A stretch of DNA of 64,000 nucleotides from an uncultured Bermanella sp. (GTDB lineage: Bacteria; Pseudomonadota; Gammaproteobacteria; Pseudomonadales; Oceanobacteraceae), in the NCBI GenBank assembly GCA_913058575.1, contig CAJXRF010000016.1, positions 1 through 64,000 of the forward strand. Direction: 5' to 3'. Shown here piece by piece: positions 1 through 64,000 of this stretch (positions are counted from its first letter, which is position 1; every line of letters begins with the position of its first letter). Position numbers and translations under genes: made by a program. The notes below the pieces were generated by a model that worked only from the letters and a program-made list of their open reading frames with translations, had not been told where the DNA came from and did not search any database.

Positions 1-1309
1 CAAAAAAATCTAAGTACAACTCGTAGGCATCGGCACTTTGCGAGAAGTATTCAATTTTCTTGTCTTTTTTGGCTTTAACATGCAGCTGAGTAATCACATC
101 ACGTACGTAAATTTCGTAATCTTTAATGGCTTTTTGCTTAACTTCATCGTCCACATACACACTGTATTTAGTGCGTCGCAACGCTGCCACCACCACGCGA
201 ACATCATCAAAAGCATTATCGTATGATTTAAGCTCTTTACTGGCGGTGTAAATATTATCGGCATATTCTAATAACTTAGCAGGGTCATGCTGAATACGAG
301 AAAGCTCACGATAAATGCTAGCGCCGTGAGACCATTTTTTCTTCACAATGTAGCGGTAAGCCAGTTTTTCAAGCACCACAATGTAAGCTGGGCGAGACCA
401 AGCAAAACCCTTAAAGTATTTTAATGCCTGTTCTGGGGTGGCTTTCTTGTAATGGTTAGAATAAATAAACGCCATATCGTTAAAGGCTTCAGTGCGAATA
501 TCCACACGACCATAAGTGTCTATATCTACTTCTTCACCAGCGCCGGGTCCGGCTACTGACTTTTCAAGCAGCTTAATGGCCGTTGCAAAATCCTTTTTAG
601 AGATATGCACCCATGCCAATTTATACTGAGCAAGGGTAATGGCTGAGCTATCTGGGTATTTCAACACTTCTTCGTAATGCTTTTTAGCACCGGTTAAATT
701 CTTAATGCCCGCATAATAATCGGCCAACAACAAATGGCTTTCTGCCACAAGGTCACTTTTAGGATGTAGTTTAATCAGCGTTAAGTATTCTTGCTTCATT
801 TCTTCTAAACGATTTAACTCACGAAATTCGTGGGCTAAGTAGAAGTGCACCTTGTCGCGTTCTTTGTAATCCGGGTATTGGTTAATAATACGCTTATATG
901 TTTCTATGGCTTGGCTTTTAAGATTGTTGGACTCTAAAGACTCTAACGCACTTTTAACGGCAGCACCTGATTCGGTACGTCTAAGAAAATAGGCCACACG
1001 AGATTTTTCAATGTAGAGTTCAGCTAGGCGTAAATACAATTCAGGTAAGTACAGCTTGCCCTGTGATTGATAAATCAGCGCCTTGGTGTTGTCTATGGCT
1101 TTATCTAGTTGATCACGATCACGGGTAAATTTTCCAATTAAGCGTTCTTGCTCAACGGTTTTATCTACTTTTTCAAAACCATAACGATCCAGCTCAGGCT
1201 TTTCAGTAGCAGGCTTAGAAGGCGCTTCTTGTTCTTCATTAGCTTGTGAAACGGAAGTTAAGAAGCTGCCACTGAGGCTTGCCAATAATATTAGGGTTGA
1301 ATACTTCAT
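1..1309 (-). CDS. TPR-repeat periplasmic protein, C-terminus off the window
   Basis: The frame is open from an ATG at 1309 to the left edge, so about 436 N-terminal codons are present and the C-terminus is missing. It starts with a signal peptide (MKYSTLILLASLSGSFLTS, then VSQANEEQ). The rest is helical with repeated TPR-like units (for example YLPELYLRLAELYIEK and AITLAQYKLAWVHISKKDFA). The start codon overlaps the TAA of the preceding gene (TAATG), so the two are translationally coupled. It is the last visible gene of the ExbB/ExbD/AgmX-type operon. TPR proteins such as GltE/AglT accompany the related Agl/Glt machinery in Myxococcus. A periplasmic scaffold role is inferred from that context. 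Confidence 0.85.
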   Translation of the reverse strand, partial: MKYSTLILLASLSGSFLTSVSQANEEQEAPSKPATEKPELDRYGFEKVDKTVEQERLIGKFTRDRDQLDKAIDNTKALIYQSQGKLYLPELYLRLAELYIEKSRVAYFLRRTESGAAVKSALESLESNNLKSQAIETYKRIINQYPDYKERDKVHFYLAHEFRELNRLEEMKQEYLTLIKLHPKSDLVAESHLLLADYYAGIKNLTGAKKHYEEVLKYPDSSAITLAQYKLAWVHISKKDFATAIKLLEKSVAGPGAGEEVDIDTYGRVDIRTEAFNDMAFIYSNHYKKATPEQALKYFKGFAWSRPAYIVVLEKLAYRYIVKKKWSHGASIYRELSRIQHDPAKLLEYADNIYTASKELKSYDNAFDDVRVVVAALRRTKYSVYVDDEVKQKAIKDYEIYVRDVITQLHVKAKKDKKIEYFSQSADAYELYLDFF

Positions 1310-3231
1310 TAGAAAAACAAATCCCAGTCTTTAAAGGTATCGCATTTATTAGGTAGTGATACCTGATAGAAACCCAGTTCGTCGTTCCAGTATTCCCTTT
1401 GAAATGGGAATACCACTTGTGCGTTTAGCTTTTCCTTCTTCTTTTTTAGAGCATTTTCTTGCTTGCTGGCATCCACATACGTGTTTTGTGCCACTCGTTG
1501 ATACATATCGACGCCAATTTCGTAACGCATTAAATTCGACTCTTCTTCAAATTGAAGCAATGCATTGGCACGAGTTGCATATTCATTTTTAATCAAGTGA
1601 CGTAATTGATAGGTACTATCTTGAATTTGAAGATCATAAACCCCTTCAATATATTTAGTTAAATTATCATTGTGTAAGTTACTAACTTGGGATTTCTCAC
1701 TTTCCAACATGGTAATAAAATCCCAGATTTTCTTAACATTCTTTTTGGCCAGAATGACATATAGAAGCTCTTCTGTTTCCACATCCGTTTCATCTTTTCG
1801 GTTGTAGATGGCTTCTAAGGAAGTACCGTAGCGCTGATTAAATTCTTCTACCACTGTCAAAGCGGATTCATAGTGACAAACATCTTTGTAAATAAAGCTC
1901 TTTAACAAAAAGTATTCGGGGGTGAAGAACTGCCTAAAGCTTGGTGCTTCGAATGCATACAAATACCCCATGGCACGCTCATAATCTTGCTTTTGATATT
2001 CAATCCAAGCTTGCTCAAGTAAAAAAGAGGCTTGTTCAATCACTGGGGTTTCAATTTTACTGTATAGAAATCCTGCTTCTTTTAAGTCACCTAACTCATA
2101 ATGCAAACGTGCGGCAATCCATAAAGACTCATCACGAAGCTTTTGATCTAAATTTTCAACCTGTAAAATCTGCGCAATGATTTTTAGCGCTTTTTTAGGC
2201 TTGTTGATTTCTATTTGATATAAAGCCTGTTGGTGCAGGTAACGACTGTAGTAATAGCTGTCTTCTGGAATTTTCTTAAAGTGATCTTCGGCCCAATCTC
2301 TGTAACCGGTTTTCCAATCTTGAATGCCTTGGTAGTAATCAACAAAACCGCTCACTTCACTACTGATAAAACCATAGTCTTTATCATTGACTACTTGCAA
2401 GATTACCTGATCGTAATCAAATGGCTTGGTGCGGCTGATTTCTTCAAACATATCTAAGATATAACTCACTATCTTAGTATTAGGCTTACGAGAAGCTAAA
2501 TTGGAAAAGCGATCTACAGCCACATGAGTATAACCCAAATGTTCAAGGCTGATGGCCATGAAAAATTCAGCCCACTCATAGTTTTTCTCATCTGATGAGG
2601 TTAGTTGAATAAATTCTAAAAAGCTGGCCGCTGCAAACTCCCATTTCTCTGACTTAAACAATTCATATCCGAACTGAAACAGATCCTGTGGATCAACTTC
2701 AGCTTCAGCAATACCGTATTGCGCATCCTCTAGCGCTTCTTCATTGGATTTAGCAATTTGAGCAGCATCTTCTTCACTCAGATCTTCTTGATCTTCACTT
2801 ATGTTTTCATTATCTGCTTGAGACGCTTGCTCTTGGCTATCCGTTATTTGTTCATTAATAGCTTGTTCTTGTGGTGTTTCAGCAAATAGCTCCGCTTCCG
2901 CTTGGCTCTGCGGTGCTTGGCTTTCTTCTATTTGAATAGACTCTTCATCTTCTAGAGAGGCAAATTCGGCTTCATCACTAATTTCGCCTTCACTCTCTGA
3001 TTCAGAAAAATCAGCTTCGTCCTCTAAGCTGGCGAAATCAGCTTCGTCATTTGAGTTTTCAGACTCGTCATCTTCAACATCAGGGATATCGCTAATGTCA
3101 TCAGTTTGATAATCCTCTACATCTGGAATATCGCTAATATCATCGCTTTGATAGTCTTCAGCGTAGCTGGCTGGCACTCCAAAGAAAATGAGTACCGCAG
3201 CAATCTGAAATAATTTATTCTTCATCATCAT
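1309..3231 (-). CDS. acidic, TPR-like exported protein of the envelope-motor operon
   Basis: This 640-residue protein has an N-terminal signal peptide (LFQIAAVLIFFGVPASYA). A very acidic, low-complexity stretch follows to about residue 175, opening with two near-identical copies of DYQ(S/T)DDISDIPDVED and continuing with repeated DEADF/DEAEFASLED units. From about residue 180 to the end it is helical with TPR-like repeats (for example PQDLFQFGYELFKSEKWEFAAASF and QASFLLEQAWIEYQKQDYERAMGYLY). The start lies inside the end of the barrel gene; ATG codons at 3231, 3228 and 3225 are all possible. The stop overlaps the next ATG. No enzyme motif is visible. A scaffold in the periplasm is inferred, and the acidic tract may bind cations or basic partners. 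Confidence 0.85.
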   Translation of the reverse strand: MMMKNKLFQIAAVLIFFGVPASYAEDYQSDDISDIPDVEDYQTDDISDIPDVEDDESENSNDEADFASLEDEADFSESESEGEISDEAEFASLEDEESIQIEESQAPQSQAEAELFAETPQEQAINEQITDSQEQASQADNENISEDQEDLSEEDAAQIAKSNEEALEDAQYGIAEAEVDPQDLFQFGYELFKSEKWEFAAASFLEFIQLTSSDEKNYEWAEFFMAISLEHLGYTHVAVDRFSNLASRKPNTKIVSYILDMFEEISRTKPFDYDQVILQVVNDKDYGFISSEVSGFVDYYQGIQDWKTGYRDWAEDHFKKIPEDSYYYSRYLHQQALYQIEINKPKKALKIIAQILQVENLDQKLRDESLWIAARLHYELGDLKEAGFLYSKIETPVIEQASFLLEQAWIEYQKQDYERAMGYLYAFEAPSFRQFFTPEYFLLKSFIYKDVCHYESALTVVEEFNQRYGTSLEAIYNRKDETDVETEELLYVILAKKNVKKIWDFITMLESEKSQVSNLHNDNLTKYIEGVYDLQIQDSTYQLRHLIKNEYATRANALLQFEEESNLMRYEIGVDMYQRVAQNTYVDASKQENALKKKKEKLNAQVVFPFQREYWNDELGFYQVSLPNKCDTFKDWDLFF

Positions 3232-3928
3232 TCAGGTACCTGTACACAGAATCGGTTTTCTCTCGTACTCTTGAATTACGATTAGAGAAATTAAATCGGT
3301 GAGCTAATCCTAAGCCCATATAGATATTGGTTTCAGTAGAAGAGTCTTTGAACTGCGTATAGCTTTTTAATTCGGCAACAATTGCAGTTTTCTTAGATAA
3401 GAAATAACGACGACCGGCACCAAAAGTCACAGACAACACAGTTTCAGTACTGCTATCAGCATCTACAGGGTACTCTCGATCATACTGGGCAACACCAGCG
3501 CCAAATGAGAAAAATCCTTCATGGTTAATGATATTTTTATCCCATACCGCATCTTTGCCATAGGTAGGTTTCAATACAAACGAGCTGTGTACCATAACCG
3601 TAGGTTTATCAAATGATACCGCCGCTAAATCATATTCAGATAACGTGCCTTTAAGATCTTTTTCACTGGTCAAAAAATACTGTAAGCGTGCCACTTCCCA
3701 TGCGATATTCTTATTAAAATGGTAGGTGTAGCTCACTCCTAATGGATACTCTTCATAAAAGTCATCATCAGGGATGTAACCCACATGAAAACCCAGTTCA
3801 TGGGTACGGTCATAAATACGCTCTTGAATCACAGAAACGGATTCTTTATCAAAGGCATTTTCAGCTTGAACACCAGGGACCAGCACCAAGCTTAAAAATC
3901 CTATAAAAATTGTAAATATTTTATTCAT
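3215..3928 (-). CDS. outer-membrane beta-barrel protein
   Basis: The open frame extends upstream to a TTG at 3964, but the ATG at 3928 gives a proper signal peptide (MNKIFTIFIGFLSLVLVPGVQA), so I use it; about 237 residues. The mature part has alternating polar and aromatic strands (for example LGVSYTYHFNKNIAWEVARLQYFL and FSFGAGVAQYDREY). It ends in strand-like sequence (NIYMGLGLAHRFNF) plus a charged tail, as in small OmpA/OmpW-like barrels. It lies between the AgmX-like and TPR genes and overlaps the next gene by 17 bases. In the related Myxococcus Glt complexes, small barrels form the outer-membrane end of the machine. The same role here is inferred from operon position. Confidence 0.8.
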   Translation of the reverse strand: MNKIFTIFIGFLSLVLVPGVQAENAFDKESVSVIQERIYDRTHELGFHVGYIPDDDFYEEYPLGVSYTYHFNKNIAWEVARLQYFLTSEKDLKGTLSEYDLAAVSFDKPTVMVHSSFVLKPTYGKDAVWDKNIINHEGFFSFGAGVAQYDREYPVDADSSTETVLSVTFGAGRRYFLSKKTAIVAELKSYTQFKDSSTETNIYMGLGLAHRFNFSNRNSRVREKTDSVYRYLNDDEE

Positions 3929-3970
3929 AATAATCGTCTCACTCACACAGACCACAAGGCTCAATAAAGG

Positions 3971-6301
3971 CTAAAAGCCAACTGTATCGAAAATAAATGG
4001 ATACGAAACAAACACTGCATCACCACCACTTGGCTGTGGGAATTTCCAGGTTTTAATCGCCGACTTAATACAAGAATGAATTTCATCAGACTTAACGGTT
4101 GAAGACTTAATGTTCACAGCCCCTACTTTTCCGCTGGCTAACACTTTCCATTCAAATACCGCTTTACCCGCTAAGCTAGGCGTGTTCATCAAAGAAGTTT
4201 CGTAGCAATAAGTCACATCATCCATGTTGGCATCAATCACACGTTTCACTTGATCACGACTCAAGCCGCCTTTAATTTTCACACGCTTCGACATACTGGC
4301 CGTTACACGTCCTGCCACAGCTTGGGTACCGGTACCGCCACGAGAAAGTGCTGCTACTGAACCCTTGCCGCCGACTCCGCCACTGCGTAATACATCAGCT
4401 GCACCCTTACTGGTAATAAGCTCTCCTGTTGGCAAGGTCATACGTGAACTGCCCACTTTGGCTTTTAAACCAGACACTTTTAATTTGGCTGAACTTGAGC
4501 TTGAAGAAACCGCATCCAAACTGGTGACATTAGCCAAACTTCTTTTAGGTTTAGTTTTACCACTTGTGGTACCCAAAGACGCCAATAGCCCAGACTTTTT
4601 CACATCACGTTTCTTGATATTACCCTTAGCACCACCACCCGCTTTAGGCTTGGCCTTGGGTTTTGGTTTTTCCTTAGCTTTAGTCTTAGGCTTGGCCTTT
4701 GGTTTAGGCTTAGGTTTCGCTTTGGCCTTAGGCTTTGGCTTTGGTTTTGGCTTCGCTTTTGGCTTAGGTTTTGGTTTTTCTACCTTAGGCTTTGGCTTAG
4801 GTTTTTCAATTTTTGGCAGTTCTTTTGGCAGCTCCATTTTTACAAAATCGGGCTCTTTCTCTTTAGGTTCGACGGCCGTGAAATTAATAACAATAGCCGC
4901 AATGGCCAGTACCAATAAGTGAAAACCAGTGGAGCCGGCGATGCTTTTGTAAATGGTTTTGTAATCTTTTACTTCTTCTTTTACACGAGGCACTTTAATG
5001 GCAAAGCTGGCACGCACGATATAAGTGTCATGACCATTGCGCATGCAAACATCTGAGTCACTGGGTATTTCAGCCTGAACAGAGTTACCCGAAAAGACGC
5101 CCGCACCTTGATTGGTTAGTTCATTAACCGACAGCTTCCCGCCAGGTGCTCGATTTCGAACTTCCCCTTTGAACTTATCGCTATTAAAAACATACAGGCA
5201 CTTATCGTTGCCTTTATGCTTAGCCAGCGTAACGCTTTTGCCAGCTTGTTTAATTTGGTAGCTCTGACCTTTTTCAAGATAAGTAACATCAATTACTTCC
5301 CCTTGATTAAGGTGCAGCACTTCAATCACTCGATTGCTGGCTTCAGTGGGCCATGCTTTTTGACTGTGCTGAGTAAAGTGATCTTTTAATTCAAAAAGCT
5401 GTTCGTTATCAACTTCGTCGTCTTCGTCATCCTCATCATCTTCCACACCATCAAATGCTGGCATACCTTGATTAGGTAAGTTTTGAGGGGGGTTCTGGGT
5501 TACCTTATTGGCAGGCTCTGCTTTATTAGGCAGTTTAATTAGCCCAGTCAGTTGCTTAAGACTATTTAATATCCGCTGAATTAGCGTTATCTCTTCAGCA
5601 GGCATTTGCTCATCTTGACCATGAGCATCGGTTAAATCGATGGGCTGACGAGCTTTTTGCGCAACTGGTTTCTGAGCTGCAGGCTGATTAGCCCTTGCAG
5701 TATTAAGTGCTGTGCTCAGGGCTTTATTTGTTCTTTCTTGTGTCGTTTTTTGAGCGGCCTTGGCAGGTGTAATCTTATTCTTAGTAACATCAGCCGAAGG
5801 GGCTTGACCTGCTAGAGTGTGATTAGCTATTTTTTCTTGTTGTTTCTGAGGCTCTCTAAGAGCAACACCATTACCCTTAACTTGTGCTGCACGTACTGAC
5901 TTAACCGCTTTACCACCTAGCGACAATGGGGTGCCAGATTGATCAGACCTACCTTTTAAACTGATAATTTTGTCTTGCTGCTCTACCTTATTATGCAAAA
6001 GGTAAATTAGTTTAGCCTTACCCACTTCAGACATTGACTGAGGATTTAGCTCAGTACGAATTAGACTGACTAATTCATTGAAATCAGAGGTAGTACGGTC
6101 AATGGCTTGATTATCTTTAATATGAACACTGCTTGTGTTTTTTTCATATCGATTAGACAGTATTTCAATCAAACGGGTTTTGGCTTCAGGCTTTAACTTA
6201 GCCACGTCGACCTTTTGGTTTTTCAGGTTGATCGTTTGCCCTTGGGGTTTGGCAGCGCCGGATCCTACCGGTGGTTTTTTTACCGTATTATTTGCTTGCA
6301 T
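3971..6301 (-). CDS. AgmX/PglI-type TonB-like trans-envelope protein
   Basis: This 776-residue protein appears to span the inner membrane once. Residues 1-285 are basic and low-complexity. Residues 285-298 are almost all Asp/Glu. Residues about 320-435 form a compact beta-rich domain that could be a degenerate FHA-like fold. One transmembrane segment lies near 457-475. A long Pro-Lys spacer (about 498-553) follows, as in TonB, and the C-terminal domain (about 677-775) contains Cys699 and Cys744. This layout matches the AgmX/PglI C-terminal-domain family (GltJ/GltG of Myxococcus). Energy would come from the ExbB/ExbD proteins encoded upstream. Start: ATG at 6301. The FHA suggestion is uncertain; the family call is firmer. 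Confidence 0.85.
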   Translation of the reverse strand: MQANNTVKKPPVGSGAAKPQGQTINLKNQKVDVAKLKPEAKTRLIEILSNRYEKNTSSVHIKDNQAIDRTTSDFNELVSLIRTELNPQSMSEVGKAKLIYLLHNKVEQQDKIISLKGRSDQSGTPLSLGGKAVKSVRAAQVKGNGVALREPQKQQEKIANHTLAGQAPSADVTKNKITPAKAAQKTTQERTNKALSTALNTARANQPAAQKPVAQKARQPIDLTDAHGQDEQMPAEEITLIQRILNSLKQLTGLIKLPNKAEPANKVTQNPPQNLPNQGMPAFDGVEDDEDDEDDEVDNEQLFELKDHFTQHSQKAWPTEASNRVIEVLHLNQGEVIDVTYLEKGQSYQIKQAGKSVTLAKHKGNDKCLYVFNSDKFKGEVRNRAPGGKLSVNELTNQGAGVFSGNSVQAEIPSDSDVCMRNGHDTYIVRASFAIKVPRVKEEVKDYKTIYKSIAGSTGFHLLVLAIAAIVINFTAVEPKEKEPDFVKMELPKELPKIEKPKPKPKVEKPKPKPKAKPKPKPKPKAKAKPKPKPKAKPKTKAKEKPKPKAKPKAGGGAKGNIKKRDVKKSGLLASLGTTSGKTKPKRSLANVTSLDAVSSSSSSAKLKVSGLKAKVGSSRMTLPTGELITSKGAADVLRSGGVGGKGSVAALSRGGTGTQAVAGRVTASMSKRVKIKGGLSRDQVKRVIDANMDDVTYCYETSLMNTPSLAGKAVFEWKVLASGKVGAVNIKSSTVKSDEIHSCIKSAIKTWKFPQPSGGDAVFVSYPFIFDTVGF

Positions 6302-6346
6302 GATATGGTTCCGCCACAGCGTGTATCTGGTTAGGCAAATCAGCCA

Positions 6347-6628
6347 TTAATATGAACTGGCTTGTCTTTGCTTTTCAAATGTTTCGCTGCGAAACTCAGG
6401 GTACTCGTCTAATATTTCAGAACGGTAGCTTTCACGGCGTTTTAGCATGCTGGTAATTTTGTTTTTCTTACGATTCATAAGATAAACAGCACCAGATTTA
6501 ATAGATTGGCCATTCACATAGGAATTACCAAAGTCGATTCGGTTAGACTTCCCACCTTCTTCACCTTCGGCAAAAGACAAAGTAGATAAAGAACAAGTCA
6601 TCAAGCAAAGTAATAATATTTTTCTCAT
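6347..6628 (-). CDS. small exported protein of the envelope-motor operon
   Basis: This 93-residue protein has a clear signal peptide ending in LSTLSFA before EGEEGG. The mature peptide is about 72 residues, hydrophilic and strongly charged (NRKKNKITSMLKRRESYRSEILDEYPEFRSETFEKQRQ). It has no cysteine after the signal and no family I recognise. It starts 2 bases after the ExbD stop and lies 45 bases before the AgmX-like gene, so it is co-transcribed and probably belongs to the complex. Function unknown. Confidence 0.75.
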   Translation of the reverse strand: MRKILLLCLMTCSLSTLSFAEGEEGGKSNRIDFGNSYVNGQSIKSGAVYLMNRKKNKITSMLKRRESYRSEILDEYPEFRSETFEKQRQASSY

Positions 6629-6630
6629 TA

Positions 6631-7143
6631 CTATCTCTCCATAACCGCCAATTGAAAATTAGGATAACCGGCCGCAGCCGCTACCTTGATAATGCTATTC
6701 ATGGTTTTGAATGACAGGTTTCGATCACAAAAGAACAACACATGAAAATCATCTTTTGCTTTTTCACCTGTCTCCAATGCCACTAATTTAGCATCGCTTA
6801 ACTGTTTTTCTTTAAACTGCTTTAGCTTCTGATAAAGACCCGAGCGCTCTGGTTTAGCGGGATCTAGACCCACTACTTTGCCATTTTTCATTTGAGCGAC
6901 GATGTCATCTTCAATTTTAATGGTGACGTCACTTAAAAATAATTTCACCGAATTACTGTAATCAAAAACGGAATTAGACTCAGGCAGCTCTACATTTTTA
7001 TCTACTGCAAATTCATCTGGCTTAGAGGCATATGAAAAAAGTAGAAAAAACACAATAATGGTAAACATATCCATCATTGATGTGATGTTAATGGTTGGCT
7101 CTGGCTCTTGTGGACGCATAGCCTTTGAATTACCCAATGCCAT
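6631..7143 (-). CDS. ExbD/TolR-family protein with the conserved membrane Asp
   Basis: This 170-residue protein has a short cytoplasmic N-terminus, one transmembrane helix (about residues 22-42, ITSMMDMFTIIVFFLLFSY) and a periplasmic domain. Asp25 is where ExbD Asp25 and TolR Asp23 sit, the proton-conducting residue of these motors. The periplasmic part ends with a thiol/redox-free TolR-like fold (FHVLFFCDRNLSFKTMNSIIKVAAAAGY). It lies 9 bases after the other ExbD gene. It presumably forms the proton-driven stator with the ExbB homologue at 7675-8298, like AglQ/AglS with AglR in Myxococcus. Confidence 0.9.
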   Translation of the reverse strand: MALGNSKAMRPQEPEPTINITSMMDMFTIIVFFLLFSYASKPDEFAVDKNVELPESNSVFDYSNSVKLFLSDVTIKIEDDIVAQMKNGKVVGLDPAKPERSGLYQKLKQFKEKQLSDAKLVALETGEKAKDDFHVLFFCDRNLSFKTMNSIIKVAAAAGYPNFQLAVMER

Positions 7144-7152
7144 AATTGCCTC

Positions 7153-7671
7153 CTATTGAACCTGGCCGGAAATCACGACACTTGGGAATAATTTTTGCCC
7201 TTCATATGATCGCGCTACATCCATTGTTTTTACAATGGCGTCATACAAGATGGCGTCACTGGGCACCAAAATTAGCGTGTCGCTTTTGGGATACAGCTCT
7301 TTAATTTTCAAAAGTGCCACAGCCAACTGATCGTAGGCGTACTCCCCTTTGCTGTCTTTTTTAACCACCGCATCCATAACTTTCAATTTAGCTTCAGGCA
7401 ATTCAGAAGAGGTTGCTTCTAAGCTAATACGGTTTACTTCAAGCTTAACCGTGGCAGTTATTTTAATTTCAGGTTTCTTTTTGTCTTGCTCGGCAGGAAC
7501 CGATGTCTCAGCCATTACCGGCACAGAGGTATTAATGGCCTTAAGGTTTAGGAAACTAGATGATGCCAATAGAAATGGTATCAATACCAAAAACATGTTC
7601 ATGATCGGTACCATATCGATCTCACATTCAAGATCGCCTCCGGTACGCCTGCGTTGTCCTAAGCCAGCCAT
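7153..7671 (-). CDS. ExbD/TolR-family protein, membrane Asp replaced by Asn
   Basis: This 172-residue ExbD/TolR-like protein has one transmembrane helix (about residues 20-40, DMVPIMNMFLVLIPFLLASS). The position equivalent to ExbD Asp25 is Asn25 (codon AAC), so it probably cannot carry protons itself. An acidic residue (Asp19) lies just before the helix. The periplasmic domain has the usual TolR-like layout (YDQLAVALLKIKELYPKSDTLILVPSDAILYDAIVKTMDVAR). It starts 3 bases after the ExbB stop and precedes the Asp-containing ExbD gene. It may act as a structural partner in a mixed ExbD dimer. Confidence 0.9.
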   Translation of the reverse strand: MAGLGQRRRTGGDLECEIDMVPIMNMFLVLIPFLLASSSFLNLKAINTSVPVMAETSVPAEQDKKKPEIKITATVKLEVNRISLEATSSELPEAKLKVMDAVVKKDSKGEYAYDQLAVALLKIKELYPKSDTLILVPSDAILYDAIVKTMDVARSYEGQKLFPSVVISGQVQ

Positions 7672-7674
7672 CGT

Positions 7675-8298
7675 TTAATTCTCGCGCTTCAAACCAGAAA
7701 GGATATTGAATAACGCCAATGATTTTTCATCCATTTTTTCAATGATGTGATCACCGCGGTTATTCAACAAATAAAAGCCTACCAAACTTGGAATAGATAC
7801 AATCAAACCAAAGGCCGTGGTAAACATCGCAACCGAAATACCTGCCGCTAACACCTGTTGTTTCTCGGCGGCAGATGCGCCTGCCACACCGGCGAACGCC
7901 GCGATCAAACCGATAATAGTACCTAGCAGACCCAGTAAGGTTGCAACGTTGGCAAACATACTTAGGTAGTTAATACGTTTTTTAAGCAATGGCATTTCGC
8001 GCAAAATACTTTCTTGCATGGCTTGCTCGATGTCTTTGTCGCGCTTACCCGCTTTAAGCAAACCACTCTTAAGGGTTCTGCCCATGGGATGGTTTTGGAA
8101 GCGATTCACTTCTTCAAGTGCAGCTCGATAGTTTGACGTGCTCAACAAAGCCGATACTTTGTCAAAAGCGTTATCCATGTTCAGGCTTAACTTGCCGTAC
8201 AAAAAGAATGCACGTTCGCAAAACAACGCAAGAGCACCAATGGACGTAAATAAAATTACGTACATGAAGGAACCACCGCTATTTAATAGATCTAACAT
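7675..8298 (-). CDS. ExbB/TolQ/MotA-family proton channel protein
   Basis: This 207-residue inner-membrane protein has the family's three-helix plan. TM1 is at about residues 12-30 (FMYVILFTSIGALALFCERAFFLYG). A cytoplasmic domain follows. TM2 and TM3 are at about 108-140 and 150-178, with the Gly-rich LATLLGLLGTIIGLIAAF signature of MotA/TolQ/ExbB. It is the first gene of the minus-strand operon, and its promoter should lie just upstream of 8298. With the two ExbD-like proteins it should form the motor that energises the AgmX-type protein. AglR is the Myxococcus counterpart by family and context. Confidence 0.92.
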   Translation of the reverse strand: MLDLLNSGGSFMYVILFTSIGALALFCERAFFLYGKLSLNMDNAFDKVSALLSTSNYRAALEEVNRFQNHPMGRTLKSGLLKAGKRDKDIEQAMQESILREMPLLKKRINYLSMFANVATLLGLLGTIIGLIAAFAGVAGASAAEKQQVLAAGISVAMFTTAFGLIVSIPSLVGFYLLNNRGDHIIEKMDEKSLALFNILSGLKREN

Positions 8299-8759
8299 AG
8301 TTACTCTCTCTTGAATTCTGGCAGTGCAAGGCAGTATTTATTATTAAAACTAATACTTTTAGCTGCCTAGCAATATGTGGCGTCACTATAGGGGGCTAGT
8401 ATTTTTAGACGAGGAACCAATCGACAGTTTGCTGGACTAATTTGGGGAAATATTTCAATTCGTGACAGAGTTTGAAAATTGGTTTTATGATGTAACAAAG
8501 CAGACTTTTGAGACACAGCACTCAATTAGAATCAAACCATTAAGACTCAGGTGCCAATTGATGTGGGCTTAGTCTCATATATTGAAATTGGCCACCGACG
8601 ATTTCATCACTATAAAGACATGGTTCTTTAATTCTTGCAGCGCCCTGTAATTGGCCTTTTCTAACTTCCAACCCTTAAAAATCTGTTCACTTTTCGTACA
8701 AATAATCATAAATAGAAGAATGCCAGCGCTGACTTTCAACCCCTGTTAGTTATTTTAAA

Positions 8760-8861
8760 ATGGCTAAAATAAGGCGAAGCCACTTGATTATGACATCGAT
8801 TAAAAAGGTGAATTTATCACCTACAGTTAAGAAAGCCATGAGCAAATTGGGCAATAACTAG
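8760..8861 (+). pseudogene. possible remnant of a small HTH-type regulator
   Basis: This short frame encodes 33 residues beginning MAKIRRSHLIMTSIKKVNLS and ending SKLGNN. The composition resembles the N-terminal lead of small HipB/Xre-type regulators, but the helix-turn-helix itself is absent. No convincing ribosome-binding site precedes it. It may be a decayed gene start or chance. Confidence 0.15.
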
Positions 8862-9150
8862 CACTTCTTCATTATTTATTTTCGCCCCTTTAGAGCCCAT
8901 TAAATAAACCCATACAGCACTGCCATTAAGAATGAATTACCTTTCATACCACCAACTAATTACTTCTTTAACATTTAGATATTCCATAAGAAATAAGCAA
9001 AAGACTCAAATTGTTTCATAGTGGATAGCTGTGCATTTTCCGTTGAATTTTCCTATATACAAATTTTCATTGATGCTAATTTGATATGGCTTTCTCATTT
9101 GCACATTATTTAAAAGTAAGCATCTTTTTGGCGTTTTATGTGCCGATGAT

Positions 9151-9170
9151 TTAACAATTTCAGTTGTTAA
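9151..9170. promoter_or_regulatory. inverted repeat upstream of nirK
   Basis: TTAACAA and TTGTTAA form perfect 7-base arms around a 6-base spacer, about 38 bases before the nirK ATG. The position suits an operator or activator site for nirK. It is not an FNR/DNR box (TTGAT-N4-ATCAA), and I do not know the cognate regulator. Confidence 0.4.
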
Positions 9171-9208
9171 TAACGACTGAATTTACTTTTATTTAGAGGA
9201 TGCTGTAG

Positions 9209-10663
9209 ATGAAAAACCTTACATTTATCTCACTCTTTCTTACTCTGGCAATTTCAGTGACGGGTTGTAATGAAAATAGCCCTGAAACAGAGGTAGTAAA
9301 GAAGGAACCCATTAAAAAAGCCATAACAGGGCAAGAGATCGCCCAGCTTAGCCATGCTCCCAATGTGCCGCCGCCGATCACTCGAGACCACCCCACTAAA
9401 GTCATTGTTAACCTCGAAACCAAAGAGGTCACCCAACGCTTAGCCGATGGAGTTGATTACACCTTTTGGACATTTGGTGGGCAAGTACCAGGAAAATTTA
9501 TCCGAGTACGCGAGGGCGATCTGGTGGAATTTAACCTTAATAATCACCCTGACAGTAAGATGCCACACAATATAGATCTGCATGCGGTAACCGGCCCAGG
9601 TGGTGGCGCCACGTCATCGCTAACGGCTCCGGGCCATACCTCGAAATTTTCATTCACCGCGGCCATTCCCGGCTTATTTGTTTATCACTGTGCCACTGCG
9701 CCTGTGGGCATGCACATTGCCAACGGCATGTACGGTTTGATATTGGTGGAACCCGAAGCTGGCCTGCCAAAAGTGGACAAAGAGTATTACATCATGCAAA
9801 GCGAGTTTTACACCAAGGGCGCATACGGAGAAGCTGGCCATCAACCTTTCAGCATGGAAAAAGCGTTGGCAGAAAACCCCGATTATGTGGTTTTTAACGG
9901 CTCAGTAGGGGCCATTACCGGTGACAACTCAATTACGGCCGAGAAAGGGGAAACCGTGCGTTTATATGTCGGCAATGGTGGCCCTAACTTAGTGTCTTCT
10001 TTTCACGTCATTGGTGAAATTTTTGACAAAGCGTTCACTGAAGGAGGCTTGATTGCTAATAACAATGTGCAAACCACCATGGTACCTGCCGGTGGCTCGA
10101 CCATTGTAGAGTTTGGCGTAGACGTTCCTGGCACCTTTATTTTGGTTGATCACTCCATTTTTCGTGCCTTTAACAAAGGTGCACTCGGCATGCTAAATGT
10201 CACAGGAAGCGATGATTTAGCCATGTATTCAGGCAAGCAGTCCGATGGGTTATATCAACCTGAAGGAAGCATGGTGGCAGATACCTCGATAACTGAACAA
10301 GTAGCCAGCAACACTCAGGAACGAATTCACCTAGGGGAAAAAATCTACCAAGCAAGCTGTGTCGGCTGCCACCAAGGCAATGGCCAAGGTCTTGAAGGTG
10401 CTTTCCCTCCGCTTGCACAATCTGATTACTTGCTTGATAAAAACAATAGCATTGCAGCGGTGAAAAATGGTTTAAGCGGTGAGTTAAAAGTGAACAACCA
10501 TAACTATAACGGCATCATGCCCAATCTTGGCCTTAGCAACGAATCCATTGCTAACGTGCTCACCTATGTTTACCACTCGTGGGGCAATGCTAAATGGGTG
10601 GTCACTCCTGAAGAAGTGGATGAGGTTAAACCTGACGACTCATCTGAGATTGCGGGGCATTAA
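9209..10663 (+). CDS. nirK: copper nitrite reductase with C-terminal cytochrome c domain (NirK)
   Basis: The enzyme reduces nitrite to nitric oxide in the periplasm. An N-terminal lipobox (SVTGC, Cys20) makes it a lipoprotein. Two cupredoxin domains follow. His120 and His125 with catalytic Asp123 lie in PHNIDLHAVTG, and Cys161 lies in YHCATAPVGMH (type 1 copper). The C-terminal part carries a CxxCH haem site (Cys384, Cys387, His388) and a likely axial Met in GIMPNLG. At 484 residues it matches the haem-fused three-domain NirK class, where the fused cytochrome feeds electrons to copper. A ribosome-binding sequence (agagga) precedes the ATG. No nitric oxide reductase lies in this window. Confidence 0.95.
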   Translation: MKNLTFISLFLTLAISVTGCNENSPETEVVKKEPIKKAITGQEIAQLSHAPNVPPPITRDHPTKVIVNLETKEVTQRLADGVDYTFWTFGGQVPGKFIRVREGDLVEFNLNNHPDSKMPHNIDLHAVTGPGGGATSSLTAPGHTSKFSFTAAIPGLFVYHCATAPVGMHIANGMYGLILVEPEAGLPKVDKEYYIMQSEFYTKGAYGEAGHQPFSMEKALAENPDYVVFNGSVGAITGDNSITAEKGETVRLYVGNGGPNLVSSFHVIGEIFDKAFTEGGLIANNNVQTTMVPAGGSTIVEFGVDVPGTFILVDHSIFRAFNKGALGMLNVTGSDDLAMYSGKQSDGLYQPEGSMVADTSITEQVASNTQERIHLGEKIYQASCVGCHQGNGQGLEGAFPPLAQSDYLLDKNNSIAAVKNGLSGELKVNNHNYNGIMPNLGLSNESIANVLTYVYHSWGNAKWVVTPEEVDEVKPDDSSEIAGH

Positions 10664-11455
10664 TTGCAAACTCTAAAGCATGCAGCCATCTTGGCTGCAC
10701 TACTGACTTTTTTAATTTCTTCGGTCCAAGCGATACCTAAGGGCATGGCAAAGATTGAAGGTGGCACCTTCACTCCCTTCTTTGATAAGGACAAAGACGG
10801 CAATAGCCAACAATTGAAAATGGCCACCTTCTATATGGATATTGCCCCTGTGACGAATGCTGATTACTTAAGGTTTGTTTTAGACAATTCAAAATGGTCA
10901 AAAACTAAAGTGAAAGGCATTTTCGCAGAGCCTTCTTATTTGAGACATTGGAATGGAGACTTTTCATTTTCAAAAAACATCCGTCAAAAACCTGTGAACT
11001 ACGTGTCTTGGTTCGCTGCCACAGCGTATTGTGAAAGCCAAAATAAACAACTACCCACCATGATGCAGTGGGAATACGTAGCCGCCAGCGACGACAAACA
11101 AAAAGTAGCCACCGGCACGGATGAATATCGAAAGAAAATACTAAATTGGTATGGACAACCCAGCAACCAAGAAACTGCCGATGTCATGATGGGAGAAAAA
11201 AACATTTGGGGGATACATGACCTTCATGGCCTGCACTGGGAATGGAATTTAGATTACAACACCGCTTTAGTAACAGGAGAATCAAGAGAAGATTCAAAGC
11301 TCAATAAAAACCTTTTTTGCGGCAGTGGTTCATTAGGCGCTAAAGACAAACTGGATTATGGCGCCTTTATGCGGTTTGGCTACAGAAGCTCATTAAAAGG
11401 AAATTATACGGTAAAAAACCTCGGCTTTCGTTGTGTCCAAGAAGTTACCCCATAA
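10664..11455 (+). CDS. nirV: NirV-like formylglycine-generating-enzyme-fold protein
   Basis: The coding frame begins with TTG directly after the nirK stop. This gives a signal peptide (LKHAAILAALLTFLISSVQA) and 263 residues, so the two genes are tightly coupled. The sequence has the FGE/SUMF1 fold signature (MAKIEGGTFTPF, FYMDIAPVTNADYLRFV, KPVNYVSWFAATAYCESQNKQLPTMMQWEY, and the closing LGFRCV). NirV proteins of this type sit beside nirK in many denitrifiers; their job is not settled, though a role in NirK maturation has been proposed. I do not see the paired cysteines of true sulfatase-activating FGE, so activation of the sulfatases in this window is unlikely. Confidence 0.85.
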   Translation: MQTLKHAAILAALLTFLISSVQAIPKGMAKIEGGTFTPFFDKDKDGNSQQLKMATFYMDIAPVTNADYLRFVLDNSKWSKTKVKGIFAEPSYLRHWNGDFSFSKNIRQKPVNYVSWFAATAYCESQNKQLPTMMQWEYVAASDDKQKVATGTDEYRKKILNWYGQPSNQETADVMMGEKNIWGIHDLHGLHWEWNLDYNTALVTGESREDSKLNKNLFCGSGSLGAKDKLDYGAFMRFGYRSSLKGNYTVKNLGFRCVQEVTP

Positions 11456-11523
11456 CCAATAGCCTAAAAAAGTTTGGGGGTTAATGCACTTAAATGTCGA
11501 ACCTGAAAATACAAGGAATGATC

Positions 11524-12099
11524 ATGAATAAAGTTAAAAAAAGTTGGCTAGGCTTATGGGCGTTGATTTTAAACAGCCTGATAATATCTCCCCTTTATGC
11601 CAGTGAACCCCTTCCTGATATGTCGGTTTATCATCTAGAGGGGGAATGGACCAATCAAGAGGGGAAGTCTCTCTCATTGCAAGAGCTAGCCGGTAAACCC
11701 GTTGTCGCGGCCATGGTGTATACCTCTTGCGTGCACACCTGCTCGATGATGACCACAAAAGTGTTAGATATTCAAAAGCAATTAAAGGCTCGCCAGCAAG
11801 AAGGGGTGATTTACGCATTGATTACCTTCGACTCAAAAGGTGACACAGTAAGCGCTTTAAATGACTATAAAATGAAAAGAAAATTAGATAACCACTGGCA
11901 ATTATTAAGAGCAGACGACAGTAATATTCGACGCCTTGCTGGGGTGTTGGGGGTTAATTATAAAGAAGTGGCCGAAGGAGAATTCTCTCACTCAAATATT
12001 ATTAGTTTGCTAGATAAAAAGGGGGTTCTAGTGTCGCAAGTGAACGGCCTGAACAAATCTACCGCGGCGCTTACTGAAAAACTGGTGAGTCTTTTATAA
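11524..12099 (+). CDS. SCO1/SenC-family copper chaperone
   Basis: An upstream ATG exists at 11494, but the ATG at 11524 has an AAGGA sequence at good distance and gives a clean signal peptide (NKVKKSWLGLWALILNSLI then SPLYA), so I start there. The 191-residue protein has a thioredoxin fold with the SCO copper ligands Cys69-x3-Cys73 (TSCVHTC) and His156 (EFSHSN). SCO proteins deliver copper to cupro-enzymes or reduce their cysteines. Its place after nirK and nirV suggests it loads the NirK copper sites. Confidence 0.88.
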   Translation: MNKVKKSWLGLWALILNSLIISPLYASEPLPDMSVYHLEGEWTNQEGKSLSLQELAGKPVVAAMVYTSCVHTCSMMTTKVLDIQKQLKARQQEGVIYALITFDSKGDTVSALNDYKMKRKLDNHWQLLRADDSNIRRLAGVLGVNYKEVAEGEFSHSNIISLLDKKGVLVSQVNGLNKSTAALTEKLVSLL

Positions 12100-12278
12100 A
12101 TACATGCTGTGAATGATGACTTACTAATGATCCGTTGGTAAGTCGTCACTCTTCAAACATGGCTACTTCAAAAGTCATTATAAATCTTTTCTGTGTTGAT
12201 ATTCTTCTGTGATAAACGTAGGTTAATCATGATAAACCTTCCAATCATTTAAATTAGTGTCATTTCACAGGCTGTATT

Positions 12279-12884
12279 ATGAGTATCTTTGTTGCACGAC
12301 ACGGTGAAACCGACCACAACAAAAACCGCATATTACAATTGCCCAGCACCCCCCTGTCTGCCACCGGTGAACAGCAAGCTAAGTGCTTGGCCCAGCGCTT
12401 ACAAAATGAAAACATCACTCGTATTATCAGCAGTGATTATTTAAGAGCCGCCCAAACTGCCCAAGCATTAAGTCAACTCACCCAAATAGAGGTAGAATTA
12501 AACCCATTATTACGCGAACGAAATTTAGGGGATATTCGTGGTCAGTCATACGATAGCTTAGACCTCGACCCATTTGCGCTTGATTACATCCCCCCCAATG
12601 GCGAAAGCTGGACCGATTTTCATAAAAGAGTGGCACGTGCCTGGCAGTTTATCGCCCAGCAAGTTACCCACAGCAATGGGCATTTATTAATCGTCACGCA
12701 CGGCTTGGTTTGTAGAGCCTTAATGCCACACCTTCAATTGCCTAAGGATGTGAAAAGCCTTTCGCAATATGGCAATACCTCTTTAACAAAAATTCAAGAT
12801 ACGCCACCTTGGAATATTGAATTCTTAAATTGCACAGCCCATTTAGAGCCAGATGTCACAAGAGATAGCCACTCGCCAGTTTAG
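12279..12884 (+). CDS. histidine phosphatase family protein
   Basis: This 201-residue protein has the RHG motif at the N-terminus (VARHGETDHNK), a second phosphate-binding Arg in ISSDYLRAAQTA, an acidic residue in LRERNLGDIRG, and the second catalytic His in LIVTHGLVCRAL. It belongs to the phosphoglycerate-mutase-like/CobC-like cytosolic phosphatases. The substrate cannot be told from sequence. It has its own upstream region and a strong downstream hairpin, so it is probably a single-gene transcript. Confidence 0.88.
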   Translation: MSIFVARHGETDHNKNRILQLPSTPLSATGEQQAKCLAQRLQNENITRIISSDYLRAAQTAQALSQLTQIEVELNPLLRERNLGDIRGQSYDSLDLDPFALDYIPPNGESWTDFHKRVARAWQFIAQQVTHSNGHLLIVTHGLVCRALMPHLQLPKDVKSLSQYGNTSLTKIQDTPPWNIEFLNCTAHLEPDVTRDSHSPV

Positions 12885-12904
12885 CTGCCTCATTAATAAA
12901 AAAT

Positions 12905-12943
12905 GAAAAGGCCAATTTGCAGATAACAAATTGGCCTTTTTTA
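12905..12943. terminator. bidirectional Rho-independent terminator
   Basis: AAAAGGCCAATTTG pairs with CAAATTGGCCTTTT around a short loop, with A and T tracts on the two sides. It serves both the phosphatase gene (plus) and fpr (minus), which converge here. Confidence 0.9.
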
Positions 12944-12971
12944 TTGATTACGCTTATTGATAACTTAAAAG

Positions 12972-13742
12972 TTACTCAACAAAAGCACGCTCTATAACGT
13001 ATTCCGCTAATTCCCCTTGGCGAGTTTCTTTAAAGCCCTGCTCGTCAAGAATATTAGTGAAGTCTTTCAACATACTTGGGCTGCCACACAACATAAAGCG
13101 ATCATCTTCTTTATTGGGAGCCGGTAAGCCTAGGTCACTGTAAAGTTTGCCGCTTTGCAATAAGTCGGTTAAACGACCTTGGTTGGCGTATTCTTCACGG
13201 GTAACTGTTGGGTAGTAAATTAACTTTTCTTTTACCAATTCCCCTAGATATTCATCATCCGGTAGTTGGTTCAAAATAAGATCTTGATAAGCCAATTCAC
13301 TTTCGTAGCGCACACCATGGGTGATAATAACTTTATCAAATTTTTCATAGGTATATGGGTCGCGAATAATACTTAAAAACGGCGCAAGCCCTGTGCCTGT
13401 ACTTAATAAATATAGGTGCTTGCCTGGTAATAAGTCGTCCACTAATAAGGTGCCTGTGGGCTTTTTACTAATGAGAATGTCATCTCCTGGTTGAATTTTT
13501 TGCAAACGAGACGTTAATGGGCCGTCTTCTACCTTAATGCTGAAGAACTCCATTTCTTCCTCATAGTTGGCGCTGGCAATACTGTAAGCACGCATTATCG
13601 GCTTATCTTCTACCTGTAAACCAATCATGATGAAGTGGCCGTTTTTATAACGTAGGCCCGCGTCACGTGTCACTTTGAAGCTGAACAAGCTATCATTCCA
13701 ATGATGAACACTGGTCACTTTTTCGGTGTTAAATCCTTTCAT
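12972..13742 (-). CDS. fpr: ferredoxin/flavodoxin--NADP+ reductase
   Basis: This 256-residue cytosolic flavoenzyme shuttles electrons between NADPH and ferredoxin or flavodoxin. The FAD-binding motif RAYS is at 51-54, the NADP-binding STGTGLAPF lies near 114-122, and the C-terminal half has LCGSPSML. Its length and the C-terminal YVIERAFVE ending match bacterial Fpr (subclass I/II), often part of the oxidative-stress response. A LysR gene nearby (15553) recalls the Pseudomonas fpr-finR arrangement, here interrupted by an antiporter gene. Confidence 0.93.
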   Translation of the reverse strand: MKGFNTEKVTSVHHWNDSLFSFKVTRDAGLRYKNGHFIMIGLQVEDKPIMRAYSIASANYEEEMEFFSIKVEDGPLTSRLQKIQPGDDILISKKPTGTLLVDDLLPGKHLYLLSTGTGLAPFLSIIRDPYTYEKFDKVIITHGVRYESELAYQDLILNQLPDDEYLGELVKEKLIYYPTVTREEYANQGRLTDLLQSGKLYSDLGLPAPNKEDDRFMLCGSPSMLKDFTNILDEQGFKETRQGELAEYVIERAFVE

Positions 13743-13895
13743 GGTGTCCCCGCTTGCGTATCAACTTAATTAACGTGCAATCAGAATAGGCCTTAACTTT
13801 ATATTTGAAAAATGGTTAAAAGCACTATATATTATCAATTTTACTTATATATGAAATTCTACCTACACTCTAGGTAAGTATTTAGGTTGCTCACC

Positions 13896-15479
13896 ATGGA
13901 TTTTATTTGGATTCTCATTGCTTTTGCCTGCGGATTTGTAGCGAAGCAATTCAAATTACCCCCTCTTATTGGCTATTTGGCAGCGGGATTCGCTTTGCAT
14001 TTTTATGGGGTTCAACCCCATGAAAGCCTGCAAACTCTGGCCCACTTGGGCATTACCCTCATGCTGTTTACTATCGGCTTAAAGATCAATGTTCAAAGCC
14101 TATTAAAGGCTCCGGTATGGGCTGGCAGCAGCATCCACATGTTAGTTTGGGTGGTACTAGGGACCTTTATTCTCAAAGGCTTTGCCATGCTGGGCATGAG
14201 TCGTTTCGATGAACTTGACTGGCCAGCCTTAACTCTTATCGCGTTCGCTTTAAGCTTCTCCAGTACGGTTTGCGTAGTAAAACTACTTGAAGACAAAAGC
14301 GAAATGAAAAGCCGCCATGGTAAGTTGGCGGTGGGCATACTGGTTATGCAGGATATCGTGGCGGTGGTGTTTTTAGTACTGGCCACGGGAGAACTGCCCA
14401 GCCCTTACGCACTAGGCCTTGTGCTGTTATGGCCAGCTAGGCATTTATTAGGGCGTTTTTTAAATTTAAGTGGCCATGGAGAGTTACTGCCATTAATAGG
14501 CTTTTTTCTGGCCATGGGTGGCTATGAGTTATTTAGCCTAGTGAATTTAAAAGGGGACTTAGGCGCACTTGTGGTAGGCATATTAGTTAGTCAGCACCCA
14601 AAGTCTGTAGAACTGGCTAAATCACTATTGAGTTTTAAAGACTTGTTCTTAATTGGCTTTTTCTTATCCATCGGCTTCACTGCCCTACCCACACTAGACA
14701 TGCTGGCTCCCATTGCCGTGGTTAGCCTTTTACTGATTGTAAAAGGCGCATTATTATTCCAAGTGTTAGCCGCCCTAAAAGCCCCAGGGCGAAATATGTT
14801 TTTAGGCAGTATGCTACTGACCAATTACAGTGAATTTGGCCTCATCGTCACCGCTTTGTGTGTACAAAATGGCTGGCTACAAAAAGACTGGCTGGTGATC
14901 ATTGCCTTAGCGGTAAGCGTTTCCTTTATCTTTACCAGTGTTTTTTATGAATACGCGCACACGGCCTATGCCTACATGCGAAGCTTCGTAAAATATTTTG
15001 AACGTAAGCAACCGACACCCATATATCAAGAGCAATTAAAAACGGCCGAAGTTTTGGTAATAGGAATGGGCCGCGTAGGACGCAGTGCTTATGATGTGCT
15101 GCACAAAGACTTAGGCGAACGCGTATGGGGGGTGGAATCGGATATAGATAAAGTGAAGCGTCACCGTAAAGATGGTCGCCACGTTATTTTAGGAGACGCA
15201 GAAGATGCCGATTTTTGGGAGACCCGCGAGCTATGGCACATCAAGCTTGTAATGCTGGCCATGCCAGCGGTTACCGATATTCACGATATTACCAACCAGT
15301 TAAAAATTAGTGGCTACAAGGGTCATATTGCTGCTATTGCCCGCTATGAAGATGAGCGCAAACAGCTAGTCGAATTTGGTGTGGATAATGTCTTTAACTA
15401 TTATGTAGAAGCCGGTACTGGCTTTGCGGAAGAAAGCTTGGCATTAATTAAAGATGATCTTCAAAAGGATCCTTTATGA
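13896..15479 (+). CDS. Kef/CPA2-type monovalent cation:proton antiporter with TrkA-N domain
   Basis: A TTG at 13887 is possible, but the ATG at 13896 follows an AGG at 9 bases and starts directly in the first membrane helix. The protein (about 527 residues) has some 12 predicted transmembrane segments, typical of CPA2 antiporters (KLPPLIGYLAAGF, LSFSSTVCVVKLLEDK, GILVMQDIVAVVFL). From about residue 380 a cytoplasmic Rossmann domain follows (VLVIGMGRVGRSAYDVL), with the acidic VESD end of beta-2 that binds NAD or AMP. It probably exports K+ or Na+ in exchange for protons under nucleotide control. The glutathione-site residues of KefB/KefC are not evident, so I leave out a symbol. Confidence 0.9.
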   Translation: MDFIWILIAFACGFVAKQFKLPPLIGYLAAGFALHFYGVQPHESLQTLAHLGITLMLFTIGLKINVQSLLKAPVWAGSSIHMLVWVVLGTFILKGFAMLGMSRFDELDWPALTLIAFALSFSSTVCVVKLLEDKSEMKSRHGKLAVGILVMQDIVAVVFLVLATGELPSPYALGLVLLWPARHLLGRFLNLSGHGELLPLIGFFLAMGGYELFSLVNLKGDLGALVVGILVSQHPKSVELAKSLLSFKDLFLIGFFLSIGFTALPTLDMLAPIAVVSLLLIVKGALLFQVLAALKAPGRNMFLGSMLLTNYSEFGLIVTALCVQNGWLQKDWLVIIALAVSVSFIFTSVFYEYAHTAYAYMRSFVKYFERKQPTPIYQEQLKTAEVLVIGMGRVGRSAYDVLHKDLGERVWGVESDIDKVKRHRKDGRHVILGDAEDADFWETRELWHIKLVMLAMPAVTDIHDITNQLKISGYKGHIAAIARYEDERKQLVEFGVDNVFNYYVEAGTGFAEESLALIKDDLQKDPL

Positions 15480-15552
15480 TTAATTTTAAGGCGATTTTTG
15501 AAAAAAGATTAAAAATTAAATTCATTAAAAATACTGCCCTAAGGAATCTATT

Positions 15553-16431
15553 ATGAGATTCAGCCTGCGTCAACTGGAAGTATTTTTAGCCACGGCTCAC
15601 TTTCAAAACATATCAAAAGCCGCCGACAAATTAGCCATGTCACAAAGTGCGGCCAGCAGCGCATTAAAAGAATTAGAGCAGCAATTTGATATTTTATTAT
15701 TTGATCGCGTGGGCAAACGCTTGCAACTAAACGAACAAGGGCGCCTTATTCGCAGCCGTGCCGAAGCCTTGCTTGAACAAGCTCGTGAAGTTGAATTTGC
15801 CCTGATGCAACACAAAGATGCAGGGCCGGTAAAAGTTGGCGCCACGCTCACCATAGGCAACTATTTAGCGGTAAACATTTTAGGTAAATTACTGGCCGAA
15901 CAGCCCGATGCCGAAGTAAGCCTAACCGTTGCCAACACCGAGCAAGTCATGAAGCAAGTGCTTAATTACGACATCGACATCGGTATGATTGAAGGGGAAG
16001 TTCAACACAGTGATTTAGACATCATTCCCTGGCGAGAAGATAATTTATGTGTATTTTGCGCACCGGATCACCCACTTGCAAATAAAACCGATATTACCGA
16101 TGCCGACTTAATTAAGCATGCTTGGGTTATGCGAGAAGCTGGGTCTGGAACACGCCAAGCCTTTGACCGAGCCATGCACGGCATACTGCCTGAAATTAAA
16201 ATCAGCTTAGAACTTCAACATACCGAAGCCATTAAGCGTGCGGTTGGCAATGGCTTGGGGCTTGGTTGCTTGTCTCGCATTACATTATTAGATGCCTTTA
16301 TCCGCGGTGACCTAGTAGTGCTTAATCCACCCAACAGAGATTTCTCTCGTACCCTGTATTTTATTATGCATAAAAAGAAATTTAAAAGTGCTGGCGTACA
16401 ACGCTGGCTGGAATACTGCCACTCTACGTAG
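15553..16431 (+). CDS. LysR-family transcriptional regulator (FinR/YeiE-like)
   Basis: This 292-residue protein has an N-terminal winged helix-turn-helix (MRFSLRQLEVFLATAHFQNI through AASSALKELEQQF) and a type-2 periplasmic-binding-like effector domain. AAGGAATC precedes the ATG. It lies 73 bases after the antiporter and two genes from fpr. In Pseudomonas a LysR protein (FinR) controls fpr under oxidative stress; a similar role here is inference from proximity. It converges with the histidine kinase gene with only 2 bases between stops. Confidence 0.88.
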   Translation: MRFSLRQLEVFLATAHFQNISKAADKLAMSQSAASSALKELEQQFDILLFDRVGKRLQLNEQGRLIRSRAEALLEQAREVEFALMQHKDAGPVKVGATLTIGNYLAVNILGKLLAEQPDAEVSLTVANTEQVMKQVLNYDIDIGMIEGEVQHSDLDIIPWREDNLCVFCAPDHPLANKTDITDADLIKHAWVMREAGSGTRQAFDRAMHGILPEIKISLELQHTEAIKRAVGNGLGLGCLSRITLLDAFIRGDLVVLNPPNRDFSRTLYFIMHKKKFKSAGVQRWLEYCHST

Positions 16432-16433
16432 TG

Positions 16434-17747
16434 CTAATAGGGGTTATATTTTTTAATGCTCTTTGGAAAAATCATTTTCCATTGAGTGCCCCCCTCTTCA
16501 GGTAAAAGCAATTCAATGCTGCCTTTTAGTTTGGCTGTCACCAAGTTGTAAACAATGTTCATTCCAAGGCCTGTGCTACCTGAGTGACGCTTAGTGGTCA
16601 CAAATGGGTCAAACACACAATGACGTATAGATTCACTCACGCCCACACCGTTATCTGTTACCAGTAATTCTATATTATCGCCACTTGATTGTGCTTGAAT
16701 GTGTATTTGTTTATCTGGTTTTCCATCAAACGCATGCACAGAAGCATTCATTATTAAGTTGCTTATCACCTGGGTTAAATCACTGCCAAAAGTACTAATT
16801 TCCAATGATTCGTTTATGTCAGCAGTACAGCTGATTTGATTACGCTGAAATTCAGCCGCCAGCGATATAATGATGCGAGAAATAATGTCATGCACATTAT
16901 GCAAATGAATTTCTGAATCTATTCGATCTACCGCGGCATGTTTAAAATTATTAACTAAATCAATGGCGCGCTCTAAATTCCCTTCTACGGTTGCCATAAT
17001 TTCCAATGCTTGATCAATATAATCTTGCATGGCCGACGCGGTTAAGGTTTTATCAGAAAAACTTTTTTTAACTTTCGTCAAAAGATCTGTATGAAAACTA
17101 TGGCCTGTTTTAGCAATGCCTAATGGTGTATTAATCTCATGGGCCACCCCCGCTACTACACCTCCCAATGAGGCGAGTTTCTCTTGCTGAATAAGCTGGG
17201 CTTGGGTGCGCTTTAAACTGTGCATAGCGTCTTCAAGATGAGCGGTGCGTTGAGTGACCACTGCCTCTAAATTTTCTTCATATTCGCTGCGTTCAATTTC
17301 GGCGGCAATACGCCCCGAAAACAATTGAAAAACCATTTGAACAAAATCTATGTCTTTAATGGGCTCTTTATACAAGGCCACAGCCAAACCAATTAACGTG
17401 CCATTGGAGTCGTTTAAAGGGGTGCCCACATAACCCTCTATTCCCATGTCGACCAACAACTGGTCATTTGGAAAATACTTGCAGATATCCCTTGGGTATA
17501 AACACATGTTGTCGCTACTCACTTCAGCGCAAGGAGTATCTTTCAAGCCGTATTCAATATTATTGATTATGTTGCCTGCCTCCACCAATACGATGGTTCG
17601 AGACATTCTGTCTTTGTCATCTATGCGGGTAATAAATGCAAAATCGGCTTCCACTGCTTCATGTAATTTAAGAGCAATGGTTTCAAAGAAGGCTTTCCCG
17701 TAATTATTAGAAATACCCTCAATAATGCTTCTAAGAACATGCTCCAT
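16434..17747 (-). CDS. GAF-domain sensor histidine kinase
   Basis: The frame opens upstream to 17852, but the ATG at 17747 has AGGG at good spacing and starts a sensible domain, so I use it (about 437 residues). An N-terminal GAF domain (about 15-165) is followed by a coiled coil (ERSEYEENLEAVVTQRTAHLEDA). The HisKA box comes next (LASLGGVVAGVAHEINTPLG), then the HATPase_c domain (NLIMNASVHAF, VTDNGVGVSESI, GSTGLGMNIVYNLV). There is no transmembrane segment or receiver domain, so it is a soluble kinase sensing a cytoplasmic signal. No response regulator lies next to it. Confidence 0.88.
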   Translation of the reverse strand: MEHVLRSIIEGISNNYGKAFFETIALKLHEAVEADFAFITRIDDKDRMSRTIVLVEAGNIINNIEYGLKDTPCAEVSSDNMCLYPRDICKYFPNDQLLVDMGIEGYVGTPLNDSNGTLIGLAVALYKEPIKDIDFVQMVFQLFSGRIAAEIERSEYEENLEAVVTQRTAHLEDAMHSLKRTQAQLIQQEKLASLGGVVAGVAHEINTPLGIAKTGHSFHTDLLTKVKKSFSDKTLTASAMQDYIDQALEIMATVEGNLERAIDLVNNFKHAAVDRIDSEIHLHNVHDIISRIIISLAAEFQRNQISCTADINESLEISTFGSDLTQVISNLIMNASVHAFDGKPDKQIHIQAQSSGDNIELLVTDNGVGVSESIRHCVFDPFVTTKRHSGSTGLGMNIVYNLVTAKLKGSIELLLPEEGGTQWKMIFPKSIKKYNPY

Positions 17748-17931
17748 AAACGCACCCTGTACACTTACCCAACCTAAATATAGTTGGTAATTAAACAAAG
17801 GCACTTTCCGCATATAATCATTTATAATAAAGGGAGGCTTTGTTTCAACCAATATAACGTGAAGTTAGCGCCACACTGGGGTTTAACTCGCTATTTGGTT
17901 ACAATGGCCCTTTTTATAAATCAGATATTGT

Positions 17932-18477
17932 ATGTCGCAACAGATACTAGAAAACGTTAATACTTGGCTTAATGATGTGGTCATTGGCCTTAATTTATGC
18001 CCGTTTGCAGCCAAACCACAACGACAAAAGCAAATTCATCTGGATGTATTTAGCGGCAACAAGGATGTGGATTTATTAGAGTATGTGCAAAATGCCCTGT
18101 TAGATTTGGAAGGCTTACCAAGCGACAAGCGTGAAACCACCGTCATTATTATTCCTAACCACCTACAAAGCTTTGAAGATTATAATGATTTCTTAGATTA
18201 TGCCGATAAACTGCTAGAGCAAGAGGGCTGGCAAGGAATATTTCAAATCGCCAGTTTCCACCCAGACTATCAGTTTGGTGGCACTCAAAAACAAGATGCA
18301 GAAAACCTAACCAATCGCTCTCCTTATCCGTTATTGCATTTAATTCGAGAGGACAGTTTAGAAGAGGCCCTTGCCAGATACCCAGAGCCTGAAAATATTC
18401 CCCATACAAATATTCAGCGTATGCAGGATTTAACAGAACAAGAAAAAACAAAACTGTTTCCCTATTTATTTGGCTAA
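17932..18477 (+). CDS. DUF1415 family protein
   Basis: This 181-residue cytosolic protein matches DUF1415 by its hallmarks VIGLNLCPFA near the N-terminus, IASFHPDYQFGG in the middle and NRSPYPLLHLIREDSLEEAL toward the end. The family is widespread in proteobacteria and has no established function; the invariant Cys23 and the His/Asp cluster suggest metal binding or catalysis. It diverges from the histidine kinase gene and ends at a strong terminator. Confidence 0.9.
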   Translation: MSQQILENVNTWLNDVVIGLNLCPFAAKPQRQKQIHLDVFSGNKDVDLLEYVQNALLDLEGLPSDKRETTVIIIPNHLQSFEDYNDFLDYADKLLEQEGWQGIFQIASFHPDYQFGGTQKQDAENLTNRSPYPLLHLIREDSLEEALARYPEPENIPHTNIQRMQDLTEQEKTKLFPYLFG

Positions 18478-18501
18478 TAAATAGCTACATTATTTTCCAA
18501 T

Positions 18502-18534
18502 AAAAAAGGCGGCCATTAAATGGCCGCCTTTTTT
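18502..18534. terminator. bidirectional Rho-independent terminator
   Basis: AAAAAAGGCGGCCATT pairs with AATGGCCGCCTTTTTT with almost no loop. It ends DUF1415 (plus) and the cyclic-nucleotide-binding gene (minus). Confidence 0.92.
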
Positions 18535-18556
18535 GCATCACGCCAACAGAGTCAAA

Positions 18557-19234
18557 TTAACTAACGACCAAATCAGGGGCTAAAAAATTAGAATCAGAGT
18601 CTTTACTTGTGAAGGCTTGATCGTGACTGTCATTCCATTCACTTAGTAGCTCGGCCAATACACGCGCCTGCTCATGCAAAGCCAAAAGCTCTTGTTGAGT
18701 ACCTTTCTCACCAGCATAAATGGGTAACTTAAATATTTTAGGGGCTAATGGGTGATTAGGTTGTTTCATTTTATTTAATTCTAAAAGCCAACGAATATGG
18801 TGAATAACCATTCTGTATGCCATGAGCTTTGTATGTAAATTAAATAATCCATAATCGTTAAGATCAACACAGTGCTCATACTTTAAAGCCAGTAACACCA
18901 CATCGCTATGGGCAATGACCGTGGCACTGCGCATGCAGCCTGTCACCATAGACATGGTACCCACCACTTCACCAGGGTTTAAAATACTGGATTCTTGAAA
19001 ATCGGCTGAAGGGAAAACAGACACCTGGCCTTTTAATAAAAAATAAAGGCAATCGGCAGCTTCGCCTTTTTTCATTAGTATTTCGCCTTGATCATGGCGA
19101 ACAAACTCACTAACGCTTAGCAGTAAATCAAATTGTGATTTATCTTGGTTGGCTAGATTTTTTAAAAAGGTGACGCTGTGCACCATACGCATAACCGCAT
19201 CACTGCTGTATTCTTCTCGCGTTAATATTTCCAT
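18557..19234 (-). CDS. cyclic-nucleotide-binding-domain protein without DNA-binding domain
   Basis: This 225-residue protein has a cNMP-binding (CAP_ED) beta-barrel at about residues 25-130 (FVRHDQGEILMKKGEAADCLYFLLKGQVSVF, LNPGEVVGTMSMVTGCMRSATVIAHSDVVLLAL). The phosphate-binding cassette is only partly conserved (GTMSMVTGCMRSAT in place of GELALLxxxPRxAT). The C-terminal half is helical and shows no winged helix, unlike Crp/Fnr. It may be a stand-alone sensor acting through protein contacts. Ligand and partner are unknown. Confidence 0.8.
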   Translation of the reverse strand: MEILTREEYSSDAVMRMVHSVTFLKNLANQDKSQFDLLLSVSEFVRHDQGEILMKKGEAADCLYFLLKGQVSVFPSADFQESSILNPGEVVGTMSMVTGCMRSATVIAHSDVVLLALKYEHCVDLNDYGLFNLHTKLMAYRMVIHHIRWLLELNKMKQPNHPLAPKIFKLPIYAGEKGTQQELLALHEQARVLAELLSEWNDSHDQAFTSKDSDSNFLAPDLVVS

Positions 19235-19417
19235 ATATCTAAATCCACATCACCTAAGGCAACCTTTTCGTATAGTGGCGCATATTAACAGTATTATTAT
19301 TAAGGGGTAGGATTTAGAGTGCTAAAATTGCAACTTTAGACTGAATTAATTATTCCAATTACTTATTTTGAGACCAACGCACCAACTTTAGCATGAGATG
19401 CGCAGGCCTTCTAAAAG

Positions 19418-20350
19418 TTATTCTTGAATATGACTTAGCATCAGCGCTGCCGATTTTTTAGGAATTTCCACCATAGGCGCATGACCCACGTTAGGCCAAA
19501 CATGGGTTTTAACAGATGGAATAAGTGTTTTAAAGACTTCTATATTTTTATAGTTGATCACTCGATCTTCCTCACCCCACTGCACCAAGGTGGGCACACG
19601 AATTTGTTCAAGCAAAGGCTTAAAACTTTCCCCTTGCCCCACCTTCATATCGTGCCAAAGTTTATCGTATAAAGGTTTACGAGCTTGCGCTTTTTCAGCA
19701 CTCACCGCCGTAATAGGCCAAGGAATAAACGGGCGTTGCTCTAGGGCGAAGTTTAGCAATTCATTAAAACCCTGAGCGTCTTCCACCAATAACGGATTAT
19801 TACCCTCGTCTATTAAATCCTGCATAACGCTTCTAAAGTCGTGTATACCGGCAGGGTCAATGAGTGTGGCGCTGATCACTTGATCGGGGTAGTTCACCGC
19901 ATACAACGCACTAATGGCACCACCCATAGAATTACCCGCTAAGTGAAACGATTTTAGACCTATGTTCTGGGTGAATTCATGTAGCCAAGCCACTTGGTTT
20001 TCTAAGCTGTAATTTAAATCAAAAGAATTCACACTTTTGCCATGCCCTGGCAAATCCACAATGACCACATGGTAATTCTCTTTAAATGAACGCGAAAAAC
20101 GCAGCCAGTTTTCTTTATTGGCACCAAAACCATGGACCAATAAAACACTCGGCTTTTTATCTACTTGGCTGTTTTCAAAATAAACAATCTCGCCAATACT
20201 AATATCAGTATCTCTTTCTTTAAGATCAGACAGACCTGCTTCAAAATTAATGGCTGCTTGGTAAATTTCGTACTTATATACATTACCAAGGCCAAATAAC
20301 ATCCCTCCCAATAAAGCCACTGCAACAACAAAACTTGTTAATTTATTCAT
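19418..20350 (-). CDS. membrane-anchored or exported alpha/beta hydrolase
   Basis: This 310-residue protein has an N-terminal hydrophobic segment (SFVVAVALLGGMLFGLGNVY) serving as signal or anchor. The alpha/beta hydrolase core shows the oxyanion-side HGFGANKENW, the nucleophile elbow GNSMGG, an acid in VQWGEEDRVI and the catalytic His in VGHAPMVE. It resembles small lipases/esterases such as the LipA/PHA-depolymerase-like group. Substrate unknown. It has its own promoter region on the right. Confidence 0.87.
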   Translation of the reverse strand: MNKLTSFVVAVALLGGMLFGLGNVYKYEIYQAAINFEAGLSDLKERDTDISIGEIVYFENSQVDKKPSVLLVHGFGANKENWLRFSRSFKENYHVVIVDLPGHGKSVNSFDLNYSLENQVAWLHEFTQNIGLKSFHLAGNSMGGAISALYAVNYPDQVISATLIDPAGIHDFRSVMQDLIDEGNNPLLVEDAQGFNELLNFALEQRPFIPWPITAVSAEKAQARKPLYDKLWHDMKVGQGESFKPLLEQIRVPTLVQWGEEDRVINYKNIEVFKTLIPSVKTHVWPNVGHAPMVEIPKKSAALMLSHIQE

Positions 20351-20806
20351 TAAATTTCCTTTTTTATTTTTGTGATTGAACGGTTTAGTTTTGCATGGAT
20401 TCTTTTAATCGGTTTACGGCTACGGCCTAAGACCTTTCTACTGCCTCTTTCTTGAAATGGTTTAGAGGTTACTATGCTGTTAGTCACCGTTTAACAGGGC
20501 ACTTTTCCTTAGCCCCCCCCTTCTTTAAACATAGGTAACTACATGCTTAGGTTATTGACAGAGCGTCTAATTAACCGCCTCTCAATGGCCATGCTTAACC
20601 CATAAATTCTTGGCCTCTATTAACACCTATATAACATGTGACAAATAAGCAAAGCCAAGGCCCCCTGAACACAGCTATAAAGTGATTATTTTCAGCGTTA
20701 ATGAGTATAAAGTGAGCAAATATTTAAAACTACGGCCTTAAAAGCCAAGCTAGGGCCAATTAGGCCAGATTTTTCCCTAAGTACCTGATTAATTTAAAAT
20801 AGTTTC
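20351..20806. other. intergenic region upstream of tRNA-Met
   Basis: This stretch of about 450 bases contains scattered short inverted repeats (for example around GGTTTACGGCTACGGCC) but no ORF, RNA gene or terminator that I can support. The promoter of the minus-strand hydrolase should lie at its left end. Confidence 0.5.
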
Positions 20807-20835
20807 TTGACTTAACCCCACTCTAAGTTAATAAT
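20807..20835 (+). promoter_or_regulatory. tRNA-Met promoter
   Basis: TTGACT (-35) and TAATAA (-10) are separated by 16 bases. A GC-rich discriminator (GCGCCCC) follows, as in stringently controlled stable-RNA promoters. The tRNA starts about 14 bases downstream. Confidence 0.7.
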
Positions 20836-20848
20836 GCGCCCCGCTTTT

Positions 20849-20925
20849 GGCTACATAGCTCAGTTGGTTAGAGCACATCACTCATAATGATGGGGTCCCT
20901 AGTTCGAATCTAGGTGTAGCCACCA
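20849..20925 (+). tRNA. tRNA-Met (CAT), elongator
   Basis: The 77-base gene folds as a full cloverleaf with acceptor stem GGCTACA/TGTAGCC, anticodon stem CATCA/TGATG and loop CTCATAA (anticodon CAT), T-arm CCTAG-TTCGAAT-CTAGG, and an encoded CCA. It is very close to E. coli elongator tRNA-Met. Its 3' half is repeated at 23426 and 26316, so this tRNA is the integration target of the two islands that follow. Confidence 0.96.
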
Positions 20926-20938
20926 AGAATTACTAAAG

Positions 20939-20972
20939 AAATCAGTCACTTAGCGGTGACTGATTTTTTTTT
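20939..20972 (+). terminator. Rho-independent terminator after tRNA-Met
   Basis: AATCAGTCAC pairs with GTGACTGATT around TTAGCG, followed by a run of T. A near copy follows the second tRNA 3'-end repeat (23491), so this hairpin travels with the attachment site. Confidence 0.9.
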
Positions 20973-20990
20973 GCCTTTCAGAAATATTTT

Positions 20991-21012
20991 ATTGTGGACA
21001 CATTGTGGACAC
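20991..21012 (+). repeat. tandem 11-base direct repeat at island 1 left end
   Basis: ATTGTGGACAC occurs twice without a gap (20991-21001 and 21002-21012), 65 bases after the tRNA. The position suits an arm-type recombinase binding site. No copy is obvious at island 2. Confidence 0.5.
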
Positions 21013-21035
21013 GTTTTATAACCCAAAGACCTATC

Positions 21036-21157
21036 AATACCCCCTCTAAGATCCAGACTGTATAAAAAACACCCAGAAACCCTATCATCTAATTCTTCGA
21101 TATAATCTAAATCTTAATAGCTCAATGACATAAAGATAAGTAATATATATAACTATT
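21036..21157 (+). repeat. conserved island left end, copy 1
   Basis: This block matches 23584-23707 in island 2 with few differences. Shared parts are CCCCCTCT, ACTGTATAAAAAACACCCA, CCCTATCATCTAATTCTTCG, ATCTTAATAGCT and TATATATAACTA. It contains CTAATTCTTCGAT (21089-21101), which reappears with one change at the right end (23356). The block may combine recombinase-arm sites with a promoter. Confidence 0.75.
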
Positions 21158-21369
21158 AAGAATTTAGAGGGGGTTCTGCAGAAGCTTATTTAGAGCCCAT
21201 TGATAATCTGAGAATGGTCAAGCCCTGCATCTTAATGCAGCATGATACAGACTGAAAAAAGAAGACGGAAACCTTCATGGCATTAGAAAAGCTCAACTCG
21301 CCAAAAACTTCGCAGACTACGATCAAATAACAACTCTAATAATTTAACCAATGTGTAGCAAGGCTGGCT

Positions 21370-22179
21370 ATGTTTAGCGATGTAAAACAATATTTAGAAA
21401 AGTTAGACTACTTGAAAGGGGCATCTGGCTCATGCATTAAGTCAGCAATGTACCATGTAGAAAAAGCCGAAATTTTGTCTACAGTCGACCCTGAGATGTC
21501 AATATTCAGGCTAATCACGGCAGAAGAAGAAGCAGCAACTTCAATTTTATTGATGCTAAAAGAGCATGGCTACCATCAATCAAAGACTCTAAATAAAAAT
21601 AACCATCTCCACAAACAGTGCTTATACCCTTTCATAAGCTCAATCTCCGAAATGCTAAGTAAAGACCTAAGCAAACTATCAAGTCATCCACCCGTATTAA
21701 AGTGGGTAGATATTGATGGATCGGACGCTATTGAACTAAGCTTTAGAATCATGCTCGAAGAGCAGAAATTGATACTCAAAATGGAACCACCTTTAAATTT
21801 CGAGGTTTCACTAAATGAAGAACTTCACGATTTCAGGAGAGAATTAGTCGAATTCCTTGAAAGAAAAGGGTTTAGCAATACAGTTAAACATTTAAAAGAT
21901 GTTGCTAATTTACGCAATAAACTACTTTATTCTGATGGCAATAAAATACCCAACACTTTAGCTGACATTGAAAATGGCAATTATAATAAACTAGCCAGGT
22001 ACCAATTACAGAAAATTAACGTCCTGATTTCTATATACTTTATGACGGCGCCATATAAGAAAATGGGAAAAGCAATATTCCTTGAACAGGCTTTGTTTAG
22101 CTATTTGGAATTACTACAACACGTAAAGGGAGTTAGGCATAACAAATCAAGCCATCCCAAGTACGAGCCCAATTTATAA
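21370..22179 (+). CDS. island 1 protein, possibly HEPN/AbiV-like
   Basis: This 269-residue, almost wholly helical protein has no signal peptide or membrane segment. Parts recall HEPN-type abortive-infection proteins: FRLITAEEEAATSILLMLKE near the N-terminus and a later LKDVANLRNKLLYSDG helix. The usual Rx4-6H motif is not clearly present in that helix; RHNKSSH near the C-terminus has the spacing but sits in a flexible tail. It precedes a second HEPN-like gene by 20 bases. A defence role is inferred from context and weak similarity; treat it as hypothetical. Confidence 0.7.
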   Translation: MFSDVKQYLEKLDYLKGASGSCIKSAMYHVEKAEILSTVDPEMSIFRLITAEEEAATSILLMLKEHGYHQSKTLNKNNHLHKQCLYPFISSISEMLSKDLSKLSSHPPVLKWVDIDGSDAIELSFRIMLEEQKLILKMEPPLNFEVSLNEELHDFRRELVEFLERKGFSNTVKHLKDVANLRNKLLYSDGNKIPNTLADIENGNYNKLARYQLQKINVLISIYFMTAPYKKMGKAIFLEQALFSYLELLQHVKGVRHNKSSHPKYEPNL

Positions 22180-22199
22180 TGGCAGGCCTTATTTAACAA

Positions 22200-22877
22200 A
22201 TGGATACTAAACACTGGATTCAACACATAGGAAGAGAAATAGAGGAGCCTCTTCGCTATTTTTATTCACAACAAGCATATGGAGACTGCTTGCGTGGACC
22301 TAATGGAACAGAATTAGCTTATAAGAATATTCATTTTTGGAAATTATTTTCTACTTCTGTCCAAAGGTCTTTGTTCATAGGATTAGGGCGACTATTTGAC
22401 GGAGTATCAGGGGCAAGATCATTCCCAAAATTTCAAGGACACTGCATGCAGAATATGAATGCCTTTAGTAAGAGCGCTTTGGCGGAACGAAGGGTATTGG
22501 AAAATGGAGGGGTTCGACCTGAATATCTTGATAACTATCTTAGCGGGTGCAGTGAAATATCCAAAGAGGATATTGGAAAACTATTCAGCCCTATATCAAG
22601 CATCAATGGCCGAGCAAGAGACATTTATCAAAGAATAAGAAGTAAAACAATTGCCCATGCAATATCAACTGAAGAGAATGAATACTCCGAGCTCTTTATC
22701 TCTGCCAACAATGACGAAATAGAGAAAATTCTTCTTACGCTTTGGGGCGTGTATCGCAACATATGGGAATTGTATTACAATGGTAACTTGCCTAATAAGG
22801 GTTACTTAACTTACGAATATAAATTTAAAAACGAATGCTATGAAAGTACGAAAAAAGCATTTTATAACATTCAATAA
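22200..22877 (+). CDS. HEPN AbiU2-like protein
   Basis: This 225-residue helical protein has the AbiU2-type features of a helix with SLFIGLGRLFDG (about 57-68) and a later helix RIRSKTIAHA with Arg147-x5-His153, matching the Rx4-6H active site of HEPN ribonucleases. AbiU2-like HEPN proteins occur in abortive-infection and toxin-antitoxin contexts. It lies 20 bases after the other helical gene, so the pair may act together (toxin-antidote or heteromeric nuclease). The family call rests on motif recognition only. Confidence 0.7.
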   Translation: MDTKHWIQHIGREIEEPLRYFYSQQAYGDCLRGPNGTELAYKNIHFWKLFSTSVQRSLFIGLGRLFDGVSGARSFPKFQGHCMQNMNAFSKSALAERRVLENGGVRPEYLDNYLSGCSEISKEDIGKLFSPISSINGRARDIYQRIRSKTIAHAISTEENEYSELFISANNDEIEKILLTLWGVYRNIWELYYNGNLPNKGYLTYEYKFKNECYESTKKAFYNIQ

Positions 22878-22964
22878 ACGGCAATAAATATTGAACCAAC
22901 TTTCACGCTAACACCTTCATTAGCTACATACTTGGAGCTTTAAAAAAGAATTGGAAGGCTTGAC

Positions 22965-23165
22965 TGTTCCCTTTTACGTTGGGGTAATTACGTGAGAGTT
23001 AATACTCTTAGCAGGCAAGTCAACTCCCTACTAGGTTAGGCCAACTTAGTAGTCGACAGCAAAGGGAATTAGGCTGTTGGACATATGGGTCGCGCCCATT
23101 CATAGCGTAGCCAACAATTTAATACCCGTAACTGTCACCTAGTTAACCTTGCGGTTGCTAGAGGC
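22965..23165 (+). ncRNA. candidate structured RNA in island 1
   Basis: Several hairpins follow one another without an ORF. CTACTAGGTT pairs with AACTTAGTAG (23028-23052). TGTTGG pairs with CCAACA (23075-23116) and encloses ATGGG/CCCAT. CTAG-AACC pairs with GGTT-CTAG around TTGC (23139-23161). TTGACT/AGTCAA and GAGAGT/ACTCTT arms lie before these. The density of stems is well above that of neighbouring spacers. It could be a regulatory RNA or leader for the small ORF at 23198. I do not recognise the family. Confidence 0.35.
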
Positions 23166-23197
23166 CTCAGCAGTCGCTCAACTATCGGTAACACACC

Positions 23198-23290
23198 ATG
23201 ATTGAGTTAAAGCTGAAAGTTAAGCTATCCGTTCCGCAGATTATTGCCCTCATAGGTATTGGTCTAGAAGTTGTGGATACCTTGCTTTAA
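23198..23290 (+). CDS. 30-residue hydrophobic peptide
   Basis: The frame encodes a charged N-terminus (MIELKLKVKL) followed by a hydrophobic helix (SVPQIIALIGIGLEVVDTLL). It is preceded by the structured segment and followed within 5 bases by a UUCG-capped hairpin. This arrangement resembles type I toxin peptides or small membrane effectors. No strong ribosome-binding site is seen, so expression is uncertain. Confidence 0.35.
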   Translation: MIELKLKVKLSVPQIIALIGIGLEVVDTLL

Positions 23291-23294
23291 AAAC

Positions 23295-23318
23295 GTGGGG
23301 CAGCTTCGGCTGCTCCAC
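23295..23318 (+). terminator. UUCG-capped hairpin after the small ORF
   Basis: GTGGGGCAGC pairs with GCTGCTCCAC (one G-T pair) around TTCG, the most stable tetraloop type. The T tract after it is weak, so termination is probable but not certain. Confidence 0.55.
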
Positions 23319-23351
23319 ACCTAATTTAAGAAGCAGTATTTTAAAAAACAA

Positions 23352-23381
23352 CCAACTAATTTTTCGATTTATATTGATTTA
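23352..23381 (+). repeat. conserved island right end, copy 1
   Basis: These 30 bases match 26231-26260 at 29 positions (CCAACTAATTTTTCGAT, then TTAT(A/C)TTGATTTA). The block lies about 45 bases before the tRNA 3'-end repeat in both islands, and its CTAATTTTTCGAT resembles the left-end CTAATTCTTCGAT. Confidence 0.8.
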
Positions 23382-23425
23382 CTATAAATATTACACCATA
23401 ATAACTAAATTTGGCGCAATCTGTC

Positions 23426-23476
23426 CACATCGCTCATAATGATGGGGTCCCTAGTTCGAATCTTGGTGTAGCCACC
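23426..23476 (+). repeat. tRNA-Met 3'-end repeat (attachment site between islands)
   Basis: These 51 bases repeat the tRNA-Met from its anticodon stem to the CCA with two substitutions, one of which breaks a T-stem pair (CTTGG for CTAGG). The 5' half of the tRNA is absent, so this is not a functional tRNA. It marks the boundary of islands 1 and 2. Confidence 0.92.
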
Positions 23477-23490
23477 ATAAATACCTTAAA

Positions 23491-23522
23491 AATCAGTAGC
23501 TTAGCGGTTACTGATTTTTTTT
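23491..23522 (+). terminator. Rho-independent terminator after the second att repeat
   Basis: AATCAGTAGC pairs with GTTACTGATT around TTAGCG, followed by T8. It is a near copy of the hairpin after the intact tRNA. Confidence 0.85.
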
Positions 23523-23583
23523 GGCTTTAAGAAAAACTTTCGTATTACCGAAATATTACCGGCGATATTTCTATAAAGAATTA

Positions 23584-23707
23584 AAACCCCCTCTTAAATT
23601 TCCGAACTGTATAAAAAACACCCAAAAAACCCTATCATCTAATTCTTCGATAGAACCTTAATCTTAATAGCTTGAGGGTATATTGATTGCTAGTATATAT
23701 AACTAGC
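23584..23707 (+). repeat. conserved island left end, copy 2
   Basis: Homologous to 21036-21157. It includes CTAATTCTTCGAT (23639-23651) and ends in the perfect palindrome CTAGT-ATATATA-ACTAG, which could be an operator or promoter element. Confidence 0.75.
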
Positions 23708-23847
23708 AGGTCTTTATGATGAAAGCCGCTAAGACCTGCATATAATCCTGCTTAGAGAGGCTTTCCGATCCATGAAGTGAAGACCCTGTGCACAAGTACT
23801 AGCCAATCAATCAGCTGTAAATTCCAAAACCAGATTGGAGTCACCTA

Positions 23848-24756
23848 ATGACAGATCCTGCGACAGATAATATCCCCGATTGGAAGAAGCTTGAGCACTT
23901 AGTAGTGATGATTCAGAAGCAATTGTCGCCTGATGCGATTGTTCAGCACAATGTAATGCTAGATGGATTTGAAAGTGAAACTAAAAGACAAATAGATGTA
24001 TTAGTTGAACAAAACATAGGCCAATACACGATGCGAATCGTTATCGACTGTAAAGACTATTCTAAGCCGGTGGATGTAAAAGGCGTCGAGGAGTTTCAGG
24101 GATTACTTCAAGATGTTAGGGCTCATAAAGGAGCTTTAGTGTGTCCTTCAGGTTTCACTAAAGCTGCCTTAAAACGAGCCAAAAAACTTCAAGTTGATTT
24201 ATACCGCCCAGTCTCAACAGAAAAGCACAAGTGGCAAACTAAAATAACAGCTCCTATCTTATGCGACTTTAGAAGCTGCTATATGAGTTTCGGCATTAGC
24301 TCTATCGCTCCTAAGCCACTCAAATTATCTCCAGACTTTTATAATCTTACCGTTAGTGACAAGGCTGGCAATGATTTAGGAAGTGCCTTACAAACAGCCC
24401 AAGCCAAATGAAATGAAGGCCTATTATCAAGTGAGCCAGGAGAACATGACCGAGTAGCAGTTTTTGGCGATACTATCGTTCTCATTGATAATGGATACGA
24501 AGACACCATCGAAGTGAAACTAACAGTAGCCTTAATTGTAAAGCAAGATTTATATCTAGGTCACCTACCTATAGAAGATGTAAACGGCCTAAAGGATGAA
24601 CATTCCGGTGCAGTAGTTACTAACGCGTTCACCCTCGGGGGGTTAATCCCCCTAGAGGTTGAAAAAAACTGGACTAAAGTAGCCGATATTAATTCTTTAG
24701 AGTTTGAACCTATTTTTAAGGTTACTGGTTATTACTGTTACGGCGCATCAAATTAA
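23848..24756 (+). pseudogene. Mrr-like restriction endonuclease interrupted by an in-frame TGA
   Basis: GGAGTCACCTA precedes the ATG. The first 187 residues hold a PD-(D/E)xK nuclease core of the Mrr/type IV group: Glu16 in an N-terminal helix, Asp50 (RQIDVLVE), then Asp67-x-Lys69 (VIDCKDY) and VEEFQGLLQDV. A TGA at 24409-24411 ends this frame. The same frame then continues without another stop to 24756, adding about 115 residues (for example DRVAVFGDTIVLIDNGYEDT and SLEFEPIFKVTGYYCYG). One nonsense change therefore appears to split a gene of about 302 codons. The N-terminal part could still make a shortened nuclease. Confidence 0.7.
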
Positions 24757-24783
24757 TAACAAGGAAAGCTAAAATTGAACATC

Positions 24784-25977
24784 CTACTTATTCGGAATAG
24801 TAATCTGACCATATACATTCTCACCCGCACATATAAGCTCTTCACTTTCGATAACACATCCATGATGGTGATCAAAGCTAAGCTGAGACGGGAATTTGAC
24901 TATATTTTGAAGATCAGGCACACCATCTAAATTCCTACCCCAGCACGTCAAGCCAAGGTCTGTCACAGCGCACCCGTTACTATAATTCACTGCAAGGTTT
25001 GATGATGTGTTCAATTCTAACTCGCCTGTGATTTCACTAGAAGTTTTATCGGTTCGATCCCAACAAGTGACTAGACCATTAGTTATAGCACAACCGCCCG
25101 TTTGTCCAATGTCAATAATATCAACTTCCAGTAGAGTCTCAGGTAAAGTGTAAGCTCCTGAATTATAACCCCAACACAGAGGTTTTTTCCCATCAATCAC
25201 ACAAGCATTACTGCCTTTTACAACCAAACCATGAGGGTCTTCTAAGTTTATAGGGGGGGTTGTAAGGTTGCTAAACTTCTCATTACCAAAACATTGCAAA
25301 CCGCTATCGTCAATTACACAACTAGAAAAAAATCCTGAGCTTAACTCCCGAACATTTACTAAATTTTCAGGAGGTTCAACTTTAGTAAAATCTGTATTCT
25401 CTTCCCCACCCCAGCAAACTACACCTGAGTCATCTTGAACGCATGTATGAGTACCTCCAGATGAAATTTTTCTTGGGTTCATCAAGTTATTAGGGACATC
25501 CGTTTGGCCATATATATTGTCGCCCCAACACTCCACTTTATTTTCAACTATTGCACAAGTATGGTATGCCCCTGTACTAACTTCAGATACTCCTTTCAAC
25601 CCTCGATAAAAAGTATGGCACTCTACACGTAAATGTTTTATCTCTTCACTTTCAATTAAACCATTACCATATTTAACTTTGCACCACTGCGACTCAGGTT
25701 GTTTTACAATCAATACTGAATATGTTTCACCACTTTCCAAACTACCTTCAAATTTAAAATCTTTTGGTGATATTTTAGATATAGATATAAATTCTTCATT
25801 ATTTAATGATATTTCTATTTCACCATCCAGATCATATACTGCTCCTGAAATATCAAATTTTTCTTGCTCTTCTATTCTCGATTTATCAACATTCTTATTC
25901 GAAGCATCAGTTAAAACACAGCCCGATAAAGTAAAACCAAATAAAATTGTACATATAAATAGCGCAACGCACTTCAC
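24784..25977 (-). CDS. RCC1-repeat lipoprotein carried by island 2
   Basis: This 397-residue protein has a lipoprotein signal (GFTLSGC, Cys20). It is followed by an N-terminal beta domain to about residue 120, then about seven RCC1-like blades. Each blade has a paired-Cys pattern such as HTCAIVENKVECWGDNIYGQ or NGCAVTDLGLTCWGRN, so the propeller is probably disulfide-stabilised outside the cytoplasm. Bacterial RCC1-type lipoproteins are surface or periplasmic; their partners are mostly unknown. It converges on the nuclease gene. Confidence 0.82.
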   Translation of the reverse strand: MKCVALFICTILFGFTLSGCVLTDASNKNVDKSRIEEQEKFDISGAVYDLDGEIEISLNNEEFISISKISPKDFKFEGSLESGETYSVLIVKQPESQWCKVKYGNGLIESEEIKHLRVECHTFYRGLKGVSEVSTGAYHTCAIVENKVECWGDNIYGQTDVPNNLMNPRKISSGGTHTCVQDDSGVVCWGGEENTDFTKVEPPENLVNVRELSSGFFSSCVIDDSGLQCFGNEKFSNLTTPPINLEDPHGLVVKGSNACVIDGKKPLCWGYNSGAYTLPETLLEVDIIDIGQTGGCAITNGLVTCWDRTDKTSSEITGELELNTSSNLAVNYSNGCAVTDLGLTCWGRNLDGVPDLQNIVKFPSQLSFDHHHGCVIESEELICAGENVYGQITIPNK

Positions 25978-26230
25978 TGTTAATATTCCTTATAAATAAA
26001 AATAAGTTGTAAACTAGATGGCTTCACTAAGCAGCTCTCATTTAGAGATTAACACAATGAAATAATTAGTAAGTTAAGATAGCCCATCTAAAGTCGGCTC
26101 ATGGTTTTGGATTGTAACATTTATGAGCGGTGTATATTAATAATTGATCATATTTTGAACAAAAAATCAAAAAAAGCATGCTACCAAGTTGAGTGAGAGT
26201 ATTTCTTAGAAGCAATACTAAGGAGTTCTT
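25978..26230. other. spacer at the right of island 2
   Basis: AT-rich spacer upstream of the minus-strand RCC1 gene, whose promoter should lie here. I see no ORF or hairpin of note. Confidence 0.5.
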
Positions 26231-26260
26231 CCAACTAATTTTTCGATTTATCTTGATTTA
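26231..26260 (+). repeat. conserved island right end, copy 2
   Basis: Matches 23352-23381 at 29 of 30 positions and contains CTAATTTTTCGAT (26235-26247). Confidence 0.8.
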
Positions 26261-26315
26261 GTCTAAAAAACTGATCACACTGGCTTACTACTGTATATTA
26301 ATTAATCACACCTAA

Positions 26316-26359
26316 TCATAATGATGGGGTCCCTAGTTCGAATCTTGGTGTAGCCACCA
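26316..26359 (+). repeat. tRNA-Met 3'-end repeat (distal attachment site)
   Basis: These 44 bases repeat the tRNA-Met 3' half from the anticodon loop to CCA, with the same CTTGG substitution as the middle copy. It marks the right boundary of the island array. Confidence 0.92.
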
Positions 26360-26365
26360 AATTTT

Positions 26366-26402
26366 AAAATCCCGATTAGCGCACGTTAATCGGGATTTTT
26401 TG
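26366..26402 (+). terminator. Rho-independent terminator after the distal att repeat
   Basis: ATCCCGATTA pairs with TAATCGGGAT around GCGCACG, then T6. Its sequence differs from the hairpins after the other two copies. It may be the original chromosomal tRNA terminator displaced by integration. Confidence 0.88.
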
Positions 26403-26637
26403 GTTTTAGATTCTCAGAAATTTTACCCTCCCCTTGTAACTTTAATACACTCGCCAAGCAATCCCGTGGCCCCAGTCAGTGACACACAAAAAGAAATAAA
26501 GAAGAACAAAGCCGCACGTTAAAAACGCCGTGATACCAGCACTAAAAATATCAACGCACTTAAAAAGATTGGGGACTAAAATATAGAAGGGAAAGAGAAA
26601 GCCTTAATGGAAATACACCACTAAGGCTAAAGGAAAA

Positions 26638-27381
26638 TCACGCGCCCGCTAATAAGCTTTGGCTTTTATTCAGTAAGCGGCTGATTTTTTGTTTATTGTA
26701 ATACACCAAAAGGTAAGCAGCTTCGCCTTTATAATTGGTCACACTGTCTTCAATAAAGGCCCATTTTCTTGCCACTGCCTTTAAATTCTTTTGCACCTTA
26801 CCTGAGAGCTTTAATTTTTGAAGGGATTTTAAACGAGCATTAAACGCTTTTGCCATTTTAGGCGCGTCAATAACAACGTCTTTATTGGATATAGAAAGTG
26901 TGCCGTATAAAGCACTGGCAATATCAAAAAATCGGGCCGACATAACTTCAATGCTTAAAGACATAAGCGCTAATTGCTCCGCTAAGTTGGCTTCACTATT
27001 AGATATTTCTGAAATCTTTGTATATAAAACATTTAAATAAGAGCGGTATTCCATGCGCAAGGTCACCGGAATAATAAAGCCCGCACCATCGACATACTCA
27101 AATTTCAAATGCCCTTTAAATTTATCCCACTGTCTTTTCAGTTCCGTAGCCGACACAGAGTCTTGCTTTTCAAAAGCACTTAAATGTAATTCGGCATCTG
27201 ATAAGTATTGCTCGTAATCGGTTTTATACTGCTTATCGCCCTCGGTGAGGCTATACATGTAAAAAGCAGACATTGATTTGCTCACGCTCAAGGTGTGCTC
27301 AGTTAATGCGGACACCGCAAACGAGAGCTGGCTTGCAGCAAGCAAAAGACATAGCGTAAAAACGTGCTGTATTTTCAACAT
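26638..27381 (-). CDS. secreted protein of a three-member paralogous family (copy 1)
   Basis: This 247-residue protein has a signal peptide (VFTLCLLLAASQLSFA). The mature part is helical. It shares with 27523-28287 and 41083-41805 an N-terminal motif SMSAFYMY.LTEGD, a central VMSARFFDIAS and a C-terminal FIEDSV.NYK.EAAYLLVYYNK. I do not recognise a named family. Copies 1 and 2 are tandem neighbours about 140 bases apart, so one arose by duplication. Function unknown; periplasmic location is likely. Confidence 0.82.
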   Translation of the reverse strand: MLKIQHVFTLCLLLAASQLSFAVSALTEHTLSVSKSMSAFYMYSLTEGDKQYKTDYEQYLSDAELHLSAFEKQDSVSATELKRQWDKFKGHLKFEYVDGAGFIIPVTLRMEYRSYLNVLYTKISEISNSEANLAEQLALMSLSIEVMSARFFDIASALYGTLSISNKDVVIDAPKMAKAFNARLKSLQKLKLSGKVQKNLKAVARKWAFIEDSVTNYKGEAAYLLVYYNKQKISRLLNKSQSLLAGA

Positions 27382-27522
27382 AAGAGACGCCTCCGTTTTT
27401 TATTTTTTTGGCGAACGTCCACATCTTAGCCTATTTTTTCAGCACTGATATAGACGGAAAAAGCATATACTGTTTTAAGTGGCGCATTAAACCCAAGTTA
27501 ACTACACCAAAACAAATTTTAG

Positions 27523-28287
27523 TTATGTGCCAGCCATCACATTTCTGCTTTTATTTATTAGTTTATTGATTTGCCCCTTATTGTAATAAACCAATAAATA
27601 AGCCGATTGTTCTTTGTAATTGATCACACTGTCTTCAATAAACTGCCATTTCCGGCTCACCAATTTCAGGTTTTTACTAATGGGTTGAGTGGCACTGGAT
27701 TGAATTAATTTCTGTAGTTTCACATCAAGTGCCTTGGCCATGACTGGCGGGTCAATGATTCGGTCATTACTGGAAAGATTCATGGGGCCTGTCACAGAGC
27801 TGGCTACATCAAAGAAGCGTGCACTCATTAACTCTACATCTAGCAGCATTAATATTAGCTGTTCTTGAAAATTGGTTTCACTATTAATACTACCGGATAG
27901 CTTCCCATACAAAGTATTTAGGTACTGTCGGTACTGTGTACGCATTTGGCTAGAAACGATATAACCCGCGTCTTCTACATATTCAAAAACTAAATACTGG
28001 CGTATTTTGTCCCATTTGGATTTTAGCTCCCCAGCAAATTGAGCCTCTTGTTGCTGATAGGTTTTTAAATGCTGGTCTGCCACAGAAAAATAATGTTTAT
28101 ATTCTTCTTCATAGCGTTTATCGCCGTCTGTGAGGGCAAACATGTAAAATGCAGACATAGACTGGCTTACTGCTAAGGTGTGCTCGGTTAAGGGTGATGA
28201 GGCATGGGCCTGATATGAAACAAAGAATAGAAGGGCATACAAAAGTTTTCGACACGGTTCAATCATAGTGGGTACCTTATGATTCAC
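27523..28287 (-). CDS. secreted protein of a three-member paralogous family (copy 2)
   Basis: This 254-residue protein is the closest relative of copy 1, sharing SMSAFYMFALTDGDKRY, LMSARFFDVAS and FIEDSVINYKEQSAYLLVYYNK. The signal peptide follows a short polar lead (LLYALLFFVSYQAHA); an upstream Met is used, but MIEPCRK (residue 8) is an alternative start. All motifs are kept, so both copies are probably functional. Confidence 0.82.
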   Translation of the reverse strand: MNHKVPTMIEPCRKLLYALLFFVSYQAHASSPLTEHTLAVSQSMSAFYMFALTDGDKRYEEEYKHYFSVADQHLKTYQQQEAQFAGELKSKWDKIRQYLVFEYVEDAGYIVSSQMRTQYRQYLNTLYGKLSGSINSETNFQEQLILMLLDVELMSARFFDVASSVTGPMNLSSNDRIIDPPVMAKALDVKLQKLIQSSATQPISKNLKLVSRKWQFIEDSVINYKEQSAYLLVYYNKGQINKLINKSRNVMAGT

Positions 28288-28461
28288 TCACAATTTTTTT
28301 ATTATTTAAATGCGCGAGGACATCCATGATTGCTTATTATTATTTTTCCATCCTACCCACCATATAACTTTTACCACACATTGGTATGACTCAAAAGGAT
28401 GATTTGTTGATTTTTTGACCAGCCCACACCCTTTTTAAGCGGTGCGAACAGCTAATAACCT

Positions 28462-28884
28462 TTAAATATGAGGGGCAATAAACCCTTTCAATTGTGCCTT
28501 AGGCAAGGCGCCCGCTGTATCGGCCACTACTTTTCCACCCTTAAACAGTTTAAGGCTAGGAATGCTTCTAATGGCAAAACGTGTGGCCAGCTCTTGTTCG
28601 CTTTCAGTATCCACCTTCAAAAAAATGCATTTACCTTTCATTTCTTGCGCTAGCTGACTAAACACAGGTGCCATGGCTTGGCATGGCCCACACCAAGTGG
28701 CCCAAAAATCAACCACTACTGGCAAACCACTGTTCGCGACAAACTTATTAAACAATGCCTGGTTCGCTTCAATAACATTGCCATTAATCAGCAATTCCTT
28801 ACATTTTCCACATTTTGGGTTATCCACAATGCGCTCGTCAGGTACTCTATTTACGCCCATGCAAGTGCTGCATACTAAGTTCAT
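28462..28884 (-). CDS. trxC: thioredoxin 2 (TrxC) with N-terminal zinc finger
   Basis: The frame opens further upstream, but the ATG at 28884 follows AAAGGAG at ideal spacing, giving 140 residues. An N-terminal zinc ribbon (Cys5, Cys8, Cys25, Cys28) precedes a thioredoxin fold with WCGPC (Cys65, Cys68) and the cis-Pro in IRSIPSL. TrxC reduces cytosolic disulfides, typically under oxidative stress. Two palindromes lie in its upstream region. Confidence 0.95.
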   Translation of the reverse strand: MNLVCSTCMGVNRVPDERIVDNPKCGKCKELLINGNVIEANQALFNKFVANSGLPVVVDFWATWCGPCQAMAPVFSQLAQEMKGKCIFLKVDTESEQELATRFAIRSIPSLKLFKGGKVVADTAGALPKAQLKGFIAPHI

Positions 28885-28969
28885 AATTGCTCCTTTAGTT
28901 GCCGCTATTTTCATTCAGTCTCACCTTTCCTGCAAGGTACTCACTCTTCTTTTTTATTAAGTCTACTAA

Positions 28970-28979
28970 GGAGTACTCC
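28970..28979. promoter_or_regulatory. 10-base palindrome between trxC and the Met-rich lipoprotein gene
   Basis: GGAGTACTCC is a perfect palindrome lying 7 bases before a longer one. The pair sits between the two divergent starts and may be a regulator site. Confidence 0.35.
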
Positions 28980-28985
28980 GTAAGA

Positions 28986-29006
28986 GATGCGACAATTTGT
29001 CGCATC
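28986..29006. promoter_or_regulatory. 21-base perfect palindrome between trxC and the Met-rich lipoprotein gene
   Basis: GATGCGACAA and its exact complement TTGTCGCATC flank a single T. Perfect 10-base arms in a divergent promoter region suggest a dimeric regulator. The GATGC...GCATC ends recall NsrR-type boxes, but the centre does not fit, so I do not assign a regulator. Confidence 0.5.
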
Positions 29007-29067
29007 CTAAAGTGCCTTTTAAACCCTTACAATGAAGTCATTATTTTATGCCATTAAGGGACTTTCC

Positions 29068-29991
29068 ATGCTTAAGCAATTCACCTTAGCCACTCTAGCC
29101 GCGCTCACTTTAAGTGGCTGCGAATTAGATGATTCAGACTCTAATAGCGATGCTTCGACAGGTACTTATTCATTTGATTTAGCCTTGGGGGAAGTCAGCA
29201 ACGGAGTGGCCGAAGTGTCTGTAAAGGTGACCGACAACAATGGTGATGACCTACCGAGTAGTAGCGTAACTGTTACGCCAATGATGAACATGGCCAGCGG
29301 CATGCAACACGGCACGCCGTTCTCAGCCAATAGTGGCGAGCTTGATGATGACGGTGAATTCTCCACCACAGCTTATTTCTTAATGCCCTCCGCCATGGGC
29401 GATACCCCCATGGGTGATTGGAGTATTACCATGGCATTTGAAGGGGAAAGTGAGACATTTGATATCACCGTGGAAATGGCCACCAGTGACGTGAAAAAAC
29501 TCAGCGGCGGTGATTCAGACCAAATTCCATCCATGGATATGAATATGGACAGCACCATGGAAATGGCGATGGCCATGGAGAACCGTACTTATTACTTATT
29601 TGAGCGTGAACGCATGGTCATGGATAACATGAACAGTTTTGAAGTGTTCATTGCCGCCCGCGAAGACATGATGAACTATGCCGCTATAGAGGAAGACGTC
29701 ACCCTAAATGAAGGCGTCATGGGTGCCAACCTAACGATCAATAACATACAAGTGGAAATGTGCAATATGCAAAACGACTGCTCCAAACAAAGCGTTAATT
29801 GGATCAGTGCCAGCGCAATAGAGGGAGAGGCGGGCGTTTATAAGGTTATGGGGCTGGGCCTAATGGGCGATGATAATGATGAAGTGGACGTACGTTTAAC
29901 CATAAATGATGTTCAGAAAACAAGTGACGGTACTGAAAATGGATCGAATGCCAGATTCGCTTTTGAAGCCAGCGATGCCATGGCCATGTAA
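29068..29991 (+). CDS. methionine-rich lipoprotein
   Basis: The frame opens at 29032, but the ATG at 29068 has AAGGGA at good spacing and gives a lipoprotein signal (TLATLAALTLSGC, Cys18), so I start there (307 residues). An N-terminal Ig-like beta domain precedes a Met-rich segment near residues 155-172 (MDMNMDSTMEMAMAMEN). It is acidic throughout. Met clusters of this kind bind Cu(I) in CopA/PcoA/CusF-like proteins. The stop overlaps the next ATG (TAATG). A copper role is inference. Confidence 0.8.
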   Translation: MLKQFTLATLAALTLSGCELDDSDSNSDASTGTYSFDLALGEVSNGVAEVSVKVTDNNGDDLPSSSVTVTPMMNMASGMQHGTPFSANSGELDDDGEFSTTAYFLMPSAMGDTPMGDWSITMAFEGESETFDITVEMATSDVKKLSGGDSDQIPSMDMNMDSTMEMAMAMENRTYYLFERERMVMDNMNSFEVFIAAREDMMNYAAIEEDVTLNEGVMGANLTINNIQVEMCNMQNDCSKQSVNWISASAIEGEAGVYKVMGLGLMGDDNDEVDVRLTINDVQKTSDGTENGSNARFAFEASDAMAM

Positions 29992-30956
29992 TGAATATGC
30001 CAGTATCTATCTTAAAGGTGGCAGCCGCCTTAGCTGCCGCTTCCCTTTGCGGTAACACCCTCGCTGCCTCCTGCTGCGGCGGCGGTGCCAGTGGCGGTGT
30101 TATTTTGCCTAAGTTTAATCAGGCCATGTGGGAAATGAGTCTTTCACAAGAAGCCTACGACGGCTCTTGGAATCAAGATGGGGATAGTCGCCCCGCATCC
30201 GCTGGCTCTGACTTAAGTAAAACCTCACTAACCTTAAGTTATGCACAGCGTATTAGTGATAACTGGCAACTCAGTGGCTTTATTCCCCTAGTGCAAAACC
30301 AAAACCATTATAGCGGTGGCGAACAAACCGACGTCACCAACATTGGCGATGGCCAAATTGGAGTTTGGTACGAAACCTTTGAAAATGTCACCTGTGTATA
30401 TCAGGTTAACTCTTGGCAGAGCCTCAAGCCTTCTGTGTATTTAGGCGCCGCGCTCACGTTACCCACAGGGGTAAGTGAATACGGCGACAGGGTAGACAAT
30501 AGCTTTGAAACCACAGGCAATGGTTTTTATCGGTTAGATGCCAACATGCTTATTGAGAAAACCATTTACCCCTATAGCGTGTCTTGGCAAGCCACCTATG
30601 GCCAACACTTGGAGCGCCCAGTAAATGAAGAAAGTGGTAAAGCCGTCACCCCCTACGACAAACAATTAGGTGACAGAACCCTGCATACGTTTAGCGCCGC
30701 TTACACTTTCTTTTTACCTAACCTAGCCATGTTAAATGCCACCTTGAGTCACACTCGCCTTGATCAAGGACAAACAAAATACGACGGTGTAAAAGACCCT
30801 TCTAGCGGATCTGAGAAACAAGGGCTAGGTTTAACGCTCTCTTATTCCAGTGCAGTACGCGACTGGATTGTGAAGCTGGGCATTAGCCAAGCGCAATCAG
30901 GTAAAGGGGTAGATAAAACCACGGTGAGCAATTTAGGAATTAGCCATGTTTACTAA
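29991..30956 (+). CDS. outer-membrane beta-barrel protein with Cys-rich N-terminus
   Basis: This 321-residue protein has a signal peptide (VSILKVAAALAAASLCGNTLA). A mature N-terminus rich in Cys and Gly (ASCCGGGASGG) follows, and then amphipathic strands ending in an aromatic C-terminal residue (NLGISHVY), as in outer-membrane barrels of the Phenol_MetA_deg type. It is coupled to the preceding lipoprotein by a TAATG overlap and overlaps the following redoxin gene by 11 bases, so the three genes form one operon. The Cys-rich tip suggests metal or redox contact at the periplasmic side. Confidence 0.8.
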   Translation: MNMPVSILKVAAALAAASLCGNTLAASCCGGGASGGVILPKFNQAMWEMSLSQEAYDGSWNQDGDSRPASAGSDLSKTSLTLSYAQRISDNWQLSGFIPLVQNQNHYSGGEQTDVTNIGDGQIGVWYETFENVTCVYQVNSWQSLKPSVYLGAALTLPTGVSEYGDRVDNSFETTGNGFYRLDANMLIEKTIYPYSVSWQATYGQHLERPVNEESGKAVTPYDKQLGDRTLHTFSAAYTFFLPNLAMLNATLSHTRLDQGQTKYDGVKDPSSGSEKQGLGLTLSYSSAVRDWIVKLGISQAQSGKGVDKTTVSNLGISHVY

Positions 30957-31491
30957 TATAAAAAGTCTTGCAGCTCTCGGTTCAGCTTTAATTCGTTTAA
31001 CTGTTTTGGCCAGTCTCTTAACGCTGCTAAGCGCCTGCGAAGAAGATTTAGTTCCTAGCGATAGTGCTTTATCACAAGATGCCACCGGCATGACGCTGGA
31101 CGACTTTAGCGTATCCCTTAATACCGATACCCAGCTTGGGTTAACGCAAACCCTCACCACTCATGATGCAGTAGTTTTATACTTCACCATGTGGTGCCCC
31201 ATTTGCGATAGCCACATGACACACATCCGCAATCACCTAGTAGACAGCTACCCTAATGTAAGCTTCATTATGGTGGATTATGTATCTGGCAGTTTACAAG
31301 ATAGCCGAGCGTCACAATTGGCTTCTGGCTACAGCGACTTTGACGTCATCGCCGATACCGACGATGCGCTTCAAGATCTATTGCAAGGCACCATGGGCAG
31401 TATCGTGGTGATAGATAAAAATCAGGTGGTATTACTTAATGAATACTTTAAAAATGATGCATCGCTTGTGGCCATATTAGATGCATTATAA
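30946..31491 (+). CDS. thioredoxin-like lipoprotein (TlpA/redoxin type)
   Basis: This 181-residue protein has a lipobox (TLLSAC, Cys31) and a thioredoxin-fold domain with the active-site CPIC (Cys84, Cys87) in TMWCPICDSHM. The cis-Pro position is weak (QGTMGSIVVID, Met for Thr/Pro). It is anchored in the envelope and probably reduces or oxidises Cys of the barrel partner or of client copper proteins. Third gene of the Met-rich lipoprotein/barrel operon. Confidence 0.85.
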   Translation: MFTNIKSLAALGSALIRLTVLASLLTLLSACEEDLVPSDSALSQDATGMTLDDFSVSLNTDTQLGLTQTLTTHDAVVLYFTMWCPICDSHMTHIRNHLVDSYPNVSFIMVDYVSGSLQDSRASQLASGYSDFDVIADTDDALQDLLQGTMGSIVVIDKNQVVLLNEYFKNDASLVAILDAL

Positions 31492-31513
31492 AGAAGCGTC
31501 TTATCTAATTTAC

Positions 31514-31753
31514 TTAGAATAGCTCTATGGCTTGGGTTTTATAAAAGCGGCTATTAAGCTCTATGAGCACCCGTTCTTTTAATTCCAATAAACGTTCATT
31601 ATCCCAACTTTCCAGCACAATGCCTTCAAATTCCATCCAGTCTTCTTTGTGCTGCTCTTGTTCATAACACCGCTTATGGCTAGGCCCCAGTCCCGACACC
31701 ACCATCACATCTTCATGGCCAACCACTGGCCCCTCACAATAAACACAACGCAT
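31514..31753 (-). CDS. small zinc-ribbon-like protein (DUF2175-like)
   Basis: This 79-residue protein starts MRCVYCEGPVVGHEDVM and has a second pair in SHKRCYEQ, giving a CxxC...HxxC zinc-ribbon pattern; the rest is a charged helix. It converges with the redoxin gene. Function unknown. Confidence 0.7.
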   Translation of the reverse strand: MRCVYCEGPVVGHEDVMVVSGLGPSHKRCYEQEQHKEDWMEFEGIVLESWDNERLLELKERVLIELNSRFYKTQAIELF

Positions 31754-31908
31754 TCTTAGCCTCCTAATTCCAATGGCCGAGCATTATATCGAGCCAGATT
31801 CTTAAAACTGTGAAAAAATGTGGCGCAAATGTAAGTCTGTTTCGCTAATTCCCTAAGTTTTGTTAAAATAGGTTTTTTTGAATCTATTGCCCGCCCAGAG
31901 ATACGTGT

Positions 31909-33114
31909 ATGACTCCCTCCCCTGTTAGCCAATCTTCCACCTCAGATGTCATTATTATTGGAGCAGGGGCCGCCGGATTAATGTGTGCAATCTCGGCTGC
32001 TGAATCGGGTAAGCAAGTACAAGTATTAGACCACGCCAATAAAGCCGGTAAAAAAATTCTAATCAGCGGTGGTGGCCGTTGTAACTTCACCAATTTGTAC
32101 ACCGAACCCAGTAACTTCATTAGCCAAAATCCACACTTTTGTAAGTCGGCTTTAAAGCGCTATACCCAATGGGACTTCATTAGTGAAGTGGATAAAGCCG
32201 GGTTACCGTGGAGCGAGAAGAAACTCGGCCAGCTGTTTAGCGACAAAAAAAGTGAAGCCATATTAAACATGCTACTAGATCGCTGTGACGGTCTAGGAGT
32301 TCATATACAACTAGACTGCAGCATTGAAACCATTGAAAAAACAAACGATGAATACTTTGTATTACAAACCAATATAGCGCAATACAGTTGCCCTTCCTTA
32401 GTAGTGGCCACAGGGGCTATGTCGTTCCCCACCATGGGAGCCACCGATTTTGGCCACCGCTTGGCCAAGCAGTTTGATATCAATGTAACCGCCACCACCC
32501 CAGGGCTCGTGCCTTTCACCTTTGACGCCTTTGAAAAAGGTCGCTTTGATGGTTTATCTGGTGTGAGCATGGACAGCGACATTGAATGCAATGGCCAAAG
32601 CTTCAGAGAAAACATTTTATTCACACATAAAGGTTTGTCGGGACCGGCGGTTTTACAAATTAGCTCATACTGGCAGCCAGGCAATACCGTCACGGTAAAC
32701 TGTTTGCCCGATTTCGACTTAGGCGAATCATTAAAGGAACAACAAAAGAAAAACCCCAACAAGCATCTTGTTAGCATTTTAAAAAATCATTTCCCCGAGC
32801 GCACCATAAAGGCTTTTTGCAACCCGTTAGATGTAAGCCAGCCTTTACAAAATTACAAACACAGTGAATTGGAAGATATCGCTAATCTATTTCAAAAATG
32901 GCATTTCATTCCCAGTGGCACCGAAGGCTATAAAAAAGCCGAAGTCACCCTAGGTGGTGTAAACACAGATGAAGTGAGTTCTAAAACCTTTGAAAGTAAA
33001 AAAGTAAAAGGCTTATTTTTTATTGGAGAAGTGCTAGATGTGACTGGGCACCTAGGGGGCTTTAACTTTCAATGGGCTTGGGCCAGTGGTTACTGTTGTG
33101 GGCAGGCGGTTTAA
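31909..33114 (+). CDS. yhiN: YhiN/HI0933-family flavoprotein
   Basis: This 401-residue protein has an N-terminal FAD dinucleotide-binding motif (DVIIIGAGAAGLMCAI), the family hallmark GKKILISGGGRCNFTN, and the C-terminal FIGEVLDVTGHLGGFNFQWAWASG that closes the FAD site. This is the HI0933/BaiN-like family, broadly conserved in bacteria and without a settled reaction in most species. It has a gene of its own before a bidirectional terminator. Confidence 0.93.
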   Translation: MTPSPVSQSSTSDVIIIGAGAAGLMCAISAAESGKQVQVLDHANKAGKKILISGGGRCNFTNLYTEPSNFISQNPHFCKSALKRYTQWDFISEVDKAGLPWSEKKLGQLFSDKKSEAILNMLLDRCDGLGVHIQLDCSIETIEKTNDEYFVLQTNIAQYSCPSLVVATGAMSFPTMGATDFGHRLAKQFDINVTATTPGLVPFTFDAFEKGRFDGLSGVSMDSDIECNGQSFRENILFTHKGLSGPAVLQISSYWQPGNTVTVNCLPDFDLGESLKEQQKKNPNKHLVSILKNHFPERTIKAFCNPLDVSQPLQNYKHSELEDIANLFQKWHFIPSGTEGYKKAEVTLGGVNTDEVSSKTFESKKVKGLFFIGEVLDVTGHLGGFNFQWAWASGYCCGQAV

Positions 33115-33135
33115 AATTAAACTTTAGAAAATGAT

Positions 33136-33174
33136 GCCTTTCCAATTTTTTTATATTTATAAAAATCGAAAGGC
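33136..33174. terminator. bidirectional terminator
   Basis: GCCTTTC pairs with GAAAGGC, extended by AATTTTT/AAAAATC on the inner side. It lies between the converging yhiN and lipoprotein genes. Confidence 0.75.
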
Positions 33175-33258
33175 TCATTATTTAACTATTCATACAACTA
33201 ACTATGCATACAGCTTCGGTATGAAAATCAAGCTTAATAATTAACGATAAAAATATAT

Positions 33259-34602
33259 TTACTCTTCATTTCCTAAACAACTGGAAGTATCTTCGGCACT
33301 ATCCTCACACACAAACACTGAGTGTTCCGTCTCACCTTTCAGCGTCACATTGATATTCGCTTTAATGCCTGAGCGCACCTGTGAGCCGTTAACCGTTTGA
33401 CAATTTCCTGGTGCCCAAGGTGTACAATCTGAATATTGCCACACCATCACAGGCTTAAACCATATGGCTTTTGCCAATTCACCATCACTTACATCTTTTA
33501 TGTCGCTGTAATCAGGCGTACTGTCTAAACTAAAATCATCATCTTCAGAATAAATAAACAAACTTTTACTCACATCAAAATCAATCAGCATGCTTATTTC
33601 GCTGCCCGATTGATAACTACTACTAACTCCTGCTTGTTGGAATTCATATATCTTTGAACTCTGCTCAACTTCGGCACTGAACATCACTTCGCTATATAAA
33701 TCGGCCACCACATTAAAGCCACCCAAATCCACGTGGTATCCTTGATCTTGAGGCTCACATGTCACCTTATGATCAGCCAAAGAATCAAACTTATAAACGT
33801 CGCTAGCGGCTGGGCGTGTTGCGCTGAATTGATTAGTCGCTGTATTCAACCATTCAAAATCGCTGTCTGAACACTCTAAGATTGAGAAGTCTTTGCGGCA
33901 TATTAAAATATCTCCGGCTTTCGCGTCTTGCAGCCCACCTAGTAAGTTGGCATTGTTATCAATGGCATCTTGCACCGCATCAGGATATGCATCCTCTATG
34001 CAGTCTGCCACCGTCTCACCAGTTGCCGTGAATTCTCCATCGACATTTCCAGCTGTATAGGTAGCAGTATCGGTAAAAGGGTTATCTACAAAGACATATT
34101 TTATCGTCCAAAAAGCATTGCCATCTTCCCGCGGAAGGGCGAATTTTATATCAAGGTAATTAAACTTAGTTTCAATTCTATTATTTAATTCACTGAACGC
34201 GGTATCTTGGGCATTGTCTTCCCCACCAAGGGCTTCAGGGTTTTCCATATTAAATTCACTGCCTTCAATGGCAAAGCTTTGCCCAAGACCACTTCCACCG
34301 CCCAATAGTCGTATGCCGCCGCCAAAATAATTACCGGCTAAATTTACACTCACTACATTACCGCTAACACTCATGGGTGTGATGCAAGAGCCTGCTTTAC
34401 TGCCACTACTGGGTAAGTAAAAATTAGCGCAGTTTTGAGGTAAAAGGTCGGGATCTACTTCTTCAACTAAATTAGCCCCACGCAATTTAAGCAGCAATTC
34501 AGATAACCCCTCTTTAAGTTTTTCCTCATCCGAATCGCTTAAATCGATGCAGCTAGACATGAAAAGTAAAATTGGAAGCAAGGCAATAAGGCGGTATTTC
34601 AT
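33259..34602 (-). CDS. lipoprotein of unknown function
   Basis: The frame opens at 34623, but the ATG at 34602 begins a proper lipoprotein signal (MKYRLIALLPILLFMSSC), so I use it (447 residues). The mature part is acidic and beta-rich. It has several paired Cys (QNCANF..SCITPM; CRKDF..CSDSDF; SDCTPWAPGNCQT), suggesting disulfides and an exported location. I recognise no family. It is transcribed alone. Confidence 0.78.
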   Translation of the reverse strand: MKYRLIALLPILLFMSSCIDLSDSDEEKLKEGLSELLLKLRGANLVEEVDPDLLPQNCANFYLPSSGSKAGSCITPMSVSGNVVSVNLAGNYFGGGIRLLGGGSGLGQSFAIEGSEFNMENPEALGGEDNAQDTAFSELNNRIETKFNYLDIKFALPREDGNAFWTIKYVFVDNPFTDTATYTAGNVDGEFTATGETVADCIEDAYPDAVQDAIDNNANLLGGLQDAKAGDILICRKDFSILECSDSDFEWLNTATNQFSATRPAASDVYKFDSLADHKVTCEPQDQGYHVDLGGFNVVADLYSEVMFSAEVEQSSKIYEFQQAGVSSSYQSGSEISMLIDFDVSKSLFIYSEDDDFSLDSTPDYSDIKDVSDGELAKAIWFKPVMVWQYSDCTPWAPGNCQTVNGSQVRSGIKANINVTLKGETEHSVFVCEDSAEDTSSCLGNEE

Positions 34603-34903
34603 AGGGACTTGTCGTTTGGGCATTTATTTTAGCGTAGACCACAGCCCAGTCATTCATCCATTCTAGTGGCTATATTTCACATGTAATTTAGAAGCCCTCA
34701 CAGAAATAAAGCCACATAACGCGCTATAAAGGTTGATAGCAGTCAAACACCCTAATCAATATAAGAAATTGTTATTAGCGTGAACATTAATCAAGCAATA
34801 ATGCATGTATAATCTCGCGAAATCTGCGCCTCCCCTGAATATTGAATATGTTGCGATATAACTTCTATGCTCTACCTGCCAAATGCAACCTTAAAAAACA
34901 CGC

Positions 34904-35190
34904 TTATTTTTTGTCCTTATCCAGTTTATGGGCTTGCCAATATGACTTGGGAGAGCGCTCGGTACTGGGAAGTTGATTTGGCATGGTAGCTAATATAGTA
35001 GAAGCACTAGAAACTTGGCCCGCTAAATACGCTTGGCCGTTGGGAATCTCCATCCATAAAATAACGCTCTTTACATGCTTACCAATGTGCTTTTCATACA
35101 GCTTTTTAATGCCCTCTCTAGAATATTCTTATCATCATGATTCAAAGAGTTTTCAGTTACCGAACATATCACTAGGAGCTTTTCTGACAT
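34904..35190 (-). pseudogene. frameshifted tautomerase-like gene
   Basis: From an ATG at 35190 the frame reads MSEKLLVICSVTENS...NILERALK. After a one-base deletion in an A5 run (T5 at 35103-35107 on the plus strand) it continues as LYEKHIGKHVKSVILWMEIPNGQAYLAGQ...KLDKDKK to a TAA at 34904. The combined product looks like a tautomerase/MIF-fold protein of about 96 residues. The C-terminus also differs from what I would expect of a complete one. A sequencing error in the homopolymer is possible. It diverges from an HxlR regulator, the usual gene order for such pairs. Confidence 0.5.
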
Positions 35191-35406
35191 ACATCACCTC
35201 ATGAGTTTTATTTTGAAACTAATTTATATTCAAAAGTTTCACTTTGCAACTTTAAATGAGAATAATGTGATCTAAAAACAACCAGTTTTAGTCACTTCAT
35301 GCATATGAGACATGGATTTAAATAGAATAGGTTTTAATTCGAGACTTATTTTGCGACCATTCCAGCGGCCCACTAATTTTGTAAGTTAACCTAATATGTA
35401 CCCATC

Positions 35407-35844
35407 ATGACCACTGAACACGAACAAGATCCAGTCCACTGCGCTATCTCTGACGCCCTATCAGTATTGGGAGATAGATGGAGCTTGTTGGTGGTGAGAG
35501 ACGTGTTGCGCGGCATCAATCGATTTGATTCGCTTCAAGACAGCTTACATATTGCTCGCAATATATTGGCGCAAAGGCTAGCCAGCTTAGAAGAAGCCGG
35601 CGTATTGGTGAAAAGCCCCATTAAGCCTAATGGTAAGCGCATGTGCTACAACCCGACCCCTAAGTGTCTTGGGCTCATTCCTGTATTGGTATCCCTAATA
35701 GATTGGACCGCCAATTGGTCAAGTGAAGAGCAAAAGCGCTGGGCAAAAGTCATTGATAAAACCACCGGTGAAGAGGTAAAAATTGGCATTGTGGACAATA
35801 ACAACAACCCCATACCCATGAGCCAACTCAGCATTCAATTTTAG
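35407..35844 (+). CDS. HxlR-family transcriptional regulator
   Basis: This 145-residue protein has the HxlR winged helix: CAISDALSVLGDRWSLLVVRDVLRG, RFDSLQDSLHIARNILAQRLASLEEAGVLV and a wing ending in CYNPTPKC. HxlR proteins respond to electrophiles or oxidants through a Cys near the N-terminus; Cys11 occupies that position here. It diverges from the broken tautomerase-like gene, its likely former target. Confidence 0.9.
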   Translation: MTTEHEQDPVHCAISDALSVLGDRWSLLVVRDVLRGINRFDSLQDSLHIARNILAQRLASLEEAGVLVKSPIKPNGKRMCYNPTPKCLGLIPVLVSLIDWTANWSSEEQKRWAKVIDKTTGEEVKIGIVDNNNNPIPMSQLSIQF

Positions 35845-35974
35845 TCGCTGTGGATAAGTGCTGTGTACCCGAGAGCGTGATTGGTTTGAGTCACATCAAG
35901 CCTTAACGCAATTTTTCATTTTCTTTGAACATAAATGGTACAATGCTGCCAATTCAAACAACCATACCTTAACT

Positions 35975-37156
35975 ATGAAGAATAAAAATAACGTCTCAAC
36001 AGAGCCCAAGGCCCCTATTAATTGGGTACCCAGTATTATGTTTATCATCAGCACGCTGGCGGTGTTGGTGGCTGTACCCTGGTATGGTTTTAGCCACGGC
36101 TACAGCAGTGAAGCCTGGATCGCCTTTATTGTATTAAACTTCTTTTGCGGCATTGCCATTACCGCAGGCTACCACCGCCTTTGGTCTCATAATGCTTATC
36201 AAGCACACCCTATTGTCAAAATTTGGTTTGCCCTATGGGGGGCCTGCGCGGCGCAAAACTCCATTTTAGTTTGGTCATCTGGCCACCGCGTGCACCACCG
36301 TCATGTTGATGATGTGGATAAAGACCCTTATTCGGCTAAACGTGGCCTTTGGTTCTCTCATATGGGATGGATGCTACGTAAATACCCCAGTGGCGAAGTG
36401 AATTTTGATAACGTTAAAAACCTGCAAGCCGACCCCATTGTGGCGTGGCAGCACAAATACTATCTGTTTATTGCGCTAAGTATGATGATAGGGGTACCGG
36501 TTATTTTAGGGCTATTAAGCGGTGACTTCTGGGGCATGATTTTACTGGCGGGTTTTTTACGTTTATTTGTTTCACACCATGTAACCTTCTTTATTAACTC
36601 CATTGCCCATAAATGGGGTAAACAGCCTTATACAGATGAAAATACCGCTCGCGACAATGCTTTTTTTGCCTTATTAACCCATGGTGAGGGTTACCATAAT
36701 TACCATCATATTTTTCAAACCGATTACCGTAATGGCATTCGTTGGTGGCATTGGGACCCAACAAAATGGCTTATTCACGCTATGTCTTGGGTGGGTTTAA
36801 CCAGTAACCTTAAAACGGTGTCTAACTTTAAAATTCAACGTGCCAAAAATCACATGCAATTTAAAAGAGCCAATGAAGAACTGGCCAAAGCCCATAGTAG
36901 CGAAAACCTTGCAGCTCATATGCATAAGAATGTAGAGCAATGGAAAGCTTCCCTTGAAAAGGAATACGAAGACTTCAAAGATACGCTACAGCAATGGAGC
37001 GAACTGCAAACAGAAAAGATGCAAAGCACTAAAAAAGACTTGCAAGGAAAGTGGGACAAAGCGGTTATTCGCACTCGCTACAAAGAGTTAGAGTACAGCC
37101 TTAAAATGCAACACAAACGCCTTAAGTTTATGCATGCTCAGTTTGCCTTTTCATAA
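35975..37156 (+). CDS. acyl-CoA (delta-9-type) fatty-acid desaturase
   Basis: The frame opens with GTG at 35858, but residues before the ATG at 35975 are atypical, so I start there (393 residues). The membrane enzyme has the three His boxes of di-iron desaturases: H67RLWSH72, HRVHH from 104, and HNYHH near residue 240. Four transmembrane stretches occur as paired helices. A charged, coiled-coil C-terminal tail follows (from about 285). It introduces a double bond in acyl-CoA or membrane lipid acyl chains for fluidity. Confidence 0.93.
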   Translation: MKNKNNVSTEPKAPINWVPSIMFIISTLAVLVAVPWYGFSHGYSSEAWIAFIVLNFFCGIAITAGYHRLWSHNAYQAHPIVKIWFALWGACAAQNSILVWSSGHRVHHRHVDDVDKDPYSAKRGLWFSHMGWMLRKYPSGEVNFDNVKNLQADPIVAWQHKYYLFIALSMMIGVPVILGLLSGDFWGMILLAGFLRLFVSHHVTFFINSIAHKWGKQPYTDENTARDNAFFALLTHGEGYHNYHHIFQTDYRNGIRWWHWDPTKWLIHAMSWVGLTSNLKTVSNFKIQRAKNHMQFKRANEELAKAHSSENLAAHMHKNVEQWKASLEKEYEDFKDTLQQWSELQTEKMQSTKKDLQGKWDKAVIRTRYKELEYSLKMQHKRLKFMHAQFAFS

Positions 37157-37187
37157 AACGTCAGCCTATATTTAACTGCGAATATAA

Positions 37188-37222
37188 CGCCTTGTATCAA
37201 TCGATATAAGGCGCTTTTCGTT
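37188..37222 (+). terminator. terminator after the desaturase gene
   Basis: CGCCTTGTATC pairs with GATATAAGGCG (one mismatch/wobble), followed by a T-rich tail. The rest of the spacer up to 37416 is featureless AT-rich DNA. Confidence 0.75.
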
Positions 37223-37416
37223 TTAGTAAATGCCATTAAAGCTCATTCATCGCCCCCCCTCCTTTAACTGCTTATATCGTAACTGTCTTACCTGTAGTTA
37301 GCCTCTGTGTCTTTAATAAAAATCTTAAAAACAACCAAGTAATCAAACTCGACAATACTGTCCTAAGGCAACACTCACAAATACCGCTTGTTCATTACCA
37401 TCTCCATCAATATAAT

Positions 37417-37433
37417 TGACACAAGTAATGCCA
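37417..37433. promoter_or_regulatory. TetR-type operator candidate upstream of the DJ-1 gene
   Basis: TGACACAAGTAATGCCA matches the 17-base consensus TGACATAAAGAGTGTCA at 12 positions, including both ends of each arm. It lies 57 bases before the DJ-1 ATG. Weakest of the group apart from a few secondary sites. Confidence 0.4.
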
Positions 37434-37490
37434 ATAGATTTTAAAACACAGCATCCGTGATGCCACTGATGTTAAATTGAGGAACAGACC

Positions 37491-38345
37491 ATGCAACGCA
37501 AGATAATTAAAAGCGCGCTAATTTTATTAGCGGTATTTGCAATATTTATTTCCATCCTGCCAAGCTTACTCAGTGGCGCTGGTTTACACCCAGAATACAA
37601 AGGGGAAAAAATCACGCTGAAAAAAGGAAAAAAAGCCCTAATTATTACCACTAGCCACAGTGTCTTAGCTGCTCCAGGTGAACAAGAAGGTAACGCCACA
37701 GGGGTTTTTGCATCAGAGATGACACATCCCTATTACAATTTTTTAGATGCTGGAATGAGCGTTGATGTAGCCAGTATAAAAGGCGGGGAGATCCCTGTTG
37801 AGCCTCAATCTTTAAGCTTTATTATTCGCACTGCCGATGATGAACGCTTCATGAGTGATGAAGTACTGCTAAATAAAGTACAAAACTCACTACTTATAGA
37901 TGACGTGGATTTTACAAAATACGATGCCATCTTCTTGGCCGGCGGCTGGGGTGCGGCTTACGACTTAGGCCAATCAAAAGTATTGGCTGAAAAAATTTCT
38001 CAGGCTTTTTATGCTCCAAACTCTCCCGTTATGGGTAGCGTGTGTCACGGTGCATTAGGGTTTATTCAAGCAAAAGATAATCAAGGAAAACTGCTTATTG
38101 CGGGGCGTAAAATGACAGGCGTAACCGATAAGCAAATTAAGGAATTAGACATTGAAGTTACCCCATTACACCCAGAAACCGAACTGCGAAAAGCCGGTGT
38201 TATTTACAGTAGTGAAACTGCTTTTCTTGATATTTTTGCCACATCGGTGGTGGTTGATAATGAAAAGAGATTTGTCACCGGACAAAACCAAAATTCAGGC
38301 CATGACACAGCACAAGCTATGCTAGCCATAATTGCCAATAAATAG
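37491..38345 (+). CDS. DJ-1/PfpI-family protein with N-terminal membrane anchor
   Basis: This 284-residue protein has an N-terminal hydrophobic segment (SALILLAVFAIFISILPSLL), then a DJ-1/Hsp31-like class I amidotransferase fold with nucleophile Cys185 in SVCHGALG and the loop IFLAGGWGAAYDL. It is most like Hsp31/chaperone-glyoxalase members. GAGGAACA sits before the ATG. A soluble paralogue lies at 58021-58818 in another operon. Exact substrate unknown (glyoxal, deglycation or esterase activity are seen in relatives). Confidence 0.85.
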   Translation: MQRKIIKSALILLAVFAIFISILPSLLSGAGLHPEYKGEKITLKKGKKALIITTSHSVLAAPGEQEGNATGVFASEMTHPYYNFLDAGMSVDVASIKGGEIPVEPQSLSFIIRTADDERFMSDEVLLNKVQNSLLIDDVDFTKYDAIFLAGGWGAAYDLGQSKVLAEKISQAFYAPNSPVMGSVCHGALGFIQAKDNQGKLLIAGRKMTGVTDKQIKELDIEVTPLHPETELRKAGVIYSSETAFLDIFATSVVVDNEKRFVTGQNQNSGHDTAQAMLAIIANK

Positions 38346-38368
38346 TCCACAGCTACAACCATCAATTA

Positions 38369-38415
38369 ACACCCATATAAAAGGCCGTATAACGGTCTTT
38401 TATATGGGTGTTTTT
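38369..38415 (+). terminator. strong Rho-independent terminator
   Basis: ACACCCATATAAAAGGCCGT pairs with ACGGTCTTTTATATGGGTGT around ATA, followed by a T tract. The remaining bases up to 38655 are AT-rich and show nothing further. Confidence 0.9.
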
Positions 38416-38655
38416 ATTTAATAACGCCTATAAAAACTAAATCATGGAGGGTTAAACCTAATATAGTAGAAACTCAATAGCGACTATTAAGGCCAGTCTA
38501 TACTTCCCAATAAAACACATTAATCTACCTAACGAGTTAAATATTAAGTTTTATAAAGCTTAACAATCTAAGAACAACAGGAAAAATCTAAGAGGGAAAT
38601 ATTATCCCTGAATCAATATCAGAGATAATATAAATCATGTAGAAAATACGATACG

Positions 38656-40446
38656 TTAACCTAATGAACTTTTTAAATACCGACTGCGATAAACCAAATA
38701 CAAAACCAACAGTATTAATAACGTCACTATGGCGGTCATAATAGCTGGGGCATACAAATGACGAATAGCATTTAAGAGTACCTGGCGTTGTTGATTGTAT
38801 CCAGGCGGCACTGGCAGCACTTTATTGTGCTGTTTATACTGTTCATAAAGTGCCTTCATTTTTTCAAAACGATTTGCCATACTATTTTTTAGATCGTGAG
38901 TTTCCCCTGGGTCTAAAACAATATTAAAAAGATGCCATTCGTCATCCCCCACGGGGCCTAGATTAAAAACAATTTTATAGTCCCCTTGAAACAAGGCTTT
39001 GTTGCCCCCTATTTCATAACCAATGGCCTCTTTAGGGTCGTGAACCCATTTTTCTTTTCCTTGAATGGCAGGCAATAGACTCTTACCAATCATGGGCTTT
39101 ATTTCTTTTCCTCCATAACGATTAGATGGAGCATCAACTCCAGTGACATCTAAGATAGTGGGGGTAATATCAGTGACATATGCAAAGCTTTTGTTGTATT
39201 TATTATCATTGGGCACACCTGCTCCCGAAATAACCAATGGCACGCGCATACCCCCTTCCCCTGCGTAGAATTTGTAATACGACAAGGGTGCAGCTGCTGC
39301 ACTAGCAAAGCTTGGCCCAATAGAATTAAAGCTGCCTTTCTCACCTAGGGTGTCATAATCATTTTTATAATCTTGAAGCCCTAATCCAAAGCGAGTCATT
39401 AGATTACGAGGACTATCATTAGTGGAGGCTTCACTGCCATTATCAGAAGTCACCACAAAAACTGTATTTTCATACTGGCCTGTGCTTTTTAAGTACTCAA
39501 TTAAACGGCCTATATGAAAATCCATGGCCTCTACCATGCCGGCATAGACAGCCATCCGCTTGGCGTGAAAGCGTTTTTCTTCATCGCTAAAGTTATCCCA
39601 ATCAGAAGTGGTGTGCATGCTAAGCATTTCGCTGTCTTCAGGCACTATTCCGAGTTTTTTCGCGCTTTCTTGTCGTTGTTTACGCAACACATCCCAGCCC
39701 CCTTGATACATTTTAATATAACGTTCGGTAAACTCTTTAGGCGCTTGCACTGGTAGGTGTACCGCTAAAAAAGGCACATAAGCAAAAAACGGTTTACCGT
39801 CTTCTGAGTTGTCACTAATAAATTCAATGGTTTTATCAATAAGCAACTCTGACGAATAAAAATCTTCAGGCATCACAGCCTCTTTACCATCTTGTGTCCA
39901 ATTGGCTTTTTTATAAATAGGAAGATAAGGCTTGGCTTGCCAGTTATCAGAACCGGTATCAGCCATGGCCAGAGTTCGTTCAAACCCTCGACTAAATGGC
40001 AGCAATGCAGGGGTTTTTCCTAAATGCCACTTGCCCGCCATGTAGGTATGATAACCGGCGTCGTATAGCAAGCTGGCAACGGTAACTACATTAGTCCCCA
40101 ATACGCCTTGATAGTGATCATATTTTTTTTGTTGAGGGGCAATGGCTTCTGGGATATTTGGCACACCATTTACATGGCTATCTACCCCAGTGAGTAACAT
40201 TGCACGAGAAGGCGCACAGCTTGCGGCAGTATGGTAATTGGTAAAACTTACCCCTTGGCTAGCCAATTTATTGATAGAGGGTGTATTTATTTCTCCTCCG
40301 TACGGCTGGGTATCACTGAAGCCAAGGTCATCCGCTAGGATTAATACAACATTAGGGCGTTCATTGGTCGCGGCGATACTTTGCATGGGGAAAAAGCTGG
40401 CCAAAAAGACCAATACCGTAATGCGCTTCAAATTAACAAGACTCAT
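38656..40446 (-). CDS. exported, C-terminally membrane-anchored Cys-type sulfatase
   Basis: This 596-residue enzyme has a signal peptide (VLVFLASFFPMQSIA). The sulfatase core has the metal-site Asp39/Asp40 (LADDLG), the formylglycine motif C77-A-P-S-R in TAASCAPSRAMLLTG, KWHLGK, and FVVTSDNGSE with the second metal acids. A C-terminal hydrophobic helix (about 566-587) and basic tail suggest an inner-membrane tail anchor. It hydrolyses a sulfate ester in the periplasm. A formylglycine-generating enzyme must activate Cys77; none is certain in this window. The start overlaps the previous gene by 4 bases. Confidence 0.92.
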   Translation of the reverse strand: MSLVNLKRITVLVFLASFFPMQSIAATNERPNVVLILADDLGFSDTQPYGGEINTPSINKLASQGVSFTNYHTAASCAPSRAMLLTGVDSHVNGVPNIPEAIAPQQKKYDHYQGVLGTNVVTVASLLYDAGYHTYMAGKWHLGKTPALLPFSRGFERTLAMADTGSDNWQAKPYLPIYKKANWTQDGKEAVMPEDFYSSELLIDKTIEFISDNSEDGKPFFAYVPFLAVHLPVQAPKEFTERYIKMYQGGWDVLRKQRQESAKKLGIVPEDSEMLSMHTTSDWDNFSDEEKRFHAKRMAVYAGMVEAMDFHIGRLIEYLKSTGQYENTVFVVTSDNGSEASTNDSPRNLMTRFGLGLQDYKNDYDTLGEKGSFNSIGPSFASAAAAPLSYYKFYAGEGGMRVPLVISGAGVPNDNKYNKSFAYVTDITPTILDVTGVDAPSNRYGGKEIKPMIGKSLLPAIQGKEKWVHDPKEAIGYEIGGNKALFQGDYKIVFNLGPVGDDEWHLFNIVLDPGETHDLKNSMANRFEKMKALYEQYKQHNKVLPVPPGYNQQRQVLLNAIRHLYAPAIMTAIVTLLILLVLYLVYRSRYLKSSLG

Positions 40447-40850
40447 AACCCTGCTTCTTTTTTATGAATGCTTTCACTGCCTTTGGGCAAACTTTTTGAT
40501 GCCCATGCCAACAAGCCTGATACCAATAGTTCTATCACTATCATAGGGATAGCCAAAGCGGCGCCATGAAACAACCAAGCAATTACTCGCATCACAGCAA
40601 TGCTTAATAGTAATAATATGACTGCCTGTAACCAGCTTTTATTGCCGGTTATAAGCGCAAAGAAGATCATTAACCCCATGCCTAAGAATAGCGCCCCCAA
40701 ATCGGCGATCTGAGAACTTAGGGCCATGCCTTCTAACAAAGGCATGAACTGAGCCTGCGCGGCACTTTCAGGATTAATACCCCAACGCACCCCCATAAAT
40801 ACAAATAAAATGGCTGGCAAAGCCACAAAAAATTTAAATATCTTATTCAA
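40443..40850 (-). CDS. small integral membrane protein (DUF4345-like)
   Basis: This 135-residue protein has four predicted transmembrane helices. NPESAAQAQF...LEGMALSSQIADLGALFLGMGLMIF matches the look of the DUF4345 family. It overlaps the sulfatase start by 4 bases, so the two are co-translated, and a TetR-type operator lies 66 bases upstream. It may help anchor or serve the sulfatase. Function unknown. Confidence 0.75.
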   Translation of the reverse strand: MNKIFKFFVALPAILFVFMGVRWGINPESAAQAQFMPLLEGMALSSQIADLGALFLGMGLMIFFALITGNKSWLQAVILLLLSIAVMRVIAWLFHGAALAIPMIVIELLVSGLLAWASKSLPKGSESIHKKEAGL

Positions 40851-40915
40851 AACAACACCTACCTTTAATATCTTAGCGAATATATTCTAAGTATATCCAC
40901 ACACCAACAACAAAA

Positions 40916-40932
40916 TGACATAAAGAGTGTCA
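40916..40932. promoter_or_regulatory. TetR-type operator upstream of the DUF4345-sulfatase operon
   Basis: TGACATAAAGAGTGTCA, the best copy and the one used as consensus, has TGACA/TGTCA arms. It lies 66 bases upstream of the start at 40850. A weaker second site (TGCCGTCAAGATGGTCA, 40952-40968) follows on the distal side. Confidence 0.65.
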
Positions 40933-41082
40933 ATTTATAGCAGGTGAATATTGCCGTCAAGATGGTCACATGGGACGTAGTTATTTAAAAAGATAAATAT
41001 AAAGGGAGCGGAGGGTTAATATGCATAAAGCATAACGCTACAAACTCAAACTGGCCCTCTGAGAAACATAGAGCCTATATAC

Positions 41083-41805
41083 TTAAAAGCCTGCCACTTG
41101 TTGCGAGCTTTCATCTAACAATTTTCCTAAACGTATGATGTTTCGATAAACCAGAAAAAATGGCACCACCTGATTGTGGTTGACCAGACTATCTTCAATA
41201 AAACTGAATTGAGTTTTTGCTTTTTTTAATGCGGATATTTGCGCTCTGGCTAGCTTCATTTTGGTTAAATCGGCTATATTTTTTTGTACCGTTCCAGCAA
41301 GATCTTTTGATTGAATTTGATGGTCATGCTTGGTTAATGATTGACTACCCAAGTGAGATGCGGCCACATCCATGGTTCTAGCAGACATAATGGAAGTTAA
41401 TATTTTAATCTCGCCCAGTTTCGCGATCACTTCATTTTTATCCGTTGGTAAATCTTTGCTGTATAGGTATGCATCTGTCATGTATTCACGTAAATCTAAA
41501 CGTACGCGTAAATCTATATTCAATCCCACGCCTTTAATATTATCGAATTTCCAAAAAGGGGTAAGTTTGTCCCAACGGCTTAAAAATTTATTTTTTTGCT
41601 GTTCACTGCAACTACTTAAAGCACGACTGGCTTCTTGGTGATGTTTATTAAATTCACGTAGGTGGCGCTCATCACCTTCGGTTAATTCATACATGTAAAA
41701 AGCCGACAAAGACTGGGCAGTACTGTGGAGATGCTGCTGAAAAGGGGTCATGGACCAAGAGATTTGCGCCAAGACAAATAGTAGCACCGCAAGAATAAAT
41801 CGCAT
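41083..41805 (-). CDS. secreted protein of a three-member paralogous family (copy 3)
   Basis: This 240-residue protein keeps the family motifs SLSAFYMYELTEGD, IMSARTMDVAAS and FIEDSLVNHNQVVPFFLVYRN, though it is more divergent than the other two copies. The signal peptide is FILAVLLFVLAQISWS. It lies 12 kb from its paralogues, beside the sulfatase operon and the almA-like operon. Function unknown. Confidence 0.82.
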   Translation of the reverse strand: MRFILAVLLFVLAQISWSMTPFQQHLHSTAQSLSAFYMYELTEGDERHLREFNKHHQEASRALSSCSEQQKNKFLSRWDKLTPFWKFDNIKGVGLNIDLRVRLDLREYMTDAYLYSKDLPTDKNEVIAKLGEIKILTSIMSARTMDVAASHLGSQSLTKHDHQIQSKDLAGTVQKNIADLTKMKLARAQISALKKAKTQFSFIEDSLVNHNQVVPFFLVYRNIIRLGKLLDESSQQVAGF

Positions 41806-42019
41806 CCAACTAACCTCATTGCATTCTTTTTAAAAATTACCCTACCCAATTGGAAGTAATTATTCAACTAGCAGAAAAACTAAATTACTTATCAAGTCAA
41901 TGACTTTTGTTTTCATAGGGATAGTAATGTAATGAAGAAATGTGAAGTAATTAAGAATTTTTAAAATTAATTACATTAAAACGGTCACTTTGCGCCACCG
42001 CTTTAACTTGAGGGAGTGG

Positions 42020-42280
42020 TTATTTACCTAACAAAGGCTTCCAGTGAAATAATCCCACCAGTAGCACCCAAACAACATCCACAGCACTGGTGCGCTCTAT
42101 TTTCTTCAAACTTTTATACACCACCGCCAATTCCAATGCGTGAATCACCAGTAATACGACACCAATACGAAGGATCCACTGGGCCACTTCTTCACCGCCA
42201 ATGGGCATCAATAAGTTCACTAAAAACACCAGCCAAAAAGCCATCAATGCATAGATATTAAACTTAATAAAATTTTTCAT
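42020..42280 (-). CDS. DUF1145-family small membrane protein
   Basis: This 86-residue protein has two to three hydrophobic helices (IYALMAFWLVFLVNLLMPIG, ILRIGVVLLVIHALELAVVYKSL, VVWVLLVGLFHW) and resembles the YhhL/DUF1145 family. It is the last gene of the almA-like operon, 23 bases after the DsbA-like gene. Function unknown. Confidence 0.75.
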   Translation of the reverse strand: MKNFIKFNIYALMAFWLVFLVNLLMPIGGEEVAQWILRIGVVLLVIHALELAVVYKSLKKIERTSAVDVVWVLLVGLFHWKPLLGK

Positions 42281-42303
42281 AGTTATCTCCTTTTCGTTTA
42301 TAT

Positions 42304-43674
42304 TTATTGTAAAGTATTCATCACACTAATTTTTACAGTATCTGATTGAGCACTAAACCGCTGCACAATAGCCCGCTCTAAACAGTTGATTCTATCTTGG
42401 CCAAACACTTTATGGGAAAGGTATTTGAAACTTGGTACTCCCCACATGTCTTCACCATATAATTCAGCCAAGTTCTGTTGAGCCCAATGCCGCCAACTAT
42501 TATTACCCAATAATTGCTTGGCTGCTTGCCAATTTAGGCCAGAACGCTCTACGATTTCTTTTAACCCTTTATCAGTATCAGAACGAATCCCCTGTGCCCA
42601 AACTCCTCGGGCATAATTTTCTAAGTATTCAAGTCCTTTTCCCTGAGATTGTGCAAACTCATAAAGTGCATAACAACGCTCTACGCCTTTACCTAATGGG
42701 TCTGCAATCAGTCCAAAGCCCAAACCATATTGCTTGGCTTCACGTTTTGCATCCAAACTAATATAAAACTTCTTATTATTAGGCACCTGCATACGACGCA
42801 TCACCATAGGCAGAACAGGCTTTACAATTAAGGGCACTTGGTAAAAATCACACAACTCCTTTGCCCGTACCAATGCAATATAAGAGTAAGGACTACGAAT
42901 GGACCAATACATTTCAATAGGGTCTTGATTTAAGCCTTCTTCATTAGCCTTATTTACTTGGCTTTTAGTGTATTGCTTACAAAAGTTTTTTTGGCCTAAG
43001 TCAAATTTTATCTTAGGCGACAACTTATATGCTGATAAATAATTTAGGCGTCGCTCTAGATATTGCAAGCGATCCAGTCCCCAGTACCATTCACCACCAT
43101 AGTGAAGCATGGCACTTAAATAATGACCGTTATTTTTTAATAGATTTTCATTGGCCATTAAATGATGTAGATAACATTCTGCATGAGAAATAACGGCAGG
43201 ATTGAGCATGCTTTTTATTTCATTCTCACTGCCTTGCCAATAAAGCTTAAAAAGAGGTAATGCTTTCTCTAGGAATCCTGGTTCTAGCTCCCAATGCAAA
43301 AGTTGAGCAGTGATTTGACTATCAAGTTGCGAAGATTGTTTTTTTAACTGATGGGGAAAATCTAACTCATAAAGTTCTGAAAGATAATGACCATCGTTAA
43401 AGGCATTTATATCCCATAGATCTGGCGCAGGGTACATTTCCTGCTGTTTATTCAATACGCATCTAAAATCAAACTCGATATCGTAGCGTGCTTTTAATTC
43501 AGGTAAAGCTTGCAACAGTAAATAGCTATACGCATCATTAATACATATATACACAGTTACCATATGAGGTTGCTTTTGACGCTTTCTTTTAAGCTCAACG
43601 AGTACACGTTTAATATTTAGCAATCGCGTACTAAGCAGCATATTAGCGACATGGGGCACAATGGCACTGGACAT
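42304..43674 (-). CDS. two-domain DsbA/2-hydroxychromene-2-carboxylate isomerase-like protein
   Basis: This 456-residue cytosolic protein appears to hold two thioredoxin-fold DsbA-like halves. The C-terminal one (from about residue 250) begins YWSIRSPYSYIALVRAKEL, the signature of HCCA isomerase/kappa-class GST, and has the cis-Pro loop WGVPSF. The N-terminal half is a weaker copy (VYICINDAYSYLLLQAL). AGAGAG precedes the ATG. Such enzymes isomerise or conjugate aromatic intermediates with glutathione. It lies in the operon after the GST and AlmA-like genes; substrate unknown. Confidence 0.82.
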   Translation of the reverse strand: MSSAIVPHVANMLLSTRLLNIKRVLVELKRKRQKQPHMVTVYICINDAYSYLLLQALPELKARYDIEFDFRCVLNKQQEMYPAPDLWDINAFNDGHYLSELYELDFPHQLKKQSSQLDSQITAQLLHWELEPGFLEKALPLFKLYWQGSENEIKSMLNPAVISHAECYLHHLMANENLLKNNGHYLSAMLHYGGEWYWGLDRLQYLERRLNYLSAYKLSPKIKFDLGQKNFCKQYTKSQVNKANEEGLNQDPIEMYWSIRSPYSYIALVRAKELCDFYQVPLIVKPVLPMVMRRMQVPNNKKFYISLDAKREAKQYGLGFGLIADPLGKGVERCYALYEFAQSQGKGLEYLENYARGVWAQGIRSDTDKGLKEIVERSGLNWQAAKQLLGNNSWRHWAQQNLAELYGEDMWGVPSFKYLSHKVFGQDRINCLERAIVQRFSAQSDTVKISVMNTLQ

Positions 43675-43801
43675 AATTGCTCTCTGTAGTTAAAGAGGCT
43701 ACACAAGGTAGCCTATTACGTATTAATGCAATCGCTTAAAATGAACCAATAGGTACAGTAAGTCAACTATCTGCTTTAAAAGTTGCAGTAGACTTACTTA
43801 A

Positions 43802-45016
43802 TTAGCTGAGGGGCTTATCACCTTTATAAGCTAACTTATTCAGCGCTGGATTCGTCACAAAAGGGGCCGTTAAACCTTCAAACTGTGGGTTCTCATGAAT
43901 TCCTCCTTCCATGAGTGCCGGTAATAAGCCGCTTGGGGTTAATGCATTTTCTAACCACTCTTGCTGCTGTACATTTAGAAGTGTAAATCGCTTCTGCAAT
44001 TGCGCGTAGGTACCTGCTCGATAATTCCATGCTGGTATCTGGCTTTGCGTTCCGTATATATCCACCTTAATGCTACTGTCGGAATTTAACATGGCATGAC
44101 GATAACCTTTAGCTTGTGGTAAATAGGTTTTATTAATAAAACTAAGCAATTCAATTAATGACTCAGGTACTCCCCCATCAATATCTATCCACCCACCAAA
44201 GTCAGTCCTACCCAATCCACCACGGCTATCCCCTAGGTTAGCCATTTCTTGCAACCAGTTACACACCTGTGGTGCATTTACTTCTAAAATTTGTGCAGAG
44301 TCAGGGTCATTAAAACCATGAGCCCATAACGGGCCAAAAAAGGCAAAATCGGCTAAACTTGGCCTATCACCTAATAGATAAGAATAATCGCTTAAATGTT
44401 TGTCCAGTATGGCCAACATATCTAAATATTGTTGATCAACACTTTTGCATTCTTCTTCAGTTGCCAACCCCAAAGCTTCATTAAAGCCACTTTGACGAGA
44501 CAAAATCATTTTAGACCCCATCTTAATCATTTCTGACTGCTGCCCGTAAGTAAAACCCCTAGCAATTCTGGCGCTCAAAGTATTTTGGCCACCTTCTGCT
44601 CCCCAACGAGTTCGCATGGCAAAGCGTACTAAGTATTCATCAGAAAACTCTTCAATAGCCCACATAATAAATGCCAAACGCTGATCCTTAGGTATCGCCG
44701 ATTTATGAGAGTATTCTTTTTCAAACCACTCCATCATAGGCGTACTGTCTTGCATCACTTGATCATCGGGGGTTAAAACGACAGGGATGATGGGCATTCC
44801 AACCAGCTTGGGAATTAAGCGTTGATAGTCGTCTAATGTGGTTTGCATCAATTTGTATGGGATTTCTTTGTAGTTCAAGTAAGACCTAAGCTTGTTTGAG
44901 TAATAGGATGTATAATCCCAATACATTCTATAATGATTTTCCTCCCCTTTATTTAGCTGGTCTTTCTGCTTCATATTCTCTTGAATTTGCTTTAGACGCT
45001 GATGTTTTTTATTCAT
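43802..45016 (-). CDS. long GST-like protein (family copy 1)
   Basis: This 404-residue protein is longer than a usual GST (about 200-230). After a basic N-terminal lead it has an N-terminal thioredoxin-like domain (RMYWDYTSYYSNKLRSYLNYKEIPY, IPVVLTPDDQVMQDSTPMMEWFE) with the GSH-binding VxP and (E/D)S(T) loop. A helical GST C-domain follows (EEFSDEYLVRFAMRTRW, YLLGDRPSLADFAFFGPLW), then an extra segment of about 150 residues. It is second in the almA-like operon. Related proteins lie at 55010, 58865 and 62223. Conjugation or dehalogenase/isomerase activity is possible. Confidence 0.85.
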   Translation of the reverse strand: MNKKHQRLKQIQENMKQKDQLNKGEENHYRMYWDYTSYYSNKLRSYLNYKEIPYKLMQTTLDDYQRLIPKLVGMPIIPVVLTPDDQVMQDSTPMMEWFEKEYSHKSAIPKDQRLAFIMWAIEEFSDEYLVRFAMRTRWGAEGGQNTLSARIARGFTYGQQSEMIKMGSKMILSRQSGFNEALGLATEEECKSVDQQYLDMLAILDKHLSDYSYLLGDRPSLADFAFFGPLWAHGFNDPDSAQILEVNAPQVCNWLQEMANLGDSRGGLGRTDFGGWIDIDGGVPESLIELLSFINKTYLPQAKGYRHAMLNSDSSIKVDIYGTQSQIPAWNYRAGTYAQLQKRFTLLNVQQQEWLENALTPSGLLPALMEGGIHENPQFEGLTAPFVTNPALNKLAYKGDKPLS

Positions 45017-45074
45017 GATTTTTCTCTATTTTTATTTGCCTGTACTAATCATCTAACAAAATTTTTCGAAAGTT

Positions 45075-46556
45075 CTAGTCGCACACTGTTTTACTTAATT
45101 CTATGCTGGAGGCCGCTTTATCAAATTGCAGTACACCATCATTTACACGACCCATTCTTAACATCAGCATATCTTTAAAATAGTTTTGGTATAATCGCCA
45201 AGGTAATTTATTGCCTTGTAAAGGCATTTGATCGCGTGCACGGCTAACATAGCCGGAGTTCATATCTATAAACGGAATAACGGAAGTGTTATTTTTATCA
45301 ACTGGCACACACTTATTGGTACCCGTTTTTTCCATACGATTAATCACTCGGCATACAAATTCACTGATCAAATCCGACTTCAATGTCCACGATGCATTGG
45401 TGTAGCCAAACACCATAGCCAGGTTTGGCAAATTCTCTACCAACACACCGCGATAAATCATAGAGTCTGAAAACTTAAACGCTTCACCATCTACCTTTAT
45501 TTCTATTCCGCCCATAATTTTTAAATCAAGGCCAGTAGCACTAACGACAATATCGGCATCCAAGGTTTCATTGGATTTCAGCTTAATACCATTGCTGGTA
45601 AAGGTATCTATGGTATCAGTGACCACATGGGCCTTACCCTTTCGAAGAGCCTTGAATAGATCGCCATTGGGTACAGCACACAAACGCTCATCCCATGGGT
45701 TGTATTTAGGTGTGAAATGCTTCATGTCAAAATCTTGGCCCAGTTGACGACGTGCCAGCCCGGTTAATCCTTTACGGGCTCGATTAGGGAAAGCTTTACA
45801 GTATTTATAAATAAGCATAGTGCGCGCTACATTTCTCGCACGGGTTATGCGGTACACCCACTTATTGGGCATAAATCTTCGTAACAATATGGCAAGGCCC
45901 TCTTCTTTGGGAACAGTGGCCACATAGGTAGGGCTGCGTTGCAACATAGTGACACTTTTAGCTTTTTTAGCTATTTCAGGAACCAGTGTGACTGCCGTGG
46001 CACCACTACCAATCACCACCACCTTTTTATTGGTATAGTCTAAATCTTTTGGCCAATGCTGAGGATGAATAAATTGTCCTTGGTAATTTTCTTTTCCTTT
46101 AAATTCTGGCGTAAAGCCTTTTTCATAATTGTAATAACCAGTACAACTTAAAAGAAAATTACACTTCATTTGGGTTTGTTCACCAGCCACCTCTAACTGT
46201 AGCGTCCAAGTAGCACTTTCACTGCACCATTCAATTGAAGTTACTTTATGTTGGTAGCGTATTTTTTCGGCTAAATTATTCTCAAGTGCAGCTTCTTTTA
46301 TATAGCTTAGTATCGAGCCACCATCGGCGATGGATTGCTTATCTTTCCAAGGCTTAAAGTTATAGCCAAGCGTAAACATATCGCTGTCACTGCGAATACC
46401 AGGATAACGAAATAAATCCCAAGTGCCGCCCATTTGTTCACGACTTTCTAAAATGGCTAAAGATTTTTCTGGGCAACTCTTGCTAATGTGATAAGCGGCA
46501 CCTATACCGGATAGCCCCGCACCGATAATAATTACATCTTGATACACACAATTCAT
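45075..46556 (-). CDS. AlmA-like flavin-containing (Baeyer-Villiger-type) monooxygenase
   Basis: This 493-residue flavoenzyme has the FAD Rossmann GAGLSGIG at 12-19 and NADPH Rossmann VVVIGSGATAVTLVPEIAKKA. The Baeyer-Villiger fingerprint YQGQFIHPQHWP (Tyr for Phe at the first position) lies between them. GGTWDLFRYPGIRSDSDM and the CTGYYNYE stretch closely resemble AlmA, the flavin monooxygenase of Acinetobacter and Alcanivorax linked to long-chain alkane oxidation. It heads an operon with a GST and a DsbA-like protein and has two operator-like dyads upstream. The substrate here may instead be a ketone or sterol-like compound. Confidence 0.92.
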   Translation of the reverse strand: MNCVYQDVIIIGAGLSGIGAAYHISKSCPEKSLAILESREQMGGTWDLFRYPGIRSDSDMFTLGYNFKPWKDKQSIADGGSILSYIKEAALENNLAEKIRYQHKVTSIEWCSESATWTLQLEVAGEQTQMKCNFLLSCTGYYNYEKGFTPEFKGKENYQGQFIHPQHWPKDLDYTNKKVVVIGSGATAVTLVPEIAKKAKSVTMLQRSPTYVATVPKEEGLAILLRRFMPNKWVYRITRARNVARTMLIYKYCKAFPNRARKGLTGLARRQLGQDFDMKHFTPKYNPWDERLCAVPNGDLFKALRKGKAHVVTDTIDTFTSNGIKLKSNETLDADIVVSATGLDLKIMGGIEIKVDGEAFKFSDSMIYRGVLVENLPNLAMVFGYTNASWTLKSDLISEFVCRVINRMEKTGTNKCVPVDKNNTSVIPFIDMNSGYVSRARDQMPLQGNKLPWRLYQNYFKDMLMLRMGRVNDGVLQFDKAASSIELSKTVCD

Positions 46557-46609
46557 AATTCATCCATTACAACGATTAGGGTCAAAGTTACTTGCTAGCC
46601 AATTTATAA

Positions 46610-46626
46610 TGGCATAAACAGTGTCA
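46610..46626. promoter_or_regulatory. TetR-type operator upstream of the almA-like operon, proximal
   Basis: TGGCATAAACAGTGTCA matches the consensus at 15 of 17 positions, 54 bases upstream of the start codon. Confidence 0.6.
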
Positions 46627-46659
46627 AATAAAACCAGCCCCATAATGCCCAAAATATAT

Positions 46660-46676
46660 TGGCATGTACAGTGCCA
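46660..46676. promoter_or_regulatory. TetR-type operator upstream of the almA-like operon, distal
   Basis: TGGCATGTACAGTGCCA has perfect TGGCA/TGCCA arms and matches at 12 of 17 positions. Its centre lies 50 bases from that of the proximal site. Confidence 0.5.
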
Positions 46677-46775
46677 CAATATGAATATATTTTATTTTTA
46701 GAAAATAATCATTGATGACTAGGCTAAAACCCATGAAAACAAACACTTAAATACTAAACAGTAAATTAATTAAAT

Positions 46776-47759
46776 TTAGGAAAGATCTAAACTTTTAATC
46801 TCTGAAGGTATATCTAGGCTAATAAAATGACTGGAGTTTTTCGTTTGAATGACCTGAAGGTGACTACCTGCCCTGTTTGCGCTTCTCAGCATTAAGCGCT
46901 TACTTAACACTGAATCCCTGGCGCCAAGTAAGATGTACCCTCCTTTAACATTTCCCAGGATGTCCATGCGATTTTGTAGCGGCCAACTAAGCATATTTTT
47001 AACATTCCGCATCAACACTCCTGCGCTCTTTGCACTAAACAATAACCCTTGTAGCAAATGAGTTTTACGTTCATTAACTGGCCCCATTTTCTTAATGGTG
47101 CTATAGGATAATTCCGACTTAGCCAAGCGGTAAACTAAAAAAGGAAAAACCAACAATATGGCTTTTGATGCCATAATATCCAACCATTTAGGGAGGTTAT
47201 GAAATTTTGATACGGGTGCTTCCGGTAATATAGGCGCTTCTAGAATCACCTGAGCCTCTGCAAAGAGCTGGGGTGCCTGCTTTATAGCTTCAATCACCAC
47301 CGCCCCACCACGACTGTGCCCATGAAGTAAAATATTATGATGGCTCGATAAATTTTCCACAGCTTGAATTAACACCGCGGCATCATATTCAATAGTACAT
47401 TCGTCAAAGGGAATCAGCGCTTGCCAGCTTGCATTTTTAATGGGCTTATTCTTAACCGGTGCATGATAGTCACAACTATTAATAAAAATAAGCTCGCCAT
47501 CTTGTGGCTTATATAGTTCGCTAAAATAGCGATGATCTTCTAACCAACCGTGCATACAGATAATGGTGCGCGGTTTCTCACCCTCCTGCTGAGAGGCCTT
47601 TTTGTAGGCCACCACAGACTTACCCACTGCATAGAGCTCACCACAGTATTCTTCATGATTTTTATGTGGGGTTTTAAAGTGAAGGATTCGATACCGATAC
47701 ACACTGATTGAAATAAACATCAAAGCGCTTAAAGCCACCACAAATTGAAACTCGTTCAT
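46776..47759 (-). CDS. membrane-anchored alpha/beta hydrolase
   Basis: This 327-residue protein has an N-terminal hydrophobic anchor (FQFVVALSALMFISISVYRY). Its alpha/beta hydrolase core shows the oxyanion-side HGWLEDHRYF, the nucleophile elbow LLHGHSRGGAVV, and a late acid/His pair (LGARDSVL, KNSSHFISLD). It diverges from the DUF1302 gene across a region with two operators, so both may be controlled together. Esterase or lipase is likely; substrate unknown. Confidence 0.82.
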   Translation of the reverse strand: MNEFQFVVALSALMFISISVYRYRILHFKTPHKNHEEYCGELYAVGKSVVAYKKASQQEGEKPRTIICMHGWLEDHRYFSELYKPQDGELIFINSCDYHAPVKNKPIKNASWQALIPFDECTIEYDAAVLIQAVENLSSHHNILLHGHSRGGAVVIEAIKQAPQLFAEAQVILEAPILPEAPVSKFHNLPKWLDIMASKAILLVFPFLVYRLAKSELSYSTIKKMGPVNERKTHLLQGLLFSAKSAGVLMRNVKNMLSWPLQNRMDILGNVKGGYILLGARDSVLSKRLMLRSANRAGSHLQVIQTKNSSHFISLDIPSEIKSLDLS

Positions 47760-48033
47760 AACACTGCTCTATTGTTAATTAGGTGTTCAAAAAGGCAGGT
47801 GAATCACACACCCGTAAATGACATGGCGTAGCTCACCACCTCTCCTATTTTCACACGCCAAAGACGATCAAAATTAAGATAAATCAGCCCTTTTAGGGCT
47901 ATAGCACCGCCCCATACGCCTTTTCTTTCTTGCCCGTTAAAAATACTCTCCACTAGAAATCCCTTCTTAAGCCTTACTAATCCTAGGCAAGTGCACATCC
48001 CCTACTAAGTGCAAGATTGTCAAAATAACCTAT

Positions 48034-48050
48034 TGACACTAAAAGTGTCA
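48034..48050. promoter_or_regulatory. TetR-type operator, first of two upstream of the DUF1302-DUF1329 operon
   Basis: TGACACTAAAAGTGTCA has perfect TTGACAC/GTGTCAA arms when one flanking base each side is included, and matches the consensus at 14 of 17 positions. It is the most symmetric copy and lies between the divergent hydrolase and DUF1302 genes. Confidence 0.65.
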
Positions 48051-48059
48051 AATTAGTTT

Positions 48060-48076
48060 TGACATAATAGATGCCA
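48060..48076. promoter_or_regulatory. TetR-type operator, second of two upstream of the DUF1302-DUF1329 operon
   Basis: TGACATAATAGATGCCA matches the consensus at 12 of 17 positions; centre 26 bases from the first site. Confidence 0.5.
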
Positions 48077-48121
48077 TAATAAATACTGGCACCAGGCTCA
48101 AAATATTATGGGGTTTAAGTG

Positions 48122-48253
48122 ATGAAGGCTCTGCGGCTCATAAATGCTCATGACTCGGTTTATTTTGGTTTTGTAGATATAAGTAATTTATTTTTAAACG
48201 GAAAAATCATAAGCATGGAAGATCACCCCTACAAAGCAAGCGATCTAGATTAG
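48122..48253 (+). CDS. possible 43-residue ORF
   Basis: ATG at 48122, with GGGG nearby, opens a 43-codon frame (MKALRLINAHDSVYFGFVDI...) ending TAG at 48251. It lies between the operators and the DUF1302 gene and could be a leader peptide or chance. No recognised family. Confidence 0.25.
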   Translation: MKALRLINAHDSVYFGFVDISNLFLNGKIISMEDHPYKASDLD

Positions 48254-48324
48254 CAAATGCCTAACACAAAAGTGCAAAGCGCCAAATCGAAAGACAACCT
48301 AAAATAACAACAAGAGGTAATAAG

Positions 48325-50214
48325 ATGAAATCCAATCCTATGCATAAGACTCTCGGAGCTAAAAAATTACTAGCACTGGCGATTCCACTGCTAGCCGCCA
48401 CACAAGCCCAAGCCTTTGAATTTAACATGGGCGAAGTAGAGGGGCGTTTCGATAGTCAAATTTCTATGGGGTCAAGCTGGCGTGTTGAGTCACAAGATGA
48501 AAGCCTACTAACAAACGTTGATGGTGAAAGCAGCAATAGTGATGATGCCAACAAAAACTATCAATCAGGTGATACATTTTCTGAAGTCTTTAAAGCCAAC
48601 CATGAATTAGAATTTAACTACCAGAATTTCGGAGGCTTTATTCGCGGGAAGTATTGGTATGACTCGGCTCTTGCTAATAACAGTGTAGATTACGGCCATA
48701 GTGCCACGCTTGATAATGATGGTGCTGGGGGCGAGCCAGTTGATTATAACCACCCGAATGAAACACTTGATGATTCCGATTTTAATGACCTATCTAAAGC
48801 TAAAGGTGCCACTTTATTAGATGCCTATATTTACGGCGCGTTTGACATAAACGACATGGCCTTAGATATTCGCTTAGGCCGTCAAGTGATAAGTTGGGGG
48901 GAAAGCACCTTTATTCGTGGCGGGGTAAACATAATTAACCCTGTTGATGCAGTCGCGCTTACTCGTCCAGGCGCTGAAATAAAAGAAGGACTGTTACCGG
49001 TTAATATGGCTTATGCCAATGTGGGTCTAACGGATAACTTAAGCGCTGAAGCTTTTTATCAATTAGAGTTTCAAGAAACAGTTATCCCTGCTTGCGGCAC
49101 CTATTTCTCAAGTAACGACTATGTTTCAGATGGTTGTAATACAATTTCAGTGGCCGATGGACAAACCAGTGTCGCTCGGGATGAAAACGGTGTTCGAAAA
49201 GCCTCAGACACAGGTCAATATGGTCTAGCATTTCGCTACATAGCCGAAGACCTTGGTAATACTGAGTTTGGCTTATATGCATTAAACGTACATAGCCGCA
49301 CTCCTATCGTGAATGTAAATCGACATGATGTCGATGGTGCCGAACAATCCCAAATCGCACAAACTGGCATAGCTCAATTCAGCGCCCTTGGTGCTCCGAC
49401 TATGGCTGCTTTGGGTTTTAATTCTGTTCAAGAATATGTCACGGCATTAACCATTAATGCTTTCGCTGATAATACGACCTACTTCGTTGAGTACCCAGAA
49501 GATGTTCAAGTACTTGGCTTAAGCTTTTCCAGTAACATAGGTTCTGTGGCGGTATCTGGTGAGTTAAGTCACACCCTAGATCAACCCGTACAAATTAATG
49601 GCCCTATGTTGGTAGCTGCGTCATTAACTGGCCAATCCACATCTACCCAGCTTACCGAACAAATGTCTGAAGTACCTTTAGGTGGTGATATCTCAGGCGC
49701 CGATAATTTTGATATCTCGCAAATACAATTCACAGTCATTAAAACTTTTGACCAAGTATTAGGTGCTAATCAAATGACTTTAATTGGTGAAGCTGGTTAC
49801 ACCTTTATTAACAGTTTTGAAGAAGGAGATGACGCTACCAAATATGGTCGTTCAGATATTTTTGGTACCTTTGGTGAAAATGCTGATGGCTCACCAAATC
49901 CAGGTAATGTTGACGACGGTTTTGTTACCGAAGACTCATGGGGTTACCGAGCTCGCTTAGAGGCAAAATACATCAACGTATTCTCTGGCACCAATATCAC
50001 ACCTACACTATCTTGGAGCGAAGATGTAAGTGGTTATGCTCCACAACCCGGTGGCAATTTCAATGAAGGCCAGCAATCAATTGGCTTTAGCGTTGAAGCG
50101 ACTTACCTAGAGTCCTACACAGCCAACCTATCTTATACACAATACATGGGAGGAGATTACAGCTTAATCAGTGATCACGATTACGCTTCCATGAGCCTAG
50201 GCATGCAGTTCTAA
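48325..50214 (+). CDS. DUF1302-family outer-membrane protein
   Basis: This 629-residue protein has a signal peptide (LLALAIPLLAATQAQA). Its DUF1302 hallmarks are the N-terminal EGRFDSQISMGSSWRVE, the central LDAYIYGAFDINDMALDIRLGRQVISWGE and FIRGGVNIINPVDA, and a C-terminal strand ending in Phe (YASMSLGMQF). It is probably a beta-barrel in the outer membrane. GAGGTAA lies before the ATG. DUF1302 proteins co-occur with DUF1329 and with genes for hydrophobic substrates (alkanes, sterols, aromatics), suggesting transport. Substrate unknown. Confidence 0.9.
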   Translation: MKSNPMHKTLGAKKLLALAIPLLAATQAQAFEFNMGEVEGRFDSQISMGSSWRVESQDESLLTNVDGESSNSDDANKNYQSGDTFSEVFKANHELEFNYQNFGGFIRGKYWYDSALANNSVDYGHSATLDNDGAGGEPVDYNHPNETLDDSDFNDLSKAKGATLLDAYIYGAFDINDMALDIRLGRQVISWGESTFIRGGVNIINPVDAVALTRPGAEIKEGLLPVNMAYANVGLTDNLSAEAFYQLEFQETVIPACGTYFSSNDYVSDGCNTISVADGQTSVARDENGVRKASDTGQYGLAFRYIAEDLGNTEFGLYALNVHSRTPIVNVNRHDVDGAEQSQIAQTGIAQFSALGAPTMAALGFNSVQEYVTALTINAFADNTTYFVEYPEDVQVLGLSFSSNIGSVAVSGELSHTLDQPVQINGPMLVAASLTGQSTSTQLTEQMSEVPLGGDISGADNFDISQIQFTVIKTFDQVLGANQMTLIGEAGYTFINSFEEGDDATKYGRSDIFGTFGENADGSPNPGNVDDGFVTEDSWGYRARLEAKYINVFSGTNITPTLSWSEDVSGYAPQPGGNFNEGQQSIGFSVEATYLESYTANLSYTQYMGGDYSLISDHDYASMSLGMQF

Positions 50215-50281
50215 TATTCCAATATTTGATTTAAATAAATTAAGACAAGCAAGGAAACTTGTTTGTCTTTAGGTACTCGAT

Positions 50282-51625
50282 ATGAAAATAAAAAGCATCA
50301 TCACTGCATTAATGATTACATTAAGCAGTAGCAGCGTATGGGCTAAAGTAAGCCCGGTTGAAGTACAGAAACTCGGTAAGGAACTAACACCAATCGGCGC
50401 TCAAGTAGCAGGCAATGCCAGTGGCGCTATTCCCACTTATGAAGGCGGCTTAAAACAAAATAAAAAAGCAAATCCTATGAGGGATATTTTTGCCCATGAA
50501 AAACCCCTCTATACCATTACCCATAAAAATTTAGATCAATACAAAGACCACCTTACCCAAGGGCAGCTGGCATTATTTGAAAAATACCCAACTAGCTATA
50601 AGATGCCTATCTACCCTACTCATAGAACCGCATCTTACCCAGATAACATTTACCACAAAGCACGAAAAAACGCTTCACAGGCGCAGTTAGTTGACGGAGG
50701 AAATGGCATTGTAAATTTTGATGAAACCGTGCCTTTTGCCATTCCAAAAAATGGATTAGAAGTAATCTGGAACCATATTAGTCGCTTTCGTGGTGGCTCT
50801 ATTCAACGAAATTTAGCACTCATTCCAGTGGAGCACGATGGCAATTATGTTCCCGTTAAATTGCGGGCACAGTTAACCTCTCCACAATATTTAAAAGGTG
50901 GATTTGATGCTAAAAAAGATGACAATATTTTATTTTATTATCGCTCATCAGTAAAATCGCCTGCGCGTTTAACCGGTAACGTGTTATTAGTGCACGAAAC
51001 CATTGATCAGGTATCACAGCCAAGAATGGCCTGGGCCTATAACTCAGGGCAGCGTCGAGTCCGTCGAGCTCCGCAAGCGGCATACGATGCACCATCACAA
51101 GCAGCAGGAGGTTTACGAACATCCGATCAGGTGGATATGTATAACGGAGCGCCTAATAAATATAACTGGAAGCTGCTGGGTAAAAAGGAAATTTACATCC
51201 CTTACAATTCCTACAAGCTCGCAGACCCACAGTTAAATTACAGCGATATTGTTCAGCCTGGGCATATCAATCAAGATTTCACTCGCTATGAGTTACACCG
51301 AGTTTGGCAAGTGGAAGCACAATTAAAAGACACCGAGCGCCATATTTACAGCAAGCGTACCTACTACATAGATGAGGACAGCTGGCAAATTGCCATCGCC
51401 GAACATTATGACAATCACGACCTTTTATGGCGCGTGTCTGAAGGCCATGCGATGCAATTTGTGAATGCAAATACACTTTGGTATGCCTCATCGACTAATT
51501 ACGATTTATTATCTGGTCGTTATCTAGTGGAGTTAAATAACGAAGAAAGTAAACCGTTTAATTTTGGAAAGAAAGCTAAACGTAAGGAATTTACCGCCGC
51601 AGCCATTAGACGCAGTGGTCGTTAA
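50282..51625 (+). CDS. DUF1329-family exported protein
   Basis: This 447-residue protein has a signal peptide (ITALMITLSSSSVWA). DUF1329 features include LGKELTPIGAQVAGNASGAIPTYEGG, the central AWAYNSGQRRVRRAPQAAYD and RYELHRVWQVEAQLKDTERHIYSKRTYYIDEDSWQI. These are LolA/LolB-like folds proposed to carry hydrophobic ligands in the periplasm. It lies 67 bases after DUF1302 and ends at a terminator, so the two form one operon. Confidence 0.92.
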   Translation: MKIKSIITALMITLSSSSVWAKVSPVEVQKLGKELTPIGAQVAGNASGAIPTYEGGLKQNKKANPMRDIFAHEKPLYTITHKNLDQYKDHLTQGQLALFEKYPTSYKMPIYPTHRTASYPDNIYHKARKNASQAQLVDGGNGIVNFDETVPFAIPKNGLEVIWNHISRFRGGSIQRNLALIPVEHDGNYVPVKLRAQLTSPQYLKGGFDAKKDDNILFYYRSSVKSPARLTGNVLLVHETIDQVSQPRMAWAYNSGQRRVRRAPQAAYDAPSQAAGGLRTSDQVDMYNGAPNKYNWKLLGKKEIYIPYNSYKLADPQLNYSDIVQPGHINQDFTRYELHRVWQVEAQLKDTERHIYSKRTYYIDEDSWQIAIAEHYDNHDLLWRVSEGHAMQFVNANTLWYASSTNYDLLSGRYLVELNNEESKPFNFGKKAKRKEFTAAAIRRSGR

Positions 51626-51631
51626 GTAATA

Positions 51632-51662
51632 AAGGCTTAGCTCAACAAGTTAAGCCTATTTA
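51632..51662 (+). terminator. terminator after DUF1329
   Basis: AGGCTTA pairs with TAAGCCT (one extra T) around GCTCAACAAGT, then a short T-rich tail. It separates the DUF1302-DUF1329 operon from the second sulfatase. Confidence 0.65.
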
Positions 51663-51745
51663 TTCGCTCTTATCTTTACTGATTCATTATCCCTTCCATT
51701 AAAATGAACTGGGATAATAGGATAAGAGCCAGCATGTAAATTATT

Positions 51746-51762
51746 AGACATGAAGAGTGTCA
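51746..51762. promoter_or_regulatory. TetR-type operator upstream of sulfatase 2
   Basis: AGACATGAAGAGTGTCA matches the consensus at 15 of 17 positions. It ends 18 bases before the ATG at 51781, so a bound regulator would block the start region directly. Confidence 0.6.
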
Positions 51763-51780
51763 AGGCACAGAAGGTTTATC

Positions 51781-53433
51781 ATGAAGTTTTTAAAGTGGAG
51801 CGCCATTACCCTAGTGGTATTAGTGGCTGTTGGATATTTTCAACGAACAAATATTTTATTAGTACTACCAGGCATCATTGATGAGGCTAAAAATCCAATT
51901 GCACAAAATAAAAAAATCATTTGGTCTCAACCTGATGAGTCGGCCCCTATTCAGAATCCGTCCGAACGCCCGCCTAATATTGTATTAATTATTGCCGATG
52001 ATTTGGGTTGGAACGATATCACTTTAAACGGTGGAGGAGTGGATGGCGGATCTATGCCCACCCCTAATATTAATGAGCTGGCCCAAAACGGTGTTAACTT
52101 CACCAAAGGCTATACAGCAGACGGCACCTGCGCGCCTTCTCGTGCCGCTATTATGACTGGCCGATATGGTACACGTTTTGGGTTTGAGTCCACCCCCGTT
52201 CCTACTGGCATGTCACAAGCTGTTTCCATGTTGGCACAAAAGAGAGATTTTGAACCTGAGATTATCTTTAGCAGTGAAGATGACAGACTGCCCTTTGAAG
52301 AACTAGGCATGCCCAGTAGCGAACAAACCATTGCTGAAATCCTAAAAGATAAAGGCTATCAAACAGGCCATATAGGGAAATGGCATTTAGGCCGAGGCGA
52401 AGGCATGTTGCCCCAAGATCAAGGTTTTGATGATGCCTTATTAATGGCCAGTGGTTTGTACTTAGCAGAAGATGATCCCAATTCCGTAGCCGCGCAAAAA
52501 GACAGCAATGGTTACAATAAATTTATCTGGGCAGCCATGAAGCATGCTGCCAGCTTTAATGGTTTAGATCGTTTCAAGCCTGACGGTTACATCACTGACT
52601 ACTATACGGATGAAGCCGTTAAGTTTATTGAAATCAATAAAGACCGCCCCTTTTATCTAAATTTGGCTCATTGGGCACCTCACAACCCACTACAAGCTTT
52701 AAAATCCGACTACGATTCACTGCCACAAATAAAAGACCATACCGAACGCGTTTATGCTGCCATGATTAAATCTCTTGATCGCAGCGTTGGACGAGTAACA
52801 CAAGCACTTAAAGATAATGGCATTGAAGATAATACCATGGTGATTTTTGTATCGGATAATGGCGGAACCAATATGATAAACCTACCAGAAATCAATCAAC
52901 CGTATCGTGGTTGGAAAATCACTTTTTTTGAAGGGGGCATTCGAACACCCTTTTTTGTTAAATGGCCAGCGCAATTGGCAAAGGGCACTGTGGTCGATGA
53001 ACCTGTTCATCATACCGATATATTTCCAACAATAGCCGCAGCCAGTGGCGCACACTTGCCTAGTGACAGAAAGCTCGATGGTGTGAACCTTATTCCCCAT
53101 GCACAAGGCGCACAAACAGGTCCATTACATAAAGCCTTGTTCTGGCGCCATGACCATTACCAAGCTGTTCTGGCCGATGGCTGGAAACTACAGGTTAATA
53201 AACGCCCCGATAAAACATGGCTATTTAACTTAAATATAGACCCCACCGAACAGAAAAACATAAGCACTCAGCATCCAGAAAAAGTGGCAGAGCTCATGAG
53301 CTTATTGGCTCAACACAACAGCGAACAAATGGCGGCAAGGTGGACATCAGTATTAGAAGTGCCGGTCAATATTGATAAAACCGATGAGATGGGCTGGGCG
53401 CAAGGGGATGACTATATTTATTATCCAAACTAA
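51781..53433 (+). CDS. exported Cys-type sulfatase 2
   Basis: The frame opens with GTG at 51757, but the ATG at 51781 follows AGAAGG at 6 bases; about 550 residues. An N-terminal hydrophobic segment (WSAITLVVLVAVGYF) acts as signal or anchor. Metal-site IADDLG, formylglycine motif C117-A-P-S-R in TADGTCAPSRAAIMTG, HIGKWHLGRGE and IFVSDNGGTN follow in the usual order. It lacks the C-terminal anchor of sulfatase 1. It hydrolyses sulfate esters once Cys117 is converted to formylglycine. An operator lies just upstream. Confidence 0.93.
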   Translation: MKFLKWSAITLVVLVAVGYFQRTNILLVLPGIIDEAKNPIAQNKKIIWSQPDESAPIQNPSERPPNIVLIIADDLGWNDITLNGGGVDGGSMPTPNINELAQNGVNFTKGYTADGTCAPSRAAIMTGRYGTRFGFESTPVPTGMSQAVSMLAQKRDFEPEIIFSSEDDRLPFEELGMPSSEQTIAEILKDKGYQTGHIGKWHLGRGEGMLPQDQGFDDALLMASGLYLAEDDPNSVAAQKDSNGYNKFIWAAMKHAASFNGLDRFKPDGYITDYYTDEAVKFIEINKDRPFYLNLAHWAPHNPLQALKSDYDSLPQIKDHTERVYAAMIKSLDRSVGRVTQALKDNGIEDNTMVIFVSDNGGTNMINLPEINQPYRGWKITFFEGGIRTPFFVKWPAQLAKGTVVDEPVHHTDIFPTIAAASGAHLPSDRKLDGVNLIPHAQGAQTGPLHKALFWRHDHYQAVLADGWKLQVNKRPDKTWLFNLNIDPTEQKNISTQHPEKVAELMSLLAQHNSEQMAARWTSVLEVPVNIDKTDEMGWAQGDDYIYYPN

Positions 53434-53445
53434 ATAATTTACAAA

Positions 53446-53478
53446 GCAAGTGAGCTGTAAACTGGCTGGCTCACTTGC
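53446..53478 (+). terminator. hairpin after sulfatase 2
   Basis: GCAAGTGAGC pairs exactly with GCTCACTTGC around 13 bases. There is no strong T tract, so termination may be partial. Confidence 0.6.
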
Positions 53479-53616
53479 ACATTGACGGATGAATATCTTC
53501 AAGTGTTTAATAGCCTCCCTTTGCAACTGGAATGCTTTTACTCTGTCAAAGTTAATCCATTTTTTAGCGATTAATTCAGATCCATTAGCGTAAATAATAT
53601 TGGGCCGGAGAGCACA

Positions 53617-54222
53617 ATGACGAGTTCAGAAAACACACAAGCCATCCCGCAAAAAACAGATGGTCGAAAACTGCGCGCCAGCAATAGCCGACAAAAGATT
53701 GTAGATGCCATGCTGTCTTTGGTGAGAGTGGGAGACATCGCTCCTAGCGCCGAAAGTGTCGCCAGTACCGCTGATGTAGGTTTAAGAACTGTATTTAGGC
53801 GCTTCACTGAAATGGAAGTGTTGTACCGAGAGATGATCATAGAGGTACAAAAAATATTTGCCCCTGAGGTATTTATTCCTTTTGAAACTCACCAATGGCA
53901 AGAGCAGCTACAGGAGTTTTCAGACAGAAAAACGGCCATTTACGAAAAAATAATGCCTTACCGAGTAGCCGCTAAGTATCACAAGCATCACTCAGAGTTC
54001 ATGAAAGAAAACCTTATTAAATGGAATGATATTGAGCGAAAACTGCTGGCCAAGATAGTGCCCAGCAAAATTAAAAATGATCTTACACTTTTTAACGCAT
54101 TGGACTTAAGTTTAAGTTTTGATAGCTGGTTACAGCTCAGGCTCGATCAAGGTCTCACGCCAAAACAGGCTGCCAAAACTAAAAAAAGGATGATTAACGC
54201 CCTATTGGGGGATTTCTACTAA
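53617..54222 (+). CDS. TetR-family regulator 1
   Basis: This 201-residue protein has an N-terminal helix-turn-helix (RQKIVDAMLSLVRVGDIAPS, then SVASTADVGLRTVFRRFTEMEVLYREM) and a helical ligand-binding domain. It is a close tandem relative of the next gene; both share DGRKLR, VGLRTVFRRF and the SFD(S/T)W motif. It is a candidate regulator of the operator set described here. Only a weak half-site (CTGTCA) lies upstream of it. Confidence 0.9.
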   Translation: MTSSENTQAIPQKTDGRKLRASNSRQKIVDAMLSLVRVGDIAPSAESVASTADVGLRTVFRRFTEMEVLYREMIIEVQKIFAPEVFIPFETHQWQEQLQEFSDRKTAIYEKIMPYRVAAKYHKHHSEFMKENLIKWNDIERKLLAKIVPSKIKNDLTLFNALDLSLSFDSWLQLRLDQGLTPKQAAKTKKRMINALLGDFY

Positions 54223-54267
54223 GCATATAACCCCACTACCACTTATCAGAACTTGTTGCTAATCTAT

Positions 54268-54284
54268 TGACTTTAAATATGTCA
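54268..54284. promoter_or_regulatory. TetR-type operator upstream of TetR 2
   Basis: TGACTTTAAATATGTCA has TGAC(T)/(A)TGTCA arms and matches the consensus at 12 of 17 positions. It lies 70 bases before the TetR 2 start, which suggests autoregulation. Confidence 0.5.
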
Positions 54285-54353
54285 TAATACCTAGACCGAT
54301 TCAGAAACAGCATAAATAGTGGATTCAGGCCCGCCTGCCACTAAGAGAAGACC

Positions 54354-54965
54354 ATGAGCACAGCCAAATCTCCCCAACAAGCGCCCGAAACAGATGGGCG
54401 AAAATTACGCACGAATGATAGCCGTAAGAAAATAGTCGATGCTTTTTTAAAACTGGTCTATGAGGGCAACATATCACCCAGTGCAGAAGAGGTGGCGAGC
54501 ACTGCCAATGTGGGGCTGCGCACCGTATTTAGGCGTTTCAATGAAATGGAGCTACTCTATCGTGAGCTAATAATTGAAGTACAAGCTAGGCACCTACCAA
54601 CATTTTTACAACCTTTCACCTCAAGTGAATGGCGCGAACAATTAAATGAAATGATTGACCGCAAGGCTAGTGCTTATGAGTTACTCATGCCTTATCGCAT
54701 GGCCGCCAAGATTTACCAGCATCAATCTGAATTTATCAAAGACAACATTGCACGCTGGAACTTCAGTCAGCGAAAAATGTTAGAATTAGTATTGCCTTTT
54801 AGCAGCAAGAAAGAACCCCTGAAATTTGCCGCCATTGAAGTCGCGTTAAGTTTTGACACTTGGATTCAATTGCGTAACGAACAAAAAATGTCAGCAAAAA
54901 AATCTAAACAATTAATGATTTATATGATGGAAATAGCACTGGGCAGTGATGACATTAAGAAATAA
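54354..54965 (+). CDS. TetR-family regulator 2
   Basis: This 203-residue tandem paralogue of TetR 1 keeps the DNA-recognition helix almost unchanged (VASTANVGLRTVFRRFNEMELLYREL) and a divergent ligand domain. It has an operator of its own and is followed 44 bases later by a GST-like gene, so it may also regulate that gene. Similar recognition helices suggest that both regulators read the same operator but sense different ligands. Confidence 0.9.
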   Translation: MSTAKSPQQAPETDGRKLRTNDSRKKIVDAFLKLVYEGNISPSAEEVASTANVGLRTVFRRFNEMELLYRELIIEVQARHLPTFLQPFTSSEWREQLNEMIDRKASAYELLMPYRMAAKIYQHQSEFIKDNIARWNFSQRKMLELVLPFSSKKEPLKFAAIEVALSFDTWIQLRNEQKMSAKKSKQLMIYMMEIALGSDDIKK

Positions 54966-55009
54966 TTTCATCGTCTTATATAACAATAAACTAAAGATGA
55001 GCCCCGTAC

Positions 55010-56176
55010 ATGAAGAATAATCACTATGTTTTATGGGGCTCTGAATTATCGCCCTTTTATTTAAAGGTGCTGGCTTGTTTACAGTATCACCACACTAAAA
55101 TTAATTTTCAGCCTCAAAATGGCCACTATTTCAAAGCCCTATACTATCAATTAAAAGTTCAGTTAATTCAGGCTGGTTTAATAAAAATTACCTGGCCCCA
55201 AAAAAGCACATTAGATGAACTGCCTTTAGTGCCTTATATGTTTAATAGTAAAGGCCAGTCCCTTTACGATTCAAGTGCGTTTGCCCATTACTTGGATAAA
55301 CACACCACTTCTCCTGTTCATTGCCTTTGTAGCTTTGACAATAATTCCGTAGAATTTTTAATCGCTTTAATTGATGAATACGCCGATGAATTTGGCTTGT
55401 ACATGGTCCACCATATGCGCTGGAAATATTCAGCAACAGATAATACTGCAGGTAGTCGCTTAGCAAATGAATTTAAAACCCTGTTAGGGCCATTCAATGG
55501 CATTATTGCTAATAGTTTCCCCAAACGCCAAGTAAGACGCCTACCTTACTTGTTTAGTGTGGCACCCAAGGGATTCGCGATAGATAAACTTCCCAAGGTG
55601 TTACAGCCGCCTATTAAAATTGGTTTTCCAGCAACCCATAAACTGCTGGAAAATAGCTATGATAACTTGCTAGATGCACTAGAGTTATTATTCGCCAAAC
55701 GCCCTTACATTTTAGGCAATGCATTTACTTTGGCCGATGCCAGTATCTATGGGCAGCTGTCCATGAATTTAACTGATCCGTCGGCTAACCAGCATATCAT
55801 TCGTCGCGCGCCTAACGTTCACGCTTGGCTAATAAAAATCCAACAGAGCGATTTCCAAAGGCCTGATAAAGTTAAATTTGAAATAAATGAAGATCTGGCA
55901 CCATTATTAATGGAAATTCAGCGTACCTTTATTCCTTTAATGCAGCAAAATCACCAAGCCTATAAAAATTACCTAGCTGAAGGGCACGATGTTTTTAACG
56001 AAAATGCATTTAATAAAGGTGAAGCCTTATATGAAGGCTTAATTGATGGCGAGCCGTTTAAATCTGTGGTGAAAAGTTTTCAAGTCGCCAGCTGGCAAGA
56101 CGTTGTAAAACGTTGGAATGGGCTATCAGATTCCGAACGTCAGATTATTAATGACGTCACCCCGTTAAAAATTTAA
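55010..56176 (+). CDS. long GST-like protein (family copy 2)
   Basis: This 388-residue protein belongs to the same extended GST group as 43802, 58865 and 62223. The N-terminal domain is atypical: WGSELSPFYLKVLACLQYHH and then a long insertion before LVPYMFNSKGQSLYDSSAF. The helical domain keeps DEYADEFGLYMVHHMRWKY and YILGNAFTLADASIYGQL. It is the most divergent of the four. It lies 44 bases after TetR 2. The stop overlaps the stop of the minus-strand AcpH gene by 4 bases. Confidence 0.82.
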   Translation: MKNNHYVLWGSELSPFYLKVLACLQYHHTKINFQPQNGHYFKALYYQLKVQLIQAGLIKITWPQKSTLDELPLVPYMFNSKGQSLYDSSAFAHYLDKHTTSPVHCLCSFDNNSVEFLIALIDEYADEFGLYMVHHMRWKYSATDNTAGSRLANEFKTLLGPFNGIIANSFPKRQVRRLPYLFSVAPKGFAIDKLPKVLQPPIKIGFPATHKLLENSYDNLLDALELLFAKRPYILGNAFTLADASIYGQLSMNLTDPSANQHIIRRAPNVHAWLIKIQQSDFQRPDKVKFEINEDLAPLLMEIQRTFIPLMQQNHQAYKNYLAEGHDVFNENAFNKGEALYEGLIDGEPFKSVVKSFQVASWQDVVKRWNGLSDSERQIINDVTPLKI

Positions 56177-56793
56177 AAAATAACCGGCTTCCAGTGGGGT
56201 AATTGTTCTTCATTGGAATTCGATTTTACATATGCTTGTAACTCTGGGAAAAAACATAAGAAATCTTGCTCTATGGCAGCATATGCTTCTATCACCAACG
56301 GATAATAATCCAGTGTGCATTCTTTTTTTCGTAAACGCTCTGAAAGGCGTTTGTCGACTCTTTTAAAAGTGCACTCTAATTCTTCTAGAGTTTGGTATTG
56401 ACGCAAATGATCTGAACGAATTAAACCCACTACAAACTCTTTAACCGCGATAGGATAACTTTCTATGGCGATTGAAGCACTTTCATAAAAAGCATCTAAA
56501 AACTTATGCCTATCTTGCTGACAGAATCGTTGCCAATGCTGGGTCAACAGTAAATCATAAGTAAGATCTACCACAACACTTTTTAAGTACCCCTTACCCA
56601 GTAAGGATTTACTGTTTAAAAAACAAGGGTGGCGATCGGTAAAACTATCGACCCTTTGGTGCATGAGCATGCCTTGACGCAAGCGTGTATCCGCATTCGG
56701 CCAGGGTCTGCCCTTACAGGTATCATTAAGCAGATTTCCAAGCTGACTTTCAATATCTTGCTCTGACAGAAATATATGTGCTAGCCAGTTCAT
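56173..56793 (-). CDS. acpH: ACP phosphodiesterase (DUF479)
   Basis: This 206-residue protein has the DUF479/AcpH hallmarks MNWLAHIFLS, GNLLNDTCKGRP, HQRVDSFTDRHP and VVDLTYDLLLTQHW. The enzyme removes the 4'-phosphopantetheine arm from acyl carrier protein. It converges with the GST gene; placement here seems unrelated to the catabolic set. Confidence 0.9.
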   Translation of the reverse strand: MNWLAHIFLSEQDIESQLGNLLNDTCKGRPWPNADTRLRQGMLMHQRVDSFTDRHPCFLNSKSLLGKGYLKSVVVDLTYDLLLTQHWQRFCQQDRHKFLDAFYESASIAIESYPIAVKEFVVGLIRSDHLRQYQTLEELECTFKRVDKRLSERLRKKECTLDYYPLVIEAYAAIEQDFLCFFPELQAYVKSNSNEEQLPHWKPVIF

Positions 56794-56949
56794 ATTTGAA
56801 AATGCTGTTCATCAAGTATATGCGTCATACGCCAGGCTTTTAGATCTATAAATTGAATCATTCAGAATAGGGTATCCAGAGAACTTTGCAACATCAAGGG
56901 TAACAAAAGCAAGCAGCCAAGGCTTACAAAAAACCATTTAAAAATTATC

Positions 56950-57870
56950 TTAAACCAATGAAATGCATTCTTCTAAACTTTGTAAAGTATCCACTACTTT
57001 TTGAGCGGTAAAATTAATGCTGCGAGATCGTAATTGATAAGCACCAATATGAACATTCAATTCGAAAGGTAAGGGGATTTTGACCAGCGATCCACTGGCC
57101 ACTTCATCTTTAACCAAAATACGCGGGGCAAATGTAGCTGCCAAACCCGCCCTAACTAAGCTTAGACAAGTATGAATACTCTCTATTTGGTATTGAGCAC
57201 TACCATTCTGGTTAATTAGTGTTTGAAATGACTTGGGAAATTGATCCATAAATTTTTGAGGGGGTTGTTCACTGGTGACTGCCCATTTAACCTTGCTTAA
57301 GGCTGTCATCAAATCTTTTTTCTTTAACGACTCATGCAATGCCTTACTCACAACGATATCAATAGGCATTTTAAACAAGGGGGTCACATGAAACCGTTCG
57401 CAGTCTGCTAGCTCTTCAAGTTTACCTGTATCAAATAACAAAAAGTCATAATCATAAACTAATAAGCCGTGTAGTAATTTATCAAATTTTTCAATTTTTA
57501 CCTCAAAATCAATATCTGCCCCTTGAGCATTTAGAGTTTCGATTAATGGCAGCAGAATAATATCGCTCTCTACCGGGCCACAGCCCATGGTAACTGCCCC
57601 TTGAATACCGGTGGCAATTTGTTCTGCGGTAAGTTGAAAGCTTTGTGCTTCTGCCAGAACCTGTAACGCCCTTTTATAAAGATCATGGGCTGGCGTAGTA
57701 GGCGTTAATTCACGGCTGTGGCGAGTAAATAATTGCAGCCCTAAACGCTCCTCCAAGTTTTTTAAACTCTTGGTTAAGGCAGGCTGTCCTACACCGACAT
57801 ATTTGGCCGCACTCAGCAAGGATCCGTAATCGTAAACCGCTACAAAATATTGAAGCTGCTTTAAATCCAT
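56950..57870 (-). CDS. LysR-family regulator divergent from the DJ-1 2 operon
   Basis: The frame opens at 57927, but the protein proper begins at the ATG at 57870 (MDLKQLQYFVAVYDYGSLLSAA), with a GTG at 57882 preceded by AGAAGG as an alternative. About 306 residues: an N-terminal winged helix (LQYFVAVYDYGSLLSAAKYV through ALTKSLKNLEERLGLQLFTRH) and a LysR substrate-binding domain. It diverges from DJ-1 2 by about 150 bases, the standard arrangement for a LysR protein and its target operon. Confidence 0.9.
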   Translation of the reverse strand: MDLKQLQYFVAVYDYGSLLSAAKYVGVGQPALTKSLKNLEERLGLQLFTRHSRELTPTTPAHDLYKRALQVLAEAQSFQLTAEQIATGIQGAVTMGCGPVESDIILLPLIETLNAQGADIDFEVKIEKFDKLLHGLLVYDYDFLLFDTGKLEELADCERFHVTPLFKMPIDIVVSKALHESLKKKDLMTALSKVKWAVTSEQPPQKFMDQFPKSFQTLINQNGSAQYQIESIHTCLSLVRAGLAATFAPRILVKDEVASGSLVKIPLPFELNVHIGAYQLRSRSINFTAQKVVDTLQSLEECISLV

Positions 57871-58020
57871 TGCCTTTTTCACATTTATCACCTTCTGAAA
57901 TCCAGTAAAACCACAAGTAATATACATAGTCCTAACAAGAATACTTAAAATCAGTACTATTTAAAATGACTATTTATATCAACACTTCGATCATCAATAT
58001 TATTACCACAGGGATTCCCT

Positions 58021-58818
58021 ATGAATTTTTTTCCGTTTAAATCCACCTATAAAGCTTCACCGGATATTAACCTAAAAGGTCATAGGGCCCTTGTTATTAC
58101 CACTAGCTATAAAACCCTCGACATCATCAATAAAAAGACAAATACCGTTGTAAAAAAAGGAAAGGCAACCGGTGTTTACGCCTCAGAAATGACCGACCCC
58201 TACTATGTATTTCTGGATGCAGGAATGGATGTGGATGTGGCGAGCATTCGCGGTGGAAAAATCCCTGTTGAGCCAGCTTCCCTTGGGTTAGTTATGCGCA
58301 CTGAATACGATAGCCGTTTTCTAAAGGGCACGGTCCTGCAACAAAAAACCAAACATTCCAAAAAAATTGATGATGTGGACTTTATGTCATACGACATTAT
58401 TTTTATGGCCGGAGGCTGGGGGGCTGCATACGATTTAGCGCAATCCAAAATCCTCAGCGAAAAACTTAGCCAAGCCTACGCTGCCAAGAAAATATTAGGG
58501 GGCGTTTGTCATGGGCCTCTGGGGTTTATTGGCGCGACCAACCCCGACGGCAGCCCTTTAGTAAAAGGTGTCACAATGACAGCGGTGACCGACCGTCAGG
58601 TGAAACAACTTGGCATTAAAATAACCCCAAAACACCCAGAGACTGAATTACGTAAGGAAGGGGCTAATTTTAAAAGCACCAGTAAACGCTTTATTGAGTT
58701 TTTTAATAATCATGTGGAGGTGGATAAAAAGCATCGGGTAGTAACGGGTCAAAACCAAAAGGGCGGCATAGAAGCCTCAGAAAAAGCCATGAAATTATTG
58801 TTAGAAACGATCACGTAA
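58021..58818 (+). CDS. soluble DJ-1/PfpI-family protein 2
   Basis: This 265-residue paralogue of 37491-38345 lacks its membrane anchor. It has nucleophile Cys163 in GGVCHGPLG, IIFMAGGWGAAYDL and the family's C-terminal VVTGQNQKGG. It starts an operon with a GST-like protein (gap 46 bases) and DUF3604. Hsp31-like glyoxalase, deglycase or esterase activity is possible. Confidence 0.87.
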   Translation: MNFFPFKSTYKASPDINLKGHRALVITTSYKTLDIINKKTNTVVKKGKATGVYASEMTDPYYVFLDAGMDVDVASIRGGKIPVEPASLGLVMRTEYDSRFLKGTVLQQKTKHSKKIDDVDFMSYDIIFMAGGWGAAYDLAQSKILSEKLSQAYAAKKILGGVCHGPLGFIGATNPDGSPLVKGVTMTAVTDRQVKQLGIKITPKHPETELRKEGANFKSTSKRFIEFFNNHVEVDKKHRVVTGQNQKGGIEASEKAMKLLLETIT

Positions 58819-58864
58819 TTTCAATAGCAAATACGCTACCATTTCTACCCCCCCTGAGCCCGCC

Positions 58865-60007
58865 ATGAAAGACAATAAAAATAATGATTCTCTTGCCCCC
58901 TACACGCTTTATAAATCGGATGTGTCCTATTTTAGCGGAAAAATAGAGGCGTACCTGCGGTACAAGAACATCCCCCACAACACGGTGGATATGAATATCA
59001 ATTCCATGAATGAGGTGGTAAAGAATACCGGCTTTAAAAAAGTCCCCGCCATAAAAACAGCCAATAATACATGGCTGTTTGATACCACGCCCATGTTGCA
59101 ATGGTTTGAAGAAAGATATCCGCAAAACCCCATACTGCCCAATGACCCAGCATTACGCTTTATGGCATTACTGCTTGAGGACTATGGAGATGAATGGTTA
59201 TGGCGCCCAGCCATGTGGTGGCGTTGGGTGCCTCGTGCCTCTCGATGGGCCCTGGGCTATCGTATTGGTGCCGAATTTGCGCCCTCACTACTTGCCAGAC
59301 CTATAGGTTGGTTTTTTGGTCGACGCCAATTAAAGGAGTGGCTATGGGACGACGGCGTGACCCTTAAAAATGAAGCTGATGTGCGCGACATGCTGTTTCG
59401 TGAGTTTGAGTTTTTAGAACCATTACTGCAACACCAACCTTACCTGTTAGGCAGCCACCCATCGGCGGCCGATTTTGGTTATTTTGCTTCTTTATTTCGC
59501 CACTTTGGTAATGATCCTGAGTCTGCTGAAGCAGTACGCAGGCAAGCCCCCAATACTTATGAATGGCTTGCGCGGCTGTGGAATGCCAAGCCCGAAAAAT
59601 TACCAAAAGCGCAAAATTGGATATGGCCAGAAGGAAAGCATTGGGATGGGTTACTTGAGCGAATTGCCAAAGATTATCTGCCGTATCTTCAACAAAATGC
59701 AAAGGCATTTAGCCTCAACCAGAAACGCTTTAACCATATCGGTAATACCTTTGTGTTTAACAACACCAAGACCACACATTACCGCGTGTATTGCCGAGAA
59801 GTGCTACAGCAGGAATTTAATAAGCTTTGCACCATTGATCAGGATCGAGTCAACGACTTATTTGCCGCCCATGGCAGTTTAGCGGCATTGCACGATGACG
59901 CGGTAATTGAATCTGGATTGGCGAAAAAGTTTGTGTTGCCACGCACCACGCAAACCAAATATAAACAGACGCTCCGCCAATTCATACTTGGCCAGCCTAG
60001 AAACTAA
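58865..60007 (+). CDS. long GST-like protein (family copy 3)
   Basis: This 380-residue protein has a thioredoxin-like N-domain (LYKSDVSYFSGKIEAYLRYKNIP, KVPAIKTANNTWLFDTTPMLQWFEERYP), then the helical GST domain with EDYGDEWLWRPAMWWRWVPR and YLLGSHPSAADFGYFASL, and a C-terminal extension of about 130 residues. Second in the LysR-linked operon. Confidence 0.86.
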   Translation: MKDNKNNDSLAPYTLYKSDVSYFSGKIEAYLRYKNIPHNTVDMNINSMNEVVKNTGFKKVPAIKTANNTWLFDTTPMLQWFEERYPQNPILPNDPALRFMALLLEDYGDEWLWRPAMWWRWVPRASRWALGYRIGAEFAPSLLARPIGWFFGRRQLKEWLWDDGVTLKNEADVRDMLFREFEFLEPLLQHQPYLLGSHPSAADFGYFASLFRHFGNDPESAEAVRRQAPNTYEWLARLWNAKPEKLPKAQNWIWPEGKHWDGLLERIAKDYLPYLQQNAKAFSLNQKRFNHIGNTFVFNNTKTTHYRVYCREVLQQEFNKLCTIDQDRVNDLFAAHGSLAALHDDAVIESGLAKKFVLPRTTQTKYKQTLRQFILGQPRN

Positions 60008-60033
60008 CCTTCTATTTTTAAATAGGCGCAATT

Positions 60034-61923
60034 ATGGAACTAAAAATTTTAGCATTACCGACTCTGTTGTTAGCGACGAATGCGGCAGCTAATACACAGC
60101 AAGCGAGCCATTTATATTGGGGAGATACCCATTTACACACTTCCTATTCCTTTGATGCTTTTTTAAGTAATAACCAATCGGCTGACCCTGACACCGCATA
60201 CCGCTGGGCAAAAGGTTCGCCGGTGATACACCCCTATACTCGCGCCAAGGTACAGGTGGGAACACCGTTAGATTTTTTGGTGGTATCCGATCATGCCGAA
60301 GCGTTGGGCGTAGCCCGTGCGGTAATGAACGAAACCCAACAATTAGCAAAGCTAGAAGGGGACATACCATTTTTTTCTGAATTCTTTCGCACCATTAAGC
60401 TCACCCTAATGCGCATGTCGGTTAACTATGATGGTGGTGCTGATTTGTTTCAATCCATATTGCCAGATAAGGCTCACAACCCAGGCAGCGACCCTGTGGC
60501 CGACCCAGCCAATATTTTAGATAAAAACCCTTTGGGGAATCATACCCCCACAGTGGCCACCGCTTGGAGTGAGATAGTGGATGCCGCCGAACGCCACAAT
60601 GAACCCGGAAAATTTACCGCTTTTGTGGGCTGGGAGTGGAGCTCTATTCCTACAGGCGCCAACTTGCACCGCGTTATTATGTCACCCAATGGGGGAGATA
60701 TTTCCAAGCAATACCTTCCTTTTGGATCTGACCAGAGCCAATACCCAGAAGATTTATGGGCCTGGCTGGATAATACCAGTGCCACAAGCGGCGCAGAATT
60801 TATCGCCATTCCTCATAATTCCAATGCATCAAAAGGCTATATGTTTCCAGAAACCACATTAAGAGGCCAGCCTATTACAGTCGACTACGCTCGAACTCGA
60901 ATGAAGTGGGAGCCCGTAGTTGAAGTGACGCAAATTAAGGGCGACTCGGAAACCCACCCTAGCGTGTCCCCCCATGATTCGTTTGCCAATTTTGAAACTT
61001 ATGACCACTACATGCAGGTGTCTCCACAAGAATATCAAGCCAGTAAAGGAGACTATGCGCGTTCTGGGTTGCGTCGCGGAATGGAAATTGAAAACCGTAT
61101 TGGAGTTAACCCTTTTAAATTTGGCATGATCGGATCCACCGATTCACATACTGCTTTATCCAGCTCTGAAGAAGATAATTTTTGGGGGAAATTTGCCCAT
61201 GATTCCACTCCGGAAACAAAACGCGCTAAAACAATAATTGGTGGCACCAAGGCATCAGGCTGGGACATGTCAGCAGCGGGTCTGGCGGCAGTATGGGCAA
61301 CTGAGAATAGCCGTGAAAGTATTTTTGCAGCATTTAAACGCCGCGAAGTCTATTCAACCACGGGCCCACGCATAAGCGTACGAGTCTTTGGTGGTTGGGG
61401 GTTTGATAAAAAGTCTGTCGACGCTGAAGATTTTGCAAAAATGGGTTACCGTCAGGGAGTGCCTATGGGGGGGGATTTAGCTCGACCGTCTTCAACGGAT
61501 AAAAAAGTGCAGTTATTAATTCGTGCCGTAAAAGACCCCAAGCATGCCAACCTAGACCGCATACAAGTGGTTAAAGCTTGGCTGGATGAAAAAGGAAAAA
61601 GCCAAGAAAAAGTATATAACGCCGTTTGGTCTGATAACCGGCAGTTAGATGCACAGGGCTGGTTACCTGCCGTAGGGGATACGGTTAATCGTGATACTGC
61701 TTTATACAAAAACACAATTGGCGCAGCGCAACTATCCACCCTTTGGATAGACCCTGATTTTGATATCAATCAACGGGCATTTTACTATGTACGGGTGCTG
61801 CAAATTCCAACACCACGCCATTCACTTTACGATGCAGTAGCGGCCCGAATAGATATCCCTGAAGAAGGCCCTGCGGTTATTCAAGAGCGCGCTTATTCAT
61901 CCCCTATTTGGTATACCCCATAA
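60034..61923 (+). CDS. DUF3604 exported protein
   Basis: This 629-residue protein has a signal peptide (LALPTLLLATNAAA). DUF3604 (PF12228-type) features include a PHP-like metal motif at the N-terminus (WGDTHLHTSYSFDA, with Asp31, His33 and His35), VVSDHAEALG near residue 88, FVGWEWSS, GSTDSHTA in the middle and RREVYSTTGPRI later. These suggest a periplasmic metal-dependent hydrolase. It follows the GST by 26 bases, and a terminator follows. The family's substrates are unknown, but it often accompanies sulfatase and GST genes. Confidence 0.9.
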   Translation: MELKILALPTLLLATNAAANTQQASHLYWGDTHLHTSYSFDAFLSNNQSADPDTAYRWAKGSPVIHPYTRAKVQVGTPLDFLVVSDHAEALGVARAVMNETQQLAKLEGDIPFFSEFFRTIKLTLMRMSVNYDGGADLFQSILPDKAHNPGSDPVADPANILDKNPLGNHTPTVATAWSEIVDAAERHNEPGKFTAFVGWEWSSIPTGANLHRVIMSPNGGDISKQYLPFGSDQSQYPEDLWAWLDNTSATSGAEFIAIPHNSNASKGYMFPETTLRGQPITVDYARTRMKWEPVVEVTQIKGDSETHPSVSPHDSFANFETYDHYMQVSPQEYQASKGDYARSGLRRGMEIENRIGVNPFKFGMIGSTDSHTALSSSEEDNFWGKFAHDSTPETKRAKTIIGGTKASGWDMSAAGLAAVWATENSRESIFAAFKRREVYSTTGPRISVRVFGGWGFDKKSVDAEDFAKMGYRQGVPMGGDLARPSSTDKKVQLLIRAVKDPKHANLDRIQVVKAWLDEKGKSQEKVYNAVWSDNRQLDAQGWLPAVGDTVNRDTALYKNTIGAAQLSTLWIDPDFDINQRAFYYVRVLQIPTPRHSLYDAVAARIDIPEEGPAVIQERAYSSPIWYTP

Positions 61924-61962
61924 AAATATTTCGACTCAGGCCATCATGGTAATTTAAAGCGA

Positions 61963-62001
61963 ACCGTCTCTCTTTTAAAATTAGGGAGACGGTGCGTTTT
62001 T
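61963..62001 (+). terminator. Rho-independent terminator after DUF3604
   Basis: ACCGTCTC pairs with GAGACGGT around a short AT loop, followed by a T5 run. It ends the LysR-linked operon. Confidence 0.88.
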
Positions 62002-62144
62002 GCTTTTACCTGCTTGGAAAAATCCTTGTTTGCCATGTAAAAATGAAACGATAATCACAAAGAATTATTCGATCAGCTACAGACACTTATTAAACCTGCA
62101 CCGCTCAGAAAAGTGTTAAAGATTCGTGATGAATTTTGATCGCT

Positions 62145-62180
62145 GCGTTGGATAAGCGATTGCGTTTTCGCTATCCAACG
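62145..62180. repeat. inverted repeat between DUF3604 and the distal GST gene
   Basis: CGTTGGATA(A)GCG pairs with CGC(T)ATCCAACG around a short loop. It may be a terminator for the minus-strand GST transcript, though it lacks a T tract. Confidence 0.45.
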
Positions 62181-62222
62181 CTCTCTATGTGTAGCGTCAC
62201 CTTTCCATTAGGCTGATGGCTC

Positions 62223-63335
62223 TCACGAATATTGGGCTAACCTAGTTTGCAATTTATCACGTTGCAATTGTGGACCAAGATAGGTATTCATGATATTTCC
62301 ATAACCCAGCCCTTCCAACCATTCAGCCACCGATATTTGATCAAGCAATGACAGTTTCTCATATTGATCTACTATTCTTTGCACCATCCAGACGCTATAA
62401 GGCATACCCGCCCGCGAGAATTGTCCATGGGCCATGGGGAAACTTACCTTACCCAGGGTCCGCGCAACAGTATCGCCCTTCTTCAAATTATCCGAATCTA
62501 CATGCTCATCCAGCTTAACCACTATGGCTTCTATCATAGGGTAAAATTCAGTGAAAATAGTCTCAAATATAGGGGTTAATGTTTCGGGGACTTCATCATT
62601 GGCCAGCAATGTACCTGTGCCCCCCTTACCTGAATGAACACGGTTAACCCAGGCCTGCAAATGCGGTCTAACATCAAGCAAGTCACGCTTGGGTGAAGGA
62701 TCGCGATTTAAATGACCATACATAGGCCCCACTAAAGCAAAGTCGGCAATGGTGGGTTTATTACCAAATAAAAAGTCATGCTGCGCAAAGTGCATCTCTA
62801 AAATATTTAGCACTTTGTGAGTCCAAGCTTCCATCATCTCAAATTGTTCAGGGATAACACCTACGTTGGGTAAAAATCCGCGCAGCATATTCGCTATGCG
62901 ATTCACAAAAGGTTTGCGTACAAAGTTAGGGGCAAAAGGCAATAGCGCCTTACCTGAATCACGTTTAAATAATTCAAAGTTTTCTGGATACGACCAGCGG
63001 TAATGCATGGCAATAGGAATCCACCATTCATCACACCAGGCTTCAATTAGCATGGATGCAATTAGCTGTTTAGGGGTGTTTGGTTTAGCTGACGGTTCTG
63101 GGTGACGCTTCTCTATCTCTTCTACAATCATAGTCGAGTCTTGCAGCCATTGCCCATCGCTGGTTTTAACCACTGGCATGACGGTGGCGCCAGTTTTTTT
63201 AGGAATACGATACAACAAATCAAATGCATTAACCTGAACATCGTTAAAGGGAATACCTTTAAAATTTAAATATCCACGGGTTTTACCGGTGAAAAAAGAT
63301 AAATGCCAACCGTATAAACTGTATTCATGACTCAT
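62223..63335 (-). CDS. long GST-like protein (family copy 4)
   Basis: This 370-residue protein has an N-terminal thioredoxin-like domain (LYGWHLSFFTGKTRGYLNFKGIP, VMPVVKTSDGQWLQDSTMIVEEIEKRHP), then EAWCDEWWIPIAMHYRWSYP and FLFGNKPTIADFALVGPMY in the helical domain, then an extension of about 120 residues. It follows the SDR by 32 bases in one transcript. With the three other copies it forms a local expansion of one unusual GST group. Confidence 0.86.
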   Translation of the reverse strand: MSHEYSLYGWHLSFFTGKTRGYLNFKGIPFNDVQVNAFDLLYRIPKKTGATVMPVVKTSDGQWLQDSTMIVEEIEKRHPEPSAKPNTPKQLIASMLIEAWCDEWWIPIAMHYRWSYPENFELFKRDSGKALLPFAPNFVRKPFVNRIANMLRGFLPNVGVIPEQFEMMEAWTHKVLNILEMHFAQHDFLFGNKPTIADFALVGPMYGHLNRDPSPKRDLLDVRPHLQAWVNRVHSGKGGTGTLLANDEVPETLTPIFETIFTEFYPMIEAIVVKLDEHVDSDNLKKGDTVARTLGKVSFPMAHGQFSRAGMPYSVWMVQRIVDQYEKLSLLDQISVAEWLEGLGYGNIMNTYLGPQLQRDKLQTRLAQYS

Positions 63336-63367
63336 GTTAATACCTTCAAAAATTACTTAAGCGAACT

Positions 63368-64000
63368 TTAGTTATAAGATGGTAGGGAACGGGCGATTAT
63401 CTTAGTGACAAACGGAGCCGAAATTCGCTTTAATACACTGGCAATACGCACCTCTCGGCCCACCACAATATTGCCTTTATTTTTCACCAGAGCCTCAAGG
63501 GTTTTATTGGCCACCATTTCAGGGGTTAAGCCACCAGAGTGAAACATAGCCTCTACACGTTTGCGTGTTTTGGGGTGTTCCATTTTTCCAAATAATTGAA
63601 TCGTGTCGCTAATAGGCGTTTGAACAAAACCCGGGCAGACTGACGTCACGCCAATTTTAAGTGGCGCTAACTCAATCCTTAGGCAATCGGTTAAGGCGAT
63701 CACCGCGGCTTTAGTGGCGCTGTAGGCTGACATACCAGGGAAACTAATAATGCCTGCAGCAGATGCAATATTAATTATATGTCTATCTTTTTGGTCATTT
63801 TGATGGGCTTTTTTCATATCTGGTATTAAAGCTTGCAACACCTGTACTAGGCCCCGCACATTAATATTGTGTAATCTATCCCACTCAGCCATAGGAACTT
63901 CATCTAATAAACCCGCACTGACAATACCGGCGCTATTAATAATAATATCGGCACAGCCCGCTTCTTTTTGTACTGTATATTTTAAACGTTCAACATCCGT
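63368..64000 (-). CDS. short-chain dehydrogenase/reductase, N-terminus off the window
   Basis: The frame is open to the right edge, so the N-terminal Rossmann TGxxxGIG lies outside. Visible motifs are the NNAG-like NSAGIVSAG, catalytic Ser in INIASAAGIIS and YSATK (Tyr and Lys). Substrate unknown; it precedes the GST in one operon and may oxidise an alcohol intermediate of the same pathway. Confidence 0.88.
   Translation of the reverse strand, partial: TDVERLKYTVQKEAGCADIIINSAGIVSAGLLDEVPMAEWDRLHNINVRGLVQVLQALIPDMKKAHQNDQKDRHIINIASAAGIISFPGMSAYSATKAAVIALTDCLRIELAPLKIGVTSVCPGFVQTPISDTIQLFGKMEHPKTRKRVEAMFHSGGLTPEMVANKTLEALVKNKGNIVVGREVRIASVLKRISAPFVTKIIARSLPSYN

Follow-up and report, generated by a model that had tools for sequence, protein, structure and literature searches.

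Two related islands that encode no integrase lie in tandem behind a tRNA-Met gene of an uncultured Bermanella sp., and together they form an insertion of 5,434 bp when the locus is compared with that of a congeneric genome (G001). As read from the sequence of the window (the whole analysed stretch of 64,000 nucleotides), the pair is inserted relative to G001, has att-like ends and carries no recombinase on board. The tandem of integrase-less islands is real and well delimited, and its kind is an ordinary one. In our reading, the two are CIME-type elements that lack their tyrosine recombinase. Specifically, two related integrase-less elements probably entered the chromosome successively, by site-specific recombination inside tRNA-Met. 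The features are collected in Table 1.

Table 1. Features of the tRNA-Met locus and its two islands (positions in the window)
Feature	Position	Strand	Evidence or remark
tRNA-Met (CAT), target gene	20849..20925	+	ARAGORN; Rfam RF00005, 72.5 bits
Island 1 body	20926..23433	+	between tRNA 3' end and first repeat; missing in G001
Terminator-like hairpin after present tRNA-Met	20935..20970	+	z -5.4
Tandem TTGTGGACAC, period 11, island 1	20992..21012	+	+67/+78 from tRNA end
Left-end block, island 1	21040..21156	+	CTAATTCTTCGAT at 21089-21101 (+164)
269-aa protein, no known family	21370..22179	+	Pfam, PADLOC, NCBIfam, PHROGs
225-aa HEPN/AbiU2-family protein	22200..22877	+	PF18734, 35.1 bits (cut-off 26.8)
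Right-end block, island 1	23352..23388	+	CTAATTTTTCGAT at 23356-23368 (-78 from 23434)
Displaced tRNA-Met 3' half no. 1, attachment site between islands	23426..23477	+	BLAST
Island 2	23434..26315	+	2,882 bp core to core
Terminator-like hairpin after first repeat	23488..23519	+	z -3.6
Tandem TATTACCG, period 11, island 2	23543..23561	+	+66/+77 from the repeat's 3' end
Left-end block, island 2	23589..23706	+	CTAATTCTTCGAT at 23639-23651 (+162)
Mrr_cat-type restriction endonuclease frame	23848..24756	+	PF04471, 48.1 bits (cut-off 21)
397-aa RCC1-repeat protein	24784..25977	-	PF13540, 44.3 bits (cut-off 22)
Right-end block, island 2	26231..26267	+	CTAATTTTTCGAT at 26235-26247 (-81 from 26316)
Displaced tRNA-Met 3' half no. 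2	26316..26359	+	BLAST
Terminator-like hairpin after last repeat	26366..26399	+	z -6.4

The tRNA-Met gene, its displaced 3' halves and the empty site

The tRNA-Met gene is the only tRNA that ARAGORN finds in the window. In a BLAST search of the gene against the window (E 0.01), two repeats match besides the gene itself and nothing else does: the first corresponds to gene positions 26-77 with 96.2% identity and the second to positions 34-77 with 97.7% identity, and both begin at the anticodon stem-loop and run up to the gene's 3' end. The first-pass annotation had placed recurrences of the tRNA 3' half at 23426 and 26316, dividing the region into segments of 2.5 and 2.9 kb, and BLAST agrees with it; the start-to-start spacings are 2552 and 2882 bp, and island 1 measures 2,552 bp core to core. 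Two bases distinguish the copies. At gene position 64 the intact gene has A and both repeats have T, and at position 32 the intact gene has A and the first repeat G, the last repeat starting at 34. A hairpin with a T run stands behind the gene and behind each of the two repeats. The 3' half of the present gene and the hairpin behind it would have been supplied by island 1, the second hairpin would have come with island 2, and the host's original tRNA-Met end would now lie in the last repeat, followed by the host's own terminator.

In G001 the locus consists of Trx, three hypothetical genes, tRNA-Met, an alpha/beta hydrolase and a cNMP-binding protein. The window, read backwards, has the same gene order and orientations, but two hypothetical genes instead of three. 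One tRNA-Met copy and no islands are present at the G001 locus, and each tRNA pattern is matched once in the whole G001 genome. In G001, 270 bases separate the tRNA end from the first hypothetical gene's stop, and in the window 278 bases separate the last repeat from the corresponding stop. Because G001 has the same flanks, one tRNA-Met, no islands and nearly this spacing, the 5,434 bp are, on the sequence comparison, an insertion in the window. This clean empty site comes from one genome, of another species than the window's. A tRNA-Met match was obtained in 17 of 44 family genomes. Besides G001, G005 has the cNMP, tRNA and hypothetical genes in a G001-like order with no islands seen (98-bp repeats, part unread), G004 has the cNMP gene close behind an inverted tRNA-Met with no island seen there, and G008 has other chromosome-like genes behind tRNA-Met, again with no island seen. 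Four genomes are uninformative for this locus: G002, with 355 bases behind the tRNA, G003, whose contig ends inside it, and G006 and G007, with no tRNA-Met match.

Shared ends and predicted recombination sites

The left-end similarity of the islands comprises the terminator hairpin and a block that is 77-82% alike, with a poorly alignable stretch in between, and it reaches about 21156/23706, ~230 bp beyond the tRNA end. The right-end blocks are 37 bp long and 92% alike. A shared block at either end had been noted before; both are present, yet longer than the about 100 and 30 bases then given. The motif CTAATTYTTCGAT occurs exactly at 21089, 23356, 23639 and 26235, every copy on the plus strand, and these four are its only matches with at most one mismatch in the 64 kb, against 0.24 expected; 0 of 100 shuffles reached four. 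The earlier observation that every end block holds a motif is thus upheld beyond chance. Genome-wide, 37 matches with at most one mismatch compare with 43 for a reversed control, which is no enrichment; with a trailing A, exact matches number 6 versus 3. CTAATTYTTCGAT is special by position and pairing, not by genome-wide abundance. A pair of 13-mers with at least 12 matches arose in 14 of 100 shufflings of the island 1 ends, so a single motif pair means little; what counts is one motif at matching places in both islands.

Additionally, a period-11 tandem occupies a nearly equal place in both islands, with different letters. Such a tandem arose in the first 220 bp of 7 of 2000 shuffles for island 1 and 17 of 2000 for island 2, and one of any period from 9 to 13 in 40 and 106 of 2000, respectively; when the window itself was cut into 580 pieces of 220 bp, 21 held one. 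A one-mismatch copy of the island 1 unit lies at -163, and an inverted match of 12 in 13 bases overlaps the core; no copy of the island 2 unit lies near the right end of island 2. The island 1 tandem may perhaps be bound by a recombination protein, either at Int arm sites or by a directionality factor. The tandem letters are island-specific, which could mean two recombinases and speaks against the reading proposed below.

We propose that a tyrosine recombinase, carried by neither island, exchanged strands somewhere from tRNA gene position 32 to 64, the anticodon loop being the likeliest place. This exchange would have joined the host 5' tRNA part to the element's 3' part and terminator and moved the former 3' part downstream. 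Provided that the present 3' half came with island 1, a single crossover between 32 and 64 accounts for the base differences at both positions; alternatively, these differences arose by point mutation. The anticodon loop and stem fit the usual overlap/core organisation of tyrosine integrases, as outlined in PMC8371274. Here CTAATTYTTCGAT, at +162/+164 and -78/-81, is predicted to be an arm-type site of the recombinase, and the period-11 tandems at about +66 are probably additional sites for the recombinase or its directionality factor. In KplE1, integrase arm sites and TorI sites lie together in attL, according to PMC2951348, and we therefore leave the respective roles of CTAATTYTTCGAT and the tandems unassigned.

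An integrase of 411 aa with Arm-DNA-bind_3, central and catalytic (Phage_integrase) domains is encoded directly behind tRNA-Met in two genomes of another genus of the family, G019 and G035. In the ends there, copies resembling ATGTAACAC/ATGTCACAC lie at +124, at +136 or at both, and at -70/-71 and -82/-83, in the same orientation. The distances of CTAATTYTTCGAT, +164/-78 in island 1 and +162/-81 in island 2, resemble those of these arm-like motifs by analogy, because right-hand distances are counted from repeat starts at different tRNA positions (gene position 63/64 in G019/G035, 34 in the islands). In G019/G035 no more than 14-15 bp of the tRNA tail are repeated, and the part of the tRNA that their integrase uses is therefore a different one.

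Cargo, helper and relatives of the ends

The cargo had been described as different between the two segments, and a repeat search indeed detects nothing alike in them. In island 1, the HEPN_AbiU2 gene starts 20 bp after the 269-aa gene. Relatives of the 269-aa protein, with ~33% identity, are found on eight Vibrio conjugative plasmids, and one of them adjoins qnrVC6, dfrA46 and a DUF3265 gene. The predicted structure of the 269-aa protein has a mean pLDDT of 39 and was set aside. PADLOC lists neither island 1 protein, and no viral relative of the two was confirmed. DUF3265 marks integron cassettes. An integron cassette origin of the cargo, prompted by these Vibrio-plasmid neighbours, was not supported: a crude R''/R' attC scan found no attC-like pairs in the islands or the window. 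In island 2, the Mrr frame has an in-frame stop at 24409-24411, with 187 aa before it and 114 open codons after, and gives weak PADLOC matches to PDC-S02 and mREase_IV. The RCC1-repeat protein has a lipoprotein-like signal, judged by eye, and is not known to act in defence. The label "defence or conflict" given to this cargo is therefore partly supported: it fits two of four genes, because HEPN_AbiU2 and Mrr_cat pass the Pfam cut-offs, but the Mrr frame is interrupted, the 269-aa protein has no family and the RCC1-repeat protein is not a recognised defence gene. No recombinase and no recombination or transfer gene family was found in the five main island frames (Pfam, PADLOC, NCBIfam, PHROGs).

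The islands would act like cis-mobilizable elements, and may be mobile at present, with a related autonomous element or phage of the same site as helper, which would give the recombinase in trans or take the islands along in cis. The first-pass annotation had suggested looking for a related tyrosine recombinase elsewhere in this genome. No helper was found there: none of the 16 Phage_integrase matches, examined with their surroundings, has a CTAATTYTTCGAT pair beside it, and the genome holds no further pair. Single one-mismatch sites lie near an integrase locus (C63:28672) and inside an integrase frame (C1:45581). Four integrase frames (C36, C80, C110 and C42) match PF13495 and PF00589 in Pfam and look XerC/IntI-like. 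The C40 integrase (Arm-DNA-bind_3), beside tRNA-Ser, was rejected for its other repeats and lack of a CTAATTYTTCGAT pair, and further exact CTAATTYTTCGAT matches on C50 and C76, with no tRNA in the stretches read, were set aside as chance-like. From the proposed non-autonomous family, the insertion of two related integrase-less segments at tRNA-Met stands, by the empty site and the paired motif; a circulating family, moved in trans by a borrowed recombinase, is what we would infer beyond that.

The left block was found only in its own genome, both in a set of 93 relatives and in 390 genomes from the order (E 1e-4). When the E limit is raised to 10 for the 44 family genomes, its own places score 435 and 135 bits, followed among the matches listed by one of 47 bits, on 38 bp of hairpin behind tRNA-Ser in G003. 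The right arm plus tRNA T-loop occurs in 1 of 390 genomes, and with a looser T-loop in 1 of 369, in both cases the own genome (the two sets overlap by five). A collection of 84,980 species (contigs of at least 3 kb; own-genome records may be absent) yields 36 stretches with right arm and T-loop, chance-like by eye. At least three of them (L084, L086, L091) adjoin intact tRNA genes and most others look coding; ARAGORN, run on 11 of the 36, finds one tRNA-Glu, away from the match. Among viral sequences, one left-end match, inside a long phage frame, and eight matches to a longer left pattern, chance-like and in coding sequence, were rejected, and three other patterns had 0 matches. A distant BLAST search with 23340-23760 gave 16 phage records. 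In three of them, all Pseudomonas phages, the match is to the tRNA part. Another 11, Bacillus SPbeta-type phages, align with the right arm at 85% over 41 bp (E 0.03), a weak match; in annotated records it mostly falls on hypothetical genes (one record was examined). These and the two remaining weak matches were taken as chance. The 22 plasmid records comprise 14 on the tRNA part and eight Priestia matches at E 0.4, which lie within a gene among the matches listed (20 of 22) and were likewise taken as chance. Beyond chance-like matches, the end blocks, expected at tRNA-Met in other genomes, were thus absent from the other genomes of the sets, the 84,980-species scan and the viral, phage and plasmid records, an outcome that the first-pass annotation had named as one that would refute it. 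The island ends appear new.

Alternative histories and known systems

Two histories are compatible with the preferred reading of successive entry. One is independent decay, in which two integrase-bearing islands (ICE, IME or prophage) each lost the integrase and most genes. This is the usual printed route to CIMEs in PMC5704250, and the internal stop in the Mrr frame agrees with it; yet the left likeness stops at the same point (about +231) in both islands, and no remnant of an integrase or of backbone genes is seen in either. Shared ends disfavour this route, because separate deletions would rarely leave the same ends. Two copies are a small basis for a decision, however, and we regard independent decay as a tentative possibility. 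The other is a long-lived lineage of non-autonomous mini-islands that lost the integrase before they diverged and whose ends moved differing cargo in trans, which, if it holds, would be the counterpart of MITEs for tyrosine-integrase systems. The left blocks, 77-82% alike and of equal extent next to unrelated cargo, speak for such a lineage, but no third copy was found in the genome sets searched and no helper was seen, which leaves it possible yet doubtful. A stronger form is rather unlikely, namely a self-sustaining family, moved in trans by a tyrosine integrase of CTAATTYTTCGAT arm specificity on another replicon or phage, whose conserved parts would be ~230 bp on the left and the 37-bp right block ~45 bp before the tRNA-like core. 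If true, different conflict genes would be exchanged between conserved ends.

A local duplication in which homologous recombination at the repeats copied a single island, with later divergence, would account for the tandem layout and the nearly identical repeat copies, but the cargos lack similarity in the repeat search while the non-coding ends are ~80% alike, which makes it very improbable. Ordinary conserved chromosome with fortuitous tRNA-like repeats, the reading that the first-pass annotation named against itself, is hardly credible: segment G+C (0.33-0.41 in 1-kb windows) does overlap the near flanks, but the empty site in G001 contradicts it, as do the island-free loci of G004, G005 (as far as read) and G008 and a CTAATTYTTCGAT count far above chance.

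Searches that start from an integrase miss integrase-less islands. For the preferred reading, successive entry by way of an absent recombinase, the pair offers a compact, sequence-defined case, with ends, predicted arm sites, an empty site and two cargos, and the CTAATTYTTCGAT end motif is a handle for finding the helper.

Several known classes do not fit. An IME or mobile genomic island is rejected as no own site-specific recombinase is encoded, a phage satellite (PICI, P4-like, PICMI) as the five main frames hold no integrase, regulation or packaging gene (Pfam, PHROGs), a CALIN as the crude scan gave no attC-like sites, and a MITE as the end repeats are direct, not inverted, and coding frames are present. 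The G019/G035 islands, P4-type by their domains, share the tRNA-Met target and a direct repeated motif near both ends; they differ in the encoded integrase, the 14-15 bp tail repeat and the motif letters. Pseudomonas phage 54-4, an inovirus labelled Pf-like, has an end repeat from the tRNA-Met anticodon stem-loop to the 3' end plus part of the terminator, and a period-11 tandem on the left (+49/+60) with one copy on the right (-110), comparable to +67/+78 and -163 in island 1. Unlike the islands, it is autonomous, with integrase and excisionase, its tandem letters are unrelated, and island 2 lacks a right copy; its record contains no CTAATTYTTCGAT.

Closer likenesses come from islands that lack integration genes. 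According to PMC3146451, 15 Dehalococcoides ssrA islands have no integration module and, as here, follow a single RNA gene in tandem, with a direct repeat of its 3' end delimiting each; unlike here, 16 sister islands have a module with a serine recombinase. CIMEs have lost integration and transfer genes, kept attL and attR and are often stacked, as PMC5704250 describes them. No ICE/IME parent of the islands is known or in the array, and none was found in the genome and 84,980-species searches; the likeness to CIMEs is structural. In that sense, the islands resemble the CIMEs of streptococci and other bacteria in PMC5704250 and PMC7563491: they have no integrase, appear to lie between an attL and an attR derived from the target gene (tRNA 3'-half repeats, empty site), stand in tandem at one gene's 3' end and show, among the five main frames, no gene for recombination or transfer. 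Their sizes of 2.5 and 2.9 kb fall within the 1.2-13 kb given for Streptococcus salivarius CIMEs with cargo in PMC7563491.

Recombinases and a tRNA-Ser pair in the same assembly

Several tyrosine recombinases carrying PF13495 and PF00589, which we label XerC/IntI-like, are dispersed in the genome to which the window belongs (Table). No cassette-like repeats were found in the examined stretches of contigs C36, C110 and C80. On contig C7, two complete tRNA-Ser(TGA) genes lie 1.5 kb apart, each with a hairpin of the same kind and with two small frames in between; the pair is perhaps a further small island or a duplication. Within the window itself, short-period repeats (6 to 42 bp) overlap, and GCTTTGG-type units are abundant among them.

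Features in the window, its own genome and relatives
Source	Stretch	Position	Feature
Window		4641-4805	Short-period repeats
C36	L033		XerC/IntI-like recombinase
C110	L034		XerC/IntI-like recombinase
C80	L035		XerC/IntI-like recombinase
C42	L036		XerC/IntI-like recombinase
C7	L042	12256-12346, 13825-13915	tRNA-Ser(TGA) genes
G003	L125	8241-8285	Contig end within tRNA-Met
G004	L031	7105-7181	tRNA-Met
G004	L031	7219-7436	Tandem units, 98-99 bp, 2.2 copies
G005	L126	12738-13090	Tandem units, 98-99 bp, 3.6 copies
G013	L129	18416-18615	Double repeat

tRNA-Met loci of relatives

In the relative G013, a double ATGTAACAT/ATGTAACAC repeat behind tRNA-Met resembles by eye the motif repeated near the ends of the integrase-bearing element of G019, a family member. 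No integrase was seen by eye between this tRNA-Met and the next gene, and the repeat is perhaps the remnant of an element. The tRNA-Met of G004 is reversed relative to its neighbours compared with G001 (a same-genus genome with an empty site), G005 and the window. Repeats are break points of assemblies, and the G003 break inside tRNA-Met is of like kind; the sequence beyond it was sought in G003 and not found.

Short tandem units in sister species

Every tandem unit behind tRNA-Met in G004 and G005 includes the tRNA's final 14 bp together with a terminator-like hairpin. The tyrT repeats of E. coli offer one likeness. Alternatively, the units are reminiscent of microCIMEs (CIME, cis-mobilizable element), described in PMC7563491 as gene-free and 130-220 bp long.
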